Assembly: GCA_016871415.1 (NCBI GenBank) | Contig: VHDL01000008.1 | Span: forward strand, 1 to 64,000 | Origin: Verrucomicrobiota bacterium | GTDB lineage: Bacteria; Verrucomicrobiota; Verrucomicrobiia; Opitutales; UBA953 | Length of the DNA: 64,000 nt | Direction: 5' to 3' | Shown here: piece after piece, positions 1-64,000 of the stretch | How positions within the stretch are numbered: position 1 is the stretch's first letter | Layout of the letters: the number at the start of each line of letters is the position of its first letter | Position numbers and translations under genes: made by a program | The notes under the pieces: model-generated | What the model was told of the DNA's origin: nothing | Databases searched by the model: none | Seen by the model: only the letters and a program-made list of their open reading frames with translations

Positions 1-116
1 AGGGGCAGGGACAGGGGCAGGGGCAGGGACAGGGACAGGGACAGGGGCAGGGGCAGGGGCAGGGACAGGGGCAGGGGCAGGGGCAGGGGCAGGGGTAGGG
101 ACAGGGGCAGGGGTAG
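1..116. repeat. G-rich hexamer tandem array
   Basis: Nearly perfect run of GGGGCA and GGGACA hexamers, with two GGGGTA variants near its right end. G runs of three or four are separated by two or three bases, so the + strand could form G-quadruplexes. An inverted block of the same units (CCCCTGTCCCTGCCCC type) lies at 231-254. Related arrays sit at 5269-5290, 5400-5436 and 16641-16714. The array runs off the left edge of the window. No coding function is apparent. Confidence 0.9.
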
Positions 117-119
117 GGC

Positions 120-156
120 GGCCGAGAGGCAAGAGGTGCGCCCGTGCCCACGTGTC
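120..156. repeat. Dispersed 37-bp repeat, copy 1
   Basis: This stretch, from GGCCGAGAGGCAAGAGG to CCCACGTGTC, recurs almost without change at 5637-5674 in the other repeat-rich gap. In both places it adjoins GGGCAGGG-type sequence, so the arrays and this block seem to travel together. No open frame of interest crosses it. Confidence 0.85.
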
Positions 157-162
157 CCTCTT

Positions 163-198
163 CCATTCAGCCCTCCATTCAGCCCTCCATTCAGCCCT
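163..198. repeat. 12-bp tandem repeat, three copies
   Basis: Three perfect head-to-tail copies of CCATTCAGCCCT at 163-174, 175-186 and 187-198. It lies between the dispersed repeat and the 3' end of the NosR-ApbE gene. The short rightward open frame that spans it has the composition of repeat translation and is not called. Confidence 0.9.
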
Positions 199-230
199 AA
201 ACGCAGCCTTCCATCATCGCTTCATTCCTG

Positions 231-254
231 CCCCTGCCCCTGTCCCTGCCCCTA
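231..254. repeat. Inverted block of the G-rich hexamer array
   Basis: CCTGCCCCTGTCCCTGCCCC-type sequence, the reverse complement of the units at 1-116. Together they form an inverted pair with about 115 nt between, so a long G/C hairpin is possible. It is just downstream of the stop codon of the leftward NosR-ApbE gene, so its transcript could fold there. Confidence 0.75.
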
Positions 255-267
255 ATAACTTAGACAA

Positions 268-2844
268 TCACCTTCTCCACACTTTGCCGTCGGTGGTGAC
301 GAGGATGACGTCGAGTTTCTCGCGCTCCGCAATCTGCCTGGCCTTGTCGAAGCCGGCCGCCATAAGCGCGGTCGACCAACCATCCGCGACGACGCAGCTT
401 GAGGCGTAGACGGCCGCCATCTCCAAGGTGGGCGTGACGGGCTTGCCGGTGCGGGGAGAGAGGATGTGTCCGGCCTCGCGTCCCTCGAGCTTGCGACGGG
501 CGCGATAGAGTCCCGAGACCGCCAGTGCGCGGTCCTTGAGTTTCGGCGTGTCGAGCTGGCGCCCGGGATTCATGGGATCTTCGACGCCGACCCGCCAGCT
601 GCCGGCGGCGAGAAGTTCGCCTCCGACTTCGATGAGAAATTCGTCGTGGCCCTCCGCCTTGAGGATCTGCGCAAGGCGGTCCGCTGCGTGGCCCTGGAGC
701 AGCGAGCCCAGGTCGAGGGCCGTGCGCGGGTGCTTCTTCGCCAGCGTGAGCGCCTTGGTGTCGGTGACGAGATTGGTCCAGCCGACCGCGGGCAGGACCG
801 TCGCGATCTCCGCGTCCGTCGGTGCCGTGGCGCGCTTGCCCGAAGGTCCGTAGCCCCAGAGGTCGAGCAGCGGCGCCACCGTGAGGTCGTAGTCGCCGCC
901 GGTGGCCTCGCCGAGCCGTCGTCCGAGCAGCACCAGTTGCATCAGTTCATCCGTGATGCCGAAAGGCCGGAGGGTGCCCCGTGCGTTGAAGTCATGGGTG
1001 CCCGAGGAGTCGCGCCAGTGAGAGAGCGAGAACTCCACGCGCCCGGCCTCCGCCTCCAGCTCGCGCTTGAGGATGTCGACGTCGAAGCCGTCGCCGCGCA
1101 CCTTGACCGTCCACGTCGTGCCGAAGGCGGCGCCATGGATCTCGGTCACCGTCGGGGACGGGGGTTCGGGCAGCGACGCTTCGGGCCGGGCCCAGACCAG
1201 GGCGCCACCCACGGTGAGCAGCGCCAGCGCCACGCCGTCGCGACGGGTGAAGCCCTCGTCCGAGGCGGTCGTGCGGACGAACTTCAGAAGCGCACCGGTG
1301 GGGCACCCATATTTGCAATAGGCCTGGGGGATGAAGACCGAGGCCCCCAGCCCGAGGACCGCCAGCCCGAGTGGGATGGAGGCTGAAATCCCCAGAATCC
1401 AGGCATCGAAGGGTTCGACCCGGTTGAGGTCGAAGGCGGGCAGGGCCAGGGCGATCAGAAAGGCCGCTCCGAGGCTCCAAGAGGGCACTTTGGACAGCCA
1501 GGCGTGGGTCTTGCCTGTCAGGGGCCAGTGGAGGCTCCTGAAGCGCCCTAGGAGCTCCTGGGCGGCCCCGTGGGGGCAGACATGGTAGCAATAAATCTGC
1601 TTACGGGTCGCCCAGGGCACCAGGAGGGCGATCGCCCCCAGCACGACCAGTTCGGGGGCGGCTTTCCAGGGCAGGCCGTGCCGCGCCCAGCCGGAGTAGA
1701 GTCCGAGTGAGACCAGCTGGCCGAGCCAGAGGCCCGTGCCACCGACCAGCGCCACCTGCCAGACCGTCCGGAGCCAAGGTTTTCCGTTCAGCCGCGTGAA
1801 CGCCATTGCCAGCGCGCCGAGCAGCAGCAGGCCGGCGGCGGCGCGACGCACCCAGGTCACACGTTCCTCCTTGGCCGCGGCGGCGGCGCGGCGGTCATCG
1901 GCGAACCTGCGGCGCAACCCTTCCGCGACCGCGAAGCTCGTCATCGTCGCGCCCGCTACGCCTTCCAGTCCGGCCTGGTTGAAGTCGAGCGTCGCCCACT
2001 GTTCGACGTCCCATTTCGCCAGCGAGGCGAGGTAGGCCGGGTCTTCCTTCACCCGACGCACGTAATCGGCGGTGTCGTAGGTCGAGCGGATGAGCACCTG
2101 GCGGATCGTGCGGGCGTCCGGCGCGACCGCCGCGAGCGTGTCCGTCGGCCCCGCGTAGCCCGTGGCCTCGTCGCCCGAGGGGGACGTGCGCACGAGGAAG
2201 CCAAGCGTGGAGCCCGCGGCGTCCCTGACCCGATGCCAGCCGAGGCGCGGTGAGCCGCTTTCGAGCGCGGCCGCGTCCGTGAAGCCGGCGGCCTTCGCCT
2301 CCTCGACCGAGAGCGGCGTGGGGAAGCGCAGCGAGGCGTAGGTGCCGGACAGCCGCTGCTGGACGGATTCCGCGACCGCGTAGGCTGTGAGCGTCGAGCC
2401 GGCGATCCCTTCGAGCTTCGGGGCCGGGCGCGTGCGGGGCGTCCAGCCCGTGAACGAGGTCGCGAAGGCCGGGTCGGACTTCAGCTGCGCGACGTGGGCC
2501 GCCGTGTCCTCGCTCGAGAGGATGCGGATGCCGAGCACCCGGTCGTCGTTGTCGAGCGCCACGAGCACGTTGGTCGGGCCGGAGTAGCCCACGATGCGGT
2601 CGGCCTCCGGCGAAGTCGTGACCAGACGCCCAACCCGGTTGCCGAAGGCGTCGAGTGCGAGCACCGAGCGGTCCGCCGCGGCCTTGAGCCGGGAGGCGTC
2701 AGGGAAGAACGCGCGCGCCTGGGCCAGCGAGAGCGCTGGCGGGTCGCCCGCCGCCGGGTCCGAGGCATGAAGCAGGAAGGCCGCCGCGCCGAGCGCAAGC
2801 GGCCTCCAGAGGCGGGCGAGCCAGGCCTGGGCGCCCGAGGCCAT
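268..2844 (-). CDS. NosR-like membrane electron-transfer protein with two FMN-binding domains and fused ApbE flavinyltransferase
   Basis: 858 residues. Seen: N-terminal hydrophobic segment (about 13-26); two FMN-binding domains (about 80-165 and 215-310) with putative flavinylation motifs AGSTLT (Thr153) and AGATMT (Thr302); about five membrane segments (334-550); two CxxxCP motifs (C419/C423 in CYHVCPHG, C510/C514 in CKYGCPTG); and a full ApbE domain (about 565-858) with DLGSLLQGHAADR and GHILSPRTGKPV. Known: ApbE enzymes attach FMN covalently to Thr in such domains, and NosR/RnfG-type proteins move electrons across the membrane to extracytoplasmic acceptors. Inferred: the protein flavinylates itself. 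Its start lies 3 nt after the stop of the exported FAD oxidoreductase gene, which suggests shared expression and possibly an electron partner. The whole architecture is clear but the partner and the donor are not. Confidence 0.85.
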   Translation of the reverse strand: MASGAQAWLARLWRPLALGAAAFLLHASDPAAGDPPALSLAQARAFFPDASRLKAAADRSVLALDAFGNRVGRLVTTSPEADRIVGYSGPTNVLVALDNDDRVLGIRILSSEDTAAHVAQLKSDPAFATSFTGWTPRTRPAPKLEGIAGSTLTAYAVAESVQQRLSGTYASLRFPTPLSVEEAKAAGFTDAAALESGSPRLGWHRVRDAAGSTLGFLVRTSPSGDEATGYAGPTDTLAAVAPDARTIRQVLIRSTYDTADYVRRVKEDPAYLASLAKWDVEQWATLDFNQAGLEGVAGATMTSFAVAEGLRRRFADDRRAAAAAKEERVTWVRRAAAGLLLLGALAMAFTRLNGKPWLRTVWQVALVGGTGLWLGQLVSLGLYSGWARHGLPWKAAPELVVLGAIALLVPWATRKQIYCYHVCPHGAAQELLGRFRSLHWPLTGKTHAWLSKVPSWSLGAAFLIALALPAFDLNRVEPFDAWILGISASIPLGLAVLGLGASVFIPQAYCKYGCPTGALLKFVRTTASDEGFTRRDGVALALLTVGGALVWARPEASLPEPPSPTVTEIHGAAFGTTWTVKVRGDGFDVDILKRELEAEAGRVEFSLSHWRDSSGTHDFNARGTLRPFGITDELMQLVLLGRRLGEATGGDYDLTVAPLLDLWGYGPSGKRATAPTDAEIATVLPAVGWTNLVTDTKALTLAKKHPRTALDLGSLLQGHAADRLAQILKAEGHDEFLIEVGGELLAAGSWRVGVEDPMNPGRQLDTPKLKDRALAVSGLYRARRKLEGREAGHILSPRTGKPVTPTLEMAAVYASSCVVADGWSTALMAAGFDKARQIAEREKLDVILVTTDGKVWRR

Positions 2845-2847
2845 CGC

Positions 2848-5205
2848 TCAGTTCACCGGGACCAGCTGCACCAGGTCGGCGTGCACGTTGCCCTTCACGC
2901 CGGTGGTGGAGAGCACGACCGCGTGCTCACCGGCGGTGAAGTCGTAGGCGCCGATGACCATGGGCTTCTCCAGTTCGCCGTGCGTCTGGTCGATGCGCTT
3001 CTCGACCGGCTTGGCACTGGCGCGTTCGAGGATGACGAGCGCGTTGGGCGAGCGGTTCTCGTGGCCCGTGAAGTGCACACGCAGTTCGTAGCGTCCCGCC
3101 TTGGGCACGTTGAGCGTGAAGCGCGCGGTGTTGGCGCCTTTGCCCGCGTAGTGGTAGCCGATGCCGTAGTGGGGCAGCCCTTCGCCCTTGGTCCACTTGC
3201 CCGTGAACTTGGCGTCGGAGTCGTCGGCTACCACGCCAGGCATCTTCTTGAGCAGGGCCAGCTCGTGCTCGCCCATCTTCTCGGGCGCGGCGTCGCCATG
3301 CAGGTCGCGGTTCATGCGGCCGACCGGCAGCGCCTTGAAGTCGGCGATCGAGCCGTCGAGCCGCAGGGAGGCGGCGAGGGAGTCGCGGCGCATGCGGCCG
3401 GGCTGCTCGAGGAGCTGCAGCAGTTCGGCGAGGTGCTTCTCATAGACGCCGCGGGGCGTGGTGCCTTCGCGCACGGCCAGGTAGGCGGCCTTGCCGACGA
3501 CTTCGCCCATCATGCCGATGGTGCGCATCACGCGCACCGTGCCGAGGGCCTCATGGGTGACGGAGATGTGCCGTCCGGCCATGAACAGATTGGGGATGTT
3601 GCGGGAGTAGAACAGGCGGTAGGGCAGCGGGTAGCCGTTGCGGCGGTCGACCGCGGCCTTGCCCTCGGCGCCGCGGGCGCCGAAGGCCGCGCGGGAGATG
3701 AAGGGGTTGTCCGGGAACTTGGCGGCGTACTGCTCGCGCGGGTAGTGGAGGTCGATGTCCCAGGTGGTGGGCACCGTGCCGTCGGGGAACTCGCGCTTGG
3801 CGACGATGTCGGGGCCGGTCAGCACGATGTCGCCGCGCAGCAGGCGGGATTCGCGGGGCCCGCCCACGTGCGAGGCCCACTTGAGGGCGGCGTTGGCGTG
3901 GCGGTCCTTGTCCTGGCCGGTCTTGAGCGCGGAGAAGGCTCCGTACATCGCGCGGAGGTTCCAGTCGCGAATCAGCTCCAGGTCCTTGATCGGGTCCTTG
4001 TCGAAGCCCGATTCCCAGAACCACTCGGCCTTGTAGAACGGCTTGTCCTCGAGGAACGACTTCGAGCGCTGCAGGGTCGGGAAGTCGCCCATCTCGAGGG
4101 GCAGCGCCCAGGGCGTGGCCGGCCAGGCCTGGGGCGTGGCCTCGTTCTGGTAGAACCACATGTTGGACATGCCCATGCGTCCCTTGGGTTCGATCTCGAG
4201 GTCCGCGCCGGCCGCCGCGCCGAGGTGGCCGTGGCCGGTGGTGTCGGCGAAGAACTTGCCGCGGAAGACGCGCTGGCGGCCCGTGCGGGTGTCGATGGCG
4301 GTCACCGAGGCGATGCGGCCGTCCTTCATCGTCACGCCGGTGGCGTAGTGGTTGAGGAAGAGCGAGACGGTCTTCTCGGCGCGCACGACGCGCTCCTTGA
4401 GGTCGTCGGCGAAGGAGTCGACGCGGCCGGGGCTGTCGGGGGCGCGGTCGGCGATCTCCTCGATCATCTCGCCGAGGTGCGGGAACTTGCCGCGCATGGT
4501 GCCTCCCATGGCCCAGACGCCGATCTCGGAGCTGCCGTTGCCGCCGAGCACGGGGCGGTCCTGGATGAGGGCCACGCGAAGCGACTGACGGGCCGCGGAA
4601 AGGGTGGCGCCGAGGCCGCCGTAGCCGCCGCCGACGACCACGAGGTCGAATTCACCGGCGTCCTCCGGGCCGTCGGGATTGATGAAGCCGTGGCGATACT
4701 TCTCGAGGCCCTGAGCGGCGTCCGGCGGAGTCGAGGCATCGGTGGTCAGCACGATGGCGTCGACGCGTCCGTCGAAGCCGGTCAGGTCATGCAGGGCCAG
4801 CCTGTGCTCGCCTGCGGTGAGGGAGATCTTGCCGCCGTCCTGCCAGTGCCAGTCGGCGCCCTTGGTGCCGAACTCGGTCTCGAGGGCGCGTCCGTTGATG
4901 ACGACCTGGAAGCGACCGGGGGCGCCGGGGGCCTTCCACGGGGCGACCCAGTCCTTGGTGCGCACCCAGACGCGATATTCTCCGGCGACGGGGGCCCGGA
5001 AGGCACCCGTGGCGTCGGCCACCGGCCGTCCCAGGCCATGGGCCAGAAGGTAGGGCGACCCGACGATGTGGGTGAAGTGGGTGTCGAGCTTCCACCCGCC
5101 GTGCTGGTCGAGGGATTCGGCCTCGATGAAGACCGTCTCGGCACGGAGGGCGGAGACGGTGAAGAGGAGGGATAGGCTGGTCAGGCCGAGCAGACGGGGA
5201 ATCAT
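2848..5205 (-). CDS. Exported FAD-dependent oxidoreductase with flanking beta-sandwich domains
   Basis: 785 residues. Seen: Sec-type signal peptide (about 1-22, ending SALRAE); an N-terminal beta-rich region (about 25-155) that looks like a carbohydrate-binding or golvesin-like sandwich; a dinucleotide-binding motif GGGYGGLG (192-199) that opens the FAD_oxidored-type core (about 186-620); and a second beta-sandwich at the C-terminus (about 655-785). Known: this family is common in Verrucomicrobiota and Planctomycetota and is usually annotated only as FAD-dependent oxidoreductase; the substrates are mostly unknown. It is the first gene of a two-gene leftward unit with the NosR-ApbE protein. 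A carbohydrate-type substrate is a guess based on the flanking domains. Confidence 0.8.
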   Translation of the reverse strand: MIPRLLGLTSLSLLFTVSALRAETVFIEAESLDQHGGWKLDTHFTHIVGSPYLLAHGLGRPVADATGAFRAPVAGEYRVWVRTKDWVAPWKAPGAPGRFQVVINGRALETEFGTKGADWHWQDGGKISLTAGEHRLALHDLTGFDGRVDAIVLTTDASTPPDAAQGLEKYRHGFINPDGPEDAGEFDLVVVGGGYGGLGATLSAARQSLRVALIQDRPVLGGNGSSEIGVWAMGGTMRGKFPHLGEMIEEIADRAPDSPGRVDSFADDLKERVVRAEKTVSLFLNHYATGVTMKDGRIASVTAIDTRTGRQRVFRGKFFADTTGHGHLGAAAGADLEIEPKGRMGMSNMWFYQNEATPQAWPATPWALPLEMGDFPTLQRSKSFLEDKPFYKAEWFWESGFDKDPIKDLELIRDWNLRAMYGAFSALKTGQDKDRHANAALKWASHVGGPRESRLLRGDIVLTGPDIVAKREFPDGTVPTTWDIDLHYPREQYAAKFPDNPFISRAAFGARGAEGKAAVDRRNGYPLPYRLFYSRNIPNLFMAGRHISVTHEALGTVRVMRTIGMMGEVVGKAAYLAVREGTTPRGVYEKHLAELLQLLEQPGRMRRDSLAASLRLDGSIADFKALPVGRMNRDLHGDAAPEKMGEHELALLKKMPGVVADDSDAKFTGKWTKGEGLPHYGIGYHYAGKGANTARFTLNVPKAGRYELRVHFTGHENRSPNALVILERASAKPVEKRIDQTHGELEKPMVIGAYDFTAGEHAVVLSTTGVKGNVHADLVQLVPVN

Positions 5206-5439
5206 GCTCCGATTAGATGGCCGAAGGGCGGGGGAGTTCCAGCCAGATGTGGGTGCTTAGAGGGAGATGGGGGCAGGGACAGGGACAGGGAGATGACAGA
5301 TGACGGATGACGGATGGCTGAATCGATGACAGATCCGCAGCGGATCATCCGGTCTTGGGTAAGGCCGACGCAGGGCGGCCGAGGGTAGGGGCTGACTTCG
5401 AGGGACAGGGGCAGGGACAGGGGCGGGGACAGTGGGAGA

Positions 5440-5558
5440 GGTAGGGCGGCCATTGCCATGGCCGCCGTTCGCCGAGGCAGGCGAGTCGCGCCGGGCAAGT
5501 CGACCGACCTGCCCGGCGCCCGTAGGCCCACGGACGTGATGGCAATCACGTCCCTACC
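5440..5558. repeat. 119-bp element with terminal inverted repeats and three hairpins
   Basis: Bounded by GGTAGGG (5440-5446) and its inverse CCCTACC (5552-5558). Inside are three perfect hairpins: GGCGGCCAT/ATGGCCGCC (5445-5453, 5458-5466), GCGCCGGGCA/TGCCCGGCGC (5488-5497, 5510-5519) and GGACGTGAT/ATCACGTCC (5532-5540, 5545-5553). The first and third have 4-nt loops, TGCC and GGCA, which are reverse complements of each other. No transposase is nearby. It looks like a miniature intergenic repeat unit, perhaps mobilised in trans. Confidence 0.7.
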
Positions 5559-5636
5559 GGCGCGGCATGGCCGCGGGGACAGGGGCAGTTGAGGTGCAAA
5601 GGCGAGATGGAGAGGGGGTATCCACTGGGGGCAGGG

Positions 5637-5674
5637 CAGCCGAGAGGCAAGAGGTGCGCCCGTGCCCACGTGTC
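5637..5674. repeat. Dispersed 37-bp repeat, copy 2
   Basis: Matches 120-156 almost exactly. Here the terminal part (CCGTGCCCACGTGTC) is immediately repeated at 5676-5690, which gives a local tandem duplication that copy 1 lacks. It lies downstream of the leftward small-protein gene that ends at 5741. Confidence 0.85.
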
Positions 5675-5702
5675 ACCGTGCCCACGTGTCCCCTGATGCA
5701 GC

Positions 5703-5724
5703 GGCTGACCGAGGGCGGTCAGCC
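5703..5724 (-). terminator. Hairpin after the small-protein operon
   Basis: GGCTGACC and GGTCAGCC form an 8-bp stem around a 6-nt loop, 17 nt beyond the stop codon at 5741. There is no clear U tract in the leftward transcript, so termination is uncertain. The following CCCTACC matches the end of the 119-bp element, so this may instead be a fragment of the same repeat family. Confidence 0.4.
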
Positions 5725-5740
5725 CTACCTGCGCCTCGGC

Positions 5741-6310
5741 TTACTTCTTCTTCCCCTGCTGCATCCGTTCCCGGAAGCGTTCGGCTTGGGCGTCGAGGAT
5801 GGTGTCTACGTCCTTGGCCTCGAGGGAACCGTCGGCGGCCATGACCGCCTTCTTCTGGGCTTCGCGCAGGTCGCCGAAGAGGGCCTGAAAATCCTGGGCT
5901 GCGTCACGCTTCTCGTTTTCCGAGGCGTATTCGAGACGCTTCCGCAGGTCGCTCATCTTGGTGAAAATCTCCCGCACGCTTTCATCCTGGAAGGCTTTCA
6001 TGGAGGCCGCGCGGAACTTGGCCATCACTTCCGGAGCCACGCCCTCGACGTCGGGAAGCATCCCCTGTCCGCCCTTGAAGCGGCCGCCGAACTGACCTTT
6101 CGGGGCTTCGCCCTTGGGCGCCTCAGGGGCGGGTGCGGCGGGCTGTTCGAGCGGGGCGGCCGCGACGGTCTTGACGGGAGCGGCCGGCTCGCGCGCCTCG
6201 ATCTTGGCTGACTTCGTCTCGGCGGGCGCGGCAGGGCGCACGGCGATGTAGGTGGCGGCGCTGCCCAGGGCGGCGGCCATGATCAGGGGGAGGATTTCGC
6301 GGAATGACAT
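5741..6310 (-). CDS. Small exported or membrane-anchored helical protein, family member A
   Basis: 189 residues, function unknown. Seen: an N-terminal hydrophobic segment (about 6-24), an Ala/Pro/Lys-rich linker (about 25-85), then a mostly helical charged domain (about 88-185) that opens with an EGVAPEVMAKF motif. That motif and the EK-rich helix after it recur in the proteins at 6335-6877 and 7055-7453. It ends with a Lys-rich tail. It lies 24 nt downstream of member B and probably shares its transcript. The shape recalls periplasmic Spy/CpxP-like helical proteins, but no LTxxQ motif is evident, so no function is assigned. Confidence 0.75.
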   Translation of the reverse strand: MSFREILPLIMAAALGSAATYIAVRPAAPAETKSAKIEAREPAAPVKTVAAAPLEQPAAPAPEAPKGEAPKGQFGGRFKGGQGMLPDVEGVAPEVMAKFRAASMKAFQDESVREIFTKMSDLRKRLEYASENEKRDAAQDFQALFGDLREAQKKAVMAADGSLEAKDVDTILDAQAERFRERMQQGKKK

Positions 6311-6334
6311 GGTGTTATGCGGGTGAAATTTCGG

Positions 6335-6877
6335 TCACTTCTTTTCCTCGGGCTTCTTCTCGCCGAAGGGGAACGGTTTCGGGGGAGTCTTGCCCTTCGG
6401 CGCATCCTTGCCCTTGGCGGCCTTGGCGGCTTCCGCGCGTTCGCGGTTGATGTTCTCGATTTCGGCGAACACCCGGTCGACCGCGCCCTTCTCGATGGCG
6501 GGGTCCGCGGCGATCATGGCCTCCTTGAGCGCTTTGCGCATGTCGTAGGTGGCGTTCTCGAAGTCCGTCCTCATGTCCTTCTTCTCCAGGGCCGAGGCGA
6601 ATTCAGTCTGCTCCTTGAGTTCAGCCAGCCGTTTGCGGGCCGCGGCGGCGCCGTCGCTCATGTAGGCCTTCGGGAGCTGCTCCCGGATCTTGGCCAGCTG
6701 CTCTTCGGATACCCCCTCGACCTTCTCCGGAACGAAGGGCGCCGCCTTGCCGGCGACTTTCTTGCCCGCCTTCTTCTTCGCGGCGGGCGGCTGGACCTGG
6801 GGCTTGGCGGGCTTGTCCTCAGCCGAAGCCAGGACGGCCAGGCACAGGGTGAGGACGGACAGGAACAGGGGCTTCAT
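6335..6877 (-). CDS. Small exported helical protein, family member B
   Basis: 180 residues from the ATG at 6877. A longer frame starts 7 codons upstream, but this ATG follows an AGGTG ribosome site and begins a clean signal peptide (MKPLFLSVLTLCLAVLASA). After it come a Lys/Pro/Ala linker and a helical domain with EGVSEEQLAKI (about residues 58-68), TEFASALEKKDM and KEAMIAADP segments that align with member A. The C-terminus is again Lys/Pro rich. No known function. Member A follows 24 nt later, so the two are likely cotranscribed from the promoter proposed at 6885-6914. Confidence 0.75.
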   Translation of the reverse strand: MKPLFLSVLTLCLAVLASAEDKPAKPQVQPPAAKKKAGKKVAGKAAPFVPEKVEGVSEEQLAKIREQLPKAYMSDGAAAARKRLAELKEQTEFASALEKKDMRTDFENATYDMRKALKEAMIAADPAIEKGAVDRVFAEIENINRERAEAAKAAKGKDAPKGKTPPKPFPFGEKKPEEKK

Positions 6878-6884
6878 GCTGCAC

Positions 6885-6914
6885 CTATAACACCGCACGA
6901 GTTGCGAAGTTCAA
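6885..6914 (-). promoter_or_regulatory. Candidate promoter of small-protein gene B
   Basis: On the leftward strand TTGAAC (6909-6914) is followed after 18 nt by TTATAG (6885-6890). The -10 element ends only 7 nt before the ATG at 6877, so the transcript would be leaderless or nearly so, although an AGGTG site overlaps this stretch. A similar arrangement, GTTTGAA then GTTAT, precedes gene C at 7474-7504. Confidence 0.4.
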
Positions 6915-7005
6915 ACGAATCGAGCCGAAAACGGCCGCATCGGGCCTTTTAACCTGATGGTCCTCCGGTCCGCTCCTCCGGTGCTCGCCGAGTGCCGATC
7001 CGGGC

Positions 7006-7034
7006 AAAAAAGAACCCCGGGGTCTCCGGGGTTC
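7006..7034 (-). terminator. Rho-independent terminator of small-protein gene C
   Basis: A perfect 9-bp stem GAACCCCGG/CCGGGGTTC (7012-7020, 7026-7034) with a 5-nt loop, followed on the leftward transcript by six U residues. It lies 20 nt after the stop codon at 7055 and separates gene C from genes B and A. Confidence 0.9.
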
Positions 7035-7054
7035 GTTCGTGGCTGAAGGAAGGA

Positions 7055-7453
7055 TTACTCTTTCTTCTTCTTCTTTTCTCCGCCCTTGCCGCCCTTGCCC
7101 TTGCCGGCCGCTTCGAGCTTGGCGAAGACTTCGGCGAGGGAGGCGTCGGCCTTGAGGACGGCGGCCTTGGTGGCTTCGCGGAGGGCCTTGCCGGCTTCCT
7201 TCTTCTCGTCTTCGGACTTGGCCTCGGCGAGCTTGGCTTTGGCGGCCTTGACGGCGTCGTCGGACTGGGCGGCCTTCATGGCGTCCTGGAACTTCTTCCA
7301 GGTGGCTTCGTCCACGCCTTCGGGGCGGGCCGAGCCCTTCTTTTCGCCCTTGCCTTCCTTCTTGGCAGGGGGCTGGCCTTCGGGCTTCTTTTCCTGGGCG
7401 GTGGCGACGCCGACCGAGAGGACGAGCGCGAGAATGGTGAGGAGGTGCTTCAT
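7055..7453 (-). CDS. Small exported helical protein, family member C
   Basis: 132 residues from the ATG at 7453. Upstream in-frame starts would put the signal peptide in the middle of the protein, so they are rejected. Seen: signal peptide ending about VGVATAQ, a Lys-rich linker, an EGVDEATWKKF motif (about 47-57), a helical region rich in Ala, Lys, Glu and Asp, and a Lys/Gly tail (KGGKGGEKKKKKE). It is the shortest of the related proteins and lacks the longer middle helix of A and B. It has its own terminator and a candidate promoter, so it is expressed as a single gene. Function unknown. Confidence 0.75.
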   Translation of the reverse strand: MKHLLTILALVLSVGVATAQEKKPEGQPPAKKEGKGEKKGSARPEGVDEATWKKFQDAMKAAQSDDAVKAAKAKLAEAKSEDEKKEAGKALREATKAAVLKADASLAEVFAKLEAAGKGKGGKGGEKKKKKE

Positions 7454-7473
7454 GTGTGTATGGGGATGCACCC

Positions 7474-7504
7474 ACATAACCCCCGAAGGACCGGGGAGTT
7501 TCAA
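7474..7504 (-). promoter_or_regulatory. Candidate promoter of small-protein gene C
   Basis: TTGAAA (7499-7504) and TTATGT (7474-7479) on the leftward strand, 19 nt apart, about 20 nt before the ATG at 7453. The GTTTGAA and GTTAT cores match those ahead of gene B. The spacing is slightly long for a sigma70-type promoter. Confidence 0.4.
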
Positions 7505-7519
7505 ACACTTATTTGATTT

Positions 7520-8317
7520 ATGACGCTTCGGCGGCTGGCGCCCTTCTCCGTCGGGGGGCAGGGTGGAGGGGTGACCCCGCTCCTGCTTCATATTCCGCAC
7601 GCGGCCGACCTCGTTCCGGAGGCGGTAAAGGGGGATTTCCTCGTTTCAGAGGAGGTTCTGGCCTTCGAGAGGCTCAGGCTGACGGACTGGTTCACGGATA
7701 AGCTCTACGGGCGGGGTGCGGACCCGGAGGACGTGATTGCTGCCCGAATCTCCCGGCTGGTGGTGGACGTGGAGCGTTATGAGGATGACGCTCGCGAGCC
7801 CTGCGCCAAGGTCGGCATGGGGGCGACCTATGTAAGCACGACCGATGGCCGGCTCCTGCGTTCACTGTCGCCGGAAAGGAGGGAGGCTCTAATCGAGGCC
7901 CATTACCGGCCGCATCACCGTCGGCTCGATGACGCCGCACGGCTGAGGCTGGAGCGTTTCGGCCGCTGCGTCGTTTTGGACGCGCATTCTTTTCCCTCGC
8001 GCGCGCTGCCCACGCAGCGGGATTTCGGCGATCCGCCGGAGATCGGCCTGGGCACCGAGCCCGGACACACGCCGACCGCACTGCTCAACGAAGCCGAGGC
8101 ATTCTTCCGCGCCCACGGCTTCAAGGTCGGCGTCAACGTGCCGTTCAGCGGCGCAATGGTGCCTGCGGCCTTCCTGGGCCGTGATGCGCGCGTGAGCGCG
8201 ATCATGGTGGAGGTGCGACGCGACCTGTACATGGACGAGTCGACCGGACTCCGTGGCCCCGGCTTCGTCCGCATCCGCGACGTGCTGACGGAATTTCGCG
8301 GTACGCTCACCGCGTGA
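7520..8317 (+). CDS. N-formylglutamate amidohydrolase family protein
   Basis: 265 residues. Known: this family (PF05013) hydrolyses N-formylglutamate to glutamate and formate in one histidine degradation route; some members act on other N-formyl amino acids. Seen: LLLHIPHA near residue 22, RLVVDVERYEDD (about 79-90), VVLDAHSFPS (about 153) and IMVEVRRDLYMDE (about 231), the usual spread of conserved metal and substrate residues. There are no other hut genes nearby. It stands alone, divergent from gene C and overlapping the 3' end of gene D (tail to tail) by 11 nt. The start is uncertain because no strong ribosome site precedes the ATG. Confidence 0.82.
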   Translation: MTLRRLAPFSVGGQGGGVTPLLLHIPHAADLVPEAVKGDFLVSEEVLAFERLRLTDWFTDKLYGRGADPEDVIAARISRLVVDVERYEDDAREPCAKVGMGATYVSTTDGRLLRSLSPERREALIEAHYRPHHRRLDDAARLRLERFGRCVVLDAHSFPSRALPTQRDFGDPPEIGLGTEPGHTPTALLNEAEAFFRAHGFKVGVNVPFSGAMVPAAFLGRDARVSAIMVEVRRDLYMDESTGLRGPGFVRIRDVLTEFRGTLTA

Positions 8318-8819
8318 CCACGGGCTCAGGCGCTGGCCTCGCCACTTCGGCGCGGAGCAGCGCCATCGCCTCATCCCACATCGCCTTGGCGTCCGGCAGC
8401 CTCGCCTCACGGGCCTCCTCGGTGGCGTCCTTCCAGCCGGCCTCCAGCGCCTGCCACTCCTTGATGAGTTCCTTGACCCGAGGCGTCTCAATCCAGCGCT
8501 TGGCCGCGGCGTCGAAGGTCGCCGGGTGGGCCGCCTTGAGCTCGTTGATCACCCGCACCCCCTCCTGCACGACCAAGGCCTTACGCAATTCGGCCGGGGC
8601 GGAGACCACGTTGTCCCTCGGATTCAGCTTCAGGTCGGCCGCGCTGCGGGGCTTTGAGCCCTTCACCTCCGGCCCGGTCTTGACCGGGCGGCCCGGAGCG
8701 GGGCCCGCATGGGCTGCGGACGCGTCCTTCTCCGGGTCTTCCCGCATCAGCGCCCACGTCACGCCTGCCGCGATGAATGCGGCCAGCAGGGCGTTGGGCC
8801 AGACGCGGGACGAGGCCAC
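8307..8819 (-). CDS. Membrane-anchored helical protein, family member D
   Basis: 170 residues from a GTG start (MASSRVW). Seen: one N-terminal membrane segment (about 8-24), a Pro/Lys linker and a helical domain (about 70-160). The stretch ELIKEWQALEAGWKDATEEAREA aligns with the corresponding part of member E, which also begins MASSR. More weakly it aligns with the EK-rich helix of A and B. It lies 9 nt after gene E and is probably translated from the same message. Function unknown. Confidence 0.7.
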   Translation of the reverse strand: MASSRVWPNALLAAFIAAGVTWALMREDPEKDASAAHAGPAPGRPVKTGPEVKGSKPRSAADLKLNPRDNVVSAPAELRKALVVQEGVRVINELKAAHPATFDAAAKRWIETPRVKELIKEWQALEAGWKDATEEAREARLPDAKAMWDEAMALLRAEVARPAPEPVVTR

Positions 8820-8828
8820 GTCAGCGTC

Positions 8829-9509
8829 TCACTGGATGATGACCGGCCGCTTGGAAAAGGGAGCCGGGTCGGGCGCGTTCGCGGGCGCGGCCCCGTTCTG
8901 ATTGGCGGGCAGCGTGACCGACTGGACGCGAACCCCGGGCGGCAGGCCGTCGCCCTGCGGCGCTCCGTTGATGCGCCCCATCTCCTCCTTGAGGCGTGCG
9001 AGCCCGATTGTGCGGATCAGCTCCATCTCCCGCATGATGCCCTCTTTTTCGCCGTCGGTCGCCGTCTTCCACTGCCCCTCCAGCTCGTGCCTCCGGCGGA
9101 ACAACTCCTTGAACTTCTCGTCCTGCAGGGCGGCGCCAAACGCGGCCCGCATCTTGTCGCGGTCGCCGCCGGAGATCTCCTCGACCATCTTGCGGCTGTT
9201 GTCGTTGAAGCTCGCGAACCTCTCCTCGAGCGCGGCCTTGGCGGCGGAGGACTTCTCCTTCACCATCTCCTTGTTGCGGTCGAAGTCCGGCCGGACGTTC
9301 TCCTCGGAATTGAGCACGAGACCGCTGGTGCTGCGCGCCTTGATCTCCCCGCCCGGGTCGACCGCGGAAGCGCGCTTGGGCGCCTTTGTCTGGGCGGCGG
9401 TCGCCTCCGTCACGGCCTCCTTGATCGGGGTCGCGTAGCGGCTGATGCCGATGCCGGTCAGGACGCAGAGTCCGACGGTCAAGATGATGAAGGAGCGGCT
9501 GGAGGCCAT
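8829..9509 (-). CDS. Membrane-anchored helical protein, family member E
   Basis: 226 residues. Seen: N-terminal membrane segment (about 7-24), a linker, a long helical region with AAFGAALQDEKFKELF and RRHELEGQWKTATDGEK (about 125-160), then a Pro/Asn/Ala-rich tail. The DExxxELF and EK patterns resemble member A (QDESVREIF, SENEK), which ties the two clusters together. It is the first gene of a two-gene unit with D. The protein is predicted to sit on the outer face of the inner membrane. Function unknown. Confidence 0.72.
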   Translation of the reverse strand: MASSRSFIILTVGLCVLTGIGISRYATPIKEAVTEATAAQTKAPKRASAVDPGGEIKARSTSGLVLNSEENVRPDFDRNKEMVKEKSSAAKAALEERFASFNDNSRKMVEEISGGDRDKMRAAFGAALQDEKFKELFRRRHELEGQWKTATDGEKEGIMREMELIRTIGLARLKEEMGRINGAPQGDGLPPGVRVQSVTLPANQNGAAPANAPDPAPFSKRPVIIQ

Positions 9510-9616
9510 GGGGCGTTTGTCTTACTAATGATTTTAAACCTCCGGAAAAGGGGGAAGTTCCGTCCGGCGGTCCTTTGCCTCGACTCAGGGCGCCTGCTCC
9601 CGCCAATAATGGGTCC

Positions 9617-11206
9617 ATGTCCAGCGACCCGTCACTCACCGGCCTCTCCTTCATTGGCTTCACCCGCGGCCGCGTCGGCGGCCGGACCTGGCGGGCCTTC
9701 GACCCCGCCGCTGGTTCCGAGCTGCCCGAGCCATTCCACACGGCACACGCCGATGAGGTCGACCGCGCGGCGGAACTGGCCGCGGCCGCCGCCCCCGCCC
9801 TGGCCGCGCTTTCCGGCAAGGCTAAGGCCGCGTTCCTCCGTGCACTCGCCGACCGCGTCGCCGCCGCTACCCCGGCGCTCGCCGCCCGAGCCATGCGCGA
9901 GACAGCGCTGCCCGAGGCCCGCTGCCAGGGTGAGATCGGCCGGACGGTCGGACAGCTCCGCCTCTTCGCCGCCCTGGTTGAGAAGGGCGAGTGGGTCGAC
10001 GCGCGCATCGAGCACGCGGACCCCGAGCGGAAACCCGTGCCCAAGCCGGACCACCGTTCGATGTGCCGCCCGCTCGGCCCGGTCGCGGTCTTCTGCGCCA
10101 GCAACTTCCCGTTCGCCTACTCCGTGGCCGGCGGCGACACCGCGTCGGCCTTCGCCGCGGGCTGCCCCGTCGTCGTGGTGGCGCATCAGGCCCACCCCGG
10201 CACCGCCGAGATCATGGCCGGACTGGTCGTCTCCGCCGTTCGCGAAGTTGGCCTGCCCGAGGGCACGTTCTCGATGGTGCAGGGCGACGGACGCGACGTG
10301 GGCCAACGTCTGGTGAAGCACCCCACGCTCAGCGCAGTCGGGTTCACTGGCTCCCGCGCGGGAGGCCGCGCCCTGATGGACCTCGCCGCCGCCCGGCCTT
10401 TGCCCATCCCTGTCTACGCCGAGATGAGCAGCGTGAACCCCGTCGTGCTTCTCGAAGGTGCGCTGGCCTCGCGTGGTGAGGCCGTCGCCTCCGGCATGGT
10501 CGGCTCCTGCACCCTGGGCGTGGGCCAGTTCTGCACCCAGCCCGGCGTGCTCCTCCTCGTGCGCTCCGCCGCCGCGGAGGCCTTCATCGCAAAACTCGCC
10601 TCGCTCTTCGCCGCCGCGCCGGAGGGCGTTATGCTCACCCCAGGCATCCGGCGCGCCTACGCCGCGGCCGTTGCCGCCCGATCCGCGCGTAAGGGCGTAC
10701 GCGTGCTGGCGACCGGGCCGTCCAGCGACCGTTCCTGCGGCGCCCAGGCCGCGCTGCTGCAGGTCTCAGCGTCCGACTTCATCGCCGACGGCACGCTGCA
10801 CGAGGAGGTCTTCGGCCCCTGTTCGCTCGTGGTGGTCTGCGACAACCTCGCCCAGCTGCATCGCGCCCTCGAATCGATGGAGGGCAGCCTTACGGCCACC
10901 CTGCACGCTTCGGATGCCGAGCTGCCGCAGCAGCAGGCGCTGCTCGCGCGTCTCAGCGAACTCGCCGGTCGCGTCATCCTCAACGGATTCCCCACCGGCG
11001 TCGAAGTCTCGCACGCCATCGTCCACGGCGGACCCTATCCCTCCTTGTCCGACGGACGCACGACCTCGGTCGGCTCCAATGCCATCTACCGTTTCACGCG
11101 CCTGGTCTGCTACCAGGGCTTCGCTGACGCGGCGCTGCCGGACGAGCTCAAGGAGTCGAACCCCCTGGGCATCGCGCGTCTGGTCGACGGCGTGAGGCGC
11201 GTCTGA
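9617..11206 (+). CDS. Aldehyde dehydrogenase of the alpha-ketoglutarate semialdehyde dehydrogenase type
   Basis: 529 residues from the ATG at 9617; a start 14 codons upstream adds no conserved sequence. Seen: GPVAVFCASNFPFAYSVAGG (nucleotide and substrate pocket), VGFTGSRAGGRALMDLAAA, the general-base region VYAEMSSVNP and the catalytic cysteine in LGVGQFCTQPG. Known: these motifs are typical of 2,5-dioxovalerate dehydrogenases, which oxidise alpha-ketoglutarate semialdehyde to alpha-ketoglutarate with NAD(P) at the end of pentose, hexarate or hydroxyproline breakdown. No other gene of those routes is adjacent, so the in vivo substrate is inferred from family only. It is monocistronic and convergent with the next gene. 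Confidence 0.82.
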   Translation: MSSDPSLTGLSFIGFTRGRVGGRTWRAFDPAAGSELPEPFHTAHADEVDRAAELAAAAAPALAALSGKAKAAFLRALADRVAAATPALAARAMRETALPEARCQGEIGRTVGQLRLFAALVEKGEWVDARIEHADPERKPVPKPDHRSMCRPLGPVAVFCASNFPFAYSVAGGDTASAFAAGCPVVVVAHQAHPGTAEIMAGLVVSAVREVGLPEGTFSMVQGDGRDVGQRLVKHPTLSAVGFTGSRAGGRALMDLAAARPLPIPVYAEMSSVNPVVLLEGALASRGEAVASGMVGSCTLGVGQFCTQPGVLLLVRSAAAEAFIAKLASLFAAAPEGVMLTPGIRRAYAAAVAARSARKGVRVLATGPSSDRSCGAQAALLQVSASDFIADGTLHEEVFGPCSLVVVCDNLAQLHRALESMEGSLTATLHASDAELPQQQALLARLSELAGRVILNGFPTGVEVSHAIVHGGPYPSLSDGRTTSVGSNAIYRFTRLVCYQGFADAALPDELKESNPLGIARLVDGVRRV

Positions 11207-11210
11207 ACGA

Positions 11211-12536
11211 TCAGCGTGCCTCGGCGCGGGCCTTGACGTGGTTCATCACGCGTAGCTGCACCTGCGAGACGATTTCGCGCGTCCAAAGGTTCCAGTAGGA
11301 GGCCGGCGCGAGGTTGAGCAGGTAGCGGCTGGTGCCGGTGAGGCGCGTGCGTCCGTCGGGCAGGGCTTCGAGCCGGAATCCGCCCTCCAGGCCCGCGTAG
11401 CTGCCATGCAGGTGAGGGGCGTCGATCTCCCGTCCGAGGAGTGCGGCCTCCTTCATCGGGGCGGGCGTCTCCAGGACCTTGAAGCGCAGTTCTTCGCCCG
11501 GCTTCCAGACCGTGATGAGCTCAGGCATGTCGCCCGTGCTCAGACGGCAGACCCGGCGGGCACCGACCCCGCCTTCTCCTTCGACGTAGGTTTCGAGCGG
11601 ATGCGCCACTCCCAGCACGAAGAGGGTCTCCGTGGGCTCGGGCAGGCCGCGGATGTCCTTGAGCTGGGCCCAGACCGCGGCCGGCGTGGCGTCGATGGTC
11701 ACGACGGAGCTGACCTCGTCCTCAAGGGGTGAGGGCGGAGCGAAGCGCTCACCGCCGGCCAAGGCCAGCAGCGTCAGCCAGGCCGCCGACTGCATGCGTC
11801 CCTCCGCCATGGTCGTGCGTCCTCCGACGATGTGTCCGATGATCGCACCCATGACGCATAGGACGAGGGCCGGGAGGGCCGCCATCATCATGCAGACCAC
11901 GCCTTCCATCGCCGCGAAGCCGAGCATCGTCATGACGGCTGCCAAGGTGCAGACGGCCGCGCCGACGGAGTGTCCGCAGCTCCGTCCCGCGCGACCGGCG
12001 ATCAGGCCGACGACGAATCCCGTGGCGAGCGGCGCCAGGATGACGGCGCTGTAGATGAGGTATCCGACGGCGGATTCCCCGCCGGGCCGGTGGTCATTGT
12101 GCTCACTGACCAAATACGCCGTGCCCCAGCTGAAGGCCGCGACGCACAGCCAGCAGATCGCGGCCGGCACGGCCAGACGTCCCGCCAGCCTCCAGACGCC
12201 ATCGCCTTCGTCCTCGTCCGAGGCGGAGCCGAGCCAGAAGGCGACGCCCGCGCCGAGGATGGGCACGCAGGAAAGCGCGCCCCAGAGAGGGGCGAGCGAC
12301 CAGCCGAGCCGGCCGGCTCGCAGCGTGGCCATGACGAAGGACGCCGCCAAGGAGACGAGGCCGGCGGCCAGGAGCAGCATCTCGTAGGACTCCATGTTAT
12401 CCGTCCAGCCGCGGGAAAGCATCCTGTTGAGGGCCGGGGTCAGGCGCGCCGTGACCAGCGAGGTGGCTAGGAGCGAGGCCGGCACGCCGATGAAAAGGTA
12501 GGCCGTCCGGCTCGGGAAGGTCGCGCGCTCGCTCAT
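11211..12536 (-). CDS. Multi-pass membrane protein with C-terminal SRPBCC-like domain
   Basis: 441 residues. Seen: about seven hydrophobic segments in the first 260 residues, then a soluble region (about 275-435) that begins SSVVTIDATPAAVWAQLKDI and has the spacing of a START/polyketide-cyclase-like (SRPBCC) fold, which binds hydrophobic ligands. A role in lipid or signal handling is possible but nothing in the sequence fixes it. The next leftward gene upstream lies 72 nt away. The stop codon is 4 nt from that of the convergent dehydrogenase. Confidence 0.6.
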   Translation of the reverse strand: MSERATFPSRTAYLFIGVPASLLATSLVTARLTPALNRMLSRGWTDNMESYEMLLLAAGLVSLAASFVMATLRAGRLGWSLAPLWGALSCVPILGAGVAFWLGSASDEDEGDGVWRLAGRLAVPAAICWLCVAAFSWGTAYLVSEHNDHRPGGESAVGYLIYSAVILAPLATGFVVGLIAGRAGRSCGHSVGAAVCTLAAVMTMLGFAAMEGVVCMMMAALPALVLCVMGAIIGHIVGGRTTMAEGRMQSAAWLTLLALAGGERFAPPSPLEDEVSSVVTIDATPAAVWAQLKDIRGLPEPTETLFVLGVAHPLETYVEGEGGVGARRVCRLSTGDMPELITVWKPGEELRFKVLETPAPMKEAALLGREIDAPHLHGSYAGLEGGFRLEALPDGRTRLTGTSRYLLNLAPASYWNLWTREIVSQVQLRVMNHVKARAEAR

Positions 12537-12608
12537 GACCCCGTTCTCTCTCCGGACGCAACCGATGGCAACAGGCTAAGCGGCTCTCCGGGAGCTATTG
12601 CGTCTGCT

Positions 12609-13364
12609 TCAGCGGAATAGAAGCAGTTTCCACCACGTACGGGAATAGGGCAGGGCGAGGTGCTCCATGCAGGCGGCCGTGAAGGCGGCCTCGACCTCCT
12701 CGGGCGGATGCCCGTCCAGCAGTTTCGCGCTCTCCAGTTCTGCTCGTCCGCGTCGCGCGGCGTCCTTGACGTGCGCATGCTTGAGCAGGTGGGCGAAGGC
12801 CAGGACCATGGCGAGGACTCCGAAGCCGGCGCAGGCCCAGAGGATGCGTCCGCGTCCGCCCAGCGCCAGGAGCACGAACAGCACCGGCCAGGCGTTGCCC
12901 CAGAGGATCATGAAGGAGTCCCATGCGGAGAGCCCGCCGAGCTTCCGGTCGCGGTGCTGCAGCGCGTGACCCGCGAGACGCGCCGCGCGGGCGACGTCGA
13001 ACAGCGTCCTTCCGTGATACGTCTCCGGCGACAGTTTGACGGCCGGTTCGTGCGCGGAGTAGAAATCGTTCACCGTCAGGGAGGTCTCATCGACGTCCAC
13101 CTGGGGCACTTCGCCGCGCAGCAGCACGATGCGCGCGGCCTGCGCCCCGCTCACGCCCCGCACGAGGAGCGCGCCGCCGTGAGCCCGACGCAGGGACAGC
13201 AGCCGGCGCCAGGCCATCCAGGGCAGCAGCACCGCGAAGACGCCGCCGAGGCAGAGGACCAGCAGAATCTTGAATGGGAGTCCCGGCACGGCTTCAACGT
13301 GCGACGTATGCGGGCCGGCATCAAGGCGGGAGGAGCGTGACGCATAGGGGGGATTAGCGGGCAT
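12609..13364 (-). CDS. YugP-like membrane protein lacking the zinc-protease motif
   Basis: 251 residues from the ATG at 13364; the frame stays open much further upstream, but that part is antisense to hemF. Seen: a membrane segment (about 31-50), the [19 protein letters not shown] stretch (about 101-118) and then RLAGHALQH (129-137), two more membrane segments (about 150-190) and a charged tail. Known: YugP-type zinc metallopeptidases have a similar context ending HEVGHAIQH. Here the HE of HExxH is RL, so zinc-dependent catalysis is unlikely. Inferred to be a catalytically dead relative, possibly a scaffold. Divergent from hemF. Confidence 0.6.
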
Positions 13365-13427
13365 GGAATCGTCGGCCGGCCAAACGCTCCGTTGACCCCG
13401 GGGAGGGTACGGTGCGAGCATCGTCGC

Positions 13428-14318
13428 ATGGACACGGAATCCGTCCGAACCTACCTCCTCGGCCTGCAGGACCGCCTGTGCGGCCTGCTGGAGGAAGTCG
13501 ATGGCAAGGCCCATTATTTCACCGACGATTGGGCTCGCGCCGAAGGGGGCGGAGGCCGCACGCGCGTCATCTCGGGCGGAGCCGTCATCGAGAAGGGCGG
13601 AGTGAACTTCTCCGACGTCCGCGGCAAGTCCCTGCCGCCCTCCGCTACCGCCGCCCGCCCCGAGCTCGCCGGCCGCGCCTTCCGCGCCATGGGGGTGTCG
13701 GTGGTGCATCACCCTCTCAACCCCTACTGCCCGACCTCCCACATGAACGTGAGGTTTTTCTCCACCGAGGGGCCCGATCCGGTCTGGTGGTTCGGCGGCG
13801 GCTTCGATCTCACCCCTTATTACGGCTTCGACGAGGACGCGGTCTCCTGGCACCGCGCGGCGCAGACCGCGACCGGCCCGCTCTACCCGAAGTTCAAGTC
13901 TTGGTGCGATGATTACTTCCTGCTCAAGCATCGCGGGGAGGCCCGCGGGGTGGGCGGCGTCTTCTACGATGACTTCCACGAAGGGGGCTACAACGCGGCC
14001 TTCGCGCTCACCCGGAAGGTCGGCGACGCCTACGGTCCCGCCTATGCGGAGATCTTGCGCCGTCGGAAGGACACGCCCTACGGCGAACGCGAGAAGCAGT
14101 GGCAGGAGGTGCGCCGTGGGCGTTACGTCGAGTTCAACCTCGTCTTCGACCGCGGCACCATCTTCGGCCTCCAGTCTGGCGGTCGCACGGAATCCATCCT
14201 CATGTCCCTGCCGCCCCGGGTGCAGTGGCGCTACTGCCACCAGCCGCAGCCGGGCACGCCGGAGGAACGACTAGTCTCGCATTATCTGAAACCGCAGGAT
14301 TGGCTGAAGGCCACCTGA
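13428..14318 (+). CDS. hemF: Oxygen-dependent coproporphyrinogen III oxidase
   Basis: 296 residues, the usual length (E. coli HemF is 299). It decarboxylates coproporphyrinogen III to protoporphyrinogen IX with O2, in the cytoplasm. Seen: [18 protein letters not shown] (about residues 98-115), [34 protein letters not shown] and [21 protein letters not shown], all hallmarks of the family. The start at 13428 leaves [10 protein letters not shown] as the N-terminus; an in-frame start 12 codons upstream is less likely. Its TGA overlaps the ATG of hemE (TGATG), which indicates translational coupling in a hemF-hemE-hemH cluster. Use of HemF implies at least microaerobic growth. Confidence 0.96.
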
Positions 14319-15343
14319 TGACCTCGCGCGAACGCCTCCTCGCCGCCCTCCGACGCGCCCCGCACGACCGGACGCCCGTCTGGATCATGCGTCAGGCTGG
14401 CCGTTACCTGCCGGAATACCGCGCGCTCAAGGCCAAGTCGGACTTCCTGCACATGGTGCGCACGCCCGACCTCGCGGTCGAGGTGACCCTGCAGCCCCTG
14501 CGTCGCTTCGCCCAGCTCGACGCCGCAATCCTCTTCAGCGACATCCTGGTCATCCCCGAGGCTCTCGGCGTCGGCTACCGTTTCCGGGACGAGGGCGGCA
14601 TCGCGATGGAGCGTTCGCTGTCATCGGCCGCCGACCTCGCCACCCTGCGTCCGGAAGGTACCGCGGAACGCCTCGCCTACGTCTACGAGGCGCTCACCTT
14701 GCTACGCCGTGAACTCGGTGACCGCAAGGCGCTGCTCGGTTTCGCCGGTTCGCCCTGGACGCTCGCCTGCTATCTCGTCGAAGGCGGCGGGTCCGAAGAT
14801 TTCCCCAAGACCAAGGCGCTCCTCAAGGCCGATCCGAAGATGATGCACCGCATCCTCGAAATCCTGACCGACGCCGTCGCGCAATATCTCACCCGCCAGT
14901 TCGCCGCCGGCGCCGACGCGATCCAGATCTTCGACAGCTGGGCCGCCGCGCTCACCGGCGCCGACTACGAGGAGTTCTCGCTCCGCTACGTCCGCGCGGT
15001 GCTCGAACGCCTGCCCGCCGGCGCGCCCGTCATCCTTTACGCCAAGGGCAAGTCGTCCGACGCCGCCGCGCTGGCCGCCACCGGCGTGCCCTGCCTCGGC
15101 GTCGATTGGACCCTGCCCATCTCCCGTGTCCGCGCCCTCGCCGGACGCCCGATCTGCCTGCAGGGCAACCTCGATCCCATGCTGATGACCGGCACGCCCG
15201 AGGCCGCCGCCGCGGGCGCACGAGCGGTGCTCGCGGACAACGCGGGCGATCCCGGGCACGTCTTCAACCTCGGGCATGGCATCACGCCAGACGCCCGTAT
15301 CGAGACCGTGCAGGCCGTGCTGGAGGCCGTGGCCGCGGGCTGA
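14318..15343 (+). CDS. hemE: Uroporphyrinogen decarboxylase
   Basis: 341 residues. It converts uroporphyrinogen III to coproporphyrinogen III by removing four carboxyl groups, the step before HemF. Seen: the N-terminal signature PVWIMRQAGRYLPEYRALK with the substrate-binding Arg, the catalytic Asp in ILFSDILVIP, GFAGSPWTLACYLVEGGGS, IFDSWAAALT and the C-terminal FNLGHGI. The start ATG overlaps the hemF stop. It is followed after 47 nt by hemH, so three late haem steps are in one direction. Confidence 0.97.
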   Translation: MTSRERLLAALRRAPHDRTPVWIMRQAGRYLPEYRALKAKSDFLHMVRTPDLAVEVTLQPLRRFAQLDAAILFSDILVIPEALGVGYRFRDEGGIAMERSLSSAADLATLRPEGTAERLAYVYEALTLLRRELGDRKALLGFAGSPWTLACYLVEGGGSEDFPKTKALLKADPKMMHRILEILTDAVAQYLTRQFAAGADAIQIFDSWAAALTGADYEEFSLRYVRAVLERLPAGAPVILYAKGKSSDAAALAATGVPCLGVDWTLPISRVRALAGRPICLQGNLDPMLMTGTPEAAAAGARAVLADNAGDPGHVFNLGHGITPDARIETVQAVLEAVAAG

Positions 15344-15390
15344 TTTCCGAGCCCGATTGACACCGGGCTGGGGTTAGACTGGATGCTGTC

Positions 15391-16416
15391 ATGGCCCGCA
15401 AAGGCATCCTGCTTCTCAACCTCGGCTCTCCGAAGAGCACCTCGGTCGCCGACGTGCGGACCTACCTCCGCGAATTCCTCGGCGACGACCGCGTCATCGA
15501 CTACCCCGCCTGGTTCCGGTTCCTGCTGCTCGAGGGCATCATCCTCCGCACCCGCCCCCGCAAGTCGGCGGCCGCCTACGCGACCGTCTGGACGCCCGAG
15601 GGCGCCCCGCTCCTCGTCACCACGGAGAAACTCCGGACCAAGCTCGAGACGGCGACCGGCCTGCCCGTTGTGACCGGCATGCGCTACGGCGAGCCCTCGT
15701 GCGAGCAGGCCATCCGCAAGGTCCTTGAGCTCGGCATCGACGATCTCTTCGTCATGCCGCAGTATCCTCAGTACGCGATGTCGTCCTACGAGACCGTCGC
15801 CGTGAAGTTCCAGGAGGAGCTCGCCCGCGTCGCGCCCGGACTCAAGTACCGCGTCCTGCAGCCCTATTTCGACGACCCCGCTTACATCGACTGCCTCGTC
15901 GAATCCGCCCGCCCCTGGATTTCGAAGCCTTTCGACAAGGTGCTGTTCTCCTATCACGGCGTGCCGGAGCGGCACCTGCGCAAAGGCGACGCCTCCAAGG
16001 CCCACTGCACCAAGGTCAAGGACTGCTGCTTCCAGCCGTGCCCCTCCCACGCCAACTGCTACAAGCATCAATGCGTACGGACTACGCACCTCTTCGCCGA
16101 GAAGGCCGGCCTGAAGCCCGAGCAGTTCGAGATCTCCTTCCAGTCACGCTTCGGTCCGGAGAAGTGGGTGCCGCCTTACACTGACGAGCGCCTCGAGGCC
16201 CTGCCCGGAGAGGGCGTCAAGAAGCTCCTCGTGATGTGCCCGGCCTTCACCGTCGACTGCCTCGAGACCATCGAGGAGATCAGCGAAGAGGGGAAGGAGG
16301 ACTTCCTGCATGCCGGAGGCGAGAGCTTCGAGCAGATCCCCTGCCTCAATGACCAGGACGTCTACGTGAAGTATCTGGCCGCGCGGGCGGGCTCCTGGCA
16401 GGCCTCCCACCACTGA
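15391..16416 (+). CDS. hemH: Ferrochelatase
   Basis: 341 residues. It inserts Fe2+ into protoporphyrin IX to give haem. Seen: GILLLNLGSP at the N-terminus, VVTGMRYGEPS, FVMPQYPQYAMSSYETV, FSYHGVPERHL with the metal-site His, and a Cys-rich stretch (AHCTKVKDCCFQPCPSHANC, about residues 207-226) followed by YKHQC. Then FQSRFGPEKWVPPYTDE and CPAFTVDCLETIEEISEE. The Cys cluster might hold an iron-sulfur centre, as in some ferrochelatases; this is inference. It is last of the hemF-hemE-hemH set, and the remnant of an aminotransferase begins right after its stop. Confidence 0.96.
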   Translation: MARKGILLLNLGSPKSTSVADVRTYLREFLGDDRVIDYPAWFRFLLLEGIILRTRPRKSAAAYATVWTPEGAPLLVTTEKLRTKLETATGLPVVTGMRYGEPSCEQAIRKVLELGIDDLFVMPQYPQYAMSSYETVAVKFQEELARVAPGLKYRVLQPYFDDPAYIDCLVESARPWISKPFDKVLFSYHGVPERHLRKGDASKAHCTKVKDCCFQPCPSHANCYKHQCVRTTHLFAEKAGLKPEQFEISFQSRFGPEKWVPPYTDERLEALPGEGVKKLLVMCPAFTVDCLETIEEISEEGKEDFLHAGGESFEQIPCLNDQDVYVKYLAARAGSWQASHH

Positions 16417-16423
16417 GTCCGGC

Positions 16424-16639
16424 CTTCAGCCGAACAGCGCGGAGACCGGCTTGCCGCTGGGATTCAAGACCGACACCGAAGCCGCCGAGTGGCTGATCAA
16501 GGAGACCGGCGTGGCCGGCGTGCCGGGGTCGTCGTTCTTCCGCGAGCCCGAGCATCGCTACGTCCGTTTCCACTTCGCCAAGAAGGAGGAGACCCTGAGG
16601 GCGGCAGGGGAGAAGTTGGGGAAGATTGGGAAGAGATAG
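16424..16639 (+). pseudogene. C-terminal remnant of a class I/II aminotransferase
   Basis: Only about 70 codons remain, reading into a TAG at 16637-16639. The stretch FKTDTEAAEWLIKETGVAGV, then PGSSFFREPEHRYVRF and HFAKKEETLRAAGEKL, matches the end of PLP-dependent class I/II aminotransferases (the PGSSF and RF.FAK.EETL patterns). The PLP-lysine region and the whole large domain are missing; the sequence upstream is hemH in another frame. Possible starts (TTG at 16451) would make a 62-residue peptide without activity. Inferred to be a decayed gene truncated by deletion next to hemH. A G-rich array begins directly after it. Confidence 0.75.
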
Positions 16640-16640
16640 A

Positions 16641-16753
16641 GGTAGGGGCAGGGGTAGGGACAGGGGCAGGGACAGGGGCAGGGGCAGGGACAGGGGCAGG
16701 GGCAGGGCTAGGGCTAGACCCTGCCATCATTACCTATCCCTGCCCCTGTCCCT
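16641..16753. repeat. G-rich hexamer array with inverted block
   Basis: GGGGCA/GGGACA/GGGGTA units fill 16641-16714, a short GGCAGGG/CCCTGCC hairpin closes them (16701-16725), and the inverse TCCCTGCCCCTGTCCCT follows at 16737-16753. This repeats the design at 1-254: a direct array followed by a small inverted block. It occupies the gap between the convergent aminotransferase remnant and DUF1501 gene. Confidence 0.9.
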
Positions 16754-16774
16754 CGGTTAGGCGCAACCTAACCG
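16754..16774 (-). terminator. Hairpin at the 3' end of the DUF1501 gene
   Basis: CGGTTAGG (16754-16761) and CCTAACCG (16767-16774) form a perfect 8-bp stem with a 5-nt loop. It overlaps the stop codon of the leftward DUF1501 gene. No U tract follows on the leftward transcript, so a terminator role is only possible. Confidence 0.4.
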
Positions 16775-18198
16775 ACGATTTTCTTGTAAGGCTCACCTTC
16801 GTTCTGCGTCGGACGTTCCGGGCGGCCTTTGTAGCGGTAGGTCAGGCCCATGTTGTCGATGCCGAGCAGCCAGAGGATGGTCGCGTGCAGGTCGTGCACG
16901 TGCAGGGGCGTCTCCTGGGCGCGCAGGCCGAGCTCGTCGGTGGAGCCGATCGTCTGGCCGCCCTTCACGCCGCCACCCGCCATCCACATCGAGAAGCCCG
17001 TCGGGTTGTGGTCGCGGCCGTCGCCCTTCTCGGACATCGGCGTGCGGCCGAACTCACCGCCCCAGACCACGAGCGTCTCGTCGAGCAACCCGCGTGACTT
17101 GAGGTCCTTGAGCAGGCCGGCCACGGGTTTGTCCATGGAGGCGCAGAGCTTCGAGTGGTTGTCCTCGATCTTGGCGTGGGCGTCCCACTTGGAGCCCGCC
17201 CCGTGGAAGATCTGCACGAAGCGCACGCCCCGTTCGACCATCCGGCGGGAGAGCAGGCAGAGCCGGCCCATCGTCTCGGTCGTCTTGTCATCGAGCCCGT
17301 AGAGCTTGCGCGTCGCCTCCGTCTCGCCGTTGAGGTCGACCACGCCGGGCGCCTCGGCCTGCATGCGGAAGGCCATCTCGTAGCCGGCCAGACGTGCGGA
17401 GAGTTCGGACTGGTCGGGGAAGCGGCCCGCGTAGTCCCGGTTGAGCTCGCCGATGAGGTCGAGCTTGGCGCGCTGCATCTCGGGCCCGACGGCATCCGGC
17501 GTGAGCAGGTCGGGGATGGGTTCGGTGCCGCCCTGGATGCGCACGCCCTGGTGGACCGCCGGCAGGAAGGCCGAGCCCCAGGTGCGGGGCCCGTTGACCA
17601 CCGAGGACTGGTTGTCCTGCATGACCACGAAGTCGGGGAGGTTGCGGTTCTCGGAGCCGATGCCGTAGCTCACCCAGGAGCCCAGCGAGGGCTTGCCCGC
17701 GATGATCGACCCCGTGTTCATCTGGCAGACGCCCGCGGAGTGGTTGAGCCCGTCGGATTTGCAGGAGCGGATGACCGCGATGTCCTCCGAGCAGCCTCCG
17801 ATGTGCGGTATCCAGTCGGAGAACCACTGGCCGGTCTTGGCGTGACGCGTCCACTCCCGCTTCGAGGCGAGCAGCGGCGCGCCCACTTCGCCCATCGCCG
17901 TGATCACCTTGCCGAAGCTCTCGGGCAGCCTCTGTCCGGCGAGCTTCTGCAGGAGCGGCTTGGGGTCGAGCAGGTCCATCTGCGACGGTCCGCCTTCCAT
18001 GAACAGGAAGATCACGCTCTTGGCGCGGGGCGCGATGGAGCCGATCCCGTCTCGCTTCGGCGTGCCCGCGGCCGGGACGCGGAGGTCGCGGGCGAGCAGG
18101 TCCGTGAAGGCCATCGAGCCGACGCCTAGGCCGGCGTTGAAGAGGAAGTCGCGCCGGGAACGGGGCTTCTCGTAGCGGTGGCAGCGTGGGTCGTTCAT
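16768..18198 (-). CDS. DUF1501 family exported protein
   Basis: 476 residues. Seen: a twin-arginine-type leader (RRDFLFNAGLGVGSMAF, about residues 15-31), then the DUF1501 (PF07394) core, related to sulfatase/alkaline phosphatase folds: IFLFMEGGPSQMDLLDPKP, SCKSDGLNHSAGVCQMNTGS, GGEFGRTPMSEKGDGRDHNP and LHVHDLHATILWLLGID. Known: these proteins are nearly always encoded beside DUF1549/DUF1553 genes in Planctomycetota and Verrucomicrobiota and are exported; their reaction is not established. The start overlaps the stop of the upstream DUF1549/1553 gene by 4 nt (ATGA), so the pair is coupled. Confidence 0.88.
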   Translation of the reverse strand: MNDPRCHRYEKPRSRRDFLFNAGLGVGSMAFTDLLARDLRVPAAGTPKRDGIGSIAPRAKSVIFLFMEGGPSQMDLLDPKPLLQKLAGQRLPESFGKVITAMGEVGAPLLASKREWTRHAKTGQWFSDWIPHIGGCSEDIAVIRSCKSDGLNHSAGVCQMNTGSIIAGKPSLGSWVSYGIGSENRNLPDFVVMQDNQSSVVNGPRTWGSAFLPAVHQGVRIQGGTEPIPDLLTPDAVGPEMQRAKLDLIGELNRDYAGRFPDQSELSARLAGYEMAFRMQAEAPGVVDLNGETEATRKLYGLDDKTTETMGRLCLLSRRMVERGVRFVQIFHGAGSKWDAHAKIEDNHSKLCASMDKPVAGLLKDLKSRGLLDETLVVWGGEFGRTPMSEKGDGRDHNPTGFSMWMAGGGVKGGQTIGSTDELGLRAQETPLHVHDLHATILWLLGIDNMGLTYRYKGRPERPTQNEGEPYKKIVG

Positions 18199-21100
18199 TC
18201 GACGTAGAGGAATTCGGAGCCGTTGAGCATCGCGTGGCAGAAGGCCGCGAGCGCGCGGTCCGCGGGGGAGAGCGGGGCGCCGGGCTTGGAGTCGGACCTG
18301 GCCTCCGTCTTGCCGGGCTTGTTCGCGGCCGGCATGCCCATCGAGAGCAGGTGACCCCGGCCCGAGGAGTCGGACATCACGCCCACCTTGTTCTCAAAGC
18401 GCCAGAAGCCCATCGTGCGGGGGCTCGGGTCCTCGCTGGTGAAGAGGAGGTCGCCCGTGCCGAGCGCGCCGGAGCTGATGCGCACGTCGTCCAGCGCGCC
18501 ATGGAATCCCGAGGTCGAGGAGGACGCGCGTCCGCCGAGGCTGACCGGGTGGGGGTTGTCGGGCAGCGCGACGAGGCCGCTCGCCACCTTGTCGACGAGC
18601 AGGGGTTCGTCGTCGTTGGAGAGGTCCTTCACCGCGAACGTCACCTCGCCGGCCGATCCCGGGGTCGCGTAGCGCACCGCGGCGGAGACGAAGTAGGGCT
18701 TGTTCATCTCGATGCGCAGTCCGGAGAAATGCACCGCCTCGCCGAACGAGCCGTCCTTGAGCGTGCCGAAGGCCTGGAGCGCGAGCACCATCGGAGCCCG
18801 GCGGGAGCGCATGCCCGTGATGCCCAGCTGCCAGTAGGATTCCTTGGAGGAGCCGGAGCCCTTGGCGACGATCACGCGGAGCGCCCCGCTGTCGCTGACC
18901 GAGCGCGGCACGATGACCGCCTCGACCGTGAAGCCCTTGGAGAAGTCGAGTCCTTCGGTGCCGGCGGCCACGAGAGGCGTGCGGTGATCCATGTCGAGCC
19001 GGGCGGCCTGGCCGTCGCGGTTGGGGATCTTCTCCGGATTGAAGGCGGCGGTCGCGGCGGCCTTCTCAGGCGCGGCCTTGGTGTTGGCCCGGATGAACGC
19101 CGCTCCGCGGGCGGTCTCCTTCGGGCTGGGCGCGCGGGCGTGCAGCAGGGCGTAGGCGCGGGCGACATGCTGCTCCGGCGTGCCCGCGGGCAGCTCAGCC
19201 CTGAGCCGTCGCGCCATCGTCTCGCCGCGCTTGAGCATGAACGGGCTGTTGAGGAGCAGCAGGGACTGGATGGGCGTGGTCGTGACCGGACGGGAGGACG
19301 AGGAGTTGAACCACTCCGGCGCGTCGAACACGTCCATCAGCGGGTCGCGGTTGTTGCGGATCGCGCGGGTGTAGACGCTGCGCACGGGTTCGGAGAAGAG
19401 CGCGCCTTCGCCGCCCTGCTTCTTGGCGTCGAGGTCGCCGCAGGCCGCGAACAGCGCGTCGCGGATCTGTTCGGCCTCCAGCCGCTGGGGCTGGAAGCGC
19501 CAGACGAGCACGTTGAGCGGATCTTTCGTCCGGCCCGCGGAGGGATCGGGGTGGTCCGAGGACCTGCGGTAGGCGGCGCTGGTCAGCACCAGCCGGTGCA
19601 TCGCCTTCACGTCCCAGCCGAGGCGCACGAACTCGGAGGCCAGCCAGTCGAGCAGTTCCGGATGCGAGGGCGGTTCGCCGAGCCTTCCGAAGTCGCTGGC
19701 GTAAGGCGTGAGACCGCGGCGGAAGTACTGCTGCCAGAGGCGGTTCATCGCCAGGCGTGCGGTGAACGGATTCTCGGGCTGCGTCAGCCAGCGGGCGAAG
19801 GCGGCGCGCCGGCCGGACGACTCGACGCCCTCGGGGGCGGGCGGGATGACGGCGGGCGCCGCCGGCACGGTCTTGCTGAGGACGGAGAGGAAGGCGGGCT
19901 CGATGGCGGCGTCCTTCTTGGGGATCGTCACGGGCGAGGCCGTGCGTGCGGGCTCGCGGACGGCGAGCACGTAGGGAGGCTCCTCGGGCTTTTCGGCGTC
20001 GAACGTGGCGAGCTGCTTGCGGAGGTCGTCCAGCCGGGTGCGGTTCTCGCCCTTGATCACGCGGTCGAGTCGCGCGAATTCGTAGTCGACCTGGCGCCAG
20101 GCGAGGGCGGCCAGCTGCGCCTCGACGGGCGCGCGCTCCGCAGCCGGCTTGTTGATCATCGCCTGGATGTCCTCGGGGAACATGCCGACGGACCGGGTCG
20201 TCGCCTTGTCGCGGTAGGGCTGCTCGATCTTGGCGATCTCCTCCCGGATGGCGGCGGTCTTCTTCTCCCAGACCGCGAGCTTGCGGGCGTGGGTCTCGGC
20301 CTCCTCCTTCGTCCAGGCCGCGCGGTCCTCGACCGGCAGGATGTTGGAGAAGAAGGCGCGCAGGGCGAAGTAGTCGCGCTGCAGGATTGGGTCGAACTTG
20401 TGGTCGTGGCAGCGGGCGCACTGCATGCCGGCACCGAGCAGGGCGTCGCCCACGGTGTCCGTGACGTCGTTGAGGATGGTGGTCCACTGGCCCCGCGCGT
20501 CGCGCAGGTTGTATTCGTAGATCCAGTGGTGGAGGAAGCCCGTGCCGGTGAGGGCGTCGGGGTCGCCGGGGAAGAGTTCGTCGCCCGCCACCTGTTCCTG
20601 CAGGAAGCGGTCGTAGGGCTTGTTGGCGTGGAGGGAGCGGATGACGTAGTCGCGGAAGCGCCAAGCCGTCGGCCGGTAGTCGTCGGCACGGAAGCCGTCG
20701 CTGTCGGCGTAGCGCACGAGGTCGAGCCAGACGCGGGCGTTGCGTTCGGCGAAGCCGCGCGAGGCGAGCAGCCGGTCCACCAGGCGCTCGTAGGCGCCGG
20801 GGGCCGCGTCCTTGACGAAGGCTTCGACTTCCTCCGGCGTGGGCGGGAGGCCGGTCACGTCGAAGGTCACACGGCGGATGAGGGCGGTGCGTGCGGCTTC
20901 GGGGGCGGGCGTGAGACCTTCCTTGGTGAGGCGCTGGTCGATGAAACGGTCGACGGGATTGGAGCCGGTGGAGGGCAGGGCGGGGGCGGGGACTTCGGTG
21001 CGGACGACCGGACGGTAGGCCCACCAGGAGCGGTCCTCGTCATTGATCCTGCCCGGCAGGTACTTGCCGCTCACCGGTTTGGCGGCGCGGCTGGCCGGCC

Positions 21101-21446
21101 ACTTGGCGCCGGCGGAGACCCAGGACTTGATCGTGGCGACTTCCTCGGCGGTGAGCCGATCGCCCTTCGGCGGCATCATCTCGTCCTCGTCGGTGGAGAG
21201 GATGCGCTGGAGGAACAGGCTCTCCTCCGGCTTGCCGGCGACCAAGGCCGTGCCGGAGTCGCCGCCGACCGTGAGGCCCTGTGCGGCGTCCATGACCAGG
21301 CCGCCCTTGTTCTTGCCGGCTGAGTGGCTGTGGCATTCGAAGCAGCGCCGGTCGAGGATGCTCAGCGCCTTTTCGGAAAGATCATCCGCGGCCAGCCCGG
21401 GGAGGGCGGCCAACAGGGGCAGAATCAGGGCGGGTCGGAGGGACAT
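18195..21446 (-). CDS. DUF1549/DUF1553 protein with cytochrome c-type motif and inserted LamG-like domain
   Basis: 1083 residues. Seen: a signal peptide (about 1-20), a planctomycete-type cytochrome c domain with haem motif CFECH (35-39), DUF1549 (about 145-370, with a second CARCH motif near 347), DUF1553 (about 560-790) and then a LamG/concanavalin-like region (about 800-990) that is followed by the normal end of DUF1553 (AFCHAMLNGSEFLYVE). The LamG thus appears inserted near the C-terminal end of DUF1553. Known: such proteins are thought to take part in polysaccharide or surface chemistry in the periplasm; exact role unknown. It is first in a two-gene unit with DUF1501. Confidence 0.88.
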   Translation of the reverse strand: MSLRPALILPLLAALPGLAADDLSEKALSILDRRCFECHSHSAGKNKGGLVMDAAQGLTVGGDSGTALVAGKPEESLFLQRILSTDEDEMMPPKGDRLTAEEVATIKSWVSAGAKWPASRAAKPVSGKYLPGRINDEDRSWWAYRPVVRTEVPAPALPSTGSNPVDRFIDQRLTKEGLTPAPEAARTALIRRVTFDVTGLPPTPEEVEAFVKDAAPGAYERLVDRLLASRGFAERNARVWLDLVRYADSDGFRADDYRPTAWRFRDYVIRSLHANKPYDRFLQEQVAGDELFPGDPDALTGTGFLHHWIYEYNLRDARGQWTTILNDVTDTVGDALLGAGMQCARCHDHKFDPILQRDYFALRAFFSNILPVEDRAAWTKEEAETHARKLAVWEKKTAAIREEIAKIEQPYRDKATTRSVGMFPEDIQAMINKPAAERAPVEAQLAALAWRQVDYEFARLDRVIKGENRTRLDDLRKQLATFDAEKPEEPPYVLAVREPARTASPVTIPKKDAAIEPAFLSVLSKTVPAAPAVIPPAPEGVESSGRRAAFARWLTQPENPFTARLAMNRLWQQYFRRGLTPYASDFGRLGEPPSHPELLDWLASEFVRLGWDVKAMHRLVLTSAAYRRSSDHPDPSAGRTKDPLNVLVWRFQPQRLEAEQIRDALFAACGDLDAKKQGGEGALFSEPVRSVYTRAIRNNRDPLMDVFDAPEWFNSSSSRPVTTTPIQSLLLLNSPFMLKRGETMARRLRAELPAGTPEQHVARAYALLHARAPSPKETARGAAFIRANTKAAPEKAAATAAFNPEKIPNRDGQAARLDMDHRTPLVAAGTEGLDFSKGFTVEAVIVPRSVSDSGALRVIVAKGSGSSKESYWQLGITGMRSRRAPMVLALQAFGTLKDGSFGEAVHFSGLRIEMNKPYFVSAAVRYATPGSAGEVTFAVKDLSNDDEPLLVDKVASGLVALPDNPHPVSLGGRASSSTSGFHGALDDVRISSGALGTGDLLFTSEDPSPRTMGFWRFENKVGVMSDSSGRGHLLSMGMPAANKPGKTEARSDSKPGAPLSPADRALAAFCHAMLNGSEFLYVE

Positions 21447-21507
21447 CGGACCCCTCCATTTGAGGGGTTATGGAGGTGACCGCAACCCCCTAGGAAATGT
21501 TCCCCGT

Positions 21508-22548
21508 TCAGAGGCCGAGTCGCTGCCTCCAGGCCGGGTAGTCCTTGGCGAGCAGGTCCCGGGCGTATTCACCGTACCAGCTGAAGCCATTGCGGCGCTC
21601 GTGGCTGATTTCGGAGAGGTTTTCCCGGGGGATGCCGTCGCGGCTGCAGAAGAAGGGCCTGGCCGTCTTCAGGTCATAGAACCGGGCCCAGAGGTCGGGC
21701 GCCTTCGGGTCCTGCACGACGACTTTGTCCTTGCTCAGGAGGCCGGAGCGTTCTTCGACGCGGATGCCCTTGATGCGATGCGCGTCCAGCCAGGCGCATG
21801 CCCCCTCGACCGCGGCCTTCGTCTCAGCGTCGGGCTTCTCGACGCTCATCAGGATGCGGATGAGGTCGATCGACTCCATGCCGCTGAAGGAGACCAGTTC
21901 GAAGGTGCGCGCGGGACGCGGCGAGAAGTCGACCTCGTCGTGCTGCGCGCACCAGACCGTGCGGCGTCCGTCCACGACGATCTGGCAGCGCAGGATGCAG
22001 CTCACGCCCCGCTCAAAGGCCTTCCCGCAGGCCTGCCTGGTCTCGGCGGGCACGAAGGCGTAGGTCTTCTCGGTCGCGATCTCACGCAACAGCCACATCA
22101 GCCGGGACATGGTGTTGTCGTTGAAGGTGATTCGGGTGTCGTAGCCCTTGACCGGCGGCGGGCGGTGCGGCCAGCCGCCGTTCTCATACTGCGCGGAGAG
22201 GATGCAGCGCAGCGCCCTGTCGAAGGATTCGCGGTGCGCGGGCTTCGACGAGCCGGCTGCGATCACCTTGGCCAGGAACCGCACCTCGTCGGTCGTCGCA
22301 TGGTCGTCGAAGGTGCCCTTGAGTTTCTTGCGATCGCCCGAATAGGGAGCGGAGACGAGGTCCTTCTCCTCCTGCCAGGCGCCGTTGTCGGCCTGCCAGG
22401 TGACGAGGTTGTCGGCGACGCGCAGGGCCTCGTCGCCGGCGAACCACGCGGCGTCCCGTTTCAGGAACCGCTTGGCGGAGGGCGTCCTGTCGGCGGCGGC
22501 CGAATGGCCGGCCAGGGTCAGGCAGAGCAGGATGAGCAGGGCACGCAT
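21508..22548 (-). CDS. Exported PL10-type pectate lyase
   Basis: 346 residues from the ATG at 22548, which opens a signal peptide (MRALLILLCLTLAGHSAAAD); starts a few codons upstream are possible. Known: polysaccharide lyase family 10 cleaves polygalacturonate by beta-elimination. Seen: NLVTWQADNGAWQEEKD, TFDDHATTDEVRFLAKV, CILSAQYENGGWPHRPPPV, ITFNDNTMSRLMWLL, WCAQHDEVDFSPRPARTFE and PDLWARFYDLKTARPFFCSR, which follow the family order, including the Arg of ARTFE in the proposed catalytic region. No other pectin genes are adjacent. It is separated by about 60 nt from the DUF1549/1553 gene downstream and is divergent from maf. Confidence 0.78.
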   Translation of the reverse strand: MRALLILLCLTLAGHSAAADRTPSAKRFLKRDAAWFAGDEALRVADNLVTWQADNGAWQEEKDLVSAPYSGDRKKLKGTFDDHATTDEVRFLAKVIAAGSSKPAHRESFDRALRCILSAQYENGGWPHRPPPVKGYDTRITFNDNTMSRLMWLLREIATEKTYAFVPAETRQACGKAFERGVSCILRCQIVVDGRRTVWCAQHDEVDFSPRPARTFELVSFSGMESIDLIRILMSVEKPDAETKAAVEGACAWLDAHRIKGIRVEERSGLLSKDKVVVQDPKAPDLWARFYDLKTARPFFCSRDGIPRENLSEISHERRNGFSWYGEYARDLLAKDYPAWRQRLGL

Positions 22549-22604
22549 GGACGTCATCATGCGCCGACTGCCCGCCCCCTCAATAGCTGCCATGGGGATA
22601 AGGG

Positions 22605-23231
22605 TTGAAAGTTCAGCGATTCGCATCCCCTTTTCGGGCGTTGGAACCGCTCCGTTTCATCCTGGCCTCGGCCTCCCCGCGTCGGACTCAGCTCCTGTCC
22701 GAGGCCGGCGTCCCGCATGCGGTCGTGACCGCCGCGGTGACGGAGCACGAGGATCCCTCGATGGACCCCGCGGTGATGGTGCTGCACAACGCGCGGATCA
22801 AGGCGGCGGCCGTCTCGGCGCTGCATCCCAGCGCCCTCGTGCTCGGGGCTGACACCACCGTGGCGTTCGGCGACCGCGCGCTCAACAAGCCGGCCGACCT
22901 CGCGGAGTCCGCGGCGATGCTGCGTTCGCTCTCCGGCCGCGAGCACGTCGTGCACACGGGGGTCTGCCTGCTGTGCCCCGCGCTCGGCATCGACGAGTCG
23001 CATGACGTGACCGCCTGGGTTCGCTTCAAGCCACTTTCGGAGGCGGACATCGCCCGTTATCAGTCTCTGGTGAACACCTTGGACAAGGCCGGAGCCTACG
23101 GTATCCAGGAGGGCAGGGAGATCATCATCGCGGCCCATCAGGAGCCCCTCTCCACCATCATGGGCCTGCCGGTCGAGTTCGTGGTCGGCCGGCTCCGCAC
23201 CCTCGGCGTACTGGAGAGGCTCCGCGCATGA
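22605..23231 (+). CDS. maf: Maf-family nucleoside triphosphate pyrophosphatase
   Basis: 208 residues from TTG at 22605; the true start could be later because conserved sequence begins at FILASASPRR (about 18-27). Known: Maf proteins hydrolyse dTTP, UTP or modified nucleotides to monophosphates in the cytoplasm. Seen: LASASPRRTQLL, LGADTTVAFG, NKPADLAES, DKAGAYGIQEGR and TIMGLPVE. Subtype (dTTP/UTP or 7-methyl-GTP) cannot be fixed from this alone. The stop overlaps the ATG of the next gene (ATGA). Confidence 0.9.
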   Translation: MKVQRFASPFRALEPLRFILASASPRRTQLLSEAGVPHAVVTAAVTEHEDPSMDPAVMVLHNARIKAAAVSALHPSALVLGADTTVAFGDRALNKPADLAESAAMLRSLSGREHVVHTGVCLLCPALGIDESHDVTAWVRFKPLSEADIARYQSLVNTLDKAGAYGIQEGREIIIAAHQEPLSTIMGLPVEFVVGRLRTLGVLERLRA

Positions 23232-24133
23232 AGGCCGCGCTCCTACTGCTGCCCGGACTGCTGTGCGCCGCCCCTTCGGGCGACGCCGAGTTGCGCGCGA
23301 CCGTCCTGGGCCGCCCGACCGTCCTGCGCACCACCTCGCGCACGGCCGGGGCGATTGACTCCTTCCGCTGGGGCGTCGAGGAGTTCATCGACACCCATGA
23401 TCACGGGCGTCAGCTGCAATCGGCCGTCAACGCGGACTTCGAGGGGCGGTTTTTCGTCGAGACCTACAATCCCACCGAGGCGGGATCCGTCGCCGATGCG
23501 CTCGGCCCCCGGTCCAGCAGCGTGCTCGAGGGCATCCAGGTCAAGGACGGCGCCCTCTCGACCCGCACGCGCATGGCCTACTGGCTGCCGCCGGGCGGAA
23601 GTTCCCACGGTCGGCCGGCGTTCAACCGCGAGGTCGTCTCCGGACACGTCCTCCGCAAGAACGTCAAGTTCGGCTGCGAGGGCGTGGAGAACGCCCTCGA
23701 CTATGCCGTGGCGTTCTCCGTGCCCCCGGACCACGAGCATCGCTACCTACAGTTCGAGGTCCTCACCGGCTACATGCCGTCCCGATTCTCCGTGCCCCTG
23801 TCCTTCGACGCGGCGCGGGGCGATTTCACGCCACGTGACACTTCCAAGCAGGGTGAGCTTTCCGACCCGGTCGCCTTGTCGACTCCGGACGGCAAGTCGG
23901 CCATGGGCGTGCTGCTGCTTTCGATTCCCTCCTCCGCTTATGCCAAGCCCGGGTATGGCAGCTTCTTCTTCGCCCAGGACGAAGTCGCCAAGTGGAACGT
24001 GGTCGTCCGGCTACGCTCGGAACGGCCCATTCCCTCGGGTGAGCATCCCTTCCGGTGCGCCGTGGTCTTCGGCAGCCGCGAGGACTGCCTCGCCGCATTC
24101 CGGGTCCTTTCGGCCCGGCAGGTCATCCGCTGA
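23228..24133 (+). CDS. Exported protein of unknown function, coupled to maf
   Basis: 301 residues. Seen: a signal peptide (MKAALLLLPGLLCAAP), then a beta-rich sequence with WGVEEFIDTHDHGRQLQSA (about 50-68), FNREVVSGHVLRKNVKFG and SRFSVPLSFDAARGDFTP. No domain is recognised. The DHGRQLQ stretch followed by aromatic-rich strands resembles carbohydrate-active folds, but this is only an impression. The ATG overlaps the maf stop codon. A TonB-like gene follows 6 nt later. Confidence 0.65.
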   Translation: MKAALLLLPGLLCAAPSGDAELRATVLGRPTVLRTTSRTAGAIDSFRWGVEEFIDTHDHGRQLQSAVNADFEGRFFVETYNPTEAGSVADALGPRSSSVLEGIQVKDGALSTRTRMAYWLPPGGSSHGRPAFNREVVSGHVLRKNVKFGCEGVENALDYAVAFSVPPDHEHRYLQFEVLTGYMPSRFSVPLSFDAARGDFTPRDTSKQGELSDPVALSTPDGKSAMGVLLLSIPSSAYAKPGYGSFFFAQDEVAKWNVVVRLRSERPIPSGEHPFRCAVVFGSREDCLAAFRVLSARQVIR

Positions 24134-24139
24134 AGGGCG

Positions 24140-25156
24140 GTGACGCTTGAAGTCGATTGCCGGGCGGGTTTACTCCCTTCCGTGCAGGAGCCCTCCTCAT
24201 TCGACCCGGCCTCCGTCATCACGGCCGCCGTGGCGTCGGTGCTGCTGCACGTGCTTCTGTATCTGGTCCTGCCCGGCGATTTCCGGTCGATCCTGGCCCT
24301 GCCTGTCGCCGTCGAGCCCGTGCGACCGATGAAGGTGACCGTCGCCCCCGCCGAAGTGTCGCCCCAGCGCCTGCCTGAGCACATGCGTCCCCGCGTCATC
24401 GAGGCGCCGGCGAACGCCAACCGTGCCGTGCCGGAGAAGACCCCTTTCGTGGCCGCCCGCAACCAGACCGCGGCGCAGCCCGTCCCGGAGAGGAGTCCAA
24501 CTCAGTCGGCGCTGCCTCGCACCGAGGGCACCTCGCAGGAGATGCGTGTCAGCCAAGGCGTCCCGCGGCGCATCGAGGAGTCATCCGTCGCCTCGGCGGA
24601 AAACCGGCCCGGGACCTCGGCCGTCGCCTTGGGCCTGGCTCCCGGCAATCGTCCCGGACCCGTCGGCGCAGGCGGACAGGCGCCGCAGGCCAAGCCCGAG
24701 CCCGCCGTCGCGCCCAGGCCCGCTGCGGCCGACGTCCCCAAGCCCGTCAACCCTGAGCGCCCCAAGGCCATGGTGCCTTCCGGCACCGCCGGCCTCCTCC
24801 TGCGCAACAACGTCGGCGTCAATCGCGCCGGCCTCGTCGCCGTCGACGCCCGCTTCAGCCAGTATGGCGACTACGTGCAGCGCATGATGGAGGCCATCCA
24901 GTCGAGCTGGTGGGACATCATCGAGCGCTCCCGATTCGAGACCGTGGCGACCGGAACCTGCATCGTGCGCTTCGTCCTACGCCGCGACGGGACCGTCCAT
25001 GACGCCCAGATTCTGCGGACCGACGTCCCCCGCATGATGGCCCTCGCCTGCAAGGACGCCGTCATGGCGCCCGCGCCTTACGACGCGTGGCGGGCCGACA
25101 TGGTCGCCCTCTACGGCGAGGAGGACGTGGTCATGATCTCCTTCCACTACCGCTGA
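24140..25156 (+). CDS. TonB/TolA-like proline-rich periplasm-spanning protein
   Basis: 338 residues from GTG at 24140 (preceded by AAGGG); another GTG at 24182 would begin nearer the membrane segment. Seen: one N-terminal membrane helix (about 26-45), a long Pro/Ala/Lys-rich span (about 60-215) and a C-terminal TonB-type domain (about 230-338) with CIVRFVLRRDGTVHDAQIL. Known: such proteins couple inner-membrane energy to outer-membrane transport or link envelope layers. No ExbB/ExbD or receptor genes are adjacent. The stop overlaps the start of the pseudouridine synthase gene (TGATG). Confidence 0.65.
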   Translation: MTLEVDCRAGLLPSVQEPSSFDPASVITAAVASVLLHVLLYLVLPGDFRSILALPVAVEPVRPMKVTVAPAEVSPQRLPEHMRPRVIEAPANANRAVPEKTPFVAARNQTAAQPVPERSPTQSALPRTEGTSQEMRVSQGVPRRIEESSVASAENRPGTSAVALGLAPGNRPGPVGAGGQAPQAKPEPAVAPRPAAADVPKPVNPERPKAMVPSGTAGLLLRNNVGVNRAGLVAVDARFSQYGDYVQRMMEAIQSSWWDIIERSRFETVATGTCIVRFVLRRDGTVHDAQILRTDVPRMMALACKDAVMAPAPYDAWRADMVALYGEEDVVMISFHYR

Positions 25157-25998
25157 TGTCCTCCGCCGACTGGATCCCGTTCGCGGAGGGCGTGAAGGTC
25201 GTCGCCGAGCATCCCTGCGGCCTGCTCGCCGTCGAGAAGCCCCACGGCCTGCTCGCGCATCCCAACCCCGAGGACGAGGGCGCCCGCGATAACGTGCTCA
25301 TCCCCGGCAACTACTCCTTCGAGGAGGAGGCCTTCCACGTGCGGGACGGGCAGGGCGGCGTGCGTCGCGTGCACCTCCTCAACCGGCTCGACTCCCCGAC
25401 CAGCGGCGTGCTCCTCCTCGCCTTGGATGCGGCCCTCGCCGCCGAAGTGCGCCGCATGTTCGCCCGCTCGGCCGTCTCCAAGCGCTACTACGCCCTCGTG
25501 CGCGGCCGCGGCCTCCGTCAGCCGCACGGCACCTGGCAGGACGTCCTCGTGAAGTCCAAAGGGCCTGGTGGGGGCGTCCGTTCCTCCGCCGCGGGCGGCT
25601 CCGGGGTGCCGGCGGTGACCCTCTACCATTGGGAGCGCGCGGCTCTGCACGGCCTGCCGATTTCGCTCCTGCGCCTCGAGCCCCGCACCGGTCGCACCCA
25701 TCAGCTGCGCGTGCAGACCTCCATGCACGGCCATCCCATCCTCGGCGACCGCACCTACGGCGACTTCGACTTCAACAAGACCATGGGGACCGCGCGCGGC
25801 TTCCGGCGCCTGTTTCTGCATGCCGCGTCCACCGAGCTTTCCTTCGACTGGGCCGGCAAGCGCGTCCATTTCTCGGCCGCCACGCCGATGCCGGAGGAGT
25901 TCAGCCATGCCCTCGGCGGCGCGGAGGATGGTCCCGGCCGCGGGGCGCCGAAGGACGCGGTCGTGCCCGTCTCGCCCCGCCTGCGCGTGCGCCTCTGA
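25156..25998 (+). CDS. RluA-type RNA pseudouridine synthase
   Basis: 280 residues from the ATG that overlaps the upstream stop. Known: isomerises uridine to pseudouridine in rRNA or tRNA. Seen: LLAVEKPHGLLAHPN, the catalytic NRLDSPTSGVLLLAL segment (Asp of RLD; about residues 73-88), YYALVRGRG, and GRTHQLRVQTSMHGHPILGD. There is no S4 domain at the N-terminus, which suggests a compact RluA/TruC-type enzyme; the target RNA cannot be read from the sequence. Confidence 0.85.
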   Translation: MSSADWIPFAEGVKVVAEHPCGLLAVEKPHGLLAHPNPEDEGARDNVLIPGNYSFEEEAFHVRDGQGGVRRVHLLNRLDSPTSGVLLLALDAALAAEVRRMFARSAVSKRYYALVRGRGLRQPHGTWQDVLVKSKGPGGGVRSSAAGGSGVPAVTLYHWERAALHGLPISLLRLEPRTGRTHQLRVQTSMHGHPILGDRTYGDFDFNKTMGTARGFRRLFLHAASTELSFDWAGKRVHFSAATPMPEEFSHALGGAEDGPGRGAPKDAVVPVSPRLRVRL

Positions 25999-26003
25999 GC
26001 CCT

Positions 26004-26711
26004 TCAGCGCGCGCCCCAGACCTCGCGCAGCATCGCGAAGCCCGTCGGGTCGGCGCGTTCGAGCTCCTGGCGTTCGAACGGGAAGAAGTCGTTCTTCCCG
26101 AAGAAGGCCTCCGTCGTCTCCGCAAAGTATTCCTTGTGGTTCGTGAGCGCGTAGGCGCGGATCCCCGTGGTCACGCGCCCCTGCCAGTCGCGGCGTGAGA
26201 CGGTGGCGTACGTACCGGCCTTCACTGCGGCCTCATAGGCCTTGAGCACGGCGGGATGGTCGAAGCCGAGCGTCCGGTCGTGGTAGCCGTGGGCAAGCTC
26301 GTGCAGCGTCAGCATCGGCATCCGCTTCACTTCGCGGTCGAGGATTTCGAGATTGGAGAATTCCACGGCCTTGGCCATGGCCGGGTCGCGTCCGTTGGCG
26401 GACAGCCACTGCTTGCCGGGGTGGTATTCCGCGCGCATGTGCGTACCCGCGTATTGTGGCGAGAAGTAGATCGGGATGCGGCGCAGTTCGGCCACGGCCG
26501 GGGCTGGCACCAGCCGGACCACGTCGTCCAGCTGGGCGCCCACCAGCTGGACCGCGCGTTCCGTAACCGCGGCCTTGCCGCCGGCCGTCAGTTCCTTGCG
26601 CACGTGGAGCGTCCAGCCGCGCAGGTCGCTCGTCACGTAGACGGGAGGGGATGGGTCGGCGGCGCTTAGCGCGGCCGTGAGGAGCGCGCCGACGAGGGCG
26701 GAGGACCTCAT
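26004..26711 (-). CDS. Exported HExxH protein, putative zinc metallopeptidase
   Basis: 235 residues from the ATG at 26711. Longer frames upstream are antisense or belong to the response regulator. Seen: signal peptide (about 1-18), TLHELAHGYHDRTLGF with HELAH at 137-141 and a downstream EYFAETTEAFFG that could supply the third zinc ligand. The motif suggests a zinc protease in the periplasm or outside the cell, of a family not recognised by name. Its ATG overlaps the TGA of the response-regulator gene (ATGA), so the two are translated together. Confidence 0.65.
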   Translation of the reverse strand: MRSSALVGALLTAALSAADPSPPVYVTSDLRGWTLHVRKELTAGGKAAVTERAVQLVGAQLDDVVRLVPAPAVAELRRIPIYFSPQYAGTHMRAEYHPGKQWLSANGRDPAMAKAVEFSNLEILDREVKRMPMLTLHELAHGYHDRTLGFDHPAVLKAYEAAVKAGTYATVSRRDWQGRVTTGIRAYALTNHKEYFAETTEAFFGKNDFFPFERQELERADPTGFAMLREVWGAR

Positions 26712-27382
26712 CGGTCTTCGCTCGGATCGAAGAGTCCCTGCCGGATTACGAAGCGGATGACGCCGGCCACGTCGTGCACCCCGAGTTTGCGCATCAGGTT
26801 CGTGCGGTGGTTCTCGACCGTCTTGGAGCTGATGTTGAGCCGGGCGGCGACCTCCTTGCTCGAGTGGCTGCGGGCGAGCAGCACGGCCACCTCCCGTTCG
26901 CGGTCCGTGAGCAGCACCCCCTTCTCGTCCGTCGAGCGTTCCGGACCCTTGCGGGCGCGTTCCAACGCGGCGTTGTAGGCATCGCTGAACCAAGTGTCCC
27001 CGGCGGCGAGCGCGTCGAGCGCCTGACGGAGTTCCGAGAGCGGGGCGGCCTTGCTGACGTAGCCACGAACCCCCTGGTCGAGCAGCCCGTGGGCGAGCTG
27101 CTTCTCCGACTTGCTGGAGAAGACCAGCACCGCCATCTTCGGGACCGCGTCGTGCAGCCGGCGCAGCACTTCGATGCCGCTGATGTCAGGCAGCAGGATG
27201 TCGAGGATGAGCAGATCGGGCTTCACCTTGATGACCATGTCCACGCATTCCTGTCCCGCGGCCGTGGAGCCGACCACCTTGTACTTGCCGCGGGATTCGA
27301 GCATCTCCGTCACCAGTTCGCGGACCGCGGTCTGGTCTTCCACGATGACGACGGTCTTCTGCGGGGCGGAGGGGGAACCCAT
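26708..27382 (-). CDS. NarL/FixJ-type response regulator
   Basis: 224 residues. Seen: receiver domain (about 8-125) with VVIVEDQTAVRELV, phospho-acceptor Asp in LLILDILLP, FSSK at the Thr/Ser switch position and the conserved Lys in YVSKAAPL; then a LuxR-type helix-turn-helix (about 155-215) with LTDREREVAVLLARSHSSKE and NISSKTVENHRTNLMRKLGV. It acts as a DNA-binding transcription factor after phosphorylation. The closest relative in view is the next gene upstream (27428-28165). No histidine kinase is in the window. Coupled by ATGA to the HExxH protein gene. Confidence 0.9.
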   Translation of the reverse strand: MGSPSAPQKTVVIVEDQTAVRELVTEMLESRGKYKVVGSTAAGQECVDMVIKVKPDLLILDILLPDISGIEVLRRLHDAVPKMAVLVFSSKSEKQLAHGLLDQGVRGYVSKAAPLSELRQALDALAAGDTWFSDAYNAALERARKGPERSTDEKGVLLTDREREVAVLLARSHSSKEVAARLNISSKTVENHRTNLMRKLGVHDVAGVIRFVIRQGLFDPSEDR

Positions 27383-27427
27383 GGCGACCTATGAAGTCCA
27401 TTCCCCAGGACTTTTCCACCAAAAACC

Positions 27428-28165
27428 TCAGCCGGCGTCCGGATCGACCAGCCCTTGCCGGATGATGTAACGCACCAGCCCGGCCACGTCGCGCACCCCG
27501 AGCTTGCGCATCAGGTTGGCGCGGTGGTTCTCGGCCGTCTTGATGCTGATGTTGAGCCGCGAGGCGACCTCCTTGCTCGAATGGCTGCGCGTGATGAGCA
27601 CCGCGATCTCGCGTTCGCGGGGCGTGAGCAGGTCGAGCAGCCCGTCGGGCGACTGGGACGGGCTGGCGAGCGCCTCGCGGACCGTGCGGTCGAATCCGAC
27701 CGTGAACCAGGTCCGGCCCTGGGCTAGGGCGTCGACCGCCTGTCGGAATTCCGACAGCGGCGAGGCCTTGTTGACGAAGCCGTGGATGCCGATCTGGACC
27801 AATGAGCGCACGATGTGGGGCTCCTGTTTGGCGGAGAAGACCAGCACCCGCATCCCGTCGCGTCCGCCGGACAGCCGCCGGAGCACGTCGATCCCGCTCA
27901 GCCCGGGCATCAGGATGTCGACCACCAGGACGTCGGGCCGGAGCGTGAGCGCCATGGCCAGGCCTTCTTGACTATCGGAGCTCGAGCCCACCACCTCGCA
28001 GCGTTCATTCGCCGCGATTGTCTCGCACATCAGTTCCCGCACCGCCGTCTGGTCCTCGATGACCACGAAGCGGCGCCTGCCGGGAGCTTTCGTCGGAGTC
28101 GGGCGGGGCGAATTCGGCAGCGCTGCAGGACGGGTGATGCGAATTCGTCGGGTTGCTGGACTCAT
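27428..28165 (-). CDS. NarL/FixJ-type response regulator, paralogue of its neighbour
   Basis: 245 residues from the ATG at 28165, which has an AGGAG site about 11 nt upstream; an earlier ATG 21 codons upstream is less likely. Seen: an Arg/Pro-rich N-terminal extension (about 1-30), receiver with VVIEDQTAVRELM, VLVVDILMPGLSG and FVNKASPLSE, and LuxR helix-turn-helix with LTPREREIAVLITRSHSSKE and NISIKTAENHRANLMRKLGV. The two proteins are similar throughout, which points to tandem duplication. Divergent from the pilin-like gene at 28227 across a 61-nt gap. Confidence 0.9.
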   Translation of the reverse strand: MSPATRRIRITRPAALPNSPRPTPTKAPGRRRFVVIEDQTAVRELMCETIAANERCEVVGSSSDSQEGLAMALTLRPDVLVVDILMPGLSGIDVLRRLSGGRDGMRVLVFSAKQEPHIVRSLVQIGIHGFVNKASPLSEFRQAVDALAQGRTWFTVGFDRTVREALASPSQSPDGLLDLLTPREREIAVLITRSHSSKEVASRLNISIKTAENHRANLMRKLGVRDVAGLVRYIIRQGLVDPDAG

Positions 28166-28226
28166 TCGTAGGGTATCTCCTGTTTTGTAGAAGCCTCCAA
28201 TCTTAAGAGAGTAGGGGTCATTACCC

Positions 28227-30608
28227 ATGACTCAGCGCTCCGGATTCGCCCTCATCCTGGCCTTGTCCTGCCTGTCTTTGATTCTCCTGACGACCCTTAC
28301 GACCCAGGCGCTTCTGACGGTCGAAATGCGGGCCGTGGCAGCCACTGCTTCGGCAGCCAAGCTGCGCTTTGACTTGCAACAGGCCTCTTTGCTGGCCCTG
28401 GCCAGTCTCCAGTCGTCGGTTGGAAGGGATGACGTCCACACTTTCAGAAAAGACGCCGTCGACTGGGCGGCCGGCCCCGGGTTTCCTTGTGAGCCTCTTT
28501 CTGGATCCGTGGCACATCTCCGCTGGGCTTGGGAGGGCAGCGATTTATCGCTGGTCCATGACGTCGATGCGCAACGGCGGGCGACGTTGGCGTCCGACGC
28601 ATGGGTTGCGGGGGCCCATGGGCGTGGCAAGGTGCCGCTGAGGATGTCCGCTGAGCCGCTCGGGGTCAGTGAACGCATGGCTCTGGAGCTTGGGTGGTCT
28701 CCCGCTCCAACTCGGCTGCGTGGAAAGGGGTCGCGCGGGCTTCTGACGGATCCGGTTCGCGGCGGATTTCGGTTGGACCTGTCTGAAGAACGCAATCTTC
28801 AGTCGAGACTGGGTCACGATGTCCACCGCAGCTGGAGCGGTCTCGTCTCAGGGGTCGATCCGCACAAGGGCATGGTGCTTGGAGGACGCGGGGTTTCCTG
28901 CCCCTTGTTGTCGGGGGTCGCCTTCAGCGTGGGGGTTTTCAATTCAAGGGCCGACGGCAGGCATAGGATACGATTTCACGGGTCGGGGCTGATGTGGAAC
29001 GACCTCGGCGTGCCATTGGCGTCCTCAGGCCGCGGCCGGATGTTATTGGTCGAACTCAAGGGGGCGCCGATCGTCACGATTCGCAACCTCGACTCGGGCG
29101 CCGAGGTCGAAGCCGATCTGGACGATCTTCCTGAGCTGGACCTCGGCACCCTTGAGCAGGGCAGGCGCGAGCGCAGTCTGTGGTTCATCGCCGGCGTGGA
29201 TGATGCCACCCTTCCGCCCATGTCCTCTCCGGGACTGCTCGCGGGCGAGTCCTACACATTCGTGTCCCCGTCGCCCGCGGCCCAGCCTCAAGGACTGGCT
29301 CGGATCCTGAGTGCCGTCACCTGGCGCATGGATCGGCGCACCCATGGCCCGGGCTGGCGAAGGTCCGGGCCCGACGTCATGACTCCTACAGATCGCATCC
29401 ACATAAGCTTCCGGTTCGAAGGCGAGTCTTCCGTGGTCGTCAGGAGGTACGTGGGTGACCCGGTCAGGGGTGCCGACCTTGATTCATACGCCGGAGAAGT
29501 CTGCCAAACGGTCGAAGGTCTGCGGTTTGAGTCCTTTGTCATCGAAACCAACGGGGAGGATTATTCGCGTCCCGACAGCTCAGGATACAGGATCTCGGAG
29601 CGTCGCGCCTGCGCGGCCGCTTTCCCGGACACCAAATCCTCCGACGATGTCCTGCGGTGGCGGAATGCCGCCCGGTCGATGCGATCCTTTCGTTGGGCCG
29701 AACGGCATCCTCTTGCCTTCGGCAGGCCGGAAGAAGATCATGTTCGGAGGCCGGGAGACATACTTTGGGATGAAACGCCGAATACCCATGGTCCGGTGCT
29801 TCCCTTGAGGTTCGGCCGAGCGGTCGGCCCGGAGATTCCTCTCAGGCCGGTGCTTTCGTCTGGCTCTCTGAGGCACCTGGGCGACCCTGACTGGGCTCAG
29901 GCGTTGGACTCCGCCGCATTCCTGCCCCGTGCCGGCATCCCCTCCCATCCGAGGCTGAGGACATGGGATGGTGCGACAGGCACTGTCGCGTCGGATTACT
30001 TCATCGACGGAGCGTTCAACGTCAATGCGGCCGCTTCTGAAGAATGGGGAGCGTTGTTCTGGTCAGCGGGGGCCGTTCCTTTCAGTCCCGCCGCGGCCGC
30101 GTTTCCGACTCGTCCGTCCACGGTTGACGTGGCTTTGACGGGCTTGTCCGTGCCGCGCCTCCTTGAAGATCGCGAGGTCGATTGTCTGGAACCTTCGGCC
30201 CTCGGGGAGACTGTCCTCAGCCAGCCGGTCAGACTCCTTGCGCGGTCACAGATTGAAAGGCTGGCCGAGGGTTTGGCTGCGGAGGTCGCTCGATGCGGAC
30301 CTTTCCCCTCCTTGGCCGCTTTTCATGAAAGCGGGGCCATGGAGCGGGCGATTGCTTCAGCCTCCTTGAACGTCCGCGTGGAAGACGCTTCGGGCGGCAT
30401 CGCATTCCGGCTATCCTCAGCCGACATCATGGAGCTCTTCGGTCCTCAGTTGACCGTACGAGGAGACACCTTCCATCTCAGGGTGGCCGTGAGCGGGGAG
30501 CACGGACGTGCTTCCGTCAGTTTGATCGTCCAAAGGACTGCACCAACGGAGGGTTTGCCCGCCCATCTGGGCCGGCGGCTTAAGATTTTGACTATTAGCC
30601 ATCTCTAG
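28227..30608 (+). CDS. Verru_Chthon cassette protein A-like pilin-related exported protein
   Basis: 793 residues. Seen: a type IV pilin-like start (SGFALILALSCLSLILLTTL) with a single membrane helix, then DLQQASLLALASLQSSVGRD, GKGSRGLLTDPVRGGFRLDL and YFIDGAFNVNAAASEEWGAL. Known: the Verru_Chthon cassettes of Verrucomicrobia contain a large A protein with this layout, normally beside smaller pseudopilins B, C and D. Here none of those lies in the window. Codon use looks less GC-biased than its neighbours (more TTG, CTT, TCT), so transfer or a different expression level is possible. Role unknown; assembly of a surface structure is inferred only. Confidence 0.6.
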   Translation: MTQRSGFALILALSCLSLILLTTLTTQALLTVEMRAVAATASAAKLRFDLQQASLLALASLQSSVGRDDVHTFRKDAVDWAAGPGFPCEPLSGSVAHLRWAWEGSDLSLVHDVDAQRRATLASDAWVAGAHGRGKVPLRMSAEPLGVSERMALELGWSPAPTRLRGKGSRGLLTDPVRGGFRLDLSEERNLQSRLGHDVHRSWSGLVSGVDPHKGMVLGGRGVSCPLLSGVAFSVGVFNSRADGRHRIRFHGSGLMWNDLGVPLASSGRGRMLLVELKGAPIVTIRNLDSGAEVEADLDDLPELDLGTLEQGRRERSLWFIAGVDDATLPPMSSPGLLAGESYTFVSPSPAAQPQGLARILSAVTWRMDRRTHGPGWRRSGPDVMTPTDRIHISFRFEGESSVVVRRYVGDPVRGADLDSYAGEVCQTVEGLRFESFVIETNGEDYSRPDSSGYRISERRACAAAFPDTKSSDDVLRWRNAARSMRSFRWAERHPLAFGRPEEDHVRRPGDILWDETPNTHGPVLPLRFGRAVGPEIPLRPVLSSGSLRHLGDPDWAQALDSAAFLPRAGIPSHPRLRTWDGATGTVASDYFIDGAFNVNAAASEEWGALFWSAGAVPFSPAAAAFPTRPSTVDVALTGLSVPRLLEDREVDCLEPSALGETVLSQPVRLLARSQIERLAEGLAAEVARCGPFPSLAAFHESGAMERAIASASLNVRVEDASGGIAFRLSSADIMELFGPQLTVRGDTFHLRVAVSGEHGRASVSLIVQRTAPTEGLPAHLGRRLKILTISHL

Positions 30609-30667
30609 CAGGACATTTGCCCTCCGGCTTGACTTTCGGGCAGGGCGGGTGAACTTGAGGAACTTTC

Positions 30668-31393
30668 ATGTACGAATCCAATCCGTTCATCGTCGCAGAC
30701 GCTCCCGCCGCCGCCCGCGCGGCCTTCTACCGCCGCACCTATGGTCTGGTGGCCGCCTCCTTGGTCGCCTTCGGCGTGGCCCTCTACGGCATGTTCGTCT
30801 CGGGCATCGCCCAGTCGGTCATGAACGGGCTGGGCTCGATGCTCGGCTCGCTCGGGGGCTGGAGCATGCTCCTCATCATGCTGGCCTTCTGGGGCGGCTC
30901 CACGGTCGCCCAGTCGCTGGCCTTCAACCGCGCCTCCCGAGGCTCCCAGTATCTCGGGCTGGGTCTCTACATCCTCCTTCAGGCGCTGATCTTCATTCCG
31001 ATCATCGCCTACACGGCCGCGGCCACCAAGGGCAACCCCGGCGAAATCCTGGTGCCGGCCTGCCTCATCACGGGCGTGCTCGCCGCGGGCCTCACCGCCA
31101 CGGTGTTCATGTCCTCGACGGACTTCTCCTTCCTGCGCACAGTCATCGTCATCGCGAGCTTCTGCGCCCTCGGCGCTATCGTGGTCTCGATAATCGCCGG
31201 CTGGACGCTCGGGGCGTGGTTCTCAACCGCGATGATTGTCCTGATGGCCTCGGTCATCCTCTACCAGACCCACGAAATCAAGAACACGATGGAGACCGAC
31301 CAGCACGTCGCCGCGGCCTTCGTCCTGTTCTCCTCCTTCGTCACGCTGCTGTTCTACGTCATCCGGCTGTTCCTCGACCGCCGCGACGACTGA
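30668..31393 (+). CDS. Bax inhibitor-1/YccA-like membrane protein
   Basis: 241 residues, inner membrane. Seen: seven hydrophobic segments between about 28 and 235, the N-terminal FYRRTYGLVAASLVA and the C-terminal SVILYQTHEIKNT, typical of the BI-1 family (PF01027). Known: bacterial relatives act as calcium-leak channels or interact with FtsH. It has its own strong terminator just downstream, which suggests single-gene transcription. Confidence 0.85.
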   Translation: MYESNPFIVADAPAAARAAFYRRTYGLVAASLVAFGVALYGMFVSGIAQSVMNGLGSMLGSLGGWSMLLIMLAFWGGSTVAQSLAFNRASRGSQYLGLGLYILLQALIFIPIIAYTAAATKGNPGEILVPACLITGVLAAGLTATVFMSSTDFSFLRTVIVIASFCALGAIVVSIIAGWTLGAWFSTAMIVLMASVILYQTHEIKNTMETDQHVAAAFVLFSSFVTLLFYVIRLFLDRRDD

Positions 31394-31412
31394 ACCGCGG
31401 GGCAACCTTCAC

Positions 31413-31447
31413 GGGCTTCCGGTGTTTCACCGGGAGCCCTTCTTTTT
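31413..31447 (+). terminator. Rho-independent terminator after the BI-1 gene
   Basis: A 12-bp stem (GGGCTTCCGGTG with CACCGGGAGCCC, one G-T pair) with a TTT loop and the T-rich tail TTCTTTTT. The next gene starts at 31451, immediately after it, so that gene needs either read-through or a promoter inside this stretch. Confidence 0.9.
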
Positions 31448-31450
31448 CCC

Positions 31451-32281
31451 TTGCGTCTCGCCTCCTGTCTGCTTCTCCTCGTCCTGTCTGCGGCATCCCA
31501 AGGCCAGGGCAAGTTGCGTGAACTCATCTCCGCCAAGCCCCCCGAGGGCTGCGTGGAGCGCGCCTGGGACGTCGGCGGGGTGAAGCGCACCGCCATCGTG
31601 CGGGCGCCGCTGACCAAGGGCGAGGCCAGGCCTCCCGTGGTCTTCGGCTGGCACGGTCACTACGGCACCGCCGCCCGCGTCGCCGGCTCCTGGGACATCA
31701 CGAAGCTCTGGCCTGAGGCCGTCTTCGTCTTCCCTCAGGGCCTGCCCACCGCCACGATCAACGACCCCAGCGGCAAGGGCAACGGCTGGCAGACCAAGCA
31801 GGGCGCGCAGGAAGACCGGGACCTGAAGTTCTTCGACGCGATGTTGGCGGACGTCCTGAAGGACTACGGCGCCGACGCCGGACGGGTCTATTCTCTCGGC
31901 CACTCCAACGGCGGCGTGTTCACCTACCTGCTCTGGCAGACGAGGGCGGACAAGTTCACCGCCATCGCTCCGGTGGCCGGCGTCATCACGTCGCGCCTCA
32001 AGGACGTGGCGCCGATGCCCGTGCTGCACGTGGCGGGACGCAAGGACGCCATCGTGAAGTTCGCCCGGCAGCAGACCAGCATCGCCGCCGCGCGCAAGGC
32101 GAACGGCTGCGTGGAGGAATCCAAGCCCTGGGCTCAGGCCGGCGAACTGAAGGGCGAAATCTGGACTTCGGACAAGGCCCCGGTCGTGGCCGTCATCCAC
32201 GAGGGTGGGCATGAGTTCCCCAAGGGCGCTTCGGAGCTCATCGTCCGCTTCTTCAAGGAGCGGAGCGTGAAGGCCCGCTGA
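31451..32281 (+). CDS. Exported alpha/beta-hydrolase, esterase or PHB-depolymerase-like
   Basis: 276 residues from TTG at 31451. Seen: a signal peptide (about 1-18), an oxyanion-hole region VVFGWHGHYGTA, nucleophile elbow SLGHSNGGVF (Ser about 143), a late Asp in VAGRKDAIV and the catalytic His in HEGGHEFP. Known: the layout fits the LpqC/PHB-depolymerase and feruloyl-esterase branch of alpha/beta hydrolases that remove acyl groups from polymers. The substrate is not known. It directly follows the BI-1 terminator. Confidence 0.72.
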   Translation: MRLASCLLLLVLSAASQGQGKLRELISAKPPEGCVERAWDVGGVKRTAIVRAPLTKGEARPPVVFGWHGHYGTAARVAGSWDITKLWPEAVFVFPQGLPTATINDPSGKGNGWQTKQGAQEDRDLKFFDAMLADVLKDYGADAGRVYSLGHSNGGVFTYLLWQTRADKFTAIAPVAGVITSRLKDVAPMPVLHVAGRKDAIVKFARQQTSIAAARKANGCVEESKPWAQAGELKGEIWTSDKAPVVAVIHEGGHEFPKGASELIVRFFKERSVKAR

Positions 32282-32995
32282 TCAGGGGCGCTCGGCGGCA
32301 TAGAGCCGCGTGACGCCGGCGAACGTGCGTACGGACGGACCGTCGTCCGCCAGTTCGGTCGTGAGGGCCGATTCGAGCAGGCTGAATCCGGCGGTCTCGA
32401 GTTCGCCCCGCATCTCCTCCTGCGTGCAGCTGCGCATGAACACGGGGGAGGTCGGCGAGTCGTGCCAGCGTTCCCCGGGTTCGAGACCCGCTTCCGGGGC
32501 GTGCCGCGCCCAGGCGTCCCGATTGTCGCCCCGTTCGCGGTCATTAGCGGAAAACACCAGCCGTCCGCCGGGCCGCAGCACGCGGCGGATCTCCGTGAGC
32601 GCCTTTTCTCGGTCGGCGCGTCCTCGCAGGCACATCAGGGCGTTGAAGGCCGCCAGCACGCCGTCGAAGCTCCCGTCGGCGAAGGGCAGGGCGGTCACGT
32701 CGGCCTGCCGCACCTGGCCTTCCCAGTCTGGACGTGCCTCCCCCAGCACGCCACGGGCCATCTCGACCATCGCCGGCGAGAAGTCCGTGATGATGAGCTC
32801 CGCGTATCCGAGCCTCAGGAGGCCGAGGCCGGCGCGGCCTGCGCCCGCTCCGACCTCCAGCAACCGATGGGCCTTGTCGAAATGCCTTTCGGCCATGGCT
32901 TTCTCCGAAGCCCAGAGCCCGACCTGCGCCGCCGCGCGGGCGTAGTGCAGCGCCGTCGCGGTTTCCAGCCAGTGCGCCCTTCGGTCCCGTTCCAT
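32282..32995 (-). CDS. Class I SAM-dependent methyltransferase
   Basis: 237 residues from the ATG at 32995. Seen: RLLEVGAGAGRAGLGLLRLG (motif I, about 51-70), LIITDFSPAMVEMAR, ADVTALPFADGSFDGVLAAF and RRVLRPGGRLVFSAND, the standard methyltransferase fold (methyltransferase_11). The substrate cannot be read from the sequence. The stop codon abuts the esterase stop (convergent), and it diverges from the DUF192 gene across a 53-nt gap. Confidence 0.8.
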   Translation of the reverse strand: MERDRRAHWLETATALHYARAAAQVGLWASEKAMAERHFDKAHRLLEVGAGAGRAGLGLLRLGYAELIITDFSPAMVEMARGVLGEARPDWEGQVRQADVTALPFADGSFDGVLAAFNALMCLRGRADREKALTEIRRVLRPGGRLVFSANDRERGDNRDAWARHAPEAGLEPGERWHDSPTSPVFMRSCTQEEMRGELETAGFSLLESALTTELADDGPSVRTFAGVTRLYAAERP

Positions 32996-33048
32996 CGCAT
33001 CAGCCAACCCGCTCTTGCCTCCATGGCAACCGCGGGGAATCCTGCCGC

Positions 33049-33558
33049 ATGCGTCTCGCGGTCCTATTCGCTCTCGCATTCACGCTGGTCGCCTGTGACT
33101 CGGGTCGTCCCTCGGCTCCCGTGCGCAACGGTCCCGAGGCTGGCATCGAAGTCCGCTTCCCCGTGGCTGTGGGCCGGCCGGTGGTGAACCTCCGTCTCGC
33201 CGTGACCGACCTCGAGAAGGCGCGCGGCCTCATGGGCACCGCGCAGCTGCCGGAGACCGAGGGTATGGCCTTCCTCTATGAGCGCGCCCAGCGGGCCTCC
33301 TTCTGGATGAGGGACACCCCCTTGGACCTCGACATCGCGTTCGTCTCCGCCGAGGGCGTGATCCTCGAGGTGCGCACCATGCGGGCGCTGGACCTGACTT
33401 CTGTCGAATCCAAGTCCAACGACGTGCGTCTCGCCGTGGAGATGCCCGCGGGCTGGTTTGAGCGCCAGCGCGTGACTGCCGGGGCACGCGTCGACCTAGA
33501 GGCCGTCCGTCTGGGACTGACGGCCCGCGGTTTCGATCCGAAGCGCTACCTGCCCTGA
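33049..33558 (+). CDS. DUF192 lipoprotein
   Basis: 169 residues. Seen: a lipoprotein signal with TLVAC (Cys16) and a DUF192 core: VTDLEKARGLMGTAQLPETE, GMAFLYERAQRASFWMRDT, LDLDIAFVSAEGVILEVRTM and AVEMPAGWFE. Known: DUF192 (PF02643) proteins are small beta-barrel-like proteins of uncertain function, often exported. It converges with the 34-residue gene, leaving 4 nt between stop codons. Confidence 0.88.
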   Translation: MRLAVLFALAFTLVACDSGRPSAPVRNGPEAGIEVRFPVAVGRPVVNLRLAVTDLEKARGLMGTAQLPETEGMAFLYERAQRASFWMRDTPLDLDIAFVSAEGVILEVRTMRALDLTSVESKSNDVRLAVEMPAGWFERQRVTAGARVDLEAVRLGLTARGFDPKRYLP

Positions 33559-33562
33559 GCCT

Positions 33563-33667
33563 TCAGAGCGAGCGCCAGACCAGGAGCAGCCCGGCGGCCG
33601 CCGCCAGCAGCGAGAGCCAGAACGTCATCGCCAGACGTTCCGAGGCCGTCGAGCGGAAGATCCTCAT
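33563..33667 (-). CDS. 34-residue single-span membrane peptide coupled to the polyprenyl synthase
   Basis: A short gene that reads MRIFRSTASERLAM then a hydrophobic helix (TFWLSLLAAAAGLLLVW) and ends RSL. Its ATG overlaps the stop codon of the polyprenyl synthase gene (ATGA), as do several validated-looking junctions in this window, which argues for real translation. Charge placement suggests the N-terminus stays in the cytoplasm. No homologue is recognised; small membrane subunits or regulators are possible. Missed by length filters. Confidence 0.55.
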   Translation of the reverse strand: MRIFRSTASERLAMTFWLSLLAAAAGLLLVWRSL

Positions 33668-34614
33668 GGGGCGGGGGCGAGCTTGGCGGCGGACTCGCGG
33701 AGGTAGCCCGTGAGCCGCAGAAGGAAGAACGGCGAGGGGGAGCCCTCGGCGGGCGCGAGCGCCAGCTCCGCCGCGGCGATCTCCGCGTCCAGTGTGCGGA
33801 ACGACTCCTTCCAGGCCGCGGCCGAGATGGCCCGTCGGGGGTCTTCGCCGTCGCGCAGCCGGCGTATGCTCTCCGGGCCGTTCAGTTCCCGTTCCAGGAT
33901 TATCGGCAGCGTCAGCTTGCCGCTGGCCACGTCCGTGCCCAGCGTCTTGCCGGCCTTCGACTCGTCCTGCAGCAGGTCCGCGAGGTCGTCGTAGACCTGG
34001 TAGGCGATGCCCAGGTGGCGTCCGAAGAGACTGCAGGCCTCGACATGTTCCGCCGGGCGGGCGGCGAGCAGCGCACCCACCCGGCAGGCCGCCTCGAAGA
34101 GTTCGGCGGTCTTCAGACGGATGTGGCGCCGGTAGGCCTCGACTGGCAGCGCGTCGTCGCCGCGCGAGAACGTCTGGCAGACCTCGCCGGAGCAGACCTC
34201 ACGGGAGGCGCGTGCCACGATCTGGCAGAGTTCCGGCGTCGTGTGCTCGGCCGCGAGCACGAGCGCATGGGCGAAGAGCGCGTCGCCGAAGAGCACCGCG
34301 GCGTGGGCGCCGTGGGTGCGGTTGGGCGTGTCCGCCCCGTGGCGGCGGTCGGCGCCGTCGAGCACGTCGTCATGGACCAGCGTGGCTAGGTGGACCAGCT
34401 CGACGATGCCCGCCCCCCGCACCAGTGCGGGGGAGGGAGGGCCTCCCGCGCCCGAGCCGAAGGCGAGCAGCGGGCGCAGGCGCTTGCCCGGGTGGGCGAG
34501 GACCTCCCTGACCATCGGACGCACCTCCGGCTCGAAGGCGGACTCTTGGTCCTTCAGGAACTTCTCCAGCGCGGCGAAGTGCTCCTCGAGGCCGGCATGG
34601 AGGGGCGGGGACAC
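33664..34614 (-). CDS. Polyprenyl diphosphate synthase
   Basis: 316 residues. It condenses isopentenyl diphosphate with allylic diphosphates to make isoprenoid chains for quinones or cell-wall carriers. Seen: GKRLRPLLAFGSG, first Asp-rich motif DDVLDGADRR (about residues 82-91), FSRGDDALPVEAYRRH, KTAELFEAACRVGA and second Asp-rich motif YQVYDDLADL (about 203-212). Chain length is set by residues before the first motif and cannot be named with confidence. It lies 56 nt after the exported CxxC protein gene. Confidence 0.88.
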   Translation of the reverse strand: MSPPLHAGLEEHFAALEKFLKDQESAFEPEVRPMVREVLAHPGKRLRPLLAFGSGAGGPPSPALVRGAGIVELVHLATLVHDDVLDGADRRHGADTPNRTHGAHAAVLFGDALFAHALVLAAEHTTPELCQIVARASREVCSGEVCQTFSRGDDALPVEAYRRHIRLKTAELFEAACRVGALLAARPAEHVEACSLFGRHLGIAYQVYDDLADLLQDESKAGKTLGTDVASGKLTLPIILERELNGPESIRRLRDGEDPRRAISAAAWKESFRTLDAEIAAAELALAPAEGSPSPFFLLRLTGYLRESAAKLAPAP

Positions 34615-34670
34615 CCCTGCAAGTTGTGCTTCCGTCCCATCCGGCGCAAGCGCAGGTTGCCCCGGCCGCT

Positions 34671-35522
34671 TCAGGGCGTGAACTTGGTCTCGATGCGCAT
34701 CGTCACCTTACCGGATTCGCAGGCCGTGCAGGGGATGCGCTTGTCGTCGAGCTTGCCCTTCTGGACCTCGCGCGTGAAGCCGAGGCCGCCGCAGGCCTTG
34801 CAGGGGAATTTCTCGGCGGTGATGACCGAAAGTTCGGCGCCCGACTTCACGAATTCCATGAACTTCTCCTGGCTCTCGATGGTCTCCGGAATGAGCGTGC
34901 ACTCGATGAAGGCCTCCCGTCGCAGCGTCAGGCGTCGTCCGGCCAGAGGCGCGAAAGTCGGCGTGAAGCGAACGGAGACCATCCCCACGCCGGTGACCAC
35001 GCATTGGCCCTTTTCTCCGACGGCCTTGGACTTTTCGGGCATCAGGACCGCGTAGGCCTCGGCGGCGGCGGGAAGCAGGCCGTCGCCCGAGGCGACCCAG
35101 TTGGCCTTCACCAGTAGCCTGCCGTCGCCGAGGTCCTGCTGCACGACGTATTCCAGCGTGGTGACGGGGCCGGGGGCCGGGACCAGCTCCCGTCCGGTCG
35201 CTTCCTGCACATGCTGCTGGATGAAGGCCGTGAAGAGGCGCTGCAGCTCCTTGGTCGTCTCGTAAGCGAGAGGTCGGTTGAGCTTGGCCATGCTGAAGAC
35301 CCTGGTCTCCTTGGCTTCGGGCCGCTTCTGAGGACGGAAGGGCGAGATCACCACCGACGTGTCCTCGGGGTCTTCGGGGACCGCGACGGAGGGGGAGGCG
35401 CCGATCACTCCTGAACTCGGAGCGGTGGCGTCCTGGGCGGGCGACTTCTTGACGCCGAAGAGCGAAGGCTCCTGGGCGGCGGCGTGGGCCGCGCAGAGGA
35501 GGGCGAGGACAAGGGCGCGCAT
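34671..35522 (-). CDS. Exported protein with C-terminal DnaJ-like CxxC zinc motif
   Basis: 283 residues, not recognised. Seen: a signal peptide (about 1-16, ending AAHAAAQ), an Ala/Pro/Ser region with DPEDTSVVISPFRPQKRP, a middle region resembling no family known to me, and a C-terminal pair CKACGGLGF and CTACESGKV about 20 residues apart, the pattern of a DnaJ-type zinc finger half. It starts 7 nt after tatC, so it is in the same unit. A periplasmic metal-binding or chaperone-like role is a guess. Confidence 0.6.
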   Translation of the reverse strand: MRALVLALLCAAHAAAQEPSLFGVKKSPAQDATAPSSGVIGASPSVAVPEDPEDTSVVISPFRPQKRPEAKETRVFSMAKLNRPLAYETTKELQRLFTAFIQQHVQEATGRELVPAPGPVTTLEYVVQQDLGDGRLLVKANWVASGDGLLPAAAEAYAVLMPEKSKAVGEKGQCVVTGVGMVSVRFTPTFAPLAGRRLTLRREAFIECTLIPETIESQEKFMEFVKSGAELSVITAEKFPCKACGGLGFTREVQKGKLDDKRIPCTACESGKVTMRIETKFTP

Positions 35523-35529
35523 GATGAGC

Positions 35530-36549
35530 TCAGTCGAGGGAGCTAAGGTCTCCCTCGGCGGGGGGAGGCAGCCGCCTGGGCCGTTCGGGTTCGGTCGCCA
35601 CGGCGGGGGTGGACGAAGTCCGGGAAGAAGCCGGCCTCACCGGGGCGTCGGGGCCGCCGTCCGGATCGTCGTCCCCGTCGGGACCGTCGTCATCGTCGTC
35701 GATGTCATCGTCCTCCGGATCGGCGCTGTCGCCGCGGGCGACGCGCTTGCGGCGCACCACGGCCGTGCCGACGGCCACCGCCACCAGGTAGAAGCTGAAG
35801 AGCACGCCCGTCATCACCAGCAGTGAGACCGGTTCGGCGATGGGCGTGATTAGCGCCACGAGGCACATAATCCCGAAGAGCATCCCGCGCCAGTGCTTCA
35901 GCAGCGTGCGGGGCCGTACAATCTCGAGCCACATCACCACGATGAGCGCCAGGGGGAACTGGAATGTCAGCCCCGTCAGCAGGCACATCATGATGACGAA
36001 CCCGTAGTAGTCGGAGGCCTGCCAGATCACGTCCATCTTGAGGCCGACCGCGAAGTGGTGCCAGATCTGGACCGACATCGGGCAGAGCCAGAGGAAGGCG
36101 AGTGAGGCGCCCGCGAGGAAGAGGATGAGCGCGGCGAAGCAGAAGGGCACCAGCACGCGCTTCTCGCGGTCGGTCAGGGCCGGGCCGACGAAGCGCGCCG
36201 TCTCATAGAGGAAGACCGGCGAGGAGAGCGCGATGCCGACGCCGAAGGCGGCATACATGAGCACCTTCCAGACGCCCATGAACGTGAACTCCTTGAGCTC
36301 GGGGATGGCCTTGAGGCCTTCGCTGGACTGGCCGAGCACGAAGCCGACCGGGGACGTCTCCGGATGCTTGGCCCACTCGAGAGGCCGGTTGAGGAGCACG
36401 GGCGTCTCCTCGTAGAAAATCAGGGCCGCGACCATACCGACCGCGAAGACCCCCAGGACGCGCAGCATCGAGACCCGCAGGTCGTCGAGGTGCTCAAGGA
36501 ACGTCATCTCGGCCTTCGGCTTGTTCCTTCTGATGAAGCTGGAGAGCAT
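35530..36549 (-). CDS. tatC: Twin-arginine translocase subunit TatC
   Basis: 339 residues, longer than the usual 240-260. Seen: the N-terminal MTFLEHLDDLRVSMLRVL, six membrane spans (to about 255), ALTDREKRVLVPF and the SVFLYETARF-like VFLYETARFVGPAL, and LVALITPIAEPVSLLVM near the end. The extra length is an acidic, Pro-rich cytoplasmic tail (DDDIDDDDDGPDGDDD). It forms the translocation pore with TatA, not seen in the window, and exports Tat proteins such as the DUF1501 protein. It follows the SNF2 gene after 5 nt. Confidence 0.92.
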   Translation of the reverse strand: MLSSFIRRNKPKAEMTFLEHLDDLRVSMLRVLGVFAVGMVAALIFYEETPVLLNRPLEWAKHPETSPVGFVLGQSSEGLKAIPELKEFTFMGVWKVLMYAAFGVGIALSSPVFLYETARFVGPALTDREKRVLVPFCFAALILFLAGASLAFLWLCPMSVQIWHHFAVGLKMDVIWQASDYYGFVIMMCLLTGLTFQFPLALIVVMWLEIVRPRTLLKHWRGMLFGIMCLVALITPIAEPVSLLVMTGVLFSFYLVAVAVGTAVVRRKRVARGDSADPEDDDIDDDDDGPDGDDDPDGGPDAPVRPASSRTSSTPAVATEPERPRRLPPPAEGDLSSLD

Positions 36550-36554
36550 CGGAG

Positions 36555-39449
36555 TCAGTCCTTGCGCAGGAGTTCCTTGATGTCCTCTAGGGACAGGGAG
36601 GACGAGACAGAATCTGACTCGCTGAGCAGTTTACGCAACATCTCCGACTTGCCCTTCTGCAGGTCCATGACCCGTTCCTCGACGGTGCCAGCGGCGATTA
36701 GCTTGATGCTGGTGACCGTGCGGGTCTGGCCGATGCGGTGCGCCCGGTCGGTGGCCTGGACCTCGGCGGCGGGGTTCCACCAGGGGTCGAAGTGCACGAC
36801 CGTGTCGGCTCCGGTCAGGTTGAGGCCGGTGCCGCCGGCCTTGAGGGACATCAGCATGACCGGGATGGAGGGGGTGCCGTTGAACTTGTCGCAGACCCCC
36901 TGGCGGTCGGTCGTCGAGCCATCGAGATAGCAGTAGGGGATGTCGCGCTCCTCTAGGGACTCCCGGATGAGCTGCAACGCCGAGACGAAGGTGGAGAAGA
37001 CCAGCAGCCGGTGGCGGGCGTCCTTGGCCTCCTCGAGCAGCTCGAGCAGGGCCTGGAGCTTGGCGGAGTCGGTCTCCTCGAGCTTGGGGTCGAGGATGCG
37101 CGGATCGGCGCAGGTCTGGCGCAGTCTGGTGAGGAGCTTGAAGGCCTGCATGCGCACATCCTTCTCCTTCGCACCGCCCACTTCCATCTCGAAGATCTCC
37201 TTGCTGATCGTCTCCTGGACTTCGTCGTAGAGCTTCTTCTGCGCGTCCTCGAGGTCGCAGTAGATAAGCTGCTCGATCTTGGGCGGTAGTTCCGGGGCGA
37301 CCGCGGCCTTGGAGCGGCGCAGGATGTAGGGCGCGGCCATCTGCAGCAGCCGGTCGTCATGCCACTTGCGGTCCTCGCCGGTGAGCCGCTCTTGGGCCTT
37401 GGGCAAGTAGCCCGGCATGAGGAAGCCGAAGAGCGAGCGCAGGTCCTCGAGGGAGTTCTCGACCGGCGTGCCGGTGAGGATGTAGCGGCCTTTGGCAATC
37501 AGCCGCTTGACCGACTTGGCCGCCTGCGAGCGGGGGTTCTTGATGTTCTGGCCCTCGTCGCAGGTGACGGCCCCCCAGGTGATGAGGGAGAACGTGCCGA
37601 TGTCGCGGGCGAGCGTGCCGTAGGAGGTCACGACCAGGTCGAACTTGCCCAGGTATTCGGGCGAAACGACGCGTGCCTGTCCGTGGTGGGCGAGCGTGCG
37701 CAGGCCGGGGGTGAAGCGTCTGGCCTCGCGACGCCAGTTCTCGACGAGCGAGGCCGGGCAAACAACGAGGCAGGGGCCGTCCTCCTTGCGGTGTGCGCGC
37801 AGGGCCTCCATAAACGCGAGCCCCTGTACGGTCTTGCCCAGACCCATCTCGTCGGCCAGCAGCCCTCCGAGGTTGCTGGAGTGGATGTGCCAGAGCCAGG
37901 CCACCCCCACCTGCTGGTAGAGGCGCAGCATGGCGGTGAGCTCCGGACGGACGGGCGCGGGCTGGAGCTTGGAGAGGTTGCGGATCGCGTCGGAGCGCTT
38001 GGACCAGGTCTCCGGCGGCGCGAAGGCGGTCTGCAGTTCCTCGGCGATTGCATCGGCGCTGGCGAGGTCGGCGTACCCGAGCTTGAGCTCGAGGTCCAGG
38101 TCCACGTCGCGCTTGGCGTCGCCCGTGATGCGGCGCTGGGCGTTACGGATGGACTCAAGCAGCTCGGGCGTGATCAGCCGCGGGCCGTGGTCGGTGTAGA
38201 AGAACATGCGGCCGCTCGACAGGGCCTCCTGAATGACCTTCGGCGTTTTGCCTTCGGGGTCGATGCCCACGGCGAAGTTAAAGCCGCCTTCGGCCTCGGA
38301 GGCGTCGCAACGCGCCTTGGCGAGCTGCACCTTGTTGAGGGAGTTACTGAGGTTGTGAGAGAAGAAGGATTCGTTCTGCTCCAGGAGTAGGCGATGGTGG
38401 CGGGCCAGGAAGTTGAGCACCTGGATGGTCCCGGCGAGGTACCATTCGCGGCTGGCGGTTTCGAGGGTGAAGCCGCTTCGCTGCAGGACCTCGCGCAGTT
38501 CGGCCACGGGTCCGGAGGACTGCTGAGGCAGCCGCACGCGCAGCCACTTCATCGATCCGTCGAGCCAGACCTTGTCCTCGCGTCCACGGTCCGTGGAGCG
38601 CACCTCCTGTTCGTCGCCGTCCTCCTCCGGGTCTCCGGCCAGGGCGGCCTGCGGGGCGGAGACGGGGTCGTCGAGGTGGGCGTGCACGCCGTTGAGACGG
38701 TCGCCCTCCCAGGCGAGCGGAACCTCGGGCGCGTTGGCCATGCGGAAGATGGCGAGGCCCTTGCCGACGGAGAGCAGCTGGCGGAGGTGCCTGCGGGTCA
38801 GGGGCAAAATCCCCTGGAGCTTGCCGTTGCAGAGGTTCTCGAGGATCGCCAGGAAGAAGACCGTCTCAGGTTCGATGTTCCAGGCCTTGCCGCGGTCGAG
38901 GTTCTCAGGCGCGACCTGCATGGCTTCCACCCGCAGCTCGAGCCGGCAGATGATTTCATCGCGCGCGGCGGCGGTCGGGATGTTGGGCGGGATGATGAAT
39001 CGGACCTCGATGGGCGTACCCTTGTGCGAGGAGAGGCTGATCGAACGTAGGCGGGGGCCGGCGCCGGCTTCGGCGGCGGTGCGCCGGTCAGCCGGCTTCT
39101 CCGAGGTCGGCGGGGGGGCGGCGGGCTTCTCCTCCTCGAGCTTGACGATGCCTTCCTTGACCGCGAGGGCGAGGTAGGCCGCCACGGAGTGGACGCACAG
39201 CTTGCGTTTGACGACGGACACCTCGCATCCGCATTCATTGCGCTGGAAGGTCACGGAGCGGAGGTTCCACCTGGCTTCGCGGCTTCCTCTGTCGTCTTCG
39301 ACCAGGGCTTCGACCAGCGGGGCCTTCCACATGGCCTTCCGCACCTTGCCCTTGAGCACCAGGGCCTTGGCCTGAAGCACGGTTGCTCCTCCGGCCAGGT
39401 CGATCAGGTCGTCTTCGGAAATTTTGGGCAACGGCGTCGGGGCCGCCAT
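36555..39449 (-). CDS. SWIM-SNF2 family helicase
   Basis: 964 residues. Seen: an N-terminal SWIM zinc finger (CGCEVSVVKRKLCVH, about residues 74-88), a middle region, then the SNF2 ATPase: Walker A LLADEMGLGKTVQ (about 530-545), motif II CDEGQNIKNP, TGTPVENSLEDLRSLFGFLM, and the C-terminal helicase lobe (about 790-930) with STFVSALQLI, LKAGGTGLNLTGADTVVHFD and ATDRAHRIGQTRTV. Known: bacterial SNF2 proteins remodel protein-DNA complexes. It follows dapF after 78 nt and precedes tatC by 5 nt. Confidence 0.92.
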   Translation of the reverse strand: MAAPTPLPKISEDDLIDLAGGATVLQAKALVLKGKVRKAMWKAPLVEALVEDDRGSREARWNLRSVTFQRNECGCEVSVVKRKLCVHSVAAYLALAVKEGIVKLEEEKPAAPPPTSEKPADRRTAAEAGAGPRLRSISLSSHKGTPIEVRFIIPPNIPTAAARDEIICRLELRVEAMQVAPENLDRGKAWNIEPETVFFLAILENLCNGKLQGILPLTRRHLRQLLSVGKGLAIFRMANAPEVPLAWEGDRLNGVHAHLDDPVSAPQAALAGDPEEDGDEQEVRSTDRGREDKVWLDGSMKWLRVRLPQQSSGPVAELREVLQRSGFTLETASREWYLAGTIQVLNFLARHHRLLLEQNESFFSHNLSNSLNKVQLAKARCDASEAEGGFNFAVGIDPEGKTPKVIQEALSSGRMFFYTDHGPRLITPELLESIRNAQRRITGDAKRDVDLDLELKLGYADLASADAIAEELQTAFAPPETWSKRSDAIRNLSKLQPAPVRPELTAMLRLYQQVGVAWLWHIHSSNLGGLLADEMGLGKTVQGLAFMEALRAHRKEDGPCLVVCPASLVENWRREARRFTPGLRTLAHHGQARVVSPEYLGKFDLVVTSYGTLARDIGTFSLITWGAVTCDEGQNIKNPRSQAAKSVKRLIAKGRYILTGTPVENSLEDLRSLFGFLMPGYLPKAQERLTGEDRKWHDDRLLQMAAPYILRRSKAAVAPELPPKIEQLIYCDLEDAQKKLYDEVQETISKEIFEMEVGGAKEKDVRMQAFKLLTRLRQTCADPRILDPKLEETDSAKLQALLELLEEAKDARHRLLVFSTFVSALQLIRESLEERDIPYCYLDGSTTDRQGVCDKFNGTPSIPVMLMSLKAGGTGLNLTGADTVVHFDPWWNPAAEVQATDRAHRIGQTRTVTSIKLIAAGTVEERVMDLQKGKSEMLRKLLSESDSVSSSLSLEDIKELLRKD

Positions 39450-39527
39450 GGGTCTAGGTAGGTTCGAACGGCTCGCCTTTGGAGGGGCGGCCGAGGAAAT
39501 GATGGCTTTTAAGGGATAGGCGGCGCC

Positions 39528-40382
39528 TCAGAGGGCGACGTCCTGGTCCGGTACTCCGGCATGCATCTCGTAGATGCCCACCGGGGTCGTCGGTCCAGTC
39601 ATCACTATGGAGTAGTCCGGCCCGATGCCAATACTAATCTGCCCCCCCGGCATGTGCACCGTGACGTCGGCGTCCACCAGCCCCATCTTGCGGGCCACGG
39701 CGGCCGAGGCCGAGGAGGAGGAGCCGGAGGCCAGGGTGTATCCGGCCCCACGCTCCCAGATCTCAATGCGCACGTTGTGCTGGTCCAGCACCTTCATGAA
39801 CTGGACGTTAGTGCGGTTGGGGAAGTTGGGGTGCGTTTCGAGATGCGGTCCGTAGGTGCGCGCCAGGTCGGGGCTGAGTTCGTCGACGGGGATGACGCAG
39901 TGGGGGTTGCCCACGGTGGCCGACCAGTAGCGGAAGGTCCGTCCGGCAACGATGATCTCCTCGCCGAGGACTTCGCGGTCGGGGCCGACGTGAGGGATCT
40001 CGGGTGCGCGGAAGGAAACGCCGCCCATCTCGACGCGGATGCGCCGTCCGCCTTCGAACACGGCGCAGCCGACGACGCCGCCGAGGGTGTGCAGGCGGAA
40101 CTCCTGCTCCTCGCGCACGCGGCCGGTCTCGAGGAGGTGACGGCAGAAGATGCGGATGCCGTTGCCAGACTTCTCCGCCTCGGAGCCGTCGGGATTCAGG
40201 ATGCGCAGCCCGATGAGTCCGTCCGCGCGCGCAATCGGTCCGTAGAGGATGCCGTCGGAGCCGAGGCCGTAATGACGGTGGCACACCATGCGGATCGCGT
40301 CCGTCGGGAAGAGGGCGGGGCAGTCCTTCGGCTCAAGCACGAGATAGTCGTTACCGAGAGCGTGATACTTCGCGAAGCGCAT
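39528..40382 (-). CDS. dapF: Diaminopimelate epimerase homologue with serine at both catalytic-cysteine positions
   Basis: 284 residues. Known: DapF turns LL- into meso-diaminopimelate for lysine and peptidoglycan, using two Cys residues in CGNG and ACGTG motifs. Seen: AKYHALGNDYLVLEP, NPDGSEAEKSGNGIRIF with Ser72 in place of the first Cys, TVGNPHCVIPVDELSP and ERGAGYTLASGSSSSAS with Ser219 in place of the second Cys. The rest of the fold is intact. Either this subgroup uses serine, another residue takes over, or the protein has another role. It begins a leftward unit and diverges from the sulfatase gene. Confidence 0.8.
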   Translation of the reverse strand: MRFAKYHALGNDYLVLEPKDCPALFPTDAIRMVCHRHYGLGSDGILYGPIARADGLIGLRILNPDGSEAEKSGNGIRIFCRHLLETGRVREEQEFRLHTLGGVVGCAVFEGGRRIRVEMGGVSFRAPEIPHVGPDREVLGEEIIVAGRTFRYWSATVGNPHCVIPVDELSPDLARTYGPHLETHPNFPNRTNVQFMKVLDQHNVRIEIWERGAGYTLASGSSSSASAAVARKMGLVDADVTVHMPGGQISIGIGPDYSIVMTGPTTPVGIYEMHAGVPDQDVAL

Positions 40383-40467
40383 GCGGTGGGATTGGCGTTT
40401 TTCGCTCCTTTGGCAAGCGTACGCGGGGATGGCTTGGCAAAGGTTGCTCCCACGCTATGCACGCAGC

Positions 40468-42027
40468 ATGCGACTCGCCCCTTTTCTGGCCCTGTTCGCC
40501 GCGCTGACCGTCCCGGCCGCCGACCGGCCCAACATCGTGCTGCTCTACGCCGACGACATCGGCTGGGGCGACCTGGGCTGCTACGGGGCCAAGGTCATCC
40601 CGACGCCGAACCTCGACCGGCTCGCCTCGCAGGGCGTCCGTTTCACGGCCGGCTACTGCACCTCGGCCACCTGCACGCCTTCACGCTACTCCCTGCTGAC
40701 GGGCGAGTACGCCTGGCGTCGACAAGGCACGGGCGTCCTCCCGGGCGACGCGCGCATGATCATCCGTCCGGGGCGCCCGACGATGGCGTCCAGCCTGGCC
40801 AAGTTGGGCTACGCGACCGCCGTGGTCGGCAAGTGGCATCTCGGCCTCGGCTCCGGCGACGTCGACTGGAACCGCCGGATCTCGCCTTCGCCGAACGAGA
40901 TCGGCTTCAGCTACTCCTTCATCATGGCCGCGACCGGCGACCGGGTGCCGACGGTCTACGTCGAGGACGGGGGCGTGGTCGGGCACGACCCGAAGGACCC
41001 CATTGAGGTCAATTACAAGTCTCCCTACCCGGGCGAACCCAACCTCAAACTGGATTCCGAGCGCGCCAAGCTAAAGATGGACTGGTCGCACGGCCACAAC
41101 ATGGCGCTGGTCAACGGCGTCGGACGCATCGGCTGGATGAAGGGCGGCAAGGCCGCGGTCTGGAACGACGAGACGATGGGCGACACCTTCGCGGACAAGG
41201 CCTGCGCGTTCATCGCGCGCAGCAAGGACCGCCCGTTCCTGCTCTACTACGCCTCGCACGAGAACCACGTGCCGCGCTTGCCTCACCCGCGCTACGCCGG
41301 CCGCACGCCGCTGGGCCCCCGCGGCGACGCGGTCGTCGCTTTCGACGACCAAGTGGGCCGGATCCTCATGGAGCTCGACCGCCACGGCCTCACGGACAAG
41401 ACGCTCGTGGTCGTCTCTTCCGACAACGGTCCCATCCTCGATGACGGTTACAAGGATCAGTCCACCGAGCTCAACGCCAAGGCCGGTCATGAGCCCGCAG
41501 GTCCGTTCCGGTCCGGTAAGTATTCAATCCTCGAGGGCGGCACGCGCGTGCCGTTCATCGCGCGTTTCCCCGGTCGTGCGCCCGCTGGCAAGGTCTCCGA
41601 CGCCCTGGTCTCGCAGGTCGACCTGCCGGCGGCCTTCATGAGGCTGGCTGGCGGCGATCCGGCCGAGTTCCTGAAACAGGATTCCGTCGATTCCTCGGCG
41701 GCCCTGCTCGGCGGCGCCGGACGCGACCTTCTGATCTCCAGCACGCAGGGCGGTCAGCTTTCCATCCGCGACGCCCGCTGGAAATACATCCCGGGCACAG
41801 GCAAGCAGGGCAAGGCGGCCTGGAAGTCCGTCGCGGTCCAGCCCGGCAAGGTCGAGGACTTCAAGCGTGACGCCGCGGAGCAGGGCAAGGACCGCCTCTT
41901 CGACCTGCTCGCCGACCCGTCCGAGCGCAACAATGTGGCCGCCGCGAACTCCGAGGTCGTCGCGCGCCTGAAGGCCGCCCTCGAGGCCGAACGCGCCAAG
42001 GGCTTCAACCTGCCCCTCGGCCTCTGA
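40468..42027 (+). CDS. Exported arylsulfatase-type sulfatase
   Basis: 519 residues from the ATG at 40468, which begins a signal peptide (MRLAPFLALFAALTVPAA). Known: type I sulfatases remove sulfate esters with a formylglycine made from Cys or Ser. Seen: RPNIVLLYADDIGWGDLGCY (metal-site Asp pair), the CTPSRYSLLTGEY modification motif (Cys of C-x-P-S-R, about residue 71), VGKWHLGLG and VSSDNGPILDDG. The target is probably a sulfated polysaccharide; no sulfatase-maturing enzyme is in view. It leads a rightward unit with a deleted Gfo/Idh gene and gluconokinase. Confidence 0.88.
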   Translation: MRLAPFLALFAALTVPAADRPNIVLLYADDIGWGDLGCYGAKVIPTPNLDRLASQGVRFTAGYCTSATCTPSRYSLLTGEYAWRRQGTGVLPGDARMIIRPGRPTMASSLAKLGYATAVVGKWHLGLGSGDVDWNRRISPSPNEIGFSYSFIMAATGDRVPTVYVEDGGVVGHDPKDPIEVNYKSPYPGEPNLKLDSERAKLKMDWSHGHNMALVNGVGRIGWMKGGKAAVWNDETMGDTFADKACAFIARSKDRPFLLYYASHENHVPRLPHPRYAGRTPLGPRGDAVVAFDDQVGRILMELDRHGLTDKTLVVVSSDNGPILDDGYKDQSTELNAKAGHEPAGPFRSGKYSILEGGTRVPFIARFPGRAPAGKVSDALVSQVDLPAAFMRLAGGDPAEFLKQDSVDSSAALLGGAGRDLLISSTQGGQLSIRDARWKYIPGTGKQGKAAWKSVAVQPGKVEDFKRDAAEQGKDRLFDLLADPSERNNVAAANSEVVARLKAALEAERAKGFNLPLGL

Positions 42028-42038
42028 TTTCAACCGAC

Positions 42039-42605
42039 ATGAAAAAAATCCGCGTTCTCTGCGTCGGCGCCGGTCACCTGGGTCGTTCGCACGCCCTCGC
42101 CTACCATAAGCTGCCCGGTTTCGAGATCGTCGGCCTAGTGACCCGCTCGGCCGAGTCCCGCGCCAGGCTCAACGCCGAGCTCGGCGGTGGCTACGCCGAC
42201 GGATCCGTCGGCTGGTACGAAGCCGGCTGGGGCCTCATGATGTCCGAGGAAGCCTTCTTCGTGAAGGGCGTCATCGGCCCGAAGGGCTGCGTCTCCATCG
42301 TCGCCGGCAAGGCCGCCGAGGCCGGGAAGTCGGCCGATGTGGACTCCTATTCCGCCGCGCAGGCGCTCAAGGTGCACCACGCGGCGCTCGGACCCGACGG
42401 CAAGTTCCTCAAGCCCGATGAGATCGTGCCGACCGAGGCCGATCCCGGTCATGACGGCCTCTGCGAGCGTGAGCAGGTCTACTTTGAGCGCGCCATCTGC
42501 GTGGACCTCGACCTCACGACCCACATGGACGACGCGGTGAACTCGATGCGGATTGTGTACGCCGCCGACCGTTCTTTCCGCGAAGGGCGCACCGTCGAGC
42601 TCTGA
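42039..42605 (+). pseudogene. Gfo/Idh/MocA oxidoreductase with an internal in-frame deletion
   Basis: 188 residues versus about 370-390 for the family. Seen: the N-terminal Rossmann start (MKKIRVLCVGAGHLGRSH) runs to about residue 51, then jumps to the C-terminal domain (SVGWYEAGWGLMMSEEAFFV, VIGPKGCVSIVAGKA, DDAVNSMRIVYAADRSFREG). The missing part holds the rest of the nucleotide fold and the EKP catalytic motif. The reading frame is kept, so a protein could be made, but it should not be a working dehydrogenase. It sits 11 nt after the sulfatase and 2 nt before gluconokinase. Confidence 0.75.
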
Positions 42606-42607
42606 GC

Positions 42608-43123
42608 GTGGAAGCGAGACGGTACAACCTTGTCTTCATGGGCGTGAGCGGCTGCGGCAAGAGCACCGTGGCCGCGCTGCACGCCAGGGCGACGGGCGCC
42701 ACGCTCATCGAGGCCGATGACTTCCATCCGCCCGCCAACGTTGAGAAGATGCGTTCGGGCACCCCGCTGACCGACGCTGACCGCGCGGGCTGGCTCTCGG
42801 CCATGGCCGGGCGCATCGCCGAAGGCAGGGCGCGCGGCGAGGCGATGGTCATCACGTGCTCCGCGCTCAAGCGGGCCTACCGCGATTGCCTGCGCGCCGC
42901 CGACCCCGCCCTCATCTTCATTCATCTCACCGGTTCGCGCCAGCTCCTTGCCGCCCGCATCGGCGCACGCAAGGGGCACTTCATGCCGCCCGGACTCCTC
43001 GACAGCCAGCTGGCCGCTCTGGAGCCCCCCGTCGCGCCGGACGAACGTTGCCTGACCGTCGACGTCGGACCGGAGCCCGAGGTAATCCAGGCCGCCGTGG
43101 CCAAGGCCCTAGCGGACCTTTGA
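42608..43123 (+). CDS. Gluconokinase
   Basis: 171 residues from GTG at 42608. It phosphorylates gluconate to 6-phosphogluconate with ATP, in the cytoplasm. Seen: P-loop FMGVSGCGKSTVAAL (about 10-24), EADDFHPPANVEKMRSGTPL, the DDFH motif of gluconate kinases, and VITCSALKRAYRDCLR. The length and motifs fit the small GntK/IdnK type. It is last in the unit that begins with the sulfatase. Confidence 0.9.
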   Translation: MEARRYNLVFMGVSGCGKSTVAALHARATGATLIEADDFHPPANVEKMRSGTPLTDADRAGWLSAMAGRIAEGRARGEAMVITCSALKRAYRDCLRAADPALIFIHLTGSRQLLAARIGARKGHFMPPGLLDSQLAALEPPVAPDERCLTVDVGPEPEVIQAAVAKALADL

Positions 43124-43128
43124 CGGAC

Positions 43129-43155
43129 AAAAAGGCCCGCCGAGTGGCGGGCCTT
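43129..43155 (-). terminator. Rho-independent terminator of the ThuA gene
   Basis: GGCCCGCC/GGCGGGCC 8-bp stem (43134-43141, 43146-43153) with a GAGT loop; the leftward transcript then runs into UUUUU (43129-43133). It could also end the rightward gluconokinase transcript, but the tail on that side is short. Confidence 0.9.
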
Positions 43156-43177
43156 CGGGAGGAGATTGGCGAGTCGA

Positions 43178-44233
43178 TCAGTTCGAGCGCTTCCAGCTGA
43201 CCTTGGAGGGCTCGACGACGCTCTCCTTGTCCTTGGTCGGGAATTCCTTCGGGACCTCGAGCGTGACCTTGTTGGTCGCGGCCCACTCGACCGAGCGGGC
43301 GAGGACCGTCTGGAAGCCCACGCAGTGCAGGGGGTCGAGGGGGGCGCCGCCCATCAGGTGCCCCATGGAGGTCGTGACGACGCGGCCCTCGCCGAACTTC
43401 GCCCACCAGACCATCGGCTCGTGCATGCCGGTGCCCTTGGCGTGGTCTTCGGGGGAGGAGTAGGCGCTGGCGAGGATGTCCACGTGGCCGGCGTCGCCGC
43501 GCATGCGGTGGTAGAGCTCGTCGGAGGCGTGCAGCCACTCGACGGGCATGCCCTTCTGGATGGGGTGGTCCATGTTGCGTCCCTTCAGCACGAAGGCGTG
43601 CTTGGGGCCGTGGCCGGAGCCGAAGCCGCGGTCCTGGAACTTCTCCTTCTCGCGGGGCACGGCGACGGCCTTGCCCGTGGCGTCATCGACCGCGACGCGG
43701 TCCTTGAAGGTCTCGCCGCGCCAGCCGAAGCAGATCATCTCGTTGAACTCCTCCCAGTTGGTGAAGGCGTTGTTGGCCGCGTGCACGTTGACCAGGCCGC
43801 CGCCCTGCAGGACGTAGGCGGTGAAGGCCTGCTTCACGGGGTCGGTCCATTCGGTGCCGTTGTAGTTGTTCACCAGGACCTGGTACTTGCCGAACTCCGG
43901 CAGCCACTTCTCCCATTCGCCGGCGTGGGCGCGGTTGAAGGCGGTCTCCTCGTCCTTCCAGGCCTGGAGCGCCTTCTCGAAGTCGGCCTTTTGCTTGGCG
44001 TCCATCTTTTTGGGCCGCTGCGGGGCGCGCTTGGTGAAGGCGGGAGGCGCGGTGGAGACGTCGACCTGGAAGCCGCCGACGGCGGCGAGGGTGGCCTTGA
44101 GGGCGGCGGTCGTGCCCTGCCAGTCGTGGTTGTTGCGCCCGTCGATGATGAGCACCTTGACCGGCTCGGCGGCTCCGAGGACGGCGGCGGCGAGGGCTAG
44201 GGCCGCGGTGATGCAATGGCGGATGGGGTTCAT
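43178..44233 (-). CDS. Exported ThuA-domain protein
   Basis: 351 residues from the ATG at 44233; an earlier start 9 codons upstream is possible. Seen: a signal peptide (to about AAVLGAAEP), VKVLIIDGRNNHDWQGTT, then a ThuA/trehalose-utilisation-like glutamine-amidotransferase fold with YQVLVNNYNGTEW, GGGLVNVHAANNAF, FGSGHGPKHAF and WWAKFGEGRVVTTSMGHLMGG. Known: ThuA domains are common in carbohydrate-use clusters, with unclear reaction. Monocistronic with a clear terminator. Confidence 0.82.
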   Translation of the reverse strand: MNPIRHCITAALALAAAVLGAAEPVKVLIIDGRNNHDWQGTTAALKATLAAVGGFQVDVSTAPPAFTKRAPQRPKKMDAKQKADFEKALQAWKDEETAFNRAHAGEWEKWLPEFGKYQVLVNNYNGTEWTDPVKQAFTAYVLQGGGLVNVHAANNAFTNWEEFNEMICFGWRGETFKDRVAVDDATGKAVAVPREKEKFQDRGFGSGHGPKHAFVLKGRNMDHPIQKGMPVEWLHASDELYHRMRGDAGHVDILASAYSSPEDHAKGTGMHEPMVWWAKFGEGRVVTTSMGHLMGGAPLDPLHCVGFQTVLARSVEWAATNKVTLEVPKEFPTKDKESVVEPSKVSWKRSN

Positions 44234-44277
44234 GGGGCCGACATATGAACCTCGGGCCACGCCTTCTGCGAGCGTTT

Positions 44278-45801
44278 TTAGCCCCGGTCCAGAGAGCGGT
44301 AGTGGATGGCCTCGAGCAGGTGGGCGGTGGCGATCCGCTCCGAGGCGGACAGGTCGGCCACCGTGCGGGCGACGCGCAGGATACGGTCGTAGGCCCGGGC
44401 GGAGAGGCCGAGCTTCTCCATCGCCTGCTGGAGCAGGTCGCCCTGGGCGCGTTCAAGCGCGCAATGTTCGCGGAGGTCCCGCCCGCCGAGCACGGCGTTG
44501 CAGCCTCCAGGGCGGCCCGAGAAACGCAGGCGCTGGATCGCCCGGGCCGCCTCGACCCTCGACCGCATCTCCGCCGAACTTTCGCCGGGCGCGGCGGAGC
44601 GCAGTTCCTCAATCGTCAGCGCCGGCGCCTCCACCTGCACGTCGATGCGGTCGAGGAGCGGACCTGAGACGCGTGAGCGGTAGCGACGTATCTGCGCAGG
44701 GGCGCACCGGCACTCGCGCATGCGGTCGCCGAGGTGGCCGCAGGGGCAGGGGTTCATTGCCGCGACTAGCATGATGCGCGAGGGCAAGGTGACTTTGGCG
44801 GCCGCGCGCGAGACGATTACCTGCCCGTCCTCCAGCGGCTGGCGCAGCACCTCCAGGGCGGAACGTCGGAACTCCGGCAGCTCATCGAGGAAGAGCACGC
44901 CGCGGTGCGCGAGGGACACTTCGCCCGGTCCGGGCATGCTGCCGCCGCCGATGAGGCCGATGTCGCTGATGGTGTGGTGCGGTGAGCGGAAAGGCCGCGC
45001 CCAAGCGCGTGCGTCGGTGGAAGGGCAGGCACCCGCGGCGGAGTGCACCGAAAGGATTTCGAGCCGCTCCTCGGCGTCGGGCTCGGGCAGCACGGTCGGG
45101 ATCCGTTTCGCGATGAGCGACTTACCCGAACCCGGCGGACCGATGAGCAGCAGGTTGTGTCCGCCGGCCGCGGCGACCTCGACCGCCCGACGCACCGCGA
45201 GCTGGCCCTTGACCTCCGAGAAGTCGGGCAGGTCGACGCACGCGGCGACGGGCATGGCGGTCGTCGGCGGCAGCGGCGCGAATCCCGGGTCGCCGTTGAG
45301 GAAGCGCCGCGCCCCGTCCAGGGAGTCGGCCGCGAAGGCCTCGATGCCCGGGACCAAAGCGGCCTCCGTCGCCGACGTGCGCGGGAGCACCACGCCCCTG
45401 AGCCCCATCCTTCGGGCCAGGAGCGCGAAGGCCACGCCGCCGCGCACCGGCCGCGTGCCTCCGCTCAGTCCGAGTTCGCCCGCGATGAGATATTCCCCGA
45501 GACGCTTCCGATCGAGCTGGCCCGTGGCCGCCGCGAGGCCGAGCGCGATCGGCAAGTCGTAGAAGGCGCCTTCCTTGCGCAGGTCGCCCGGCGCCAGGTT
45601 GATGGTCGTGCGCGTCTCCGGCAGGCGCAGGCCCGCGTTCTGCAGCGCGGACGTGACGCGGTCCTCCGATTCCTTCACCGCCGCGTCGGGTAGACCGACC
45701 AGCCAGAGCCCGAACTCGCCGATCTCGCCGGAGTTGACCTCGACCTCGACTGGCACGGCCTCGACGCCGACCAGCGCGCCCGAACGGATGACGGAAAGCA
45801 T
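44278..45801 (-). CDS. YifB/ComM-family Mg-chelatase-like AAA+ ATPase
   Basis: 507 residues. Seen: an N-terminal ChlI-like domain (about 1-170, [20 protein letters not shown]), Walker [18 protein letters not shown] (about 216-232), Walker [28 protein letters not shown]-like [13 protein letters not shown] and the [13 protein letters not shown] zinc motif. Known: ComM is a branch-migration helicase for natural transformation; close relatives are otherwise uncharacterised. It is divergent from nagB. Confidence 0.88.
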
Positions 45802-45957
45802 CCGAAGGGCGAACGGTCATACGTTTGACGATTCAATCCCTTGTCCTTGGGAGGAATCCCTAGTGCCTTCGCCGACATGAGCGACTTCGCCGGATTAAGA
45901 CATCCATACGCGCTTGCCCACGCTGGGCGTGATGGAACAGTCTCCCCGCACCCCGTC

Positions 45958-46713
45958 ATGAAGATCAGAACTCACAAGGACGCTCCCGCCTTGGGGGAGG
46001 CCGCGGCCGCCGAGGGCGCCGAAGCGATCCGGCAGGCGCTGGCGCGTAAGGACCGCATCAGCATCATCGTCGCCACCGGCGCCAGCCAGTTCGGGACGCT
46101 CGAGGCGCTCGTGAAGGCGCCCGGCATCGACTGGTCGCGGGTCACGGTCTTCCACCTCGACGAGTACGTGGGCCTGCCCGAGTCCCATGGGGCCAGCTTC
46201 CGCAAGTATCTCCGTGAGCGTTTCGTGAACCTGCTTCCGGCCAGACCTGAGTTCATTCCCGTGGACGGGGACGCCCGTGACCTGCGCGCCGAGCTCGATC
46301 GGCTTTCATCCCTGATCTCCAAGACCACCATCGTGGTCTGTTTCGCCGGCATTGGCGAGAATTCCCATTTGGCCTTCAACGACCCGCCGGCGGATTTCGA
46401 GACCGCCCGGCCTTACATCGTGGTTGACCTGGACGACGCCTGCCGTCGGCAGCAGTTCGGCGAGGGCTGGTTCCCGACTATGGATGACGTGCCGAAGCAG
46501 GCGGTCTCGATGTCGATCCGCGAGATCATGCGGTCGAAGAAGATCATCCTCTCTGTGCCCGACCAGCGCAAGGCCGCCGCCGTCAAGGGCACGGTGGAAG
46601 GGCCGGTCACGCCGCATTGTCCCGCGTCCGTGGTGCAGGGACATGCTGACTGCACGCTGCATCTCGATCAGGCCTCCGCCTCATCGCTTTCCCATTCGGC
46701 GGCAAAGGGCTGA
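45958..46713 (+). CDS. nagB: Glucosamine-6-phosphate deaminase-like protein
   Basis: 251 residues from the ATG at 45958; a longer frame upstream adds no conserved sequence. Known: NagB turns glucosamine-6-phosphate into fructose-6-phosphate and ammonia. Seen: [34 protein letters not shown] (Asp69 equals the first catalytic Asp) and [16 protein letters not shown] (131-142), where the E. coli Asp141 and Glu148 positions hold Asn135 and Asp142. The His is retained. The variant and the nagA neighbour 1 nt away support a role in amino sugar use, with altered chemistry possible. Confidence 0.8.
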
Positions 46714-46714
46714 C

Positions 46715-47869
46715 ATGCCCGCTGAAGCGCAGACCATCCGCGGAATCGATCCCGCCACCTCGCGTCCGGTCGCGGTCGAGGTGTCCGGGAGCCTCGTGCG
46801 CTCCGTTCGCGAGGAGTCCCACGATGTCAAGTCCTGGGTCGTCCCGGGCCTGGTCGACCTCCAGGTGAACGGATACATGGGACGCGACGTGAACGCGGCC
46901 TCGCCCTCCGCGGTGGAGATCTCCCGTCTCTGTCAGGAGATGCTCAAGGTGGGCGTCACCACCTTCCTTCCGACTGTCATCACCCATGCCGAGGGCACCA
47001 TCCTGGCTTCGCTCAAGGCCGTCAGCCAGGCCGTGCAGTCCGACCCCGTCGCCGCGCAGATGATCGTCGGCATACACGTCGAGGGTCCGCACATCGCGCC
47101 CGAGGACGGTCCGCGCGGCGCTCATCCCGCCGCCCATGTCCGCGCCCCTTCCCGGGAGGAGTTCGATCGCTGGCAGGAGGCTGCCGCAGACCTGATTACG
47201 TTGGTGACTCTTTCTCCCCACTGGGCTGAGGCGCCCGATTACGTGCGTCATCTCGTCGCTAAGGGAGTCAACGTCTCCATCGGGCACACCTCGGCTGACG
47301 AGGCCCGCATCGCGGCCGTCGTGGCCGCGGGCGCCCGTCTGTCCACCCATCTGGGCAACGGTTGCAGCGCCATGCTCGACCGCCGCCGCAACGTGCTCTG
47401 GCCGCAACTGGCGGAGGATGCGCTCACCGCCATGTTCATCGCCGACGGGCATCACCTCGTCCCCTCGGCCCTCAAGACGATGCTGCGAGCGAAGGGCCTT
47501 TCCCGGTCGCTCGTCGTCTCGGACACCGTGGCGCTCGGCGGCATGCCCGCTGGACGTTACGCCACCTCCGTCGGCGGCAAGGTCATCGTCCGTGAGGACG
47601 GATACCTCGCGCTTGACGACGGCACCGGCAACTATCTCGCCGGCGCGGCCTTGCCGCTGATCGCTTCCATTCCCGTGCTCGTCCATCAGGCTTCGCTCGG
47701 ACTCTCCGAAGCGCTGTCCCTTTCGACCGTCAATCCCGGCAGGTGGGTGAAGGGCAGGGGCACCTTGAAGCCCGGTTCCCGTGCGGACCTCGTCCTCTTC
47801 GACTGGGACGGTTCGCGTGCGATTCCTTCGGTCAAAGAAGTGTGGTTGGGCGGCGTCAGGATGGTCTGA
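46715..47869 (+). CDS. nagA: N-acetylglucosamine-6-phosphate deacetylase
   Basis: 384 residues. It removes acetate from N-acetylglucosamine-6-phosphate to feed NagB. Seen: VVPGLVDLQVNGYMGRDVN, a metal-site Glu in GIHVEGPHIAPEDGPRGAHP, VSIGHTSADEA, STHLGNGCSAM, and IADGHHLVPSALKTML, with a catalytic Asp in VVSDTVALGGMPAG. The start codon lies one base after the nagB stop, so the two are coupled. The DUF2339 gene follows after 49 nt. Confidence 0.92.
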   Translation: MPAEAQTIRGIDPATSRPVAVEVSGSLVRSVREESHDVKSWVVPGLVDLQVNGYMGRDVNAASPSAVEISRLCQEMLKVGVTTFLPTVITHAEGTILASLKAVSQAVQSDPVAAQMIVGIHVEGPHIAPEDGPRGAHPAAHVRAPSREEFDRWQEAAADLITLVTLSPHWAEAPDYVRHLVAKGVNVSIGHTSADEARIAAVVAAGARLSTHLGNGCSAMLDRRRNVLWPQLAEDALTAMFIADGHHLVPSALKTMLRAKGLSRSLVVSDTVALGGMPAGRYATSVGGKVIVREDGYLALDDGTGNYLAGAALPLIASIPVLVHQASLGLSEALSLSTVNPGRWVKGRGTLKPGSRADLVLFDWDGSRAIPSVKEVWLGGVRMV

Positions 47870-47918
47870 GCGGCAATCGCTGGTTGATACGGGCATGGGT
47901 GCGGGCTTAACCTGCCGT

Positions 47919-50366
47919 ATGTACCGCTCAGAATCGCTGGAACTGCTTGTCCTGATCGCAGGCTTGGCCGTTCTCGCCGTGCCTGTCCTGCTGACGGTGC
48001 TGCTGGTGAAGGTCAGTCGGTTGGACAGGGAAGTGGAGCGCCTGAAGTCAGGTTCTTCGCCGAAGCCTGCTTCGACTCCGTCCGTACAGCCCCCCGTCTC
48101 CGTGCCGTCGCCCGTCCCGCAAGCCTCCGCTTCCGTACCTCCGCCGCTGCCCACGTCTTTGCCACAGAGGCCCGTGATGCCGTCAGGCGGCGCGGCTCCC
48201 TCGCCCTTAGCCGCCCGACTGCGTGAGATCGGCCTACTGCCGCCCGAGGGCATGTCCGGAGAGAGCGCCCTTGGCGCCTGGTGGGCGGCCCGGGTCGGCG
48301 GACTCGTCGGAGTCGCCGCCGTCGTCTTTCTGGGCGTCTGGCTCAACCTCAATTCCGAGCTCCCGGCCTGGCTCCGTCTCGCCGAGGTGGTGCTGATCGG
48401 GGCCGCGGTGCTGGTGGGCGGACTCAATGTCGCCCGCAGGAGGCCCGACCTGGGGCGTGTCATCACCGCCGTCGGGGCCTCGGTGCTGCAGTTCGCGGCC
48501 TGGGCTTCGCAGGGTCTGGATCGGATGCGCGTCGTCGACTCTCCTCAGCTCGGAGTCTTCGTCCAGCTGCTCACCGCCGCCGCCATCGCCGCCCTGGCCC
48601 TGGCCAAGGCCGACCGCCTGCTCGGGCAGCTCGCCACCGGCTTCTCCGCGGCCGTCCTCCTGCTTTCCGTCAAGTCCGCTTCGCCCTCGCCTGAGGTCAC
48701 CGGCTTCGCCGTGGTCTGTGTCGCCATCCAAGGCGCCGTCCTGATGGTGCGCGGCGGATGGACCTCCGCCGGCATCATCGGCCTCGTCGGATCTCAGCTC
48801 GCGCTGTTCCGCGGAGGACTCGACCTGACCGGGGTCGTCATCGGTGCGGCCGGCTCCTTCATCGTGTGCTGGACCGCCGAACGTCTCGTGCGTCCGCGCA
48901 GTCTCTTCGGGTCGGAGAACGAGAGACTCGTCTTCTCTCTGGGCTCCTTCCTGCTCCCGGTCCTGGCGACGGCCAATCATGCCCTGGGTTCACCTCATCG
49001 CCAGCAGGTGGTCATCGCGTGTGCCGTCGTCGCGCTCGTCCTTTGGTTCATCGAGCGGACGGCCTTCCCGGTGGCCGCCTCCGTGCTGCTTTCGGCCGCC
49101 CTGGGCCTGGCCGCCGTCGGTCTCGCCCTGGGTGTCGAGCAACGACTTGACTGGCTGGTGTGGCTGCTGGCCGGAGGGCTGGCCTTCCTGGCTCATCGCC
49201 GCACCGGCTCGACCGTCCTGAGGATCGCGACGGAGGCGTTCGTGGCATTGGCTGCGATCAACTTCGACCAGGCCAGTTCCCTTCAGGCCGAGGGGCATCT
49301 CATTCTCGCAACGCTGCTCTTCTCCCTGCTGCTGACGGCACGTGACCGTGACGAAGGGGGGAAGTCGCCTTTCTCCGTGGCCGGCGGACTTTCGATGTCG
49401 CTCGTCCTGCTGGCCTGCCAGCATCGCCTCCCCGAGTCACTCACCGTCGTGCCCTGGATCATCGCGCTGGGCGTGGGGATGGCACTACCTTCCGTTGCCC
49501 TCAGGTTCTCCGTCGTCCCATCTTTCCTCTGGAGTCTCGTCGTCCTCTCCTTCTGGGGGGAGCTCGCGCAGAGCGCATCGCATTCCATGCCGGCAATCTG
49601 GTCCGGACTCCTGAGTTCGCTGTGCCTTCTCTCCCTGGTGAACGGCCTGATGCGCGGCCATCACGCCGTCGTACGTTATCTGCTCGCCTTCTTCTTCGGA
49701 TATCTGGCCTTCCTCTGCGCCTTCCATCTCACCGCAGGTGCTGCCGTCGCGCCGAGCTGGCGGCTGGCGGTCGCATGGTCATGCGCCGGTATCGTCCTGG
49801 CCGCCGGCAACGTCATGATTTGCGGGCTTGTACGCAAGGCCACCCCGACTCTCGAAGTCGGAGGCGAGCTCTCATTGCTCTCCTGGGGCGCGGCGCTGGG
49901 CGTGGTCGTCCAGCTGCTTGCGCTGATCGGATCCTCCGGCCGGAATTACGCACAGGACGGTGGATTCATCGTTCCCGCCTGCGTCCTGATTGTCGGACTC
50001 GGGGCCCATCTCCATGCGCTGGCCGCCTCCACCAAGGATTCCGGACAGTGGGGAGTCGTGCAGCGTTCTTTCCTCGCTTCGACCTGGCTCGTCGGCGCCT
50101 TCGTGCTCCTGAGGGGCCTTCCCGGGGTCGGCGGTTCACTCGGCTGGGCCGCGGCCGCCATGCTCACCTTCACCGTCGGCCATTTCATGGCCACCCGCGC
50201 TTTCCGGATGGTCGGTCTCGTAGGCCTCGCCCTGGTGACCCTGCGCATCGTGGCCCATGACGTGACCGACCTGCTCGGCCGCATCCTCGCCTGCGCCGCC
50301 CTGGCGGCGGCCTTCTTCGCCGTGGCTTGGATCTACGGCCGATTGTCCGACAAGGACGCGCGCTGA
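47919..50366 (+). CDS. DUF2339-type multi-pass membrane protein
   Basis: 815 residues from the ATG at 47919. Seen: an N-terminal membrane helix and short coiled segment (KVSRLDREVERLKSG), a Pro/Ser/Val-rich linker (about 50-90), then about 20 hydrophobic segments. The entry ALGAWWAARVGGLVGVAAVVFLGV matches DUF2339 (PF10101), a large membrane family of unknown function. The next gene starts at the stop codon (TTG after TGA). A transport or glycan-related role is possible but unproved. Confidence 0.7.
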   Translation: MYRSESLELLVLIAGLAVLAVPVLLTVLLVKVSRLDREVERLKSGSSPKPASTPSVQPPVSVPSPVPQASASVPPPLPTSLPQRPVMPSGGAAPSPLAARLREIGLLPPEGMSGESALGAWWAARVGGLVGVAAVVFLGVWLNLNSELPAWLRLAEVVLIGAAVLVGGLNVARRRPDLGRVITAVGASVLQFAAWASQGLDRMRVVDSPQLGVFVQLLTAAAIAALALAKADRLLGQLATGFSAAVLLLSVKSASPSPEVTGFAVVCVAIQGAVLMVRGGWTSAGIIGLVGSQLALFRGGLDLTGVVIGAAGSFIVCWTAERLVRPRSLFGSENERLVFSLGSFLLPVLATANHALGSPHRQQVVIACAVVALVLWFIERTAFPVAASVLLSAALGLAAVGLALGVEQRLDWLVWLLAGGLAFLAHRRTGSTVLRIATEAFVALAAINFDQASSLQAEGHLILATLLFSLLLTARDRDEGGKSPFSVAGGLSMSLVLLACQHRLPESLTVVPWIIALGVGMALPSVALRFSVVPSFLWSLVVLSFWGELAQSASHSMPAIWSGLLSSLCLLSLVNGLMRGHHAVVRYLLAFFFGYLAFLCAFHLTAGAAVAPSWRLAVAWSCAGIVLAAGNVMICGLVRKATPTLEVGGELSLLSWGAALGVVVQLLALIGSSGRNYAQDGGFIVPACVLIVGLGAHLHALAASTKDSGQWGVVQRSFLASTWLVGAFVLLRGLPGVGGSLGWAAAAMLTFTVGHFMATRAFRMVGLVGLALVTLRIVAHDVTDLLGRILACAALAAAFFAVAWIYGRLSDKDAR

Positions 50367-51338
50367 TTGGCCGCCCTCACCCATGACTGCCATGTGCACC
50401 TCGTCGGCAACGGCGGGTCGGGCAGCGGATGCTGGCTGAGGCTCGACGGCCTCTGGCATCGCCTGCTGGCCAGAGCCATGGTCAGCGAGGCGGGCATCGG
50501 GGCTTCCGCCTCCGACCCGGGTTTCGACGAGGCCTATGAGCGTTCGATCACGGCCATGCTGGCCGGCAGCGGACTGGATCGCGCGCTGCTGCTGGCGCAG
50601 GACGAGGTCTACCATGAGGACGGACGGAAGGCCGACTTCGGCTCCTTCCACGTCCCCAACGACCACCTCTTCGCGGTGTGCCGCAGGCATCCGTCGTTCC
50701 TGCCCGCAGTCTCCATCCATCCCGGGCGCCCCAGTGCGATGGAAGAGCTCGAGCGTTGCCTCGCCCTCGGGGCGCGGGCCCTGAAGCTGCTGCCCAACTG
50801 TCAGAACGTGGACTGCTCCCTGCCGCAGTACCGGCCTTTCTGGGAGAAGATGGCCGCCTCGGGACTTCCGCTCCTTTCGCACACCGGCGGTGAGCTCACC
50901 GTGCCCGTCTTCAATCGTGCCTTCGAGGATCCGCGCGTCCTGCGTCGCCCGCTCGAGCTCGGCATGAAGGTCATCGCGGCGCATGGCGCCAGCTCCAGCA
51001 TTCCCTGGAGCCGCGGTCATTTCCATGAGCTCCTCGCGCTGATGGATGAGTTTCCGCGGCTCTACGCCGACACCAGCGCCCTGAACAGCCCCGTGCGCAG
51101 CGCGATCCTGCGCGACATCCTCGCGTGCCGGCATCGCGACCGCTTCCTGCACGGCAGCGACCATCCCGTACCCGTGGGCGCCGTCTGGCCCTGGCTCCGG
51201 GGCGTCATCGGTTCTGACGCACGTCGGGCCGCGGCGGCGGAAGGGAATCCTCTCGCGCGCGACCGCATGCTCAAGCAGGCGTCCGGCTTCGGCCCGGAGC
51301 ACTTCACCCGGCTGGCCGAGGTGTTGCGGCCCCTTTAG
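50367..51338 (+). CDS. Amidohydrolase_2-type metal-dependent hydrolase
   Basis: 323 residues from a TTG that directly follows the upstream stop. Seen: HDCHVHLVGNG (metal-site HxH), AVSIHPGRPSAMEELERC, KLLPNCQNVDCSLPQYRPF, LLSHTGGE, IAAHGASS and LHGSDHPVPVG, the order of the TIM-barrel amidohydrolase_2 family (PF04909). Members hydrolyse or decarboxylate diverse compounds; the substrate is unknown. Its stop overlaps the convergent stop of the DRTGG protein gene in a shared TTAG. Confidence 0.78.
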   Translation: MAALTHDCHVHLVGNGGSGSGCWLRLDGLWHRLLARAMVSEAGIGASASDPGFDEAYERSITAMLAGSGLDRALLLAQDEVYHEDGRKADFGSFHVPNDHLFAVCRRHPSFLPAVSIHPGRPSAMEELERCLALGARALKLLPNCQNVDCSLPQYRPFWEKMAASGLPLLSHTGGELTVPVFNRAFEDPRVLRRPLELGMKVIAAHGASSSIPWSRGHFHELLALMDEFPRLYADTSALNSPVRSAILRDILACRHRDRFLHGSDHPVPVGAVWPWLRGVIGSDARRAAAAEGNPLARDRMLKQASGFGPEHFTRLAEVLRPL

Positions 51339-52480
51339 AGCGACTTCAGCAGCGACGGGATGTCGACCGACTCACGGATCATCTTCTCGATGATTGGGAT
51401 TTTATCAGCGTCCTGGCTCATCGTCTTCACCGTCATGTTGTTAATGCGGGCCGTGACCGCGAACGATTCCGTCTCGGCCGACGCCAGGGGCAGGCCGGCT
51501 TCCTTCAGCTTCTTCAGCGTATCCTCGCCCGGCAGCAGCCCATTGGAGAAGATGACCCCGGCCAGATTGCCCGTGCCGGCGCCCGCAACGAGCGCCTCCA
51601 GCAGGTCTTCGCGGTCACCGGGCACGATTACCAGCGTGCCCGTGGTCTTGAGGTATTCAGCCGCACGACGTGCGGACATCGCCCCGATGATCACCCGCCG
51701 GATGCGGCGGAGACCCGGCGGACGGTGAATCCAGCGGGCGCGCGTCTCCTCCGTGACCTGGTCCAGGTTGGGGTAGGCGAGCGTCTCCTGCAGGGGCACC
51801 ACGCCCAGCAAAGGCACGCCGAGCTGGCGCAGGCCCCGTCCTGCGAAGTCACGGATGAACTCCAGTTTGTCCGGCATCACCTTGTTGATGATTACTCCGA
51901 CCACCTGGACTCCTGCTTGGTCGAACAGCGCCTTGTTGAGCGCAATCTCGTCGACCGGCTTGCCGATGCCGCCCGCGGCGACCAGCAGCGCCTTGGAGCC
52001 GAGCACCCTGGCGTTGTCCGCGTTGGACGCGCCGAAGACCGAGCCCACGCCGGCGTGGCCGGAGCCTTCGACCACCACCACGTCCTTGCCGTAGGCCGTG
52101 CGGTCGAAAGCGCGGCAGATCCGGTCGGTGATCTGGGGGCCGATCTCCTTGGGGTTCTCTAGATACTGCTTCGTGAAGTCAGGTCCGATCGCCACCGGTG
52201 ACATCGCCGCGATTGGCACGTCGAGGTCGAAGAGCCCGTTGATGAGCAGCGTGTCCTCGTCGACCTGGTCGTCGCCCGACTGCACGACGCGCTGGGCGAT
52301 CGGCTTGATGTAGCCCACGTGCAGGCCCATGGAGCGCAGTGCGGCCGTGAGGCCGAGGCACGTGGTCGTCTTGCCGTCGTTCATGCGCGTGGCGGCGACG
52401 AAGATGCGTCGCGTGTCGCGGTTCATCGGGCGCGTGAGCAGCCCGGGCACGTTTTCGGCGAAACGGCGCTTGGGGGCCAT
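51335..52480 (-). CDS. BioD-like plus DRTGG-domain protein (separate N-terminal part of a long phosphotransacetylase)
   Basis: 381 residues. Seen: RRIFVAATRMNDGKTTTCLG (BioD/CobQ-like P-loop start, about 24-43), VVVVEGSGHAGVGSVFGASN, and a C-terminal DRTGG domain with GTLVIVPGDREDLLEALVAG (about 281-300). Known: in E. coli these domains are fused ahead of the catalytic Pta domain and tune its activity. Here they are encoded alone, 2 nt after the pta gene, so the ligands and role are likely regulatory. Cytoplasmic. Confidence 0.78.
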   Translation of the reverse strand: MAPKRRFAENVPGLLTRPMNRDTRRIFVAATRMNDGKTTTCLGLTAALRSMGLHVGYIKPIAQRVVQSGDDQVDEDTLLINGLFDLDVPIAAMSPVAIGPDFTKQYLENPKEIGPQITDRICRAFDRTAYGKDVVVVEGSGHAGVGSVFGASNADNARVLGSKALLVAAGGIGKPVDEIALNKALFDQAGVQVVGVIINKVMPDKLEFIRDFAGRGLRQLGVPLLGVVPLQETLAYPNLDQVTEETRARWIHRPPGLRRIRRVIIGAMSARRAAEYLKTTGTLVIVPGDREDLLEALVAGAGTGNLAGVIFSNGLLPGEDTLKKLKEAGLPLASAETESFAVTARINNMTVKTMSQDADKIPIIEKMIRESVDIPSLLKSL

Positions 52481-52482
52481 GG

Positions 52483-53538
52483 TCAGGCCTTTCCGGGTCC
52501 GGTGGCGGTCGGATAGAGGTAGGCCTTGTCCACGGCCTGAGCTGCCACGATCACCGCCGTGCCGAAGATGTCATGGGCGCTGGCACCGCGCGAGATTTCC
52601 GCGGCGGGCCTTTCGAGGCCGGTGAGAATCTGGCCGTAGGCCGGGAGGTCGGCGATGTGCTGGGCGAGCTTCGAGGCGATGTTGCCCGAGTTGAGATCGG
52701 GGAAGACCAGGACGCTGGCCCGGCCCGCGACCGCGCCCTGCACCTCCTTGGACTGGGCCGCGAAGGGGTTGATGGCGGCGTCGGCCTGCAACTCGCCGTC
52801 GATGTCGCACGCGATCGAAAGTTCACGGGCCTTGCGGCGCGCGAGCTCCGTGGCCGCCTGCACGCGTTTGACCGACTCGAGCCGGGGGTTGGACGCATGC
52901 GTCGTGAACGCAAGCAGCGCCACCTTCGGGTGCGAGTTGGTGAGGTGTCCCGCGAGGCCGGCCGTGGTGACCGCGATGTCGGCCAGCTGCGTGGCGGTCG
53001 GCTCGGGGATGACGCCGCAGTCGGCGAGGAAAAGCACGCCCTCGTGACCGAAACGTCCCTCCTCGGACTCAAGGATCTGCATCGAAGACACCGTGTCGAC
53101 GCCGGTTTGGCGGGGCATCGTCTGCAGCACGGCGCGCAGGCCCGAAGCCGCGTGCGTCGTGGCGCCGGAGATCAACGCGTCCGCGGCGCCAGTGGCGACC
53201 ATTAGGCAGGCGAAGTAGCTGGGGTTAAGGGCGAGTTCACGCGGATCGCCCTTCAGGTTCGTGTCGCCGTATTTCCGGATGGCTTCGAGCTTCTCGGCGA
53301 AGGACTTGAGCTCGTCGCTGCGTTCCGGCTCGAGGATGCGGATGTCGTCGAGACGGATGTTGAGCCGGGCGGCGTTGAGCTTGATGCGCTGGCGATCGCC
53401 GAGCAGCACTGGCACGCCGAGCATCTTGGTGGCGAACTGGCGGGCGGCCTGGATCACGCGCGGGTCGGCTCCCTCGGGAAAGATTACGCGCTTGGGGTGG
53501 TTCTGGAGCCTGGCGGAAAGTCGGGAGATGAGTGACAT
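52483..53538 (-). CDS. pta: Phosphate acetyltransferase, short catalytic form
   Basis: 351 residues. It interconverts acetyl-CoA and acetyl phosphate. Seen: RVIFPEGADPRVIQAARQFA, GAADALISGATTHAASGLRA, GVLFLADCGVIPEPTATQLA, LLAFTTHASNPRLESVKRVQ, DGELQADAAINPFAAQSKEV and VLVFPDLNSGNIASKLAQH, all in the usual order of the PTA/PTB catalytic domain. No acetate kinase gene is in the window. It lies 2 nt ahead of the DRTGG protein gene. Confidence 0.93.
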   Translation of the reverse strand: MSLISRLSARLQNHPKRVIFPEGADPRVIQAARQFATKMLGVPVLLGDRQRIKLNAARLNIRLDDIRILEPERSDELKSFAEKLEAIRKYGDTNLKGDPRELALNPSYFACLMVATGAADALISGATTHAASGLRAVLQTMPRQTGVDTVSSMQILESEEGRFGHEGVLFLADCGVIPEPTATQLADIAVTTAGLAGHLTNSHPKVALLAFTTHASNPRLESVKRVQAATELARRKARELSIACDIDGELQADAAINPFAAQSKEVQGAVAGRASVLVFPDLNSGNIASKLAQHIADLPAYGQILTGLERPAAEISRGASAHDIFGTAVIVAAQAVDKAYLYPTATGPGKA

Positions 53539-53635
53539 GGTCTGACGTGGCGGGTCGGTTCGTAAGCATCATTAGAAGAATGTCTTACGCAAGGGCGAGC
53601 GTTAACGCCCCCCGTTCCGACCCTTTGCCCGGCAA

Positions 53636-55054
53636 TCACTTGCCCTGCGCAGAGGGGAGGGCGGGCTGGAATTTCGGAAAACCCTTCAGCTTCGTCCGGG
53701 TCCCCGGGCTCACGTGGTAGCCCATCCTCATGAAATATTCCGAGACGTCCGCCTTCGCGTATTCCCCGTAACGTTCGACGAAGGAGCTCTGCTGCTCTTC
53801 CTTGAGCTGGGGACCCGGTTGGTCGGCGTAGGAGCGAAGCGTGGAGCGCAACGGACCCCAGCCATGGGCCCGGATCAGCAGGACGAAGGTCGCCAGTTGT
53901 TCGAACGGCCCCTTGTTCTCCGGCTCACCGAAGCGCTTGGCGAGCAGGGCGTCGATGTCCTTCATCGAAGGGTGACCCTGGCCCATGGGCTTCCCCACGA
54001 GCTTCTCCATCAGATACAGCGAGAAGAAGTTGCACGTGACCTCGACCTGTCCGTCGAAAGTCCAGTCGCGTCGCTGATGGTTGTGTCCCAGCTCATGGAA
54101 GAAGCCCCAGTTGCCCTCCTTGGTGAGTTTGGTCAGGTCGACCATGTCCTTGGCCGACGGATCGATCCAGCACATGAAAGGGTAGCCCGAGTGCATGTAG
54201 CCGGCGGAGATCTGTCGGTCGGGTACCACACGTTCCGGGGCCAGCCGGCGCAGGCCGATCAGGTCGCCTTCGAGGTCGATGCACTTGTCCCACCATTCGA
54301 GCAGTGGCTGCGGGTCGTCGATCTTCGCGAGGTCCTGCGTGCGGACGTGGAGGATGGCGCCTCGGCCAACGAGCGTGCCCCAGGGCGCCGGCGCGGTCCG
54401 CGACTTAGCCCACGACTGGGGCGTGTCCCGTCCCAGGATGAAGGTGGGCATCCCGACGGCGTTCGAGAACGTCAGCCTTGAGGAGGAGGTGCCGGGCTTG
54501 CCGGCCTCCCCGTCACGGACCTGGATGAAGAGCTGCCCTCCGAACGCGTTGGCGATTGGATTGCGGCCCGCCTTGAGCTCGAAGGCGCGCGTGATGACCG
54601 GGAAGCGCTTCCATTTGTCGAGCCGAAGCAGGCTGTCGCGATGGCAGCCGATGATCACGGACACCTTGCGTCCGGAGGGCAGGGCGGGGGCTTCGACGAC
54701 CACGGTTTCTCCGGGAGCGGCGTAGAGCCCGGTTTCCTGCCAGGCATCGGGTCTCGTCGCCAGGTTCGGTGCGTTGCCGGCCTTGACGTCCCAGCGGTGC
54801 AGCAGATTCGGATCGTAGCTCACCGTGCACGACAGGCGCTCCTGGGAGCTGACCGCACCGGGGAAATCCGCCGCTGCGGGATGCGCGGTCACCTTGGCTG
54901 GATCGAGGGCCATGTAGTCCCTGATCGACCGGTGTAGCGCGGCCCGCTCGGCTTCGGCGGGTTGCGTGAACTGCTTCTTTTCCTTGGGCCGGATGTCCTC
55001 TGGGGCGGCGGAGCAGGAGAGCGAAAGGACTGCCAGCACGATGCGGAGACGCAT
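53636..55054 (-). CDS. Exported M60-like metallopeptidase
   Basis: 472 residues. Seen: a signal peptide (about 1-18), PNLLHRWDVKAGNAPNL and FGGQLFIQVRDGEAG, then the gluzincin motif FFHELGHNHQRRDWTF with a Glu about 14 residues on in QVEVTCNF. Known: the M60/enhancin family cuts mucin-like glycoproteins and takes the HExxH...E pattern. A target in the environment or host is inferred. It stands alone with about 97 nt downstream before pta. Confidence 0.82.
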   Translation of the reverse strand: MRLRIVLAVLSLSCSAAPEDIRPKEKKQFTQPAEAERAALHRSIRDYMALDPAKVTAHPAAADFPGAVSSQERLSCTVSYDPNLLHRWDVKAGNAPNLATRPDAWQETGLYAAPGETVVVEAPALPSGRKVSVIIGCHRDSLLRLDKWKRFPVITRAFELKAGRNPIANAFGGQLFIQVRDGEAGKPGTSSSRLTFSNAVGMPTFILGRDTPQSWAKSRTAPAPWGTLVGRGAILHVRTQDLAKIDDPQPLLEWWDKCIDLEGDLIGLRRLAPERVVPDRQISAGYMHSGYPFMCWIDPSAKDMVDLTKLTKEGNWGFFHELGHNHQRRDWTFDGQVEVTCNFFSLYLMEKLVGKPMGQGHPSMKDIDALLAKRFGEPENKGPFEQLATFVLLIRAHGWGPLRSTLRSYADQPGPQLKEEQQSSFVERYGEYAKADVSEYFMRMGYHVSPGTRTKLKGFPKFQPALPSAQGK

Positions 55055-55181
55055 GCCTTCATTGAGCCGACCCTTTGATGCCGAACAACCCTAAACCCGA
55101 TGGAATCTCAGGCGTCCGAGGCATTACGCCATCAACCCGTCCAAAACGGGTGCGCAAACGCCCGCATGTCATCAAATAGAA

Positions 55182-56036
<855 letters not shown>

Positions 56037-56115
56037 GCGTAGCCCGGACATTTGTCAGGGTCGGGGGCGTGGGTCAACGGCGGGTTCGGACCGATCCGGG
56101 TGCCCTCCTGCGGGA

Positions 56116-56143
56116 TTGACCCCCCTTTGCCCCCTCCTAGGTT
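56116..56143 (+). promoter_or_regulatory. Candidate promoter of the leu operon
   Basis: TTGACC (56116-56121), 16 nt, then TAGGTT (56138-56143), about 21 nt before the leuC ATG. The -10 match is weak, but the -35 is good and the position is right. No leader peptide or T-box is visible in the 113-nt gap. Confidence 0.35.
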
Positions 56144-56164
56144 GGCCGTTCGACTTCACCGTAG

Positions 56165-57571
56165 ATGGCCAAGACACTGTTCCAAAAAGTCTGGGATGCC
56201 CACGCCGTGCGCAAGCTGCCTAACGGGCAGACCCAATTGTTCATCGGTACGCACCTCATCCATGAGGTGACGAGCCCCCAGGCCTTCGGCATGCTGCGGG
56301 ACCTCGGCCTCAAGTTGAAGTACCCGCACCGCACCTTCGCCACGGTCGACCACATCGTCCCGACCAACGAGCTCAAGGAGCCCTACTCCGACCCGATCGC
56401 CCAGGAGATGATCGAGGCCCTCCGGAAGAACACCAAGGATTACGGCATCCGTTTCTTCGACACGAACACCGGCAACCAGGGCATCGTCCATATGGTCGGG
56501 CCCGAGCAGGGCATCACCCAGCCCGGCACCACGATCGCCTGCGGCGACTCCCACACCGCCACCCATGGCGCCTTCGGCGCGATCGCCTTCGGCATCGGCA
56601 CCACGCAGGTCCGCGACGTCCTCGCGACCCAGACCCTCGCTCTCAGCCCCCTCAAGGTCCGCCGCATCGAGGTCAACGGCAGGCTCGCCCCCGGCGTCTA
56701 CGCCAAGGACGTCATCCTGCACATCATCCGCGTGCTGGGCGTCAACGGCGGCATCGGCTACGCCTACGAATACGCCGGCTCGACCTTCGACGCCTTCACG
56801 CTCGAGGAGCGCATGACCGTCTGCAACATGTCCATCGAGGGCGGAGCGCGCTGCGGTTACGTCAATCCCGACCAGAAGACCTTCGACTACATCAAGGGAC
56901 GTCCCTACGCCCCCAAGGGCGCGGACTGGGACGCCGCGGTGGCCCGCTGGAAGTCCTTCACCTCGGATCCCGGCTGCCAATACGACGACGTCCAGCTCTT
57001 CAAGGCCGCGGACATCCGTCCGACCGTCACCTGGGGCATCACGCCGGGACAGGCCGTCTTCATCGACGAGAAGATGCCGGCGCTCGAGACCCTCAACGCC
57101 GCTGACCGTCAGACCGCCGAGGACGCCTACGCCCACATGAAGCTGGCGCCGAACACCCCGATCAAGGGCACCAAGGTCGACGTCTGCTTCCTCGGTTCCT
57201 GCACCAACGGCCGCATCTCCGACCTGCGCGAGGCCGCCAAGTACCTCAAGGGCCACAAGGTCCGCGCCGGCGTGAAGGCCATCGTCGTGCCCGGTTCCCA
57301 GCTCACCGCGATCCAGGCCGTCGACGAGGGCCTGGACAAGGTCTTCACCGAAGCCGGCTTCGAGTGGCGCGGGGCGGGTTGCTCCATGTGCCTCGCGATG
57401 AATCCCGACAAGCTCGTCGGCGACCAGCTCTGCGCGAGCTCCTCGAACCGCAACTTCAAGGGCCGCCAGGGCTCGCAGACGGGCCGGACCATCCTGATGA
57501 GCCCAATCATGGTCGTCGCGGCCGCCATCACCGGCCAGGTGGCCGACGCCCGCGAGGTCTTCAAGGTCTGA
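56165..57571 (+). CDS. leuC: 3-isopropylmalate dehydratase large subunit
   Basis: 468 residues. With LeuD it isomerises 2- to 3-isopropylmalate in leucine synthesis, using a [4Fe-4S] cluster. Seen: [14 protein letters not shown] at the start, [20 protein letters not shown] (Ser and His of the active site), [18 protein letters not shown] and cluster ligands in [14 protein letters not shown] and [15 protein letters not shown]. It overlaps the next gene by one base (TGATG). Confidence 0.97.
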
Positions 57572-57858
57572 TGGACCCCGTCGCGACAGCGGAGCGGCTC
57601 ATCCGCGGCGCCTCCGGCGTCGAGGAGCTCACCCGTCTCGCCCTCGAGGCGGGCGTGGAATTCGCCCGCGACGTGACCGTCGACGCCCTGCATGACGGCA
57701 AGCCCGTCTGTACCCTGACCGTGCCCGTCGTGCTGGAGGGCAGGGCGGTCTTCGAATCTGAGCCCGGTCTTCCGGTCGCCGTCGCGCGCGCCCGCCGCGA
57801 TTCTCTGGCGGCGGCGCTTCCCATGCCCGTCCATTTCATCCCCGCATCCTCTTCCTGA
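57571..57858 (+). CDS. 95-residue protein of unknown function between leuC and leuD
   Basis: The ATG overlaps the leuC stop and the stop lies 4 nt before leuD, so translation in the operon is likely. Seen: VATAERLIRGASGVEELTRL, then ARDVTVDALHDGKPVCTLTV and VPVVLEGRAVFESEPGLPVA, a mixed alpha/beta composition without signal peptide or membrane segment. No family recognised. Possible roles include maturation or binding to the LeuCD complex, but this is guesswork. Confidence 0.6.
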   Translation: MDPVATAERLIRGASGVEELTRLALEAGVEFARDVTVDALHDGKPVCTLTVPVVLEGRAVFESEPGLPVAVARARRDSLAAALPMPVHFIPASSS

Positions 57859-57862
57859 AACC

Positions 57863-58483
57863 ATGTCCCTCGCCAAAATCACCCAGGTCAAAGCCCTCGC
57901 CCTCGCCGTCCCCGGCGACGACATCGACACCGACCGCATCATCCCCGCGCGCTTCCTTCGTTGCGTGACCTTCGACGGTCTCGGCGAGCATGCCTTCCGC
58001 GACGAGCGCACCGGCCCCGACGGCAAGGAGCGAGCCCATCCGATGAATTCGGCCCAGGCCGCCCGCATCGCCGCCGCCAAGCAGGGCGTCATGGTCGTCG
58101 GCTTCAACTTCGGCTGCGGCAGCTCCCGCGAGCATGCGCCTCAGTCCATCTGGCGTTTCGGCTTCACTGCCCTCGTCGGTGGCAGCTTCGCCGAGATCTT
58201 CTTCGGCAACTCCACGACCCTCGGCGTGCCTTGCGTCACCCTTTCGAAGCAAGACCTCGCCGAGTGCGATGCCTTCGTGCGCGCCAACCCGGACGTCGAG
58301 GTCACGGTCGACGTCGAGAAGCTGACCGTCTCCGCGGGGGCCAAGACCTGGAAGGCCGGCATCGCCGCCTCCGCCCGCGACGGCCTCGTCAACGGCAAGT
58401 GGGACCCCATCGCCGATCTCCTCGAAGGCTCGGACGCCGTGGCCAAGACCGCGGGCGGCCTCGCCTACGTCGCCGGCAAGTGA
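57863..58483 (+). CDS. leuD: 3-isopropylmalate dehydratase small subunit
   Basis: 206 residues. It completes the active site of isopropylmalate isomerase. Seen: VPGDDIDTDRIIPARFLRC, VVGFNFGCGSSREHAPQSIW and FAEIFFGNSTTLGVPCVTLS, the classic aconitase-swivel signatures. It closes the leuC-unknown-leuD operon and is followed by a terminator hairpin at 58513-58541. Confidence 0.96.
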   Translation: MSLAKITQVKALALAVPGDDIDTDRIIPARFLRCVTFDGLGEHAFRDERTGPDGKERAHPMNSAQAARIAAAKQGVMVVGFNFGCGSSREHAPQSIWRFGFTALVGGSFAEIFFGNSTTLGVPCVTLSKQDLAECDAFVRANPDVEVTVDVEKLTVSAGAKTWKAGIAASARDGLVNGKWDPIADLLEGSDAVAKTAGGLAYVAGK

Positions 58484-58512
58484 CGCCCGCGTCCTGAAGT
58501 CATCCCAATGAG

Positions 58513-58541
58513 AAGGCCGCCCTGAGGGCGGCCTTCCTGCT
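58513..58541 (+). terminator. Terminator after leuD
   Basis: AAGGCCGCC (58513-58521) and GGCGGCCTT (58527-58535) give a perfect 9-bp stem with a 5-nt loop, followed by a weak T-rich tail (TTCCTGCTTC). It also lies 20 nt beyond the stop of the convergent GYF/TM2 gene and may serve both strands. Confidence 0.8.
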
Positions 58542-58561
58542 TCACGGGCCTGAAGGTCCGT

Positions 58562-58981
58562 TCACTTGAACGCGACGCCGTTGGCGTCCTTCGTCACCGT
58601 GCAGGCTTCGATGATGGCCCAGATCCACATGAAGATCCAGCCGAGGCCGCAGGTGAGGATCGAGACGAGGAGCTGGATGATGCCCTTGGTGTTGTAGCCC
58701 GCGTAGAAGTTGTGGATGCCGAGGCCGAGCAGCACCGCGAGCAGGACGTAGGTCACACGGTCCTTGACGTTGGCATTCGCGGCGGCATGGAATGCGGCCG
58801 GGGAGGGCGGGGGCACCGGCATGCCGGCCGCAAGGGAGGTCTGCTGGAGGGCCACCCAACTGGGCATGCCTTCGGTCCAGACGAGGGTGTCGATGGAGAT
58901 CACCCCGCCGGAGATGAGCGACCGGATGGTCGCCTCGTCCACCGGACCTTTGCGTTCAGTTCCCTGCTGGTAGTACCACAT
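58562..58981 (-). CDS. GYF_2 and TM2 domain membrane protein
   Basis: 139 residues. Seen: an N-terminal GYF_2 domain (MWYYQQGTERKGPVDEATI, SLISGGVISIDTLVWTEGM, about 1-50), a Pro/Ala linker, then a TM2 domain with two membrane helices and LGLGIHNFYAGYNTKGIIQ. Known: TM2 proteins are small membrane proteins of unclear function, and GYF_2 is often their partner domain in this phylum. Short single-gene unit. Confidence 0.85.
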   Translation of the reverse strand: MWYYQQGTERKGPVDEATIRSLISGGVISIDTLVWTEGMPSWVALQQTSLAAGMPVPPPSPAAFHAAANANVKDRVTYVLLAVLLGLGIHNFYAGYNTKGIIQLLVSILTCGLGWIFMWIWAIIEACTVTKDANGVAFK

Positions 58982-59013
58982 GGGGACACCTTTGGGGGAC
59001 TCCCGCTTGTCTG

Positions 59014-59046
59014 CAAAAACAAAAGAGGCCCGTCTCCGGGCCTCTT
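59014..59046 (-). terminator. Rho-independent terminator of the pyrH-frr-sucC-sucD unit
   Basis: AAGAGGCCCG (59023-59032) and CGGGCCTCTT (59037-59046) pair as a 10-bp stem with a TCTC loop; the leftward transcript then has UUUUGUUUUU. It sits about 20 nt after the sucD stop. Confidence 0.92.
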
Positions 59047-59065
59047 CATCGCCATGCTGGCTGGC

Positions 59066-59971
59066 TCAGCCCTTCCAGACGCGCAGCAGGGCGTCGGCCA
59101 TGTCGGAAGGGGTCTCGGCGACCGAGATGCCGCATTCCTTGAAGATCTTGATCTTGGCCGCGGCGGTGTCCTCCGCTCCGCCGATGACGGCGCCGGCGTG
59201 TCCCATGCGGCGACCCGCGGGGGCGGTGGCGCCGGCGATGAAGCCCGCGACGGGCTTCTTGCAGTGCTGCTTGATCCAGCGGGCGGCCTCGACCTCGGCG
59301 TTGCCGCCGATCTCGCCGATCATGATGATGGCCTCCGTTTCGGGGTCGTCGTTGAAGAGCTTGATGACGTCGAGGTGCGAGGTGCCGTTGACCGGGTCGC
59401 CGCCGATGCCGACGCAGGTCGACTGCCCCTTGCCGCGGCAGGTGAGCTGCCAGACGGCCTCGTAGGTGAGCGTGCCGGAGCGGGAGACGACGCCGACATT
59501 GCCGCGGCGGTGGATGTAGCCCGGGGCGATGCCGATGCGGCAGCCGCCGTGGGACTTGTCGCCGCGTCCGGGGGTGACCAGACCGGGGCAGTTGGGACCG
59601 ATGAGGCGGGTGCGACGTCCCTGCATGGCGCGCTTGGCGCGGACCATGTCACGGACCGGGATGCCTTCCGTGATGGCCACGGCCAGGTCGAGGTCGGCGT
59701 CGACGCACTCGAGGATGGCATCGGCGGCGAAGGGCGGGGGCACGAAGATCGCGGAGACCGTGGCGCCCGTCTGCCTGGCGGCGTCGGCGACCGTGTTGAA
59801 GATCGGGACCTTCTTGCCGCCGTGTTCAAAGACCTGGCCGCCCTTGCCGGGCGTGACGCCGGCGACGACCTGCGAACCGTAGTCGATCGACAGGCGCGCG
59901 TGGCGTGCGCCGAAGTCGCCGGTGATCCCCTGCACGAGGACGCGGGTGCCTTCTTTGACGAGAATCGACAT
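59066..59971 (-). CDS. sucD: Succinate-CoA ligase alpha subunit
   Basis: 301 residues. With SucC it makes succinate and ATP or GTP from succinyl-CoA in the TCA cycle. Seen: [75 protein letters not shown] and the phosphohistidine region [15 protein letters not shown]. It follows sucC by 13 nt and ends in a strong terminator. Confidence 0.96.
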
Positions 59972-59984
59972 GATGAGGCGGGTT

Positions 59985-61193
59985 TTACTTGGTGACCAGG
60001 CCGACGATCTTCCTGGCCGCGTCGGCCATGGAGTCTCCGGAGACGATGGTGAGGCCGCTGGCGGCGAGGGTGGCCTTGCCGGCCTCCACGTTGTTGCCTT
60101 CCAGCCGGACCACCAGGGGGAGCTTGAGCCCCGTCTCTTTGACGGCCTCGACGATGCCTGTGGCGATCACGTTGCAGTCCATGATGCCGCCGAAGATGTT
60201 GACGAGGATGCCTTTCACGTTGGGGTCGCCCAGGATGATTTTGAAGGCGGCCGCGACCTGCTCCTTGGAGGCGCCTCCGCCCACGTCGAGGAAGTTGGCG
60301 GGACTGCCGCCGAAGTGCTGGATGATGTCCATGGTGGACATCGCGAGGCCGGCGCCGTTGACCAGACAGGCGATGTTGCCGTCGAGCGCGATGTAGGAGA
60401 GGCCGAACTTCGAGGCCTCAATCTCCTTGGCATCCTCCTCATTGAGGTCGCGGAGCGCGACGACGTCGGGGTGGCGGAAGAGGGCGTTGTCGTCGAAGGA
60501 CACCTTGGCGTCGAGCGCCAGGAGGCGGCCTTCGGCGGTGACCAGCAGCGGGTTCACCTCGACCATCGAGCAGTCCTTCTCCCAGAAGAACGCGTAGAGC
60601 TTGGAGACCAGCGCCACGCACTGCTTGTGGAGCTCGCCGGTGAAGCCCAGGGCGAAGGCGACCTGGCGGGCCTGGTAGGCCTGGAGGCCGGCCGCGGGGT
60701 CCACGTGCACCTTGAAGATCCGCTCCGGCGTGTCGTGGGCGACCTTCTCGATCTCCACGCCGCCCTCGGTCGAGGCCACGATGACCGGCCGCGACGTCGC
60801 GCGGTCGAGCAGGATGGCCAGGTAGTATTCGTCGTCCCGTCCGTCGGGGCGCTTGCCGAGGTTGGCGGCTTCCGTGAAGTAGATCGTCTGGACCTTGCGG
60901 CCCTCGGGGCCCGTCTGGGCCGTGACGAGCGTGTTGCCCAGCATGGCCTTCGCGTGCTCCAGCGCCTTCTCACGGGTCGGGGCGAACTTGACCCCGCCCT
61001 TGAAGCCGTCGGTGAAGACCCCCTTGCCGCGTCCGCCCGCGTGGATCTGGGACTTCACCATCAGCCCGCCCTTGGCGTCCAGCTGGCCGACGGCCGATTC
61101 GAAGTCGGAGGCCTTCTGCACGGCGATCCCCTTGGGCACGGCCACGCCGAACTTCTCGAACAGGGCCTTCGCCTGGTGTTCGTGGATGTTCAT
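59985..61193 (-). CDS. sucC: Succinate-CoA ligase beta subunit
   Basis: 402 residues. It has the ATP-grasp nucleotide-binding domain and the succinate site. Seen: [60 protein letters not shown], and [18 protein letters not shown]. It starts 2 nt after frr, an unusual but plausible joining of translation and TCA genes in one message. Confidence 0.96.
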
Positions 61194-61195
61194 GG

Positions 61196-61759
61196 TCAGC
61201 CCTTGAGCTCGGAAATCTTGGCGTCGAGGTGCTTCCCGATGTCGGCGACGTGACGATCGGTGTGCGTCTGCACCTCCCTCTCGGAGCGCTTCAGGTCGTC
61301 ATCGGTCACCAGCTTGTCCTTGTGGCCCTTCTTCAGGGCCTCGAGACAGTCGCGCCGGGCATTGCGGACGCGCACCTTGCCTTCTTCGGCCATGCGCGTG
61401 GCCACCTTGGTGAGCTCAAGCCGGCGCTCGCCGGAGAGTTCGGGGATGGGGCAGCGCAGGAAGCCGCCCTGCGGGACGGGGTTGATGCCGAGGTTCGCGG
61501 CCTGAATCGCCTTGCGGATGTCGTCCATCACCCCCTTGTCGAAGGGCGTGATTACGATTGAGCGGGCGTCGGGTGTGGTGATCGCGGCCATATCCTTGAG
61601 GCGCTGGGTCATGCCGTAGGCCTCCACGTGCACCTGGATGTTCTCGACCATGGCGGGCGAGGCCTTGCCGGTGTGCAGCGTGCCGAACTCGTGCAGCGTG
61701 TGGTCGACGGCCTTCTTCATGCCATTGGCGCCGTCGTTGATGGTCTTCTTGATGTCCAT
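61196..61759 (-). CDS. frr: Ribosome recycling factor
   Basis: 187 residues. It splits ribosomes after termination, with EF-G. Seen: [20 protein letters not shown] (RTGRA-like), [36 protein letters not shown] and [20 protein letters not shown], then [16 protein letters not shown]. It follows pyrH by 27 nt, the normal pair. Confidence 0.97.
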
Positions 61760-61786
61760 GGGGCTTGGGTGGTTTGAGTGGGTCGT

Positions 61787-62518
61787 TCAACCGACCAACG
61801 TGCCGACCTGCTGGCCGAGCACGGCCTTCAGGACGGCGCCCCTCTCGGCCATCGAGAGGACGATGATCGGAAGATGGTTGGCTTCGCAGAGTGAGAACGC
61901 CTCGGCGTCCATGACGCCGAGCCGCTTGCGCAGGGCCTCCTCGTGGGAGACCCGCTCGAAACGTCGTGCGTCACGGTGCTTCATCGGGTCCTTGTCGTAG
62001 ACCCCGTCGACCTTGGTGGCCTTGAGGATGGCGTCGGCGCCGATCTCATTGGCGCGCAGCGCGGCGGCGTAGTCGGTGGTGCAGTAGGGGTTGCCCGTGC
62101 CGGCGACGAACACGACGATGCGTCCGCGCTCGAGGTGGCGCGTGGCGCGACGCTGGATGAAGGGCTCGGCGATGCGGTCCATCGGGATGGCGGTCATCAC
62201 GCGGACCTCCAGTCCCGCCTTCTCGAGGCGGTCCATCAGGGCGAGACCGTTGATGACCGTTGCGAGCATGCCCATGTTGTCGCCTGTGGTGCGGTCGGTG
62301 CCGTTGGTGCGGGCGCCCGCGAGTCCGCGGAAGATGTTGCCTCCGCCCACGACCACCGCGACCTGGGCGCCGATCTTCTGCAAGGAGCGGAGCTCGTCGG
62401 CCAGCCGGTCGAGCACCTGGGAGTCGATCGGCTCCCCGGTCGCGTCATTGCGCAGGGCCTCGCCGCTAATCTTGAGTACGATGCGCGGATACTTCGGCTT
62501 TTTTGCGGCGGCGGGCAT
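61787..62518 (-). CDS. pyrH: UMP kinase
   Basis: 243 residues from the ATG at 62518; the frame stays open across the tRNA gene further upstream, which is not coding. It phosphorylates UMP to UDP. Seen: RIVLKISGEALRNDATGEPI, VAVVVGGGNIFRGL, GDNMGMLATVINGLALMDRL, FVAGTGNPYCTTDYAAALRA and VDGVYDKDPMKHRDARRFE. Head of the pyrH-frr-sucC-sucD unit. Confidence 0.96.
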   Translation of the reverse strand: MPAAAKKPKYPRIVLKISGEALRNDATGEPIDSQVLDRLADELRSLQKIGAQVAVVVGGGNIFRGLAGARTNGTDRTTGDNMGMLATVINGLALMDRLEKAGLEVRVMTAIPMDRIAEPFIQRRATRHLERGRIVVFVAGTGNPYCTTDYAAALRANEIGADAILKATKVDGVYDKDPMKHRDARRFERVSHEEALRKRLGVMDAEAFSLCEANHLPIIVLSMAERGAVLKAVLGQQVGTLVG

Positions 62519-62570
62519 GGTGGCAAAAGAGACGGCGGCGGCGGGGGAGTCAACCCCGCCTTGGTCTCGC

Positions 62571-62599
62571 TTGACTAGGCGGCGGCGGAGCGTGTTCAT
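62571..62599 (+). promoter_or_regulatory. Candidate tRNA-Gln promoter
   Basis: TTGACT (62571-62576), 17 nt, GTTCAT (62594-62599), 11 nt before the mature tRNA. The -35 is good and the -10 is moderate. It lies in the divergent gap between pyrH and the tRNA gene. Confidence 0.45.
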
Positions 62600-62610
62600 T
62601 CGCCCTGCGC

Positions 62611-62681
62611 AGACCCGTGGTGTAATGGTAGCACAGGAGATTTTGGTTCTCCTTGTCGGGGTTCGAATCCCTGCGGGTCTA
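62611..62681 (+). tRNA. tRNA-Gln (anticodon UUG)
   Basis: 71 nt cloverleaf: acceptor AGACCCG/CGGGTCT, D arm GTG/CAC with TAATGGTAG loop, anticodon stem GGAGA/TCTCC with loop TTTTGGT (UUG), T arm CGGGG-TTCGAAT-CCCTG and discriminator A. CCA is not encoded. It reads CAA and, by wobble, CAG. Confidence 0.95.
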
Positions 62682-62706
62682 CGCACCGTGCGCCGTGCCA
62701 AACGAA

Positions 62707-62729
62707 GGACCCCGGCGGGGCCGGGGTCC
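62707..62729 (-). terminator. Hairpin between tRNA-Gln and efp
   Basis: GGACCCCGGC and GCCGGGGTCC pair as a 10-bp stem with a GGG loop. It lies 25 nt after the efp stop and also 25 nt after the tRNA, so it can end both. The tail is moderately U-rich on the leftward side (UUCGUUUGG). Confidence 0.8.
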
Positions 62730-62754
62730 GTACTGCGGGAAATCGTCCCCGCCT

Positions 62755-63318
62755 TCAGGCGCGGCCGAGGTATTCCTTGTTCTCGGTGCTGACCTTGATC
62801 ATCTCGCCTTCCTTGATGAACAGCGGGACGTTGACCATGAGGTCGTTCTCGCAGGTGACGGTTTTCTGGACGTTGCCGGCGGTGTCTCCCTTCACGGCGG
62901 GCGGCGCTTCGAGCACCTTGACGGTCACGGAAGGGGGGAGGTCGACGGTCACGGGGCGTTCCTCGACGAAGAGGACCTGGTAGGAGGTGCCGGGGATCAG
63001 GAAGTCCTTGGACTCCTCCAGCGAGGTCTCGGATACATAGAACTCCTCGAAGGTGTTGGGGTCCGTGAAGACGTAGTTGCCGTCCGCCTGGTAGGAGAGC
63101 TCAAGCTGCTTGATGGAATTGTCGAAGACCTCGAAGCTGACGTTGATGCCGCAGCGGACGGGGATCTTGGACCCGGTCTTGATCGAACGGAGCTCCATCT
63201 GGCAGTAGGAGGCGTTGTTCGGGGGCGTGCGGACCAGGCACTCGAGCACGATGCAGAGCTCGCCGTGGTAGCTCATGATGTTCTTCTTCTTGATCCGGTT
63301 GACGGGCAGGCTGGGCAT
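62755..63318 (-). CDS. efp: Elongation factor P with atypical tip loop
   Basis: 187 residues. It helps ribosomes through polyproline stretches. Seen: the three-domain layout, with domains II/III containing YVFTDPNTFEEFYVSETSLE, VTVDLPPSVTVKVLEAPPAV, KGDTAGNVQKTVTCEN and VPLFIKEGEMIKVSTENKEY. The domain I tip, normally PGKG-like with a modified Lys or Arg, reads TPPNNASY (31-38), so it has no Lys or Arg. Either a different tip chemistry is used or the protein is of the EfpL/YeiP-related branch. Monocistronic. Confidence 0.9.
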   Translation of the reverse strand: MPSLPVNRIKKKNIMSYHGELCIVLECLVRTPPNNASYCQMELRSIKTGSKIPVRCGINVSFEVFDNSIKQLELSYQADGNYVFTDPNTFEEFYVSETSLEESKDFLIPGTSYQVLFVEERPVTVDLPPSVTVKVLEAPPAVKGDTAGNVQKTVTCENDLMVNVPLFIKEGEMIKVSTENKEYLGRA

Positions 63319-63414
63319 GGGAGTAAGGAAGGGTCAGCCAAGCCGTCCGGCTTGGCTCGGTCAAGCAGGACTTGCCCAGTCAGGCCCTTCCCGGGATCCC
63401 GGGGCGGCCCGCCC

Positions 63415-64000
63415 TCACTCGAGCGAGAAAAGGACCCCGCCCACGCGGGTGATACGGATCAGGGCTCCCGACTGGCCGGCGGCGGTGGCCGCGGCGTTGG
63501 CCTCGTTGGCGCCTTCGGCGGTCGTGCCGTCGGCCGAGACGGAGACCGGAATGCCCTTATAGAGGCAGGTGAGCTTGGAGTAGAACTTGATCAGCTCCTC
63601 CTTGGAGCTCACGACCATTTCGACGGTCTTCGCGTGGGTCGTGTTGGGGTAGGTCTTCACCACGACGCCCGCGGTCGTCTCCGTGGCCATGTTGTTGACC
63701 TTGGATTCGATGGCTGAGAGCGGGCCGGGGATGGCCAGCCTCGTGGCCGCGGCCGGATCGAGTCCGCGGTTGACGGAGTTCGCCGCGCTGGCGCGGTTCG
63801 CCCGGTCGGCGACGTACGCGGTGCTGGTCGGGCGCGAGGCGTAGAGGCGCAGCTGCTGGTTGGAGCCTCGCATGTCGATGACGACTTCCGCGACGATGAG
63901 CGGCCCCGTGGTGTACTCCTGGAAGGACACGGAAAGGATCGAGTCGGCCTGACCGTAGAAGCTAAGGGCGGTGCCCTCCACCTGAATGCCGAAGATTGCC
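63415..64000 (-). CDS. Unrecognised protein, cut by the right edge of the window
   Basis: The frame runs off the right edge without a start in view; a GTG at 63981 (MEGTALSFYGQ) lies inside an open frame that continues as AIFGIQVEGTALSFYG, so it is unlikely to be the true start. Seen: SILSVSFQEYTTGPLIVAEV, DMRGSNQQLRLYASRPTSTA, TYPNTTHAKTVEMVVSSKEE and an Ala/Gly/Thr-rich end with GGVLFSLE. No family is recognised. It lies upstream of efp on the same strand, 96 nt away. Confidence 0.6.
   Translation of the reverse strand, partial: AIFGIQVEGTALSFYGQADSILSVSFQEYTTGPLIVAEVVIDMRGSNQQLRLYASRPTSTAYVADRANRASAANSVNRGLDPAAATRLAIPGPLSAIESKVNNMATETTAGVVVKTYPNTTHAKTVEMVVSSKEELIKFYSKLTCLYKGIPVSVSADGTTAEGANEANAAATAAGQSGALIRITRVGGVLFSLE

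What the first reader, a model, noticed from the sequence alone, without database searches (positions are those of the whole stretch)
268..5205. Exported FAD oxidoreductase paired with a self-flavinylating NosR-ApbE membrane protein
One polypeptide joins two FMN-binding domains with AGSTLT and AGATMT sites, two transmembrane CxxxCP motifs and a complete ApbE domain. The gene ahead, 3 nt away, is a signal-peptide FAD oxidoreductase with sandwich domains. ApbE flavinylation and NosR-type electron transfer are established. A dedicated electron path from the membrane to an extracytoplasmic flavoprotein with a carbohydrate-like substrate is inference.
Basis: partly seen in the sequence, partly recalled or inferred. 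Interest (0 to 1): 0.68.

Follow-up and report, generated by a model that had tools for sequence, protein, structure and literature searches.

The report
Flavoenzyme with self-flavinylating membrane electron relay
Two adjacent bacterial genes encode an exported flavin enzyme and a membrane protein that appears to attach its own flavins and wire that enzyme to the cell's respiratory chain; the two genes stay together, and were passed on together, across at least two bacterial phyla, but the chemical they act on is still unknown.

Summary
Window 268-2844(-) encodes an 858-aa protein with two FMN_bind domains, a NosR/NapH-type membrane core with two CxxxCP motifs, and a complete ApbE domain. Three bases upstream, 2848-5205(-) encodes a 785-aa Sec-exported PF12831 FAD oxidoreductase between a CBM35/6-like and a golvesin/xanthan-lyase-type sandwich domain. 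One correction: by the published ApbE motif the FMN acceptors are Thr151 and Thr300, not Thr153 and Thr302. The suggested refutation (relatives do not keep the genes together) failed. All 23 Opitutae loci where both genes could be called have them 3 nt apart. In 388 Verrucomicrobiota and 294 Planctomycetota genomes, every genome with a close relative of the membrane protein (18/18 and 21/21) also has the oxidoreductase, even where the genes lie far apart. The oxidoreductases of these genomes form one clade (44 of 46 rows), and the trees of the two proteins agree (r = 0.87), including cross-phylum groupings. I conclude this is a dedicated, self-flavinylating, NapH/NosR-like electron relay for an exported PF12831 oxidoreductase: a new variant of a known kind. 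Substrate and electron direction remain open; substrate oxidation feeding quinone is my preferred reading. A glycan substrate is plausible, not shown.

The parts
2848..5205 (-). Exported FAD oxidoreductase, 785 aa: Sec-type signal peptide (~1-22), CBM35/6-like beta-sandwich (~24-155), PF12831 FAD domain (187-595), Golvesin_C sandwich (659-782)
268..2844 (-). Membrane electron-transfer protein, 858 aa: N-terminal anchor, two FMN_bind domains, NosR/NapH-like membrane core, C-terminal ApbE flavin transferase
2392..2394 (-). Codon of Thr151, predicted FMN acceptor of FMN domain 1 (EGIAGST)
   Evidence: motif rule from PMC12052999
1945..1947 (-). Codon of Thr300, predicted FMN acceptor of FMN domain 2 (EGVAGAT); invariant in all 15 aligned rows
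1573..1590 (-). First CxxxCP motif (C419-P424, CYHVCP)
1300..1317 (-). Second CxxxCP motif (C510-P515, CKYGCP), invariant in the aligned relatives
304..1125 (-). ApbE domain (residues 574-847); His793, Asp821 and Thr825 match conserved ApbE positions

Best explanation
A two-component extracytoplasmic redox system. The signal-peptide protein is a flavin dehydrogenase/oxidoreductase outside the cytoplasmic membrane. The partner is a NapH/NosR-type membrane relay whose two outward-facing FMN domains take electrons from (preferred) or give electrons to the oxidoreductase, and pass them through the CxxxCP-containing membrane core to (or from) the quinone pool. The ApbE domain fused to its C-terminus attaches the FMN groups to Thr151 and Thr300, so the relay matures itself. 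Shown by computation: domains, motifs, compatible topology, pairing, co-inheritance. Inferred: covalent FMN, electron transfer between the two proteins, direction (substrate oxidation feeding quinone, then the heme-copper oxidase), and a sugar or polysaccharide substrate. The confidence given is for the paired relay as such, in either direction; the oxidative direction alone is about 0.55.
For: Every genome with a close NosR-like relative has the oxidoreductase: 18/18 in Verrucomicrobiota (24 of 388 genomes have an oxidoreductase of at least 590 bits; hypergeometric 3e-26) and 21/21 in Planctomycetota (26 of 294 at 529 bits or more; 1e-27), not corrected for shared ancestry. The gap is 3 nt in all 23 Opitutae loci with both genes called, and mostly 0 to 10 nt or a slight overlap in adjacent relatives of other groups. 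Oxidoreductases of NosR-positive genomes fall in one clade (44 of 46 rows, SH-aLRT 99; 2 changes of state against 17 in shuffles). The NosR tree matches (Mantel r 0.87, 0 of 2000 permutations) and repeats groupings that cross phyla: Planctomycetota G496/G607 with the window's family, and G349/G161 of the window's order among Planctomycetota. In G496/G607 the two genes are not adjacent, so physical linkage alone does not explain the match. FMN_bind occurs in this genome only in this protein, and no NQR2_RnfD_RnfE protein was found. A COX1-type oxidase is present (492.7 bits). Signal peptides look Sec-like in the linked clade, while some unlinked relatives start without one.
Against: No biochemistry was found for this subfamily. 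The search scored only the best 2-3 candidates per genome, so absences are less certain than presences. G007 and G020 have a clade member (53-54% identity, full length) but no close relay; only a distant NosR-like core inside another protein was found. A second, divergent ApbE gene exists in the window's genome (71 bits). One relative (L020) has Thr in place of the conserved Asp821. The oxidoreductase model is weak in the substrate region (mean pLDDT 63, residues 460-531 below 50), so the fold does not name a substrate.
Confidence: 0.8

Rival explanations
1. Same two-component relay, opposite direction: quinol gives electrons through the membrane core and FMN domains to the oxidoreductase, which reduces an external compound, as in fumarate/urocanate-reductase-like respiration or NosR/PceC.
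For: Characterised NosR and PceC systems are thought to run towards a reductase (PMC5928378, PMC8238504). The FAD domain resembles fumarate-reductase and flavocytochrome c3 folds weakly by Foldseek.
Against: The genome encodes a heme-copper oxidase. The family is PF12831 rather than the fumarate-reductase family. Flavinylated NapH-like proteins beside an alcohol oxidase suggest that oxidative use also occurs (PMC8238504).
Confidence: 0.3
2. The membrane protein is a general flavin-based electron relay (for example for metal or thiol reduction) and the oxidoreductase is a co-inherited neighbour with an independent job.
For: NapH-like flavinylated proteins are used modularly with many partners (PMC8238504). 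The genes are unlinked in a large share of the surveyed genomes (8 of 21 in Planctomycetota).
Against: Perfect one-way co-occurrence, one oxidoreductase clade, matching trees and shared cross-phylum groupings even where unlinked.
Confidence: 0.1
3. Chance neighbours: the pair is an accident of gene order in one genome.
For: The window begins at a contig start, so the local context is truncated.
Against: Conserved adjacency in Opitutae, Planctomycetota, Hydrogenedentota and Roseibacillus.
Confidence: 0.01

Closest known systems
NosR (nitrous oxide reduction)
   Same: Outward FMN-binding domain, membrane core with two CxxxCP motifs, matured by ApbE
   Different: Two FMN domains here, no C-terminal ferredoxin-type 4Fe-4S motifs, ApbE fused in cis, partner is a PF12831 flavoprotein, not the copper enzyme NosZ
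RdhC/PceC (organohalide respiration)
   Same: FMN domain outside, two CX3CP motifs, no C-terminal ferredoxin clusters
   Different: Two FMN domains, ApbE fused, different partner enzyme
NapH-like flavinylated systems of Meheust et al. 2021 (PMC8238504), including those beside an alcohol oxidase (exaA)
   Same: General class: FMN_bind plus PF12801 membrane protein coupled to an extracytoplasmic oxidoreductase
   Different: PF12831, sugars, fusions and Verrucomicrobiota/Planctomycetota are not mentioned in that paper's main text (its supplementary tables could not be checked)
ApbE fused to its own target: kinetoplastid fumarate reductase (reviewed in PMC12052999)
   Same: Flavin transferase and its target in one polypeptide
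   Different: Eukaryotic, N-terminal ApbE on a fumarate reductase; here a bacterial membrane relay with C-terminal ApbE
Fumarate-reductase-like flavoproteins with an FMN_bind domain (urocanate/fumarate reductases)
   Same: Exported FAD enzyme linked to covalent FMN
   Different: Different FAD family (PF00890); the FMN domain is usually in the enzyme itself

Membership tests
NapH/NosR-like flavinylated membrane electron-transfer proteins | FMN_bind domain joined to a PF12801-type membrane core | tested here: met
NapH/NosR-like flavinylated membrane electron-transfer proteins | Two CX3CP motifs on the side opposite the FMN domain | tested here: met
   topology from hydropathy only
NapH/NosR-like flavinylated membrane electron-transfer proteins | Covalent FMN on the motif threonine | not testable with these tools
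   motif present with Glu for Asp and Ala for Ser/Thr
NosR proper (NCBIfam NF046105) | Full-length match over the curated cut-off | tested here: not met
   27.6 bits against a cut-off of 1000
NosR proper (NCBIfam NF046105) | C-terminal ferredoxin-type 4Fe-4S motifs | tested here: not met
   the C-terminus is an ApbE domain; no other Pfam match
ApbE flavin transferase | Complete ApbE domain with conserved His and Asp/Thr | tested here: met
   profile 1-265/266; His793, Asp821, Thr825; TM-score up to 0.86 to solved ApbE structures. Role of the residues from own knowledge
ApbE flavin transferase | FMN transfer activity | not testable with these tools
   needs biochemistry
PF12831 FAD_oxidored | Full-length profile match over the gathering score | tested here: met
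   199.3 bits, 1-415/416
Fumarate-reductase-like (PF00890) respiratory flavoproteins | Full-length PF00890 domain | tested here: not met
   only the Rossmann part matches, 1-49 of 414
Carbohydrate-active enzyme | Activity on, or binding to, a glycan | tested here: inconclusive
   CBM35/6-like N-domain (TM-score of about 0.66-0.74 to solved CBMs) and xanthan-lyase-type C-domain; no binding residues or substrate tested

The most novel reading that the evidence does not exclude
A previously undescribed respiratory module of the Planctomycetota/Verrucomicrobiota: extracytoplasmic flavin oxidation of glycans (or their fragments) by a CBM-bearing PF12831 enzyme, wired to the quinone pool by a relay that flavinylates itself, and spread between phyla as a functional pair.
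Probability: 0.3. Interest if true: 0.75.

Novelty: new variant of a known kind. Interest (0 to 1): 0.55.

Why it matters
Most NapH-like flavinylated systems still have no assigned reaction (PMC8238504). This one comes with a specific, phylogenetically locked partner enzyme, so the reaction becomes directly testable. It would also give an in-cis bacterial example of ApbE acting on its own polypeptide, and possibly a new way in which freshwater and marine polysaccharide degraders link oxidation outside the cytoplasm to respiration.

Tried and rejected
Chance adjacency: rejected by the survey. Membership in NosR proper: rejected (27.6 bits against a cut-off of 1000, no C-terminal ferredoxin motifs). 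Fumarate-reductase-family enzyme: rejected (PF00890 matches only the Rossmann part). Naming the substrate from the fold: failed because the FAD/substrate part of the model is poorly predicted and Foldseek hits there have TM-scores of about 0.4 or less. Naming the substrate from neighbours: the Opitutae neighbours are uninformative (small secreted paralogues without Pfam hits, a phosphoesterase, PEP-CTERM proteins). A BNR_4 protein, alpha-L-fucosidases and a sulfatase lie beside homologues that lack the close relay, and a heparinase-like protein and sulfatases beside some that have it, but sulfatases are abundant in these phyla (own knowledge) and no background rate was available. Literature searches found no paper on this pair; supplementary tables could not be opened, so a listing there cannot be excluded. 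A simple longest-ORF caller gave many antisense ORFs in these high-GC genomes and was replaced by a codon-usage caller.

Full report
What is there. Window 2848-5205(-) encodes a 785-aa protein with a Sec-type signal peptide and a PF12831 FAD domain (187-595) flanked by two beta-sandwich domains. The C-terminal one matches Golvesin_C, and a xanthan lyase in the PDB. The N-terminal one matches CBM_35 weakly in Pfam (below its cut-off), and its predicted fold matches solved CBM6/CBM35 modules. Three bases further, 268-2844(-) encodes an 858-aa protein with two FMN_bind domains, a PF12801 membrane core with two CxxxCP motifs, and a complete ApbE domain whose predicted fold matches solved ApbE structures (TM-score up to 0.86).

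Correction of the FMN sites. The ApbE motif is D-x-x-[S/T]-G-A-[S/T] and FMN goes on its last residue (PMC12052999). In EGIAGST and EGVAGAT this is Thr151 and Thr300, not Thr153 and Thr302. Thr300 is invariant in all 15 rows aligned, and Thr151 is kept in all that have the first domain. The Asp of the motif is Glu or Asp in most relatives, so the deviation is a family feature; a D-to-A change was reported to matter little (PMC12052999).

Topology. Hydropathy gives an N-terminal segment, then membrane segments near 331-353, 364-382, 391-413, 450-476 and 479-510; the predicted model adds a helix at 534-551. Read with the positive loops inside, the FMN domains and the ApbE domain face outward and both CxxxCP motifs face the cytoplasm. 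PceC likewise has its FMN domain outside and two CX3CP motifs (PMC5928378). This is a reading of the sequence, not an experiment.

Is the pair conserved? Among 30 loci from public genomes, the oxidoreductase lies directly before the relay in nearly all that hold upstream DNA. The gap is 3 nt in all 23 Opitutae loci where both genes could be called, and 7, 10 and 0 nt in Planctomycetales ZRK34, a Hydrogenedentota genome and Roseibacillus. In ZRK34 and Roseibacillus the ApbE is a separate gene or ORF next door, so the fusion looks derived. It is seen in the window's clade and, separately, in G235.

Survey. In 388 Verrucomicrobiota genomes, 18 have a NosR-like match of at least 190 bits and all 18 have an oxidoreductase of at least 590 bits. 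In 294 Planctomycetota genomes, 21 have a NosR-like match of at least 187 bits and all 21 have an oxidoreductase of at least 529 bits. In Planctomycetota 13 of the 21 are adjacent and 8 are not. Hypergeometric probabilities are 3e-26 and 1e-27; they ignore shared ancestry. G407 scored below the NosR threshold but has the relay gene beside its oxidoreductase. Three genomes of the window's family (G149, G176, G302) lack both. The first look scored only two or three candidates per genome, so I re-searched the apparent negatives with the core alone. Most have nothing close; some have distant NosR-like cores in other fusion proteins. The bit thresholds were chosen after seeing the score lists, at their natural breaks.

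Phylogeny. In the oxidoreductase tree (64 rows) the 44 rows from NosR-positive genomes lie in one clade of 46 (SH-aLRT 99). The label needs 2 changes against 17 in shuffles; the exceptions are G007/G020. The NosR tree (46 rows, 43 shared) has correlated distances (Mantel r 0.87, 0 of 2000 permutations). Both trees group Planctomycetota G496/G607 with the window's Opitutae family, and place G349/G161, of the window's order, near Planctomycetota. Since the genes are unlinked in G496/G607, the agreement argues for functional coupling. Vertical descent contributes to the correlation, and no species tree was built here. Both are quick trees without bootstraps.

The genome. G000 is 2.21 Mb, 99.5% complete. 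FMN_bind occurs only in this protein. There are two ApbE genes, this one and a divergent one (71 bits) at C6:79737; no NQR2_RnfD_RnfE protein; and a strong COX1 match. The ApbE domain therefore has an obvious target in cis and no other FMN_bind target. I did not search for DUF2271 or DUF3570 targets.

Mechanism. Best reading: substrate outside the membrane is oxidised at FAD; electrons pass to FMN on Thr151/Thr300, through the membrane core, to quinone, and finally to the heme-copper oxidase. The reverse direction is possible and is how NosR and PceC are thought to work. Aerobic potential and the association of such relays with an alcohol oxidase (PMC8238504) tip me to oxidation, at roughly 55:30 with the remainder other. 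The glycan idea rests on sandwich domains and on neighbours: a BNR_4 protein in G007/G020, alpha-L-fucosidases in G118, a heparinase-like protein in G349, and sulfatase-like ORFs in several loci, recognised by eye from their sequence. It stays an inference.

Comparison with the known. It works like, and by FMN_bind plus PF12801 belongs to, the NapH-like flavinylated systems (PMC8238504). It is not NosR proper. The PF12831 partner, the doubled FMN domain and the fused ApbE make it a new variant. I found no paper describing it, but supplementary tables were out of reach.

Noticed in passing
window 5741-6310, 6335-6898, 7055-7600, 8307-8819, 8829-9509 (all -): Several small (~170-230 aa) mostly Ala-rich, apparently secreted proteins upstream of the pair; the first three belong to a cluster of 48 ORFs in 17 loci of relatives, where they also lie near the pair. 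The member scanned, L004:706-1626, had no Pfam match.
   Followed up: partly
L231 (G007 C32), L226 (G012 C16), L232 (G020 C10): Long ORFs that join a part resembling spermidine synthase/MFS proteins (by eye) to an FMN_bind motif, a NosR-like core with two CxxxCP motifs and a C-terminal Cys cluster.
   Followed up: partly
L225 (G291 C358): FMN motif and NosR-like core followed by a nitroreductase-like domain (by eye) in one 626-aa ORF.
   Followed up: no
window 1-120 and about 5270-5590: G-rich short repeats (AGGGGCAGGGAC type) at the contig start and just upstream of the oxidoreductase gene.
   Followed up: no
L223 (G000 C6) 9465-10379 (-): A second, divergent ApbE gene (71 bits) without an obvious signal peptide, beside a multi-pass membrane protein.
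   Followed up: partly
L072, L169, L170; L066, L075: Relatives of the oxidoreductase without the close relay: some start directly at the sandwich domain with no signal peptide, others have a twin-arginine-like signal.
   Followed up: partly
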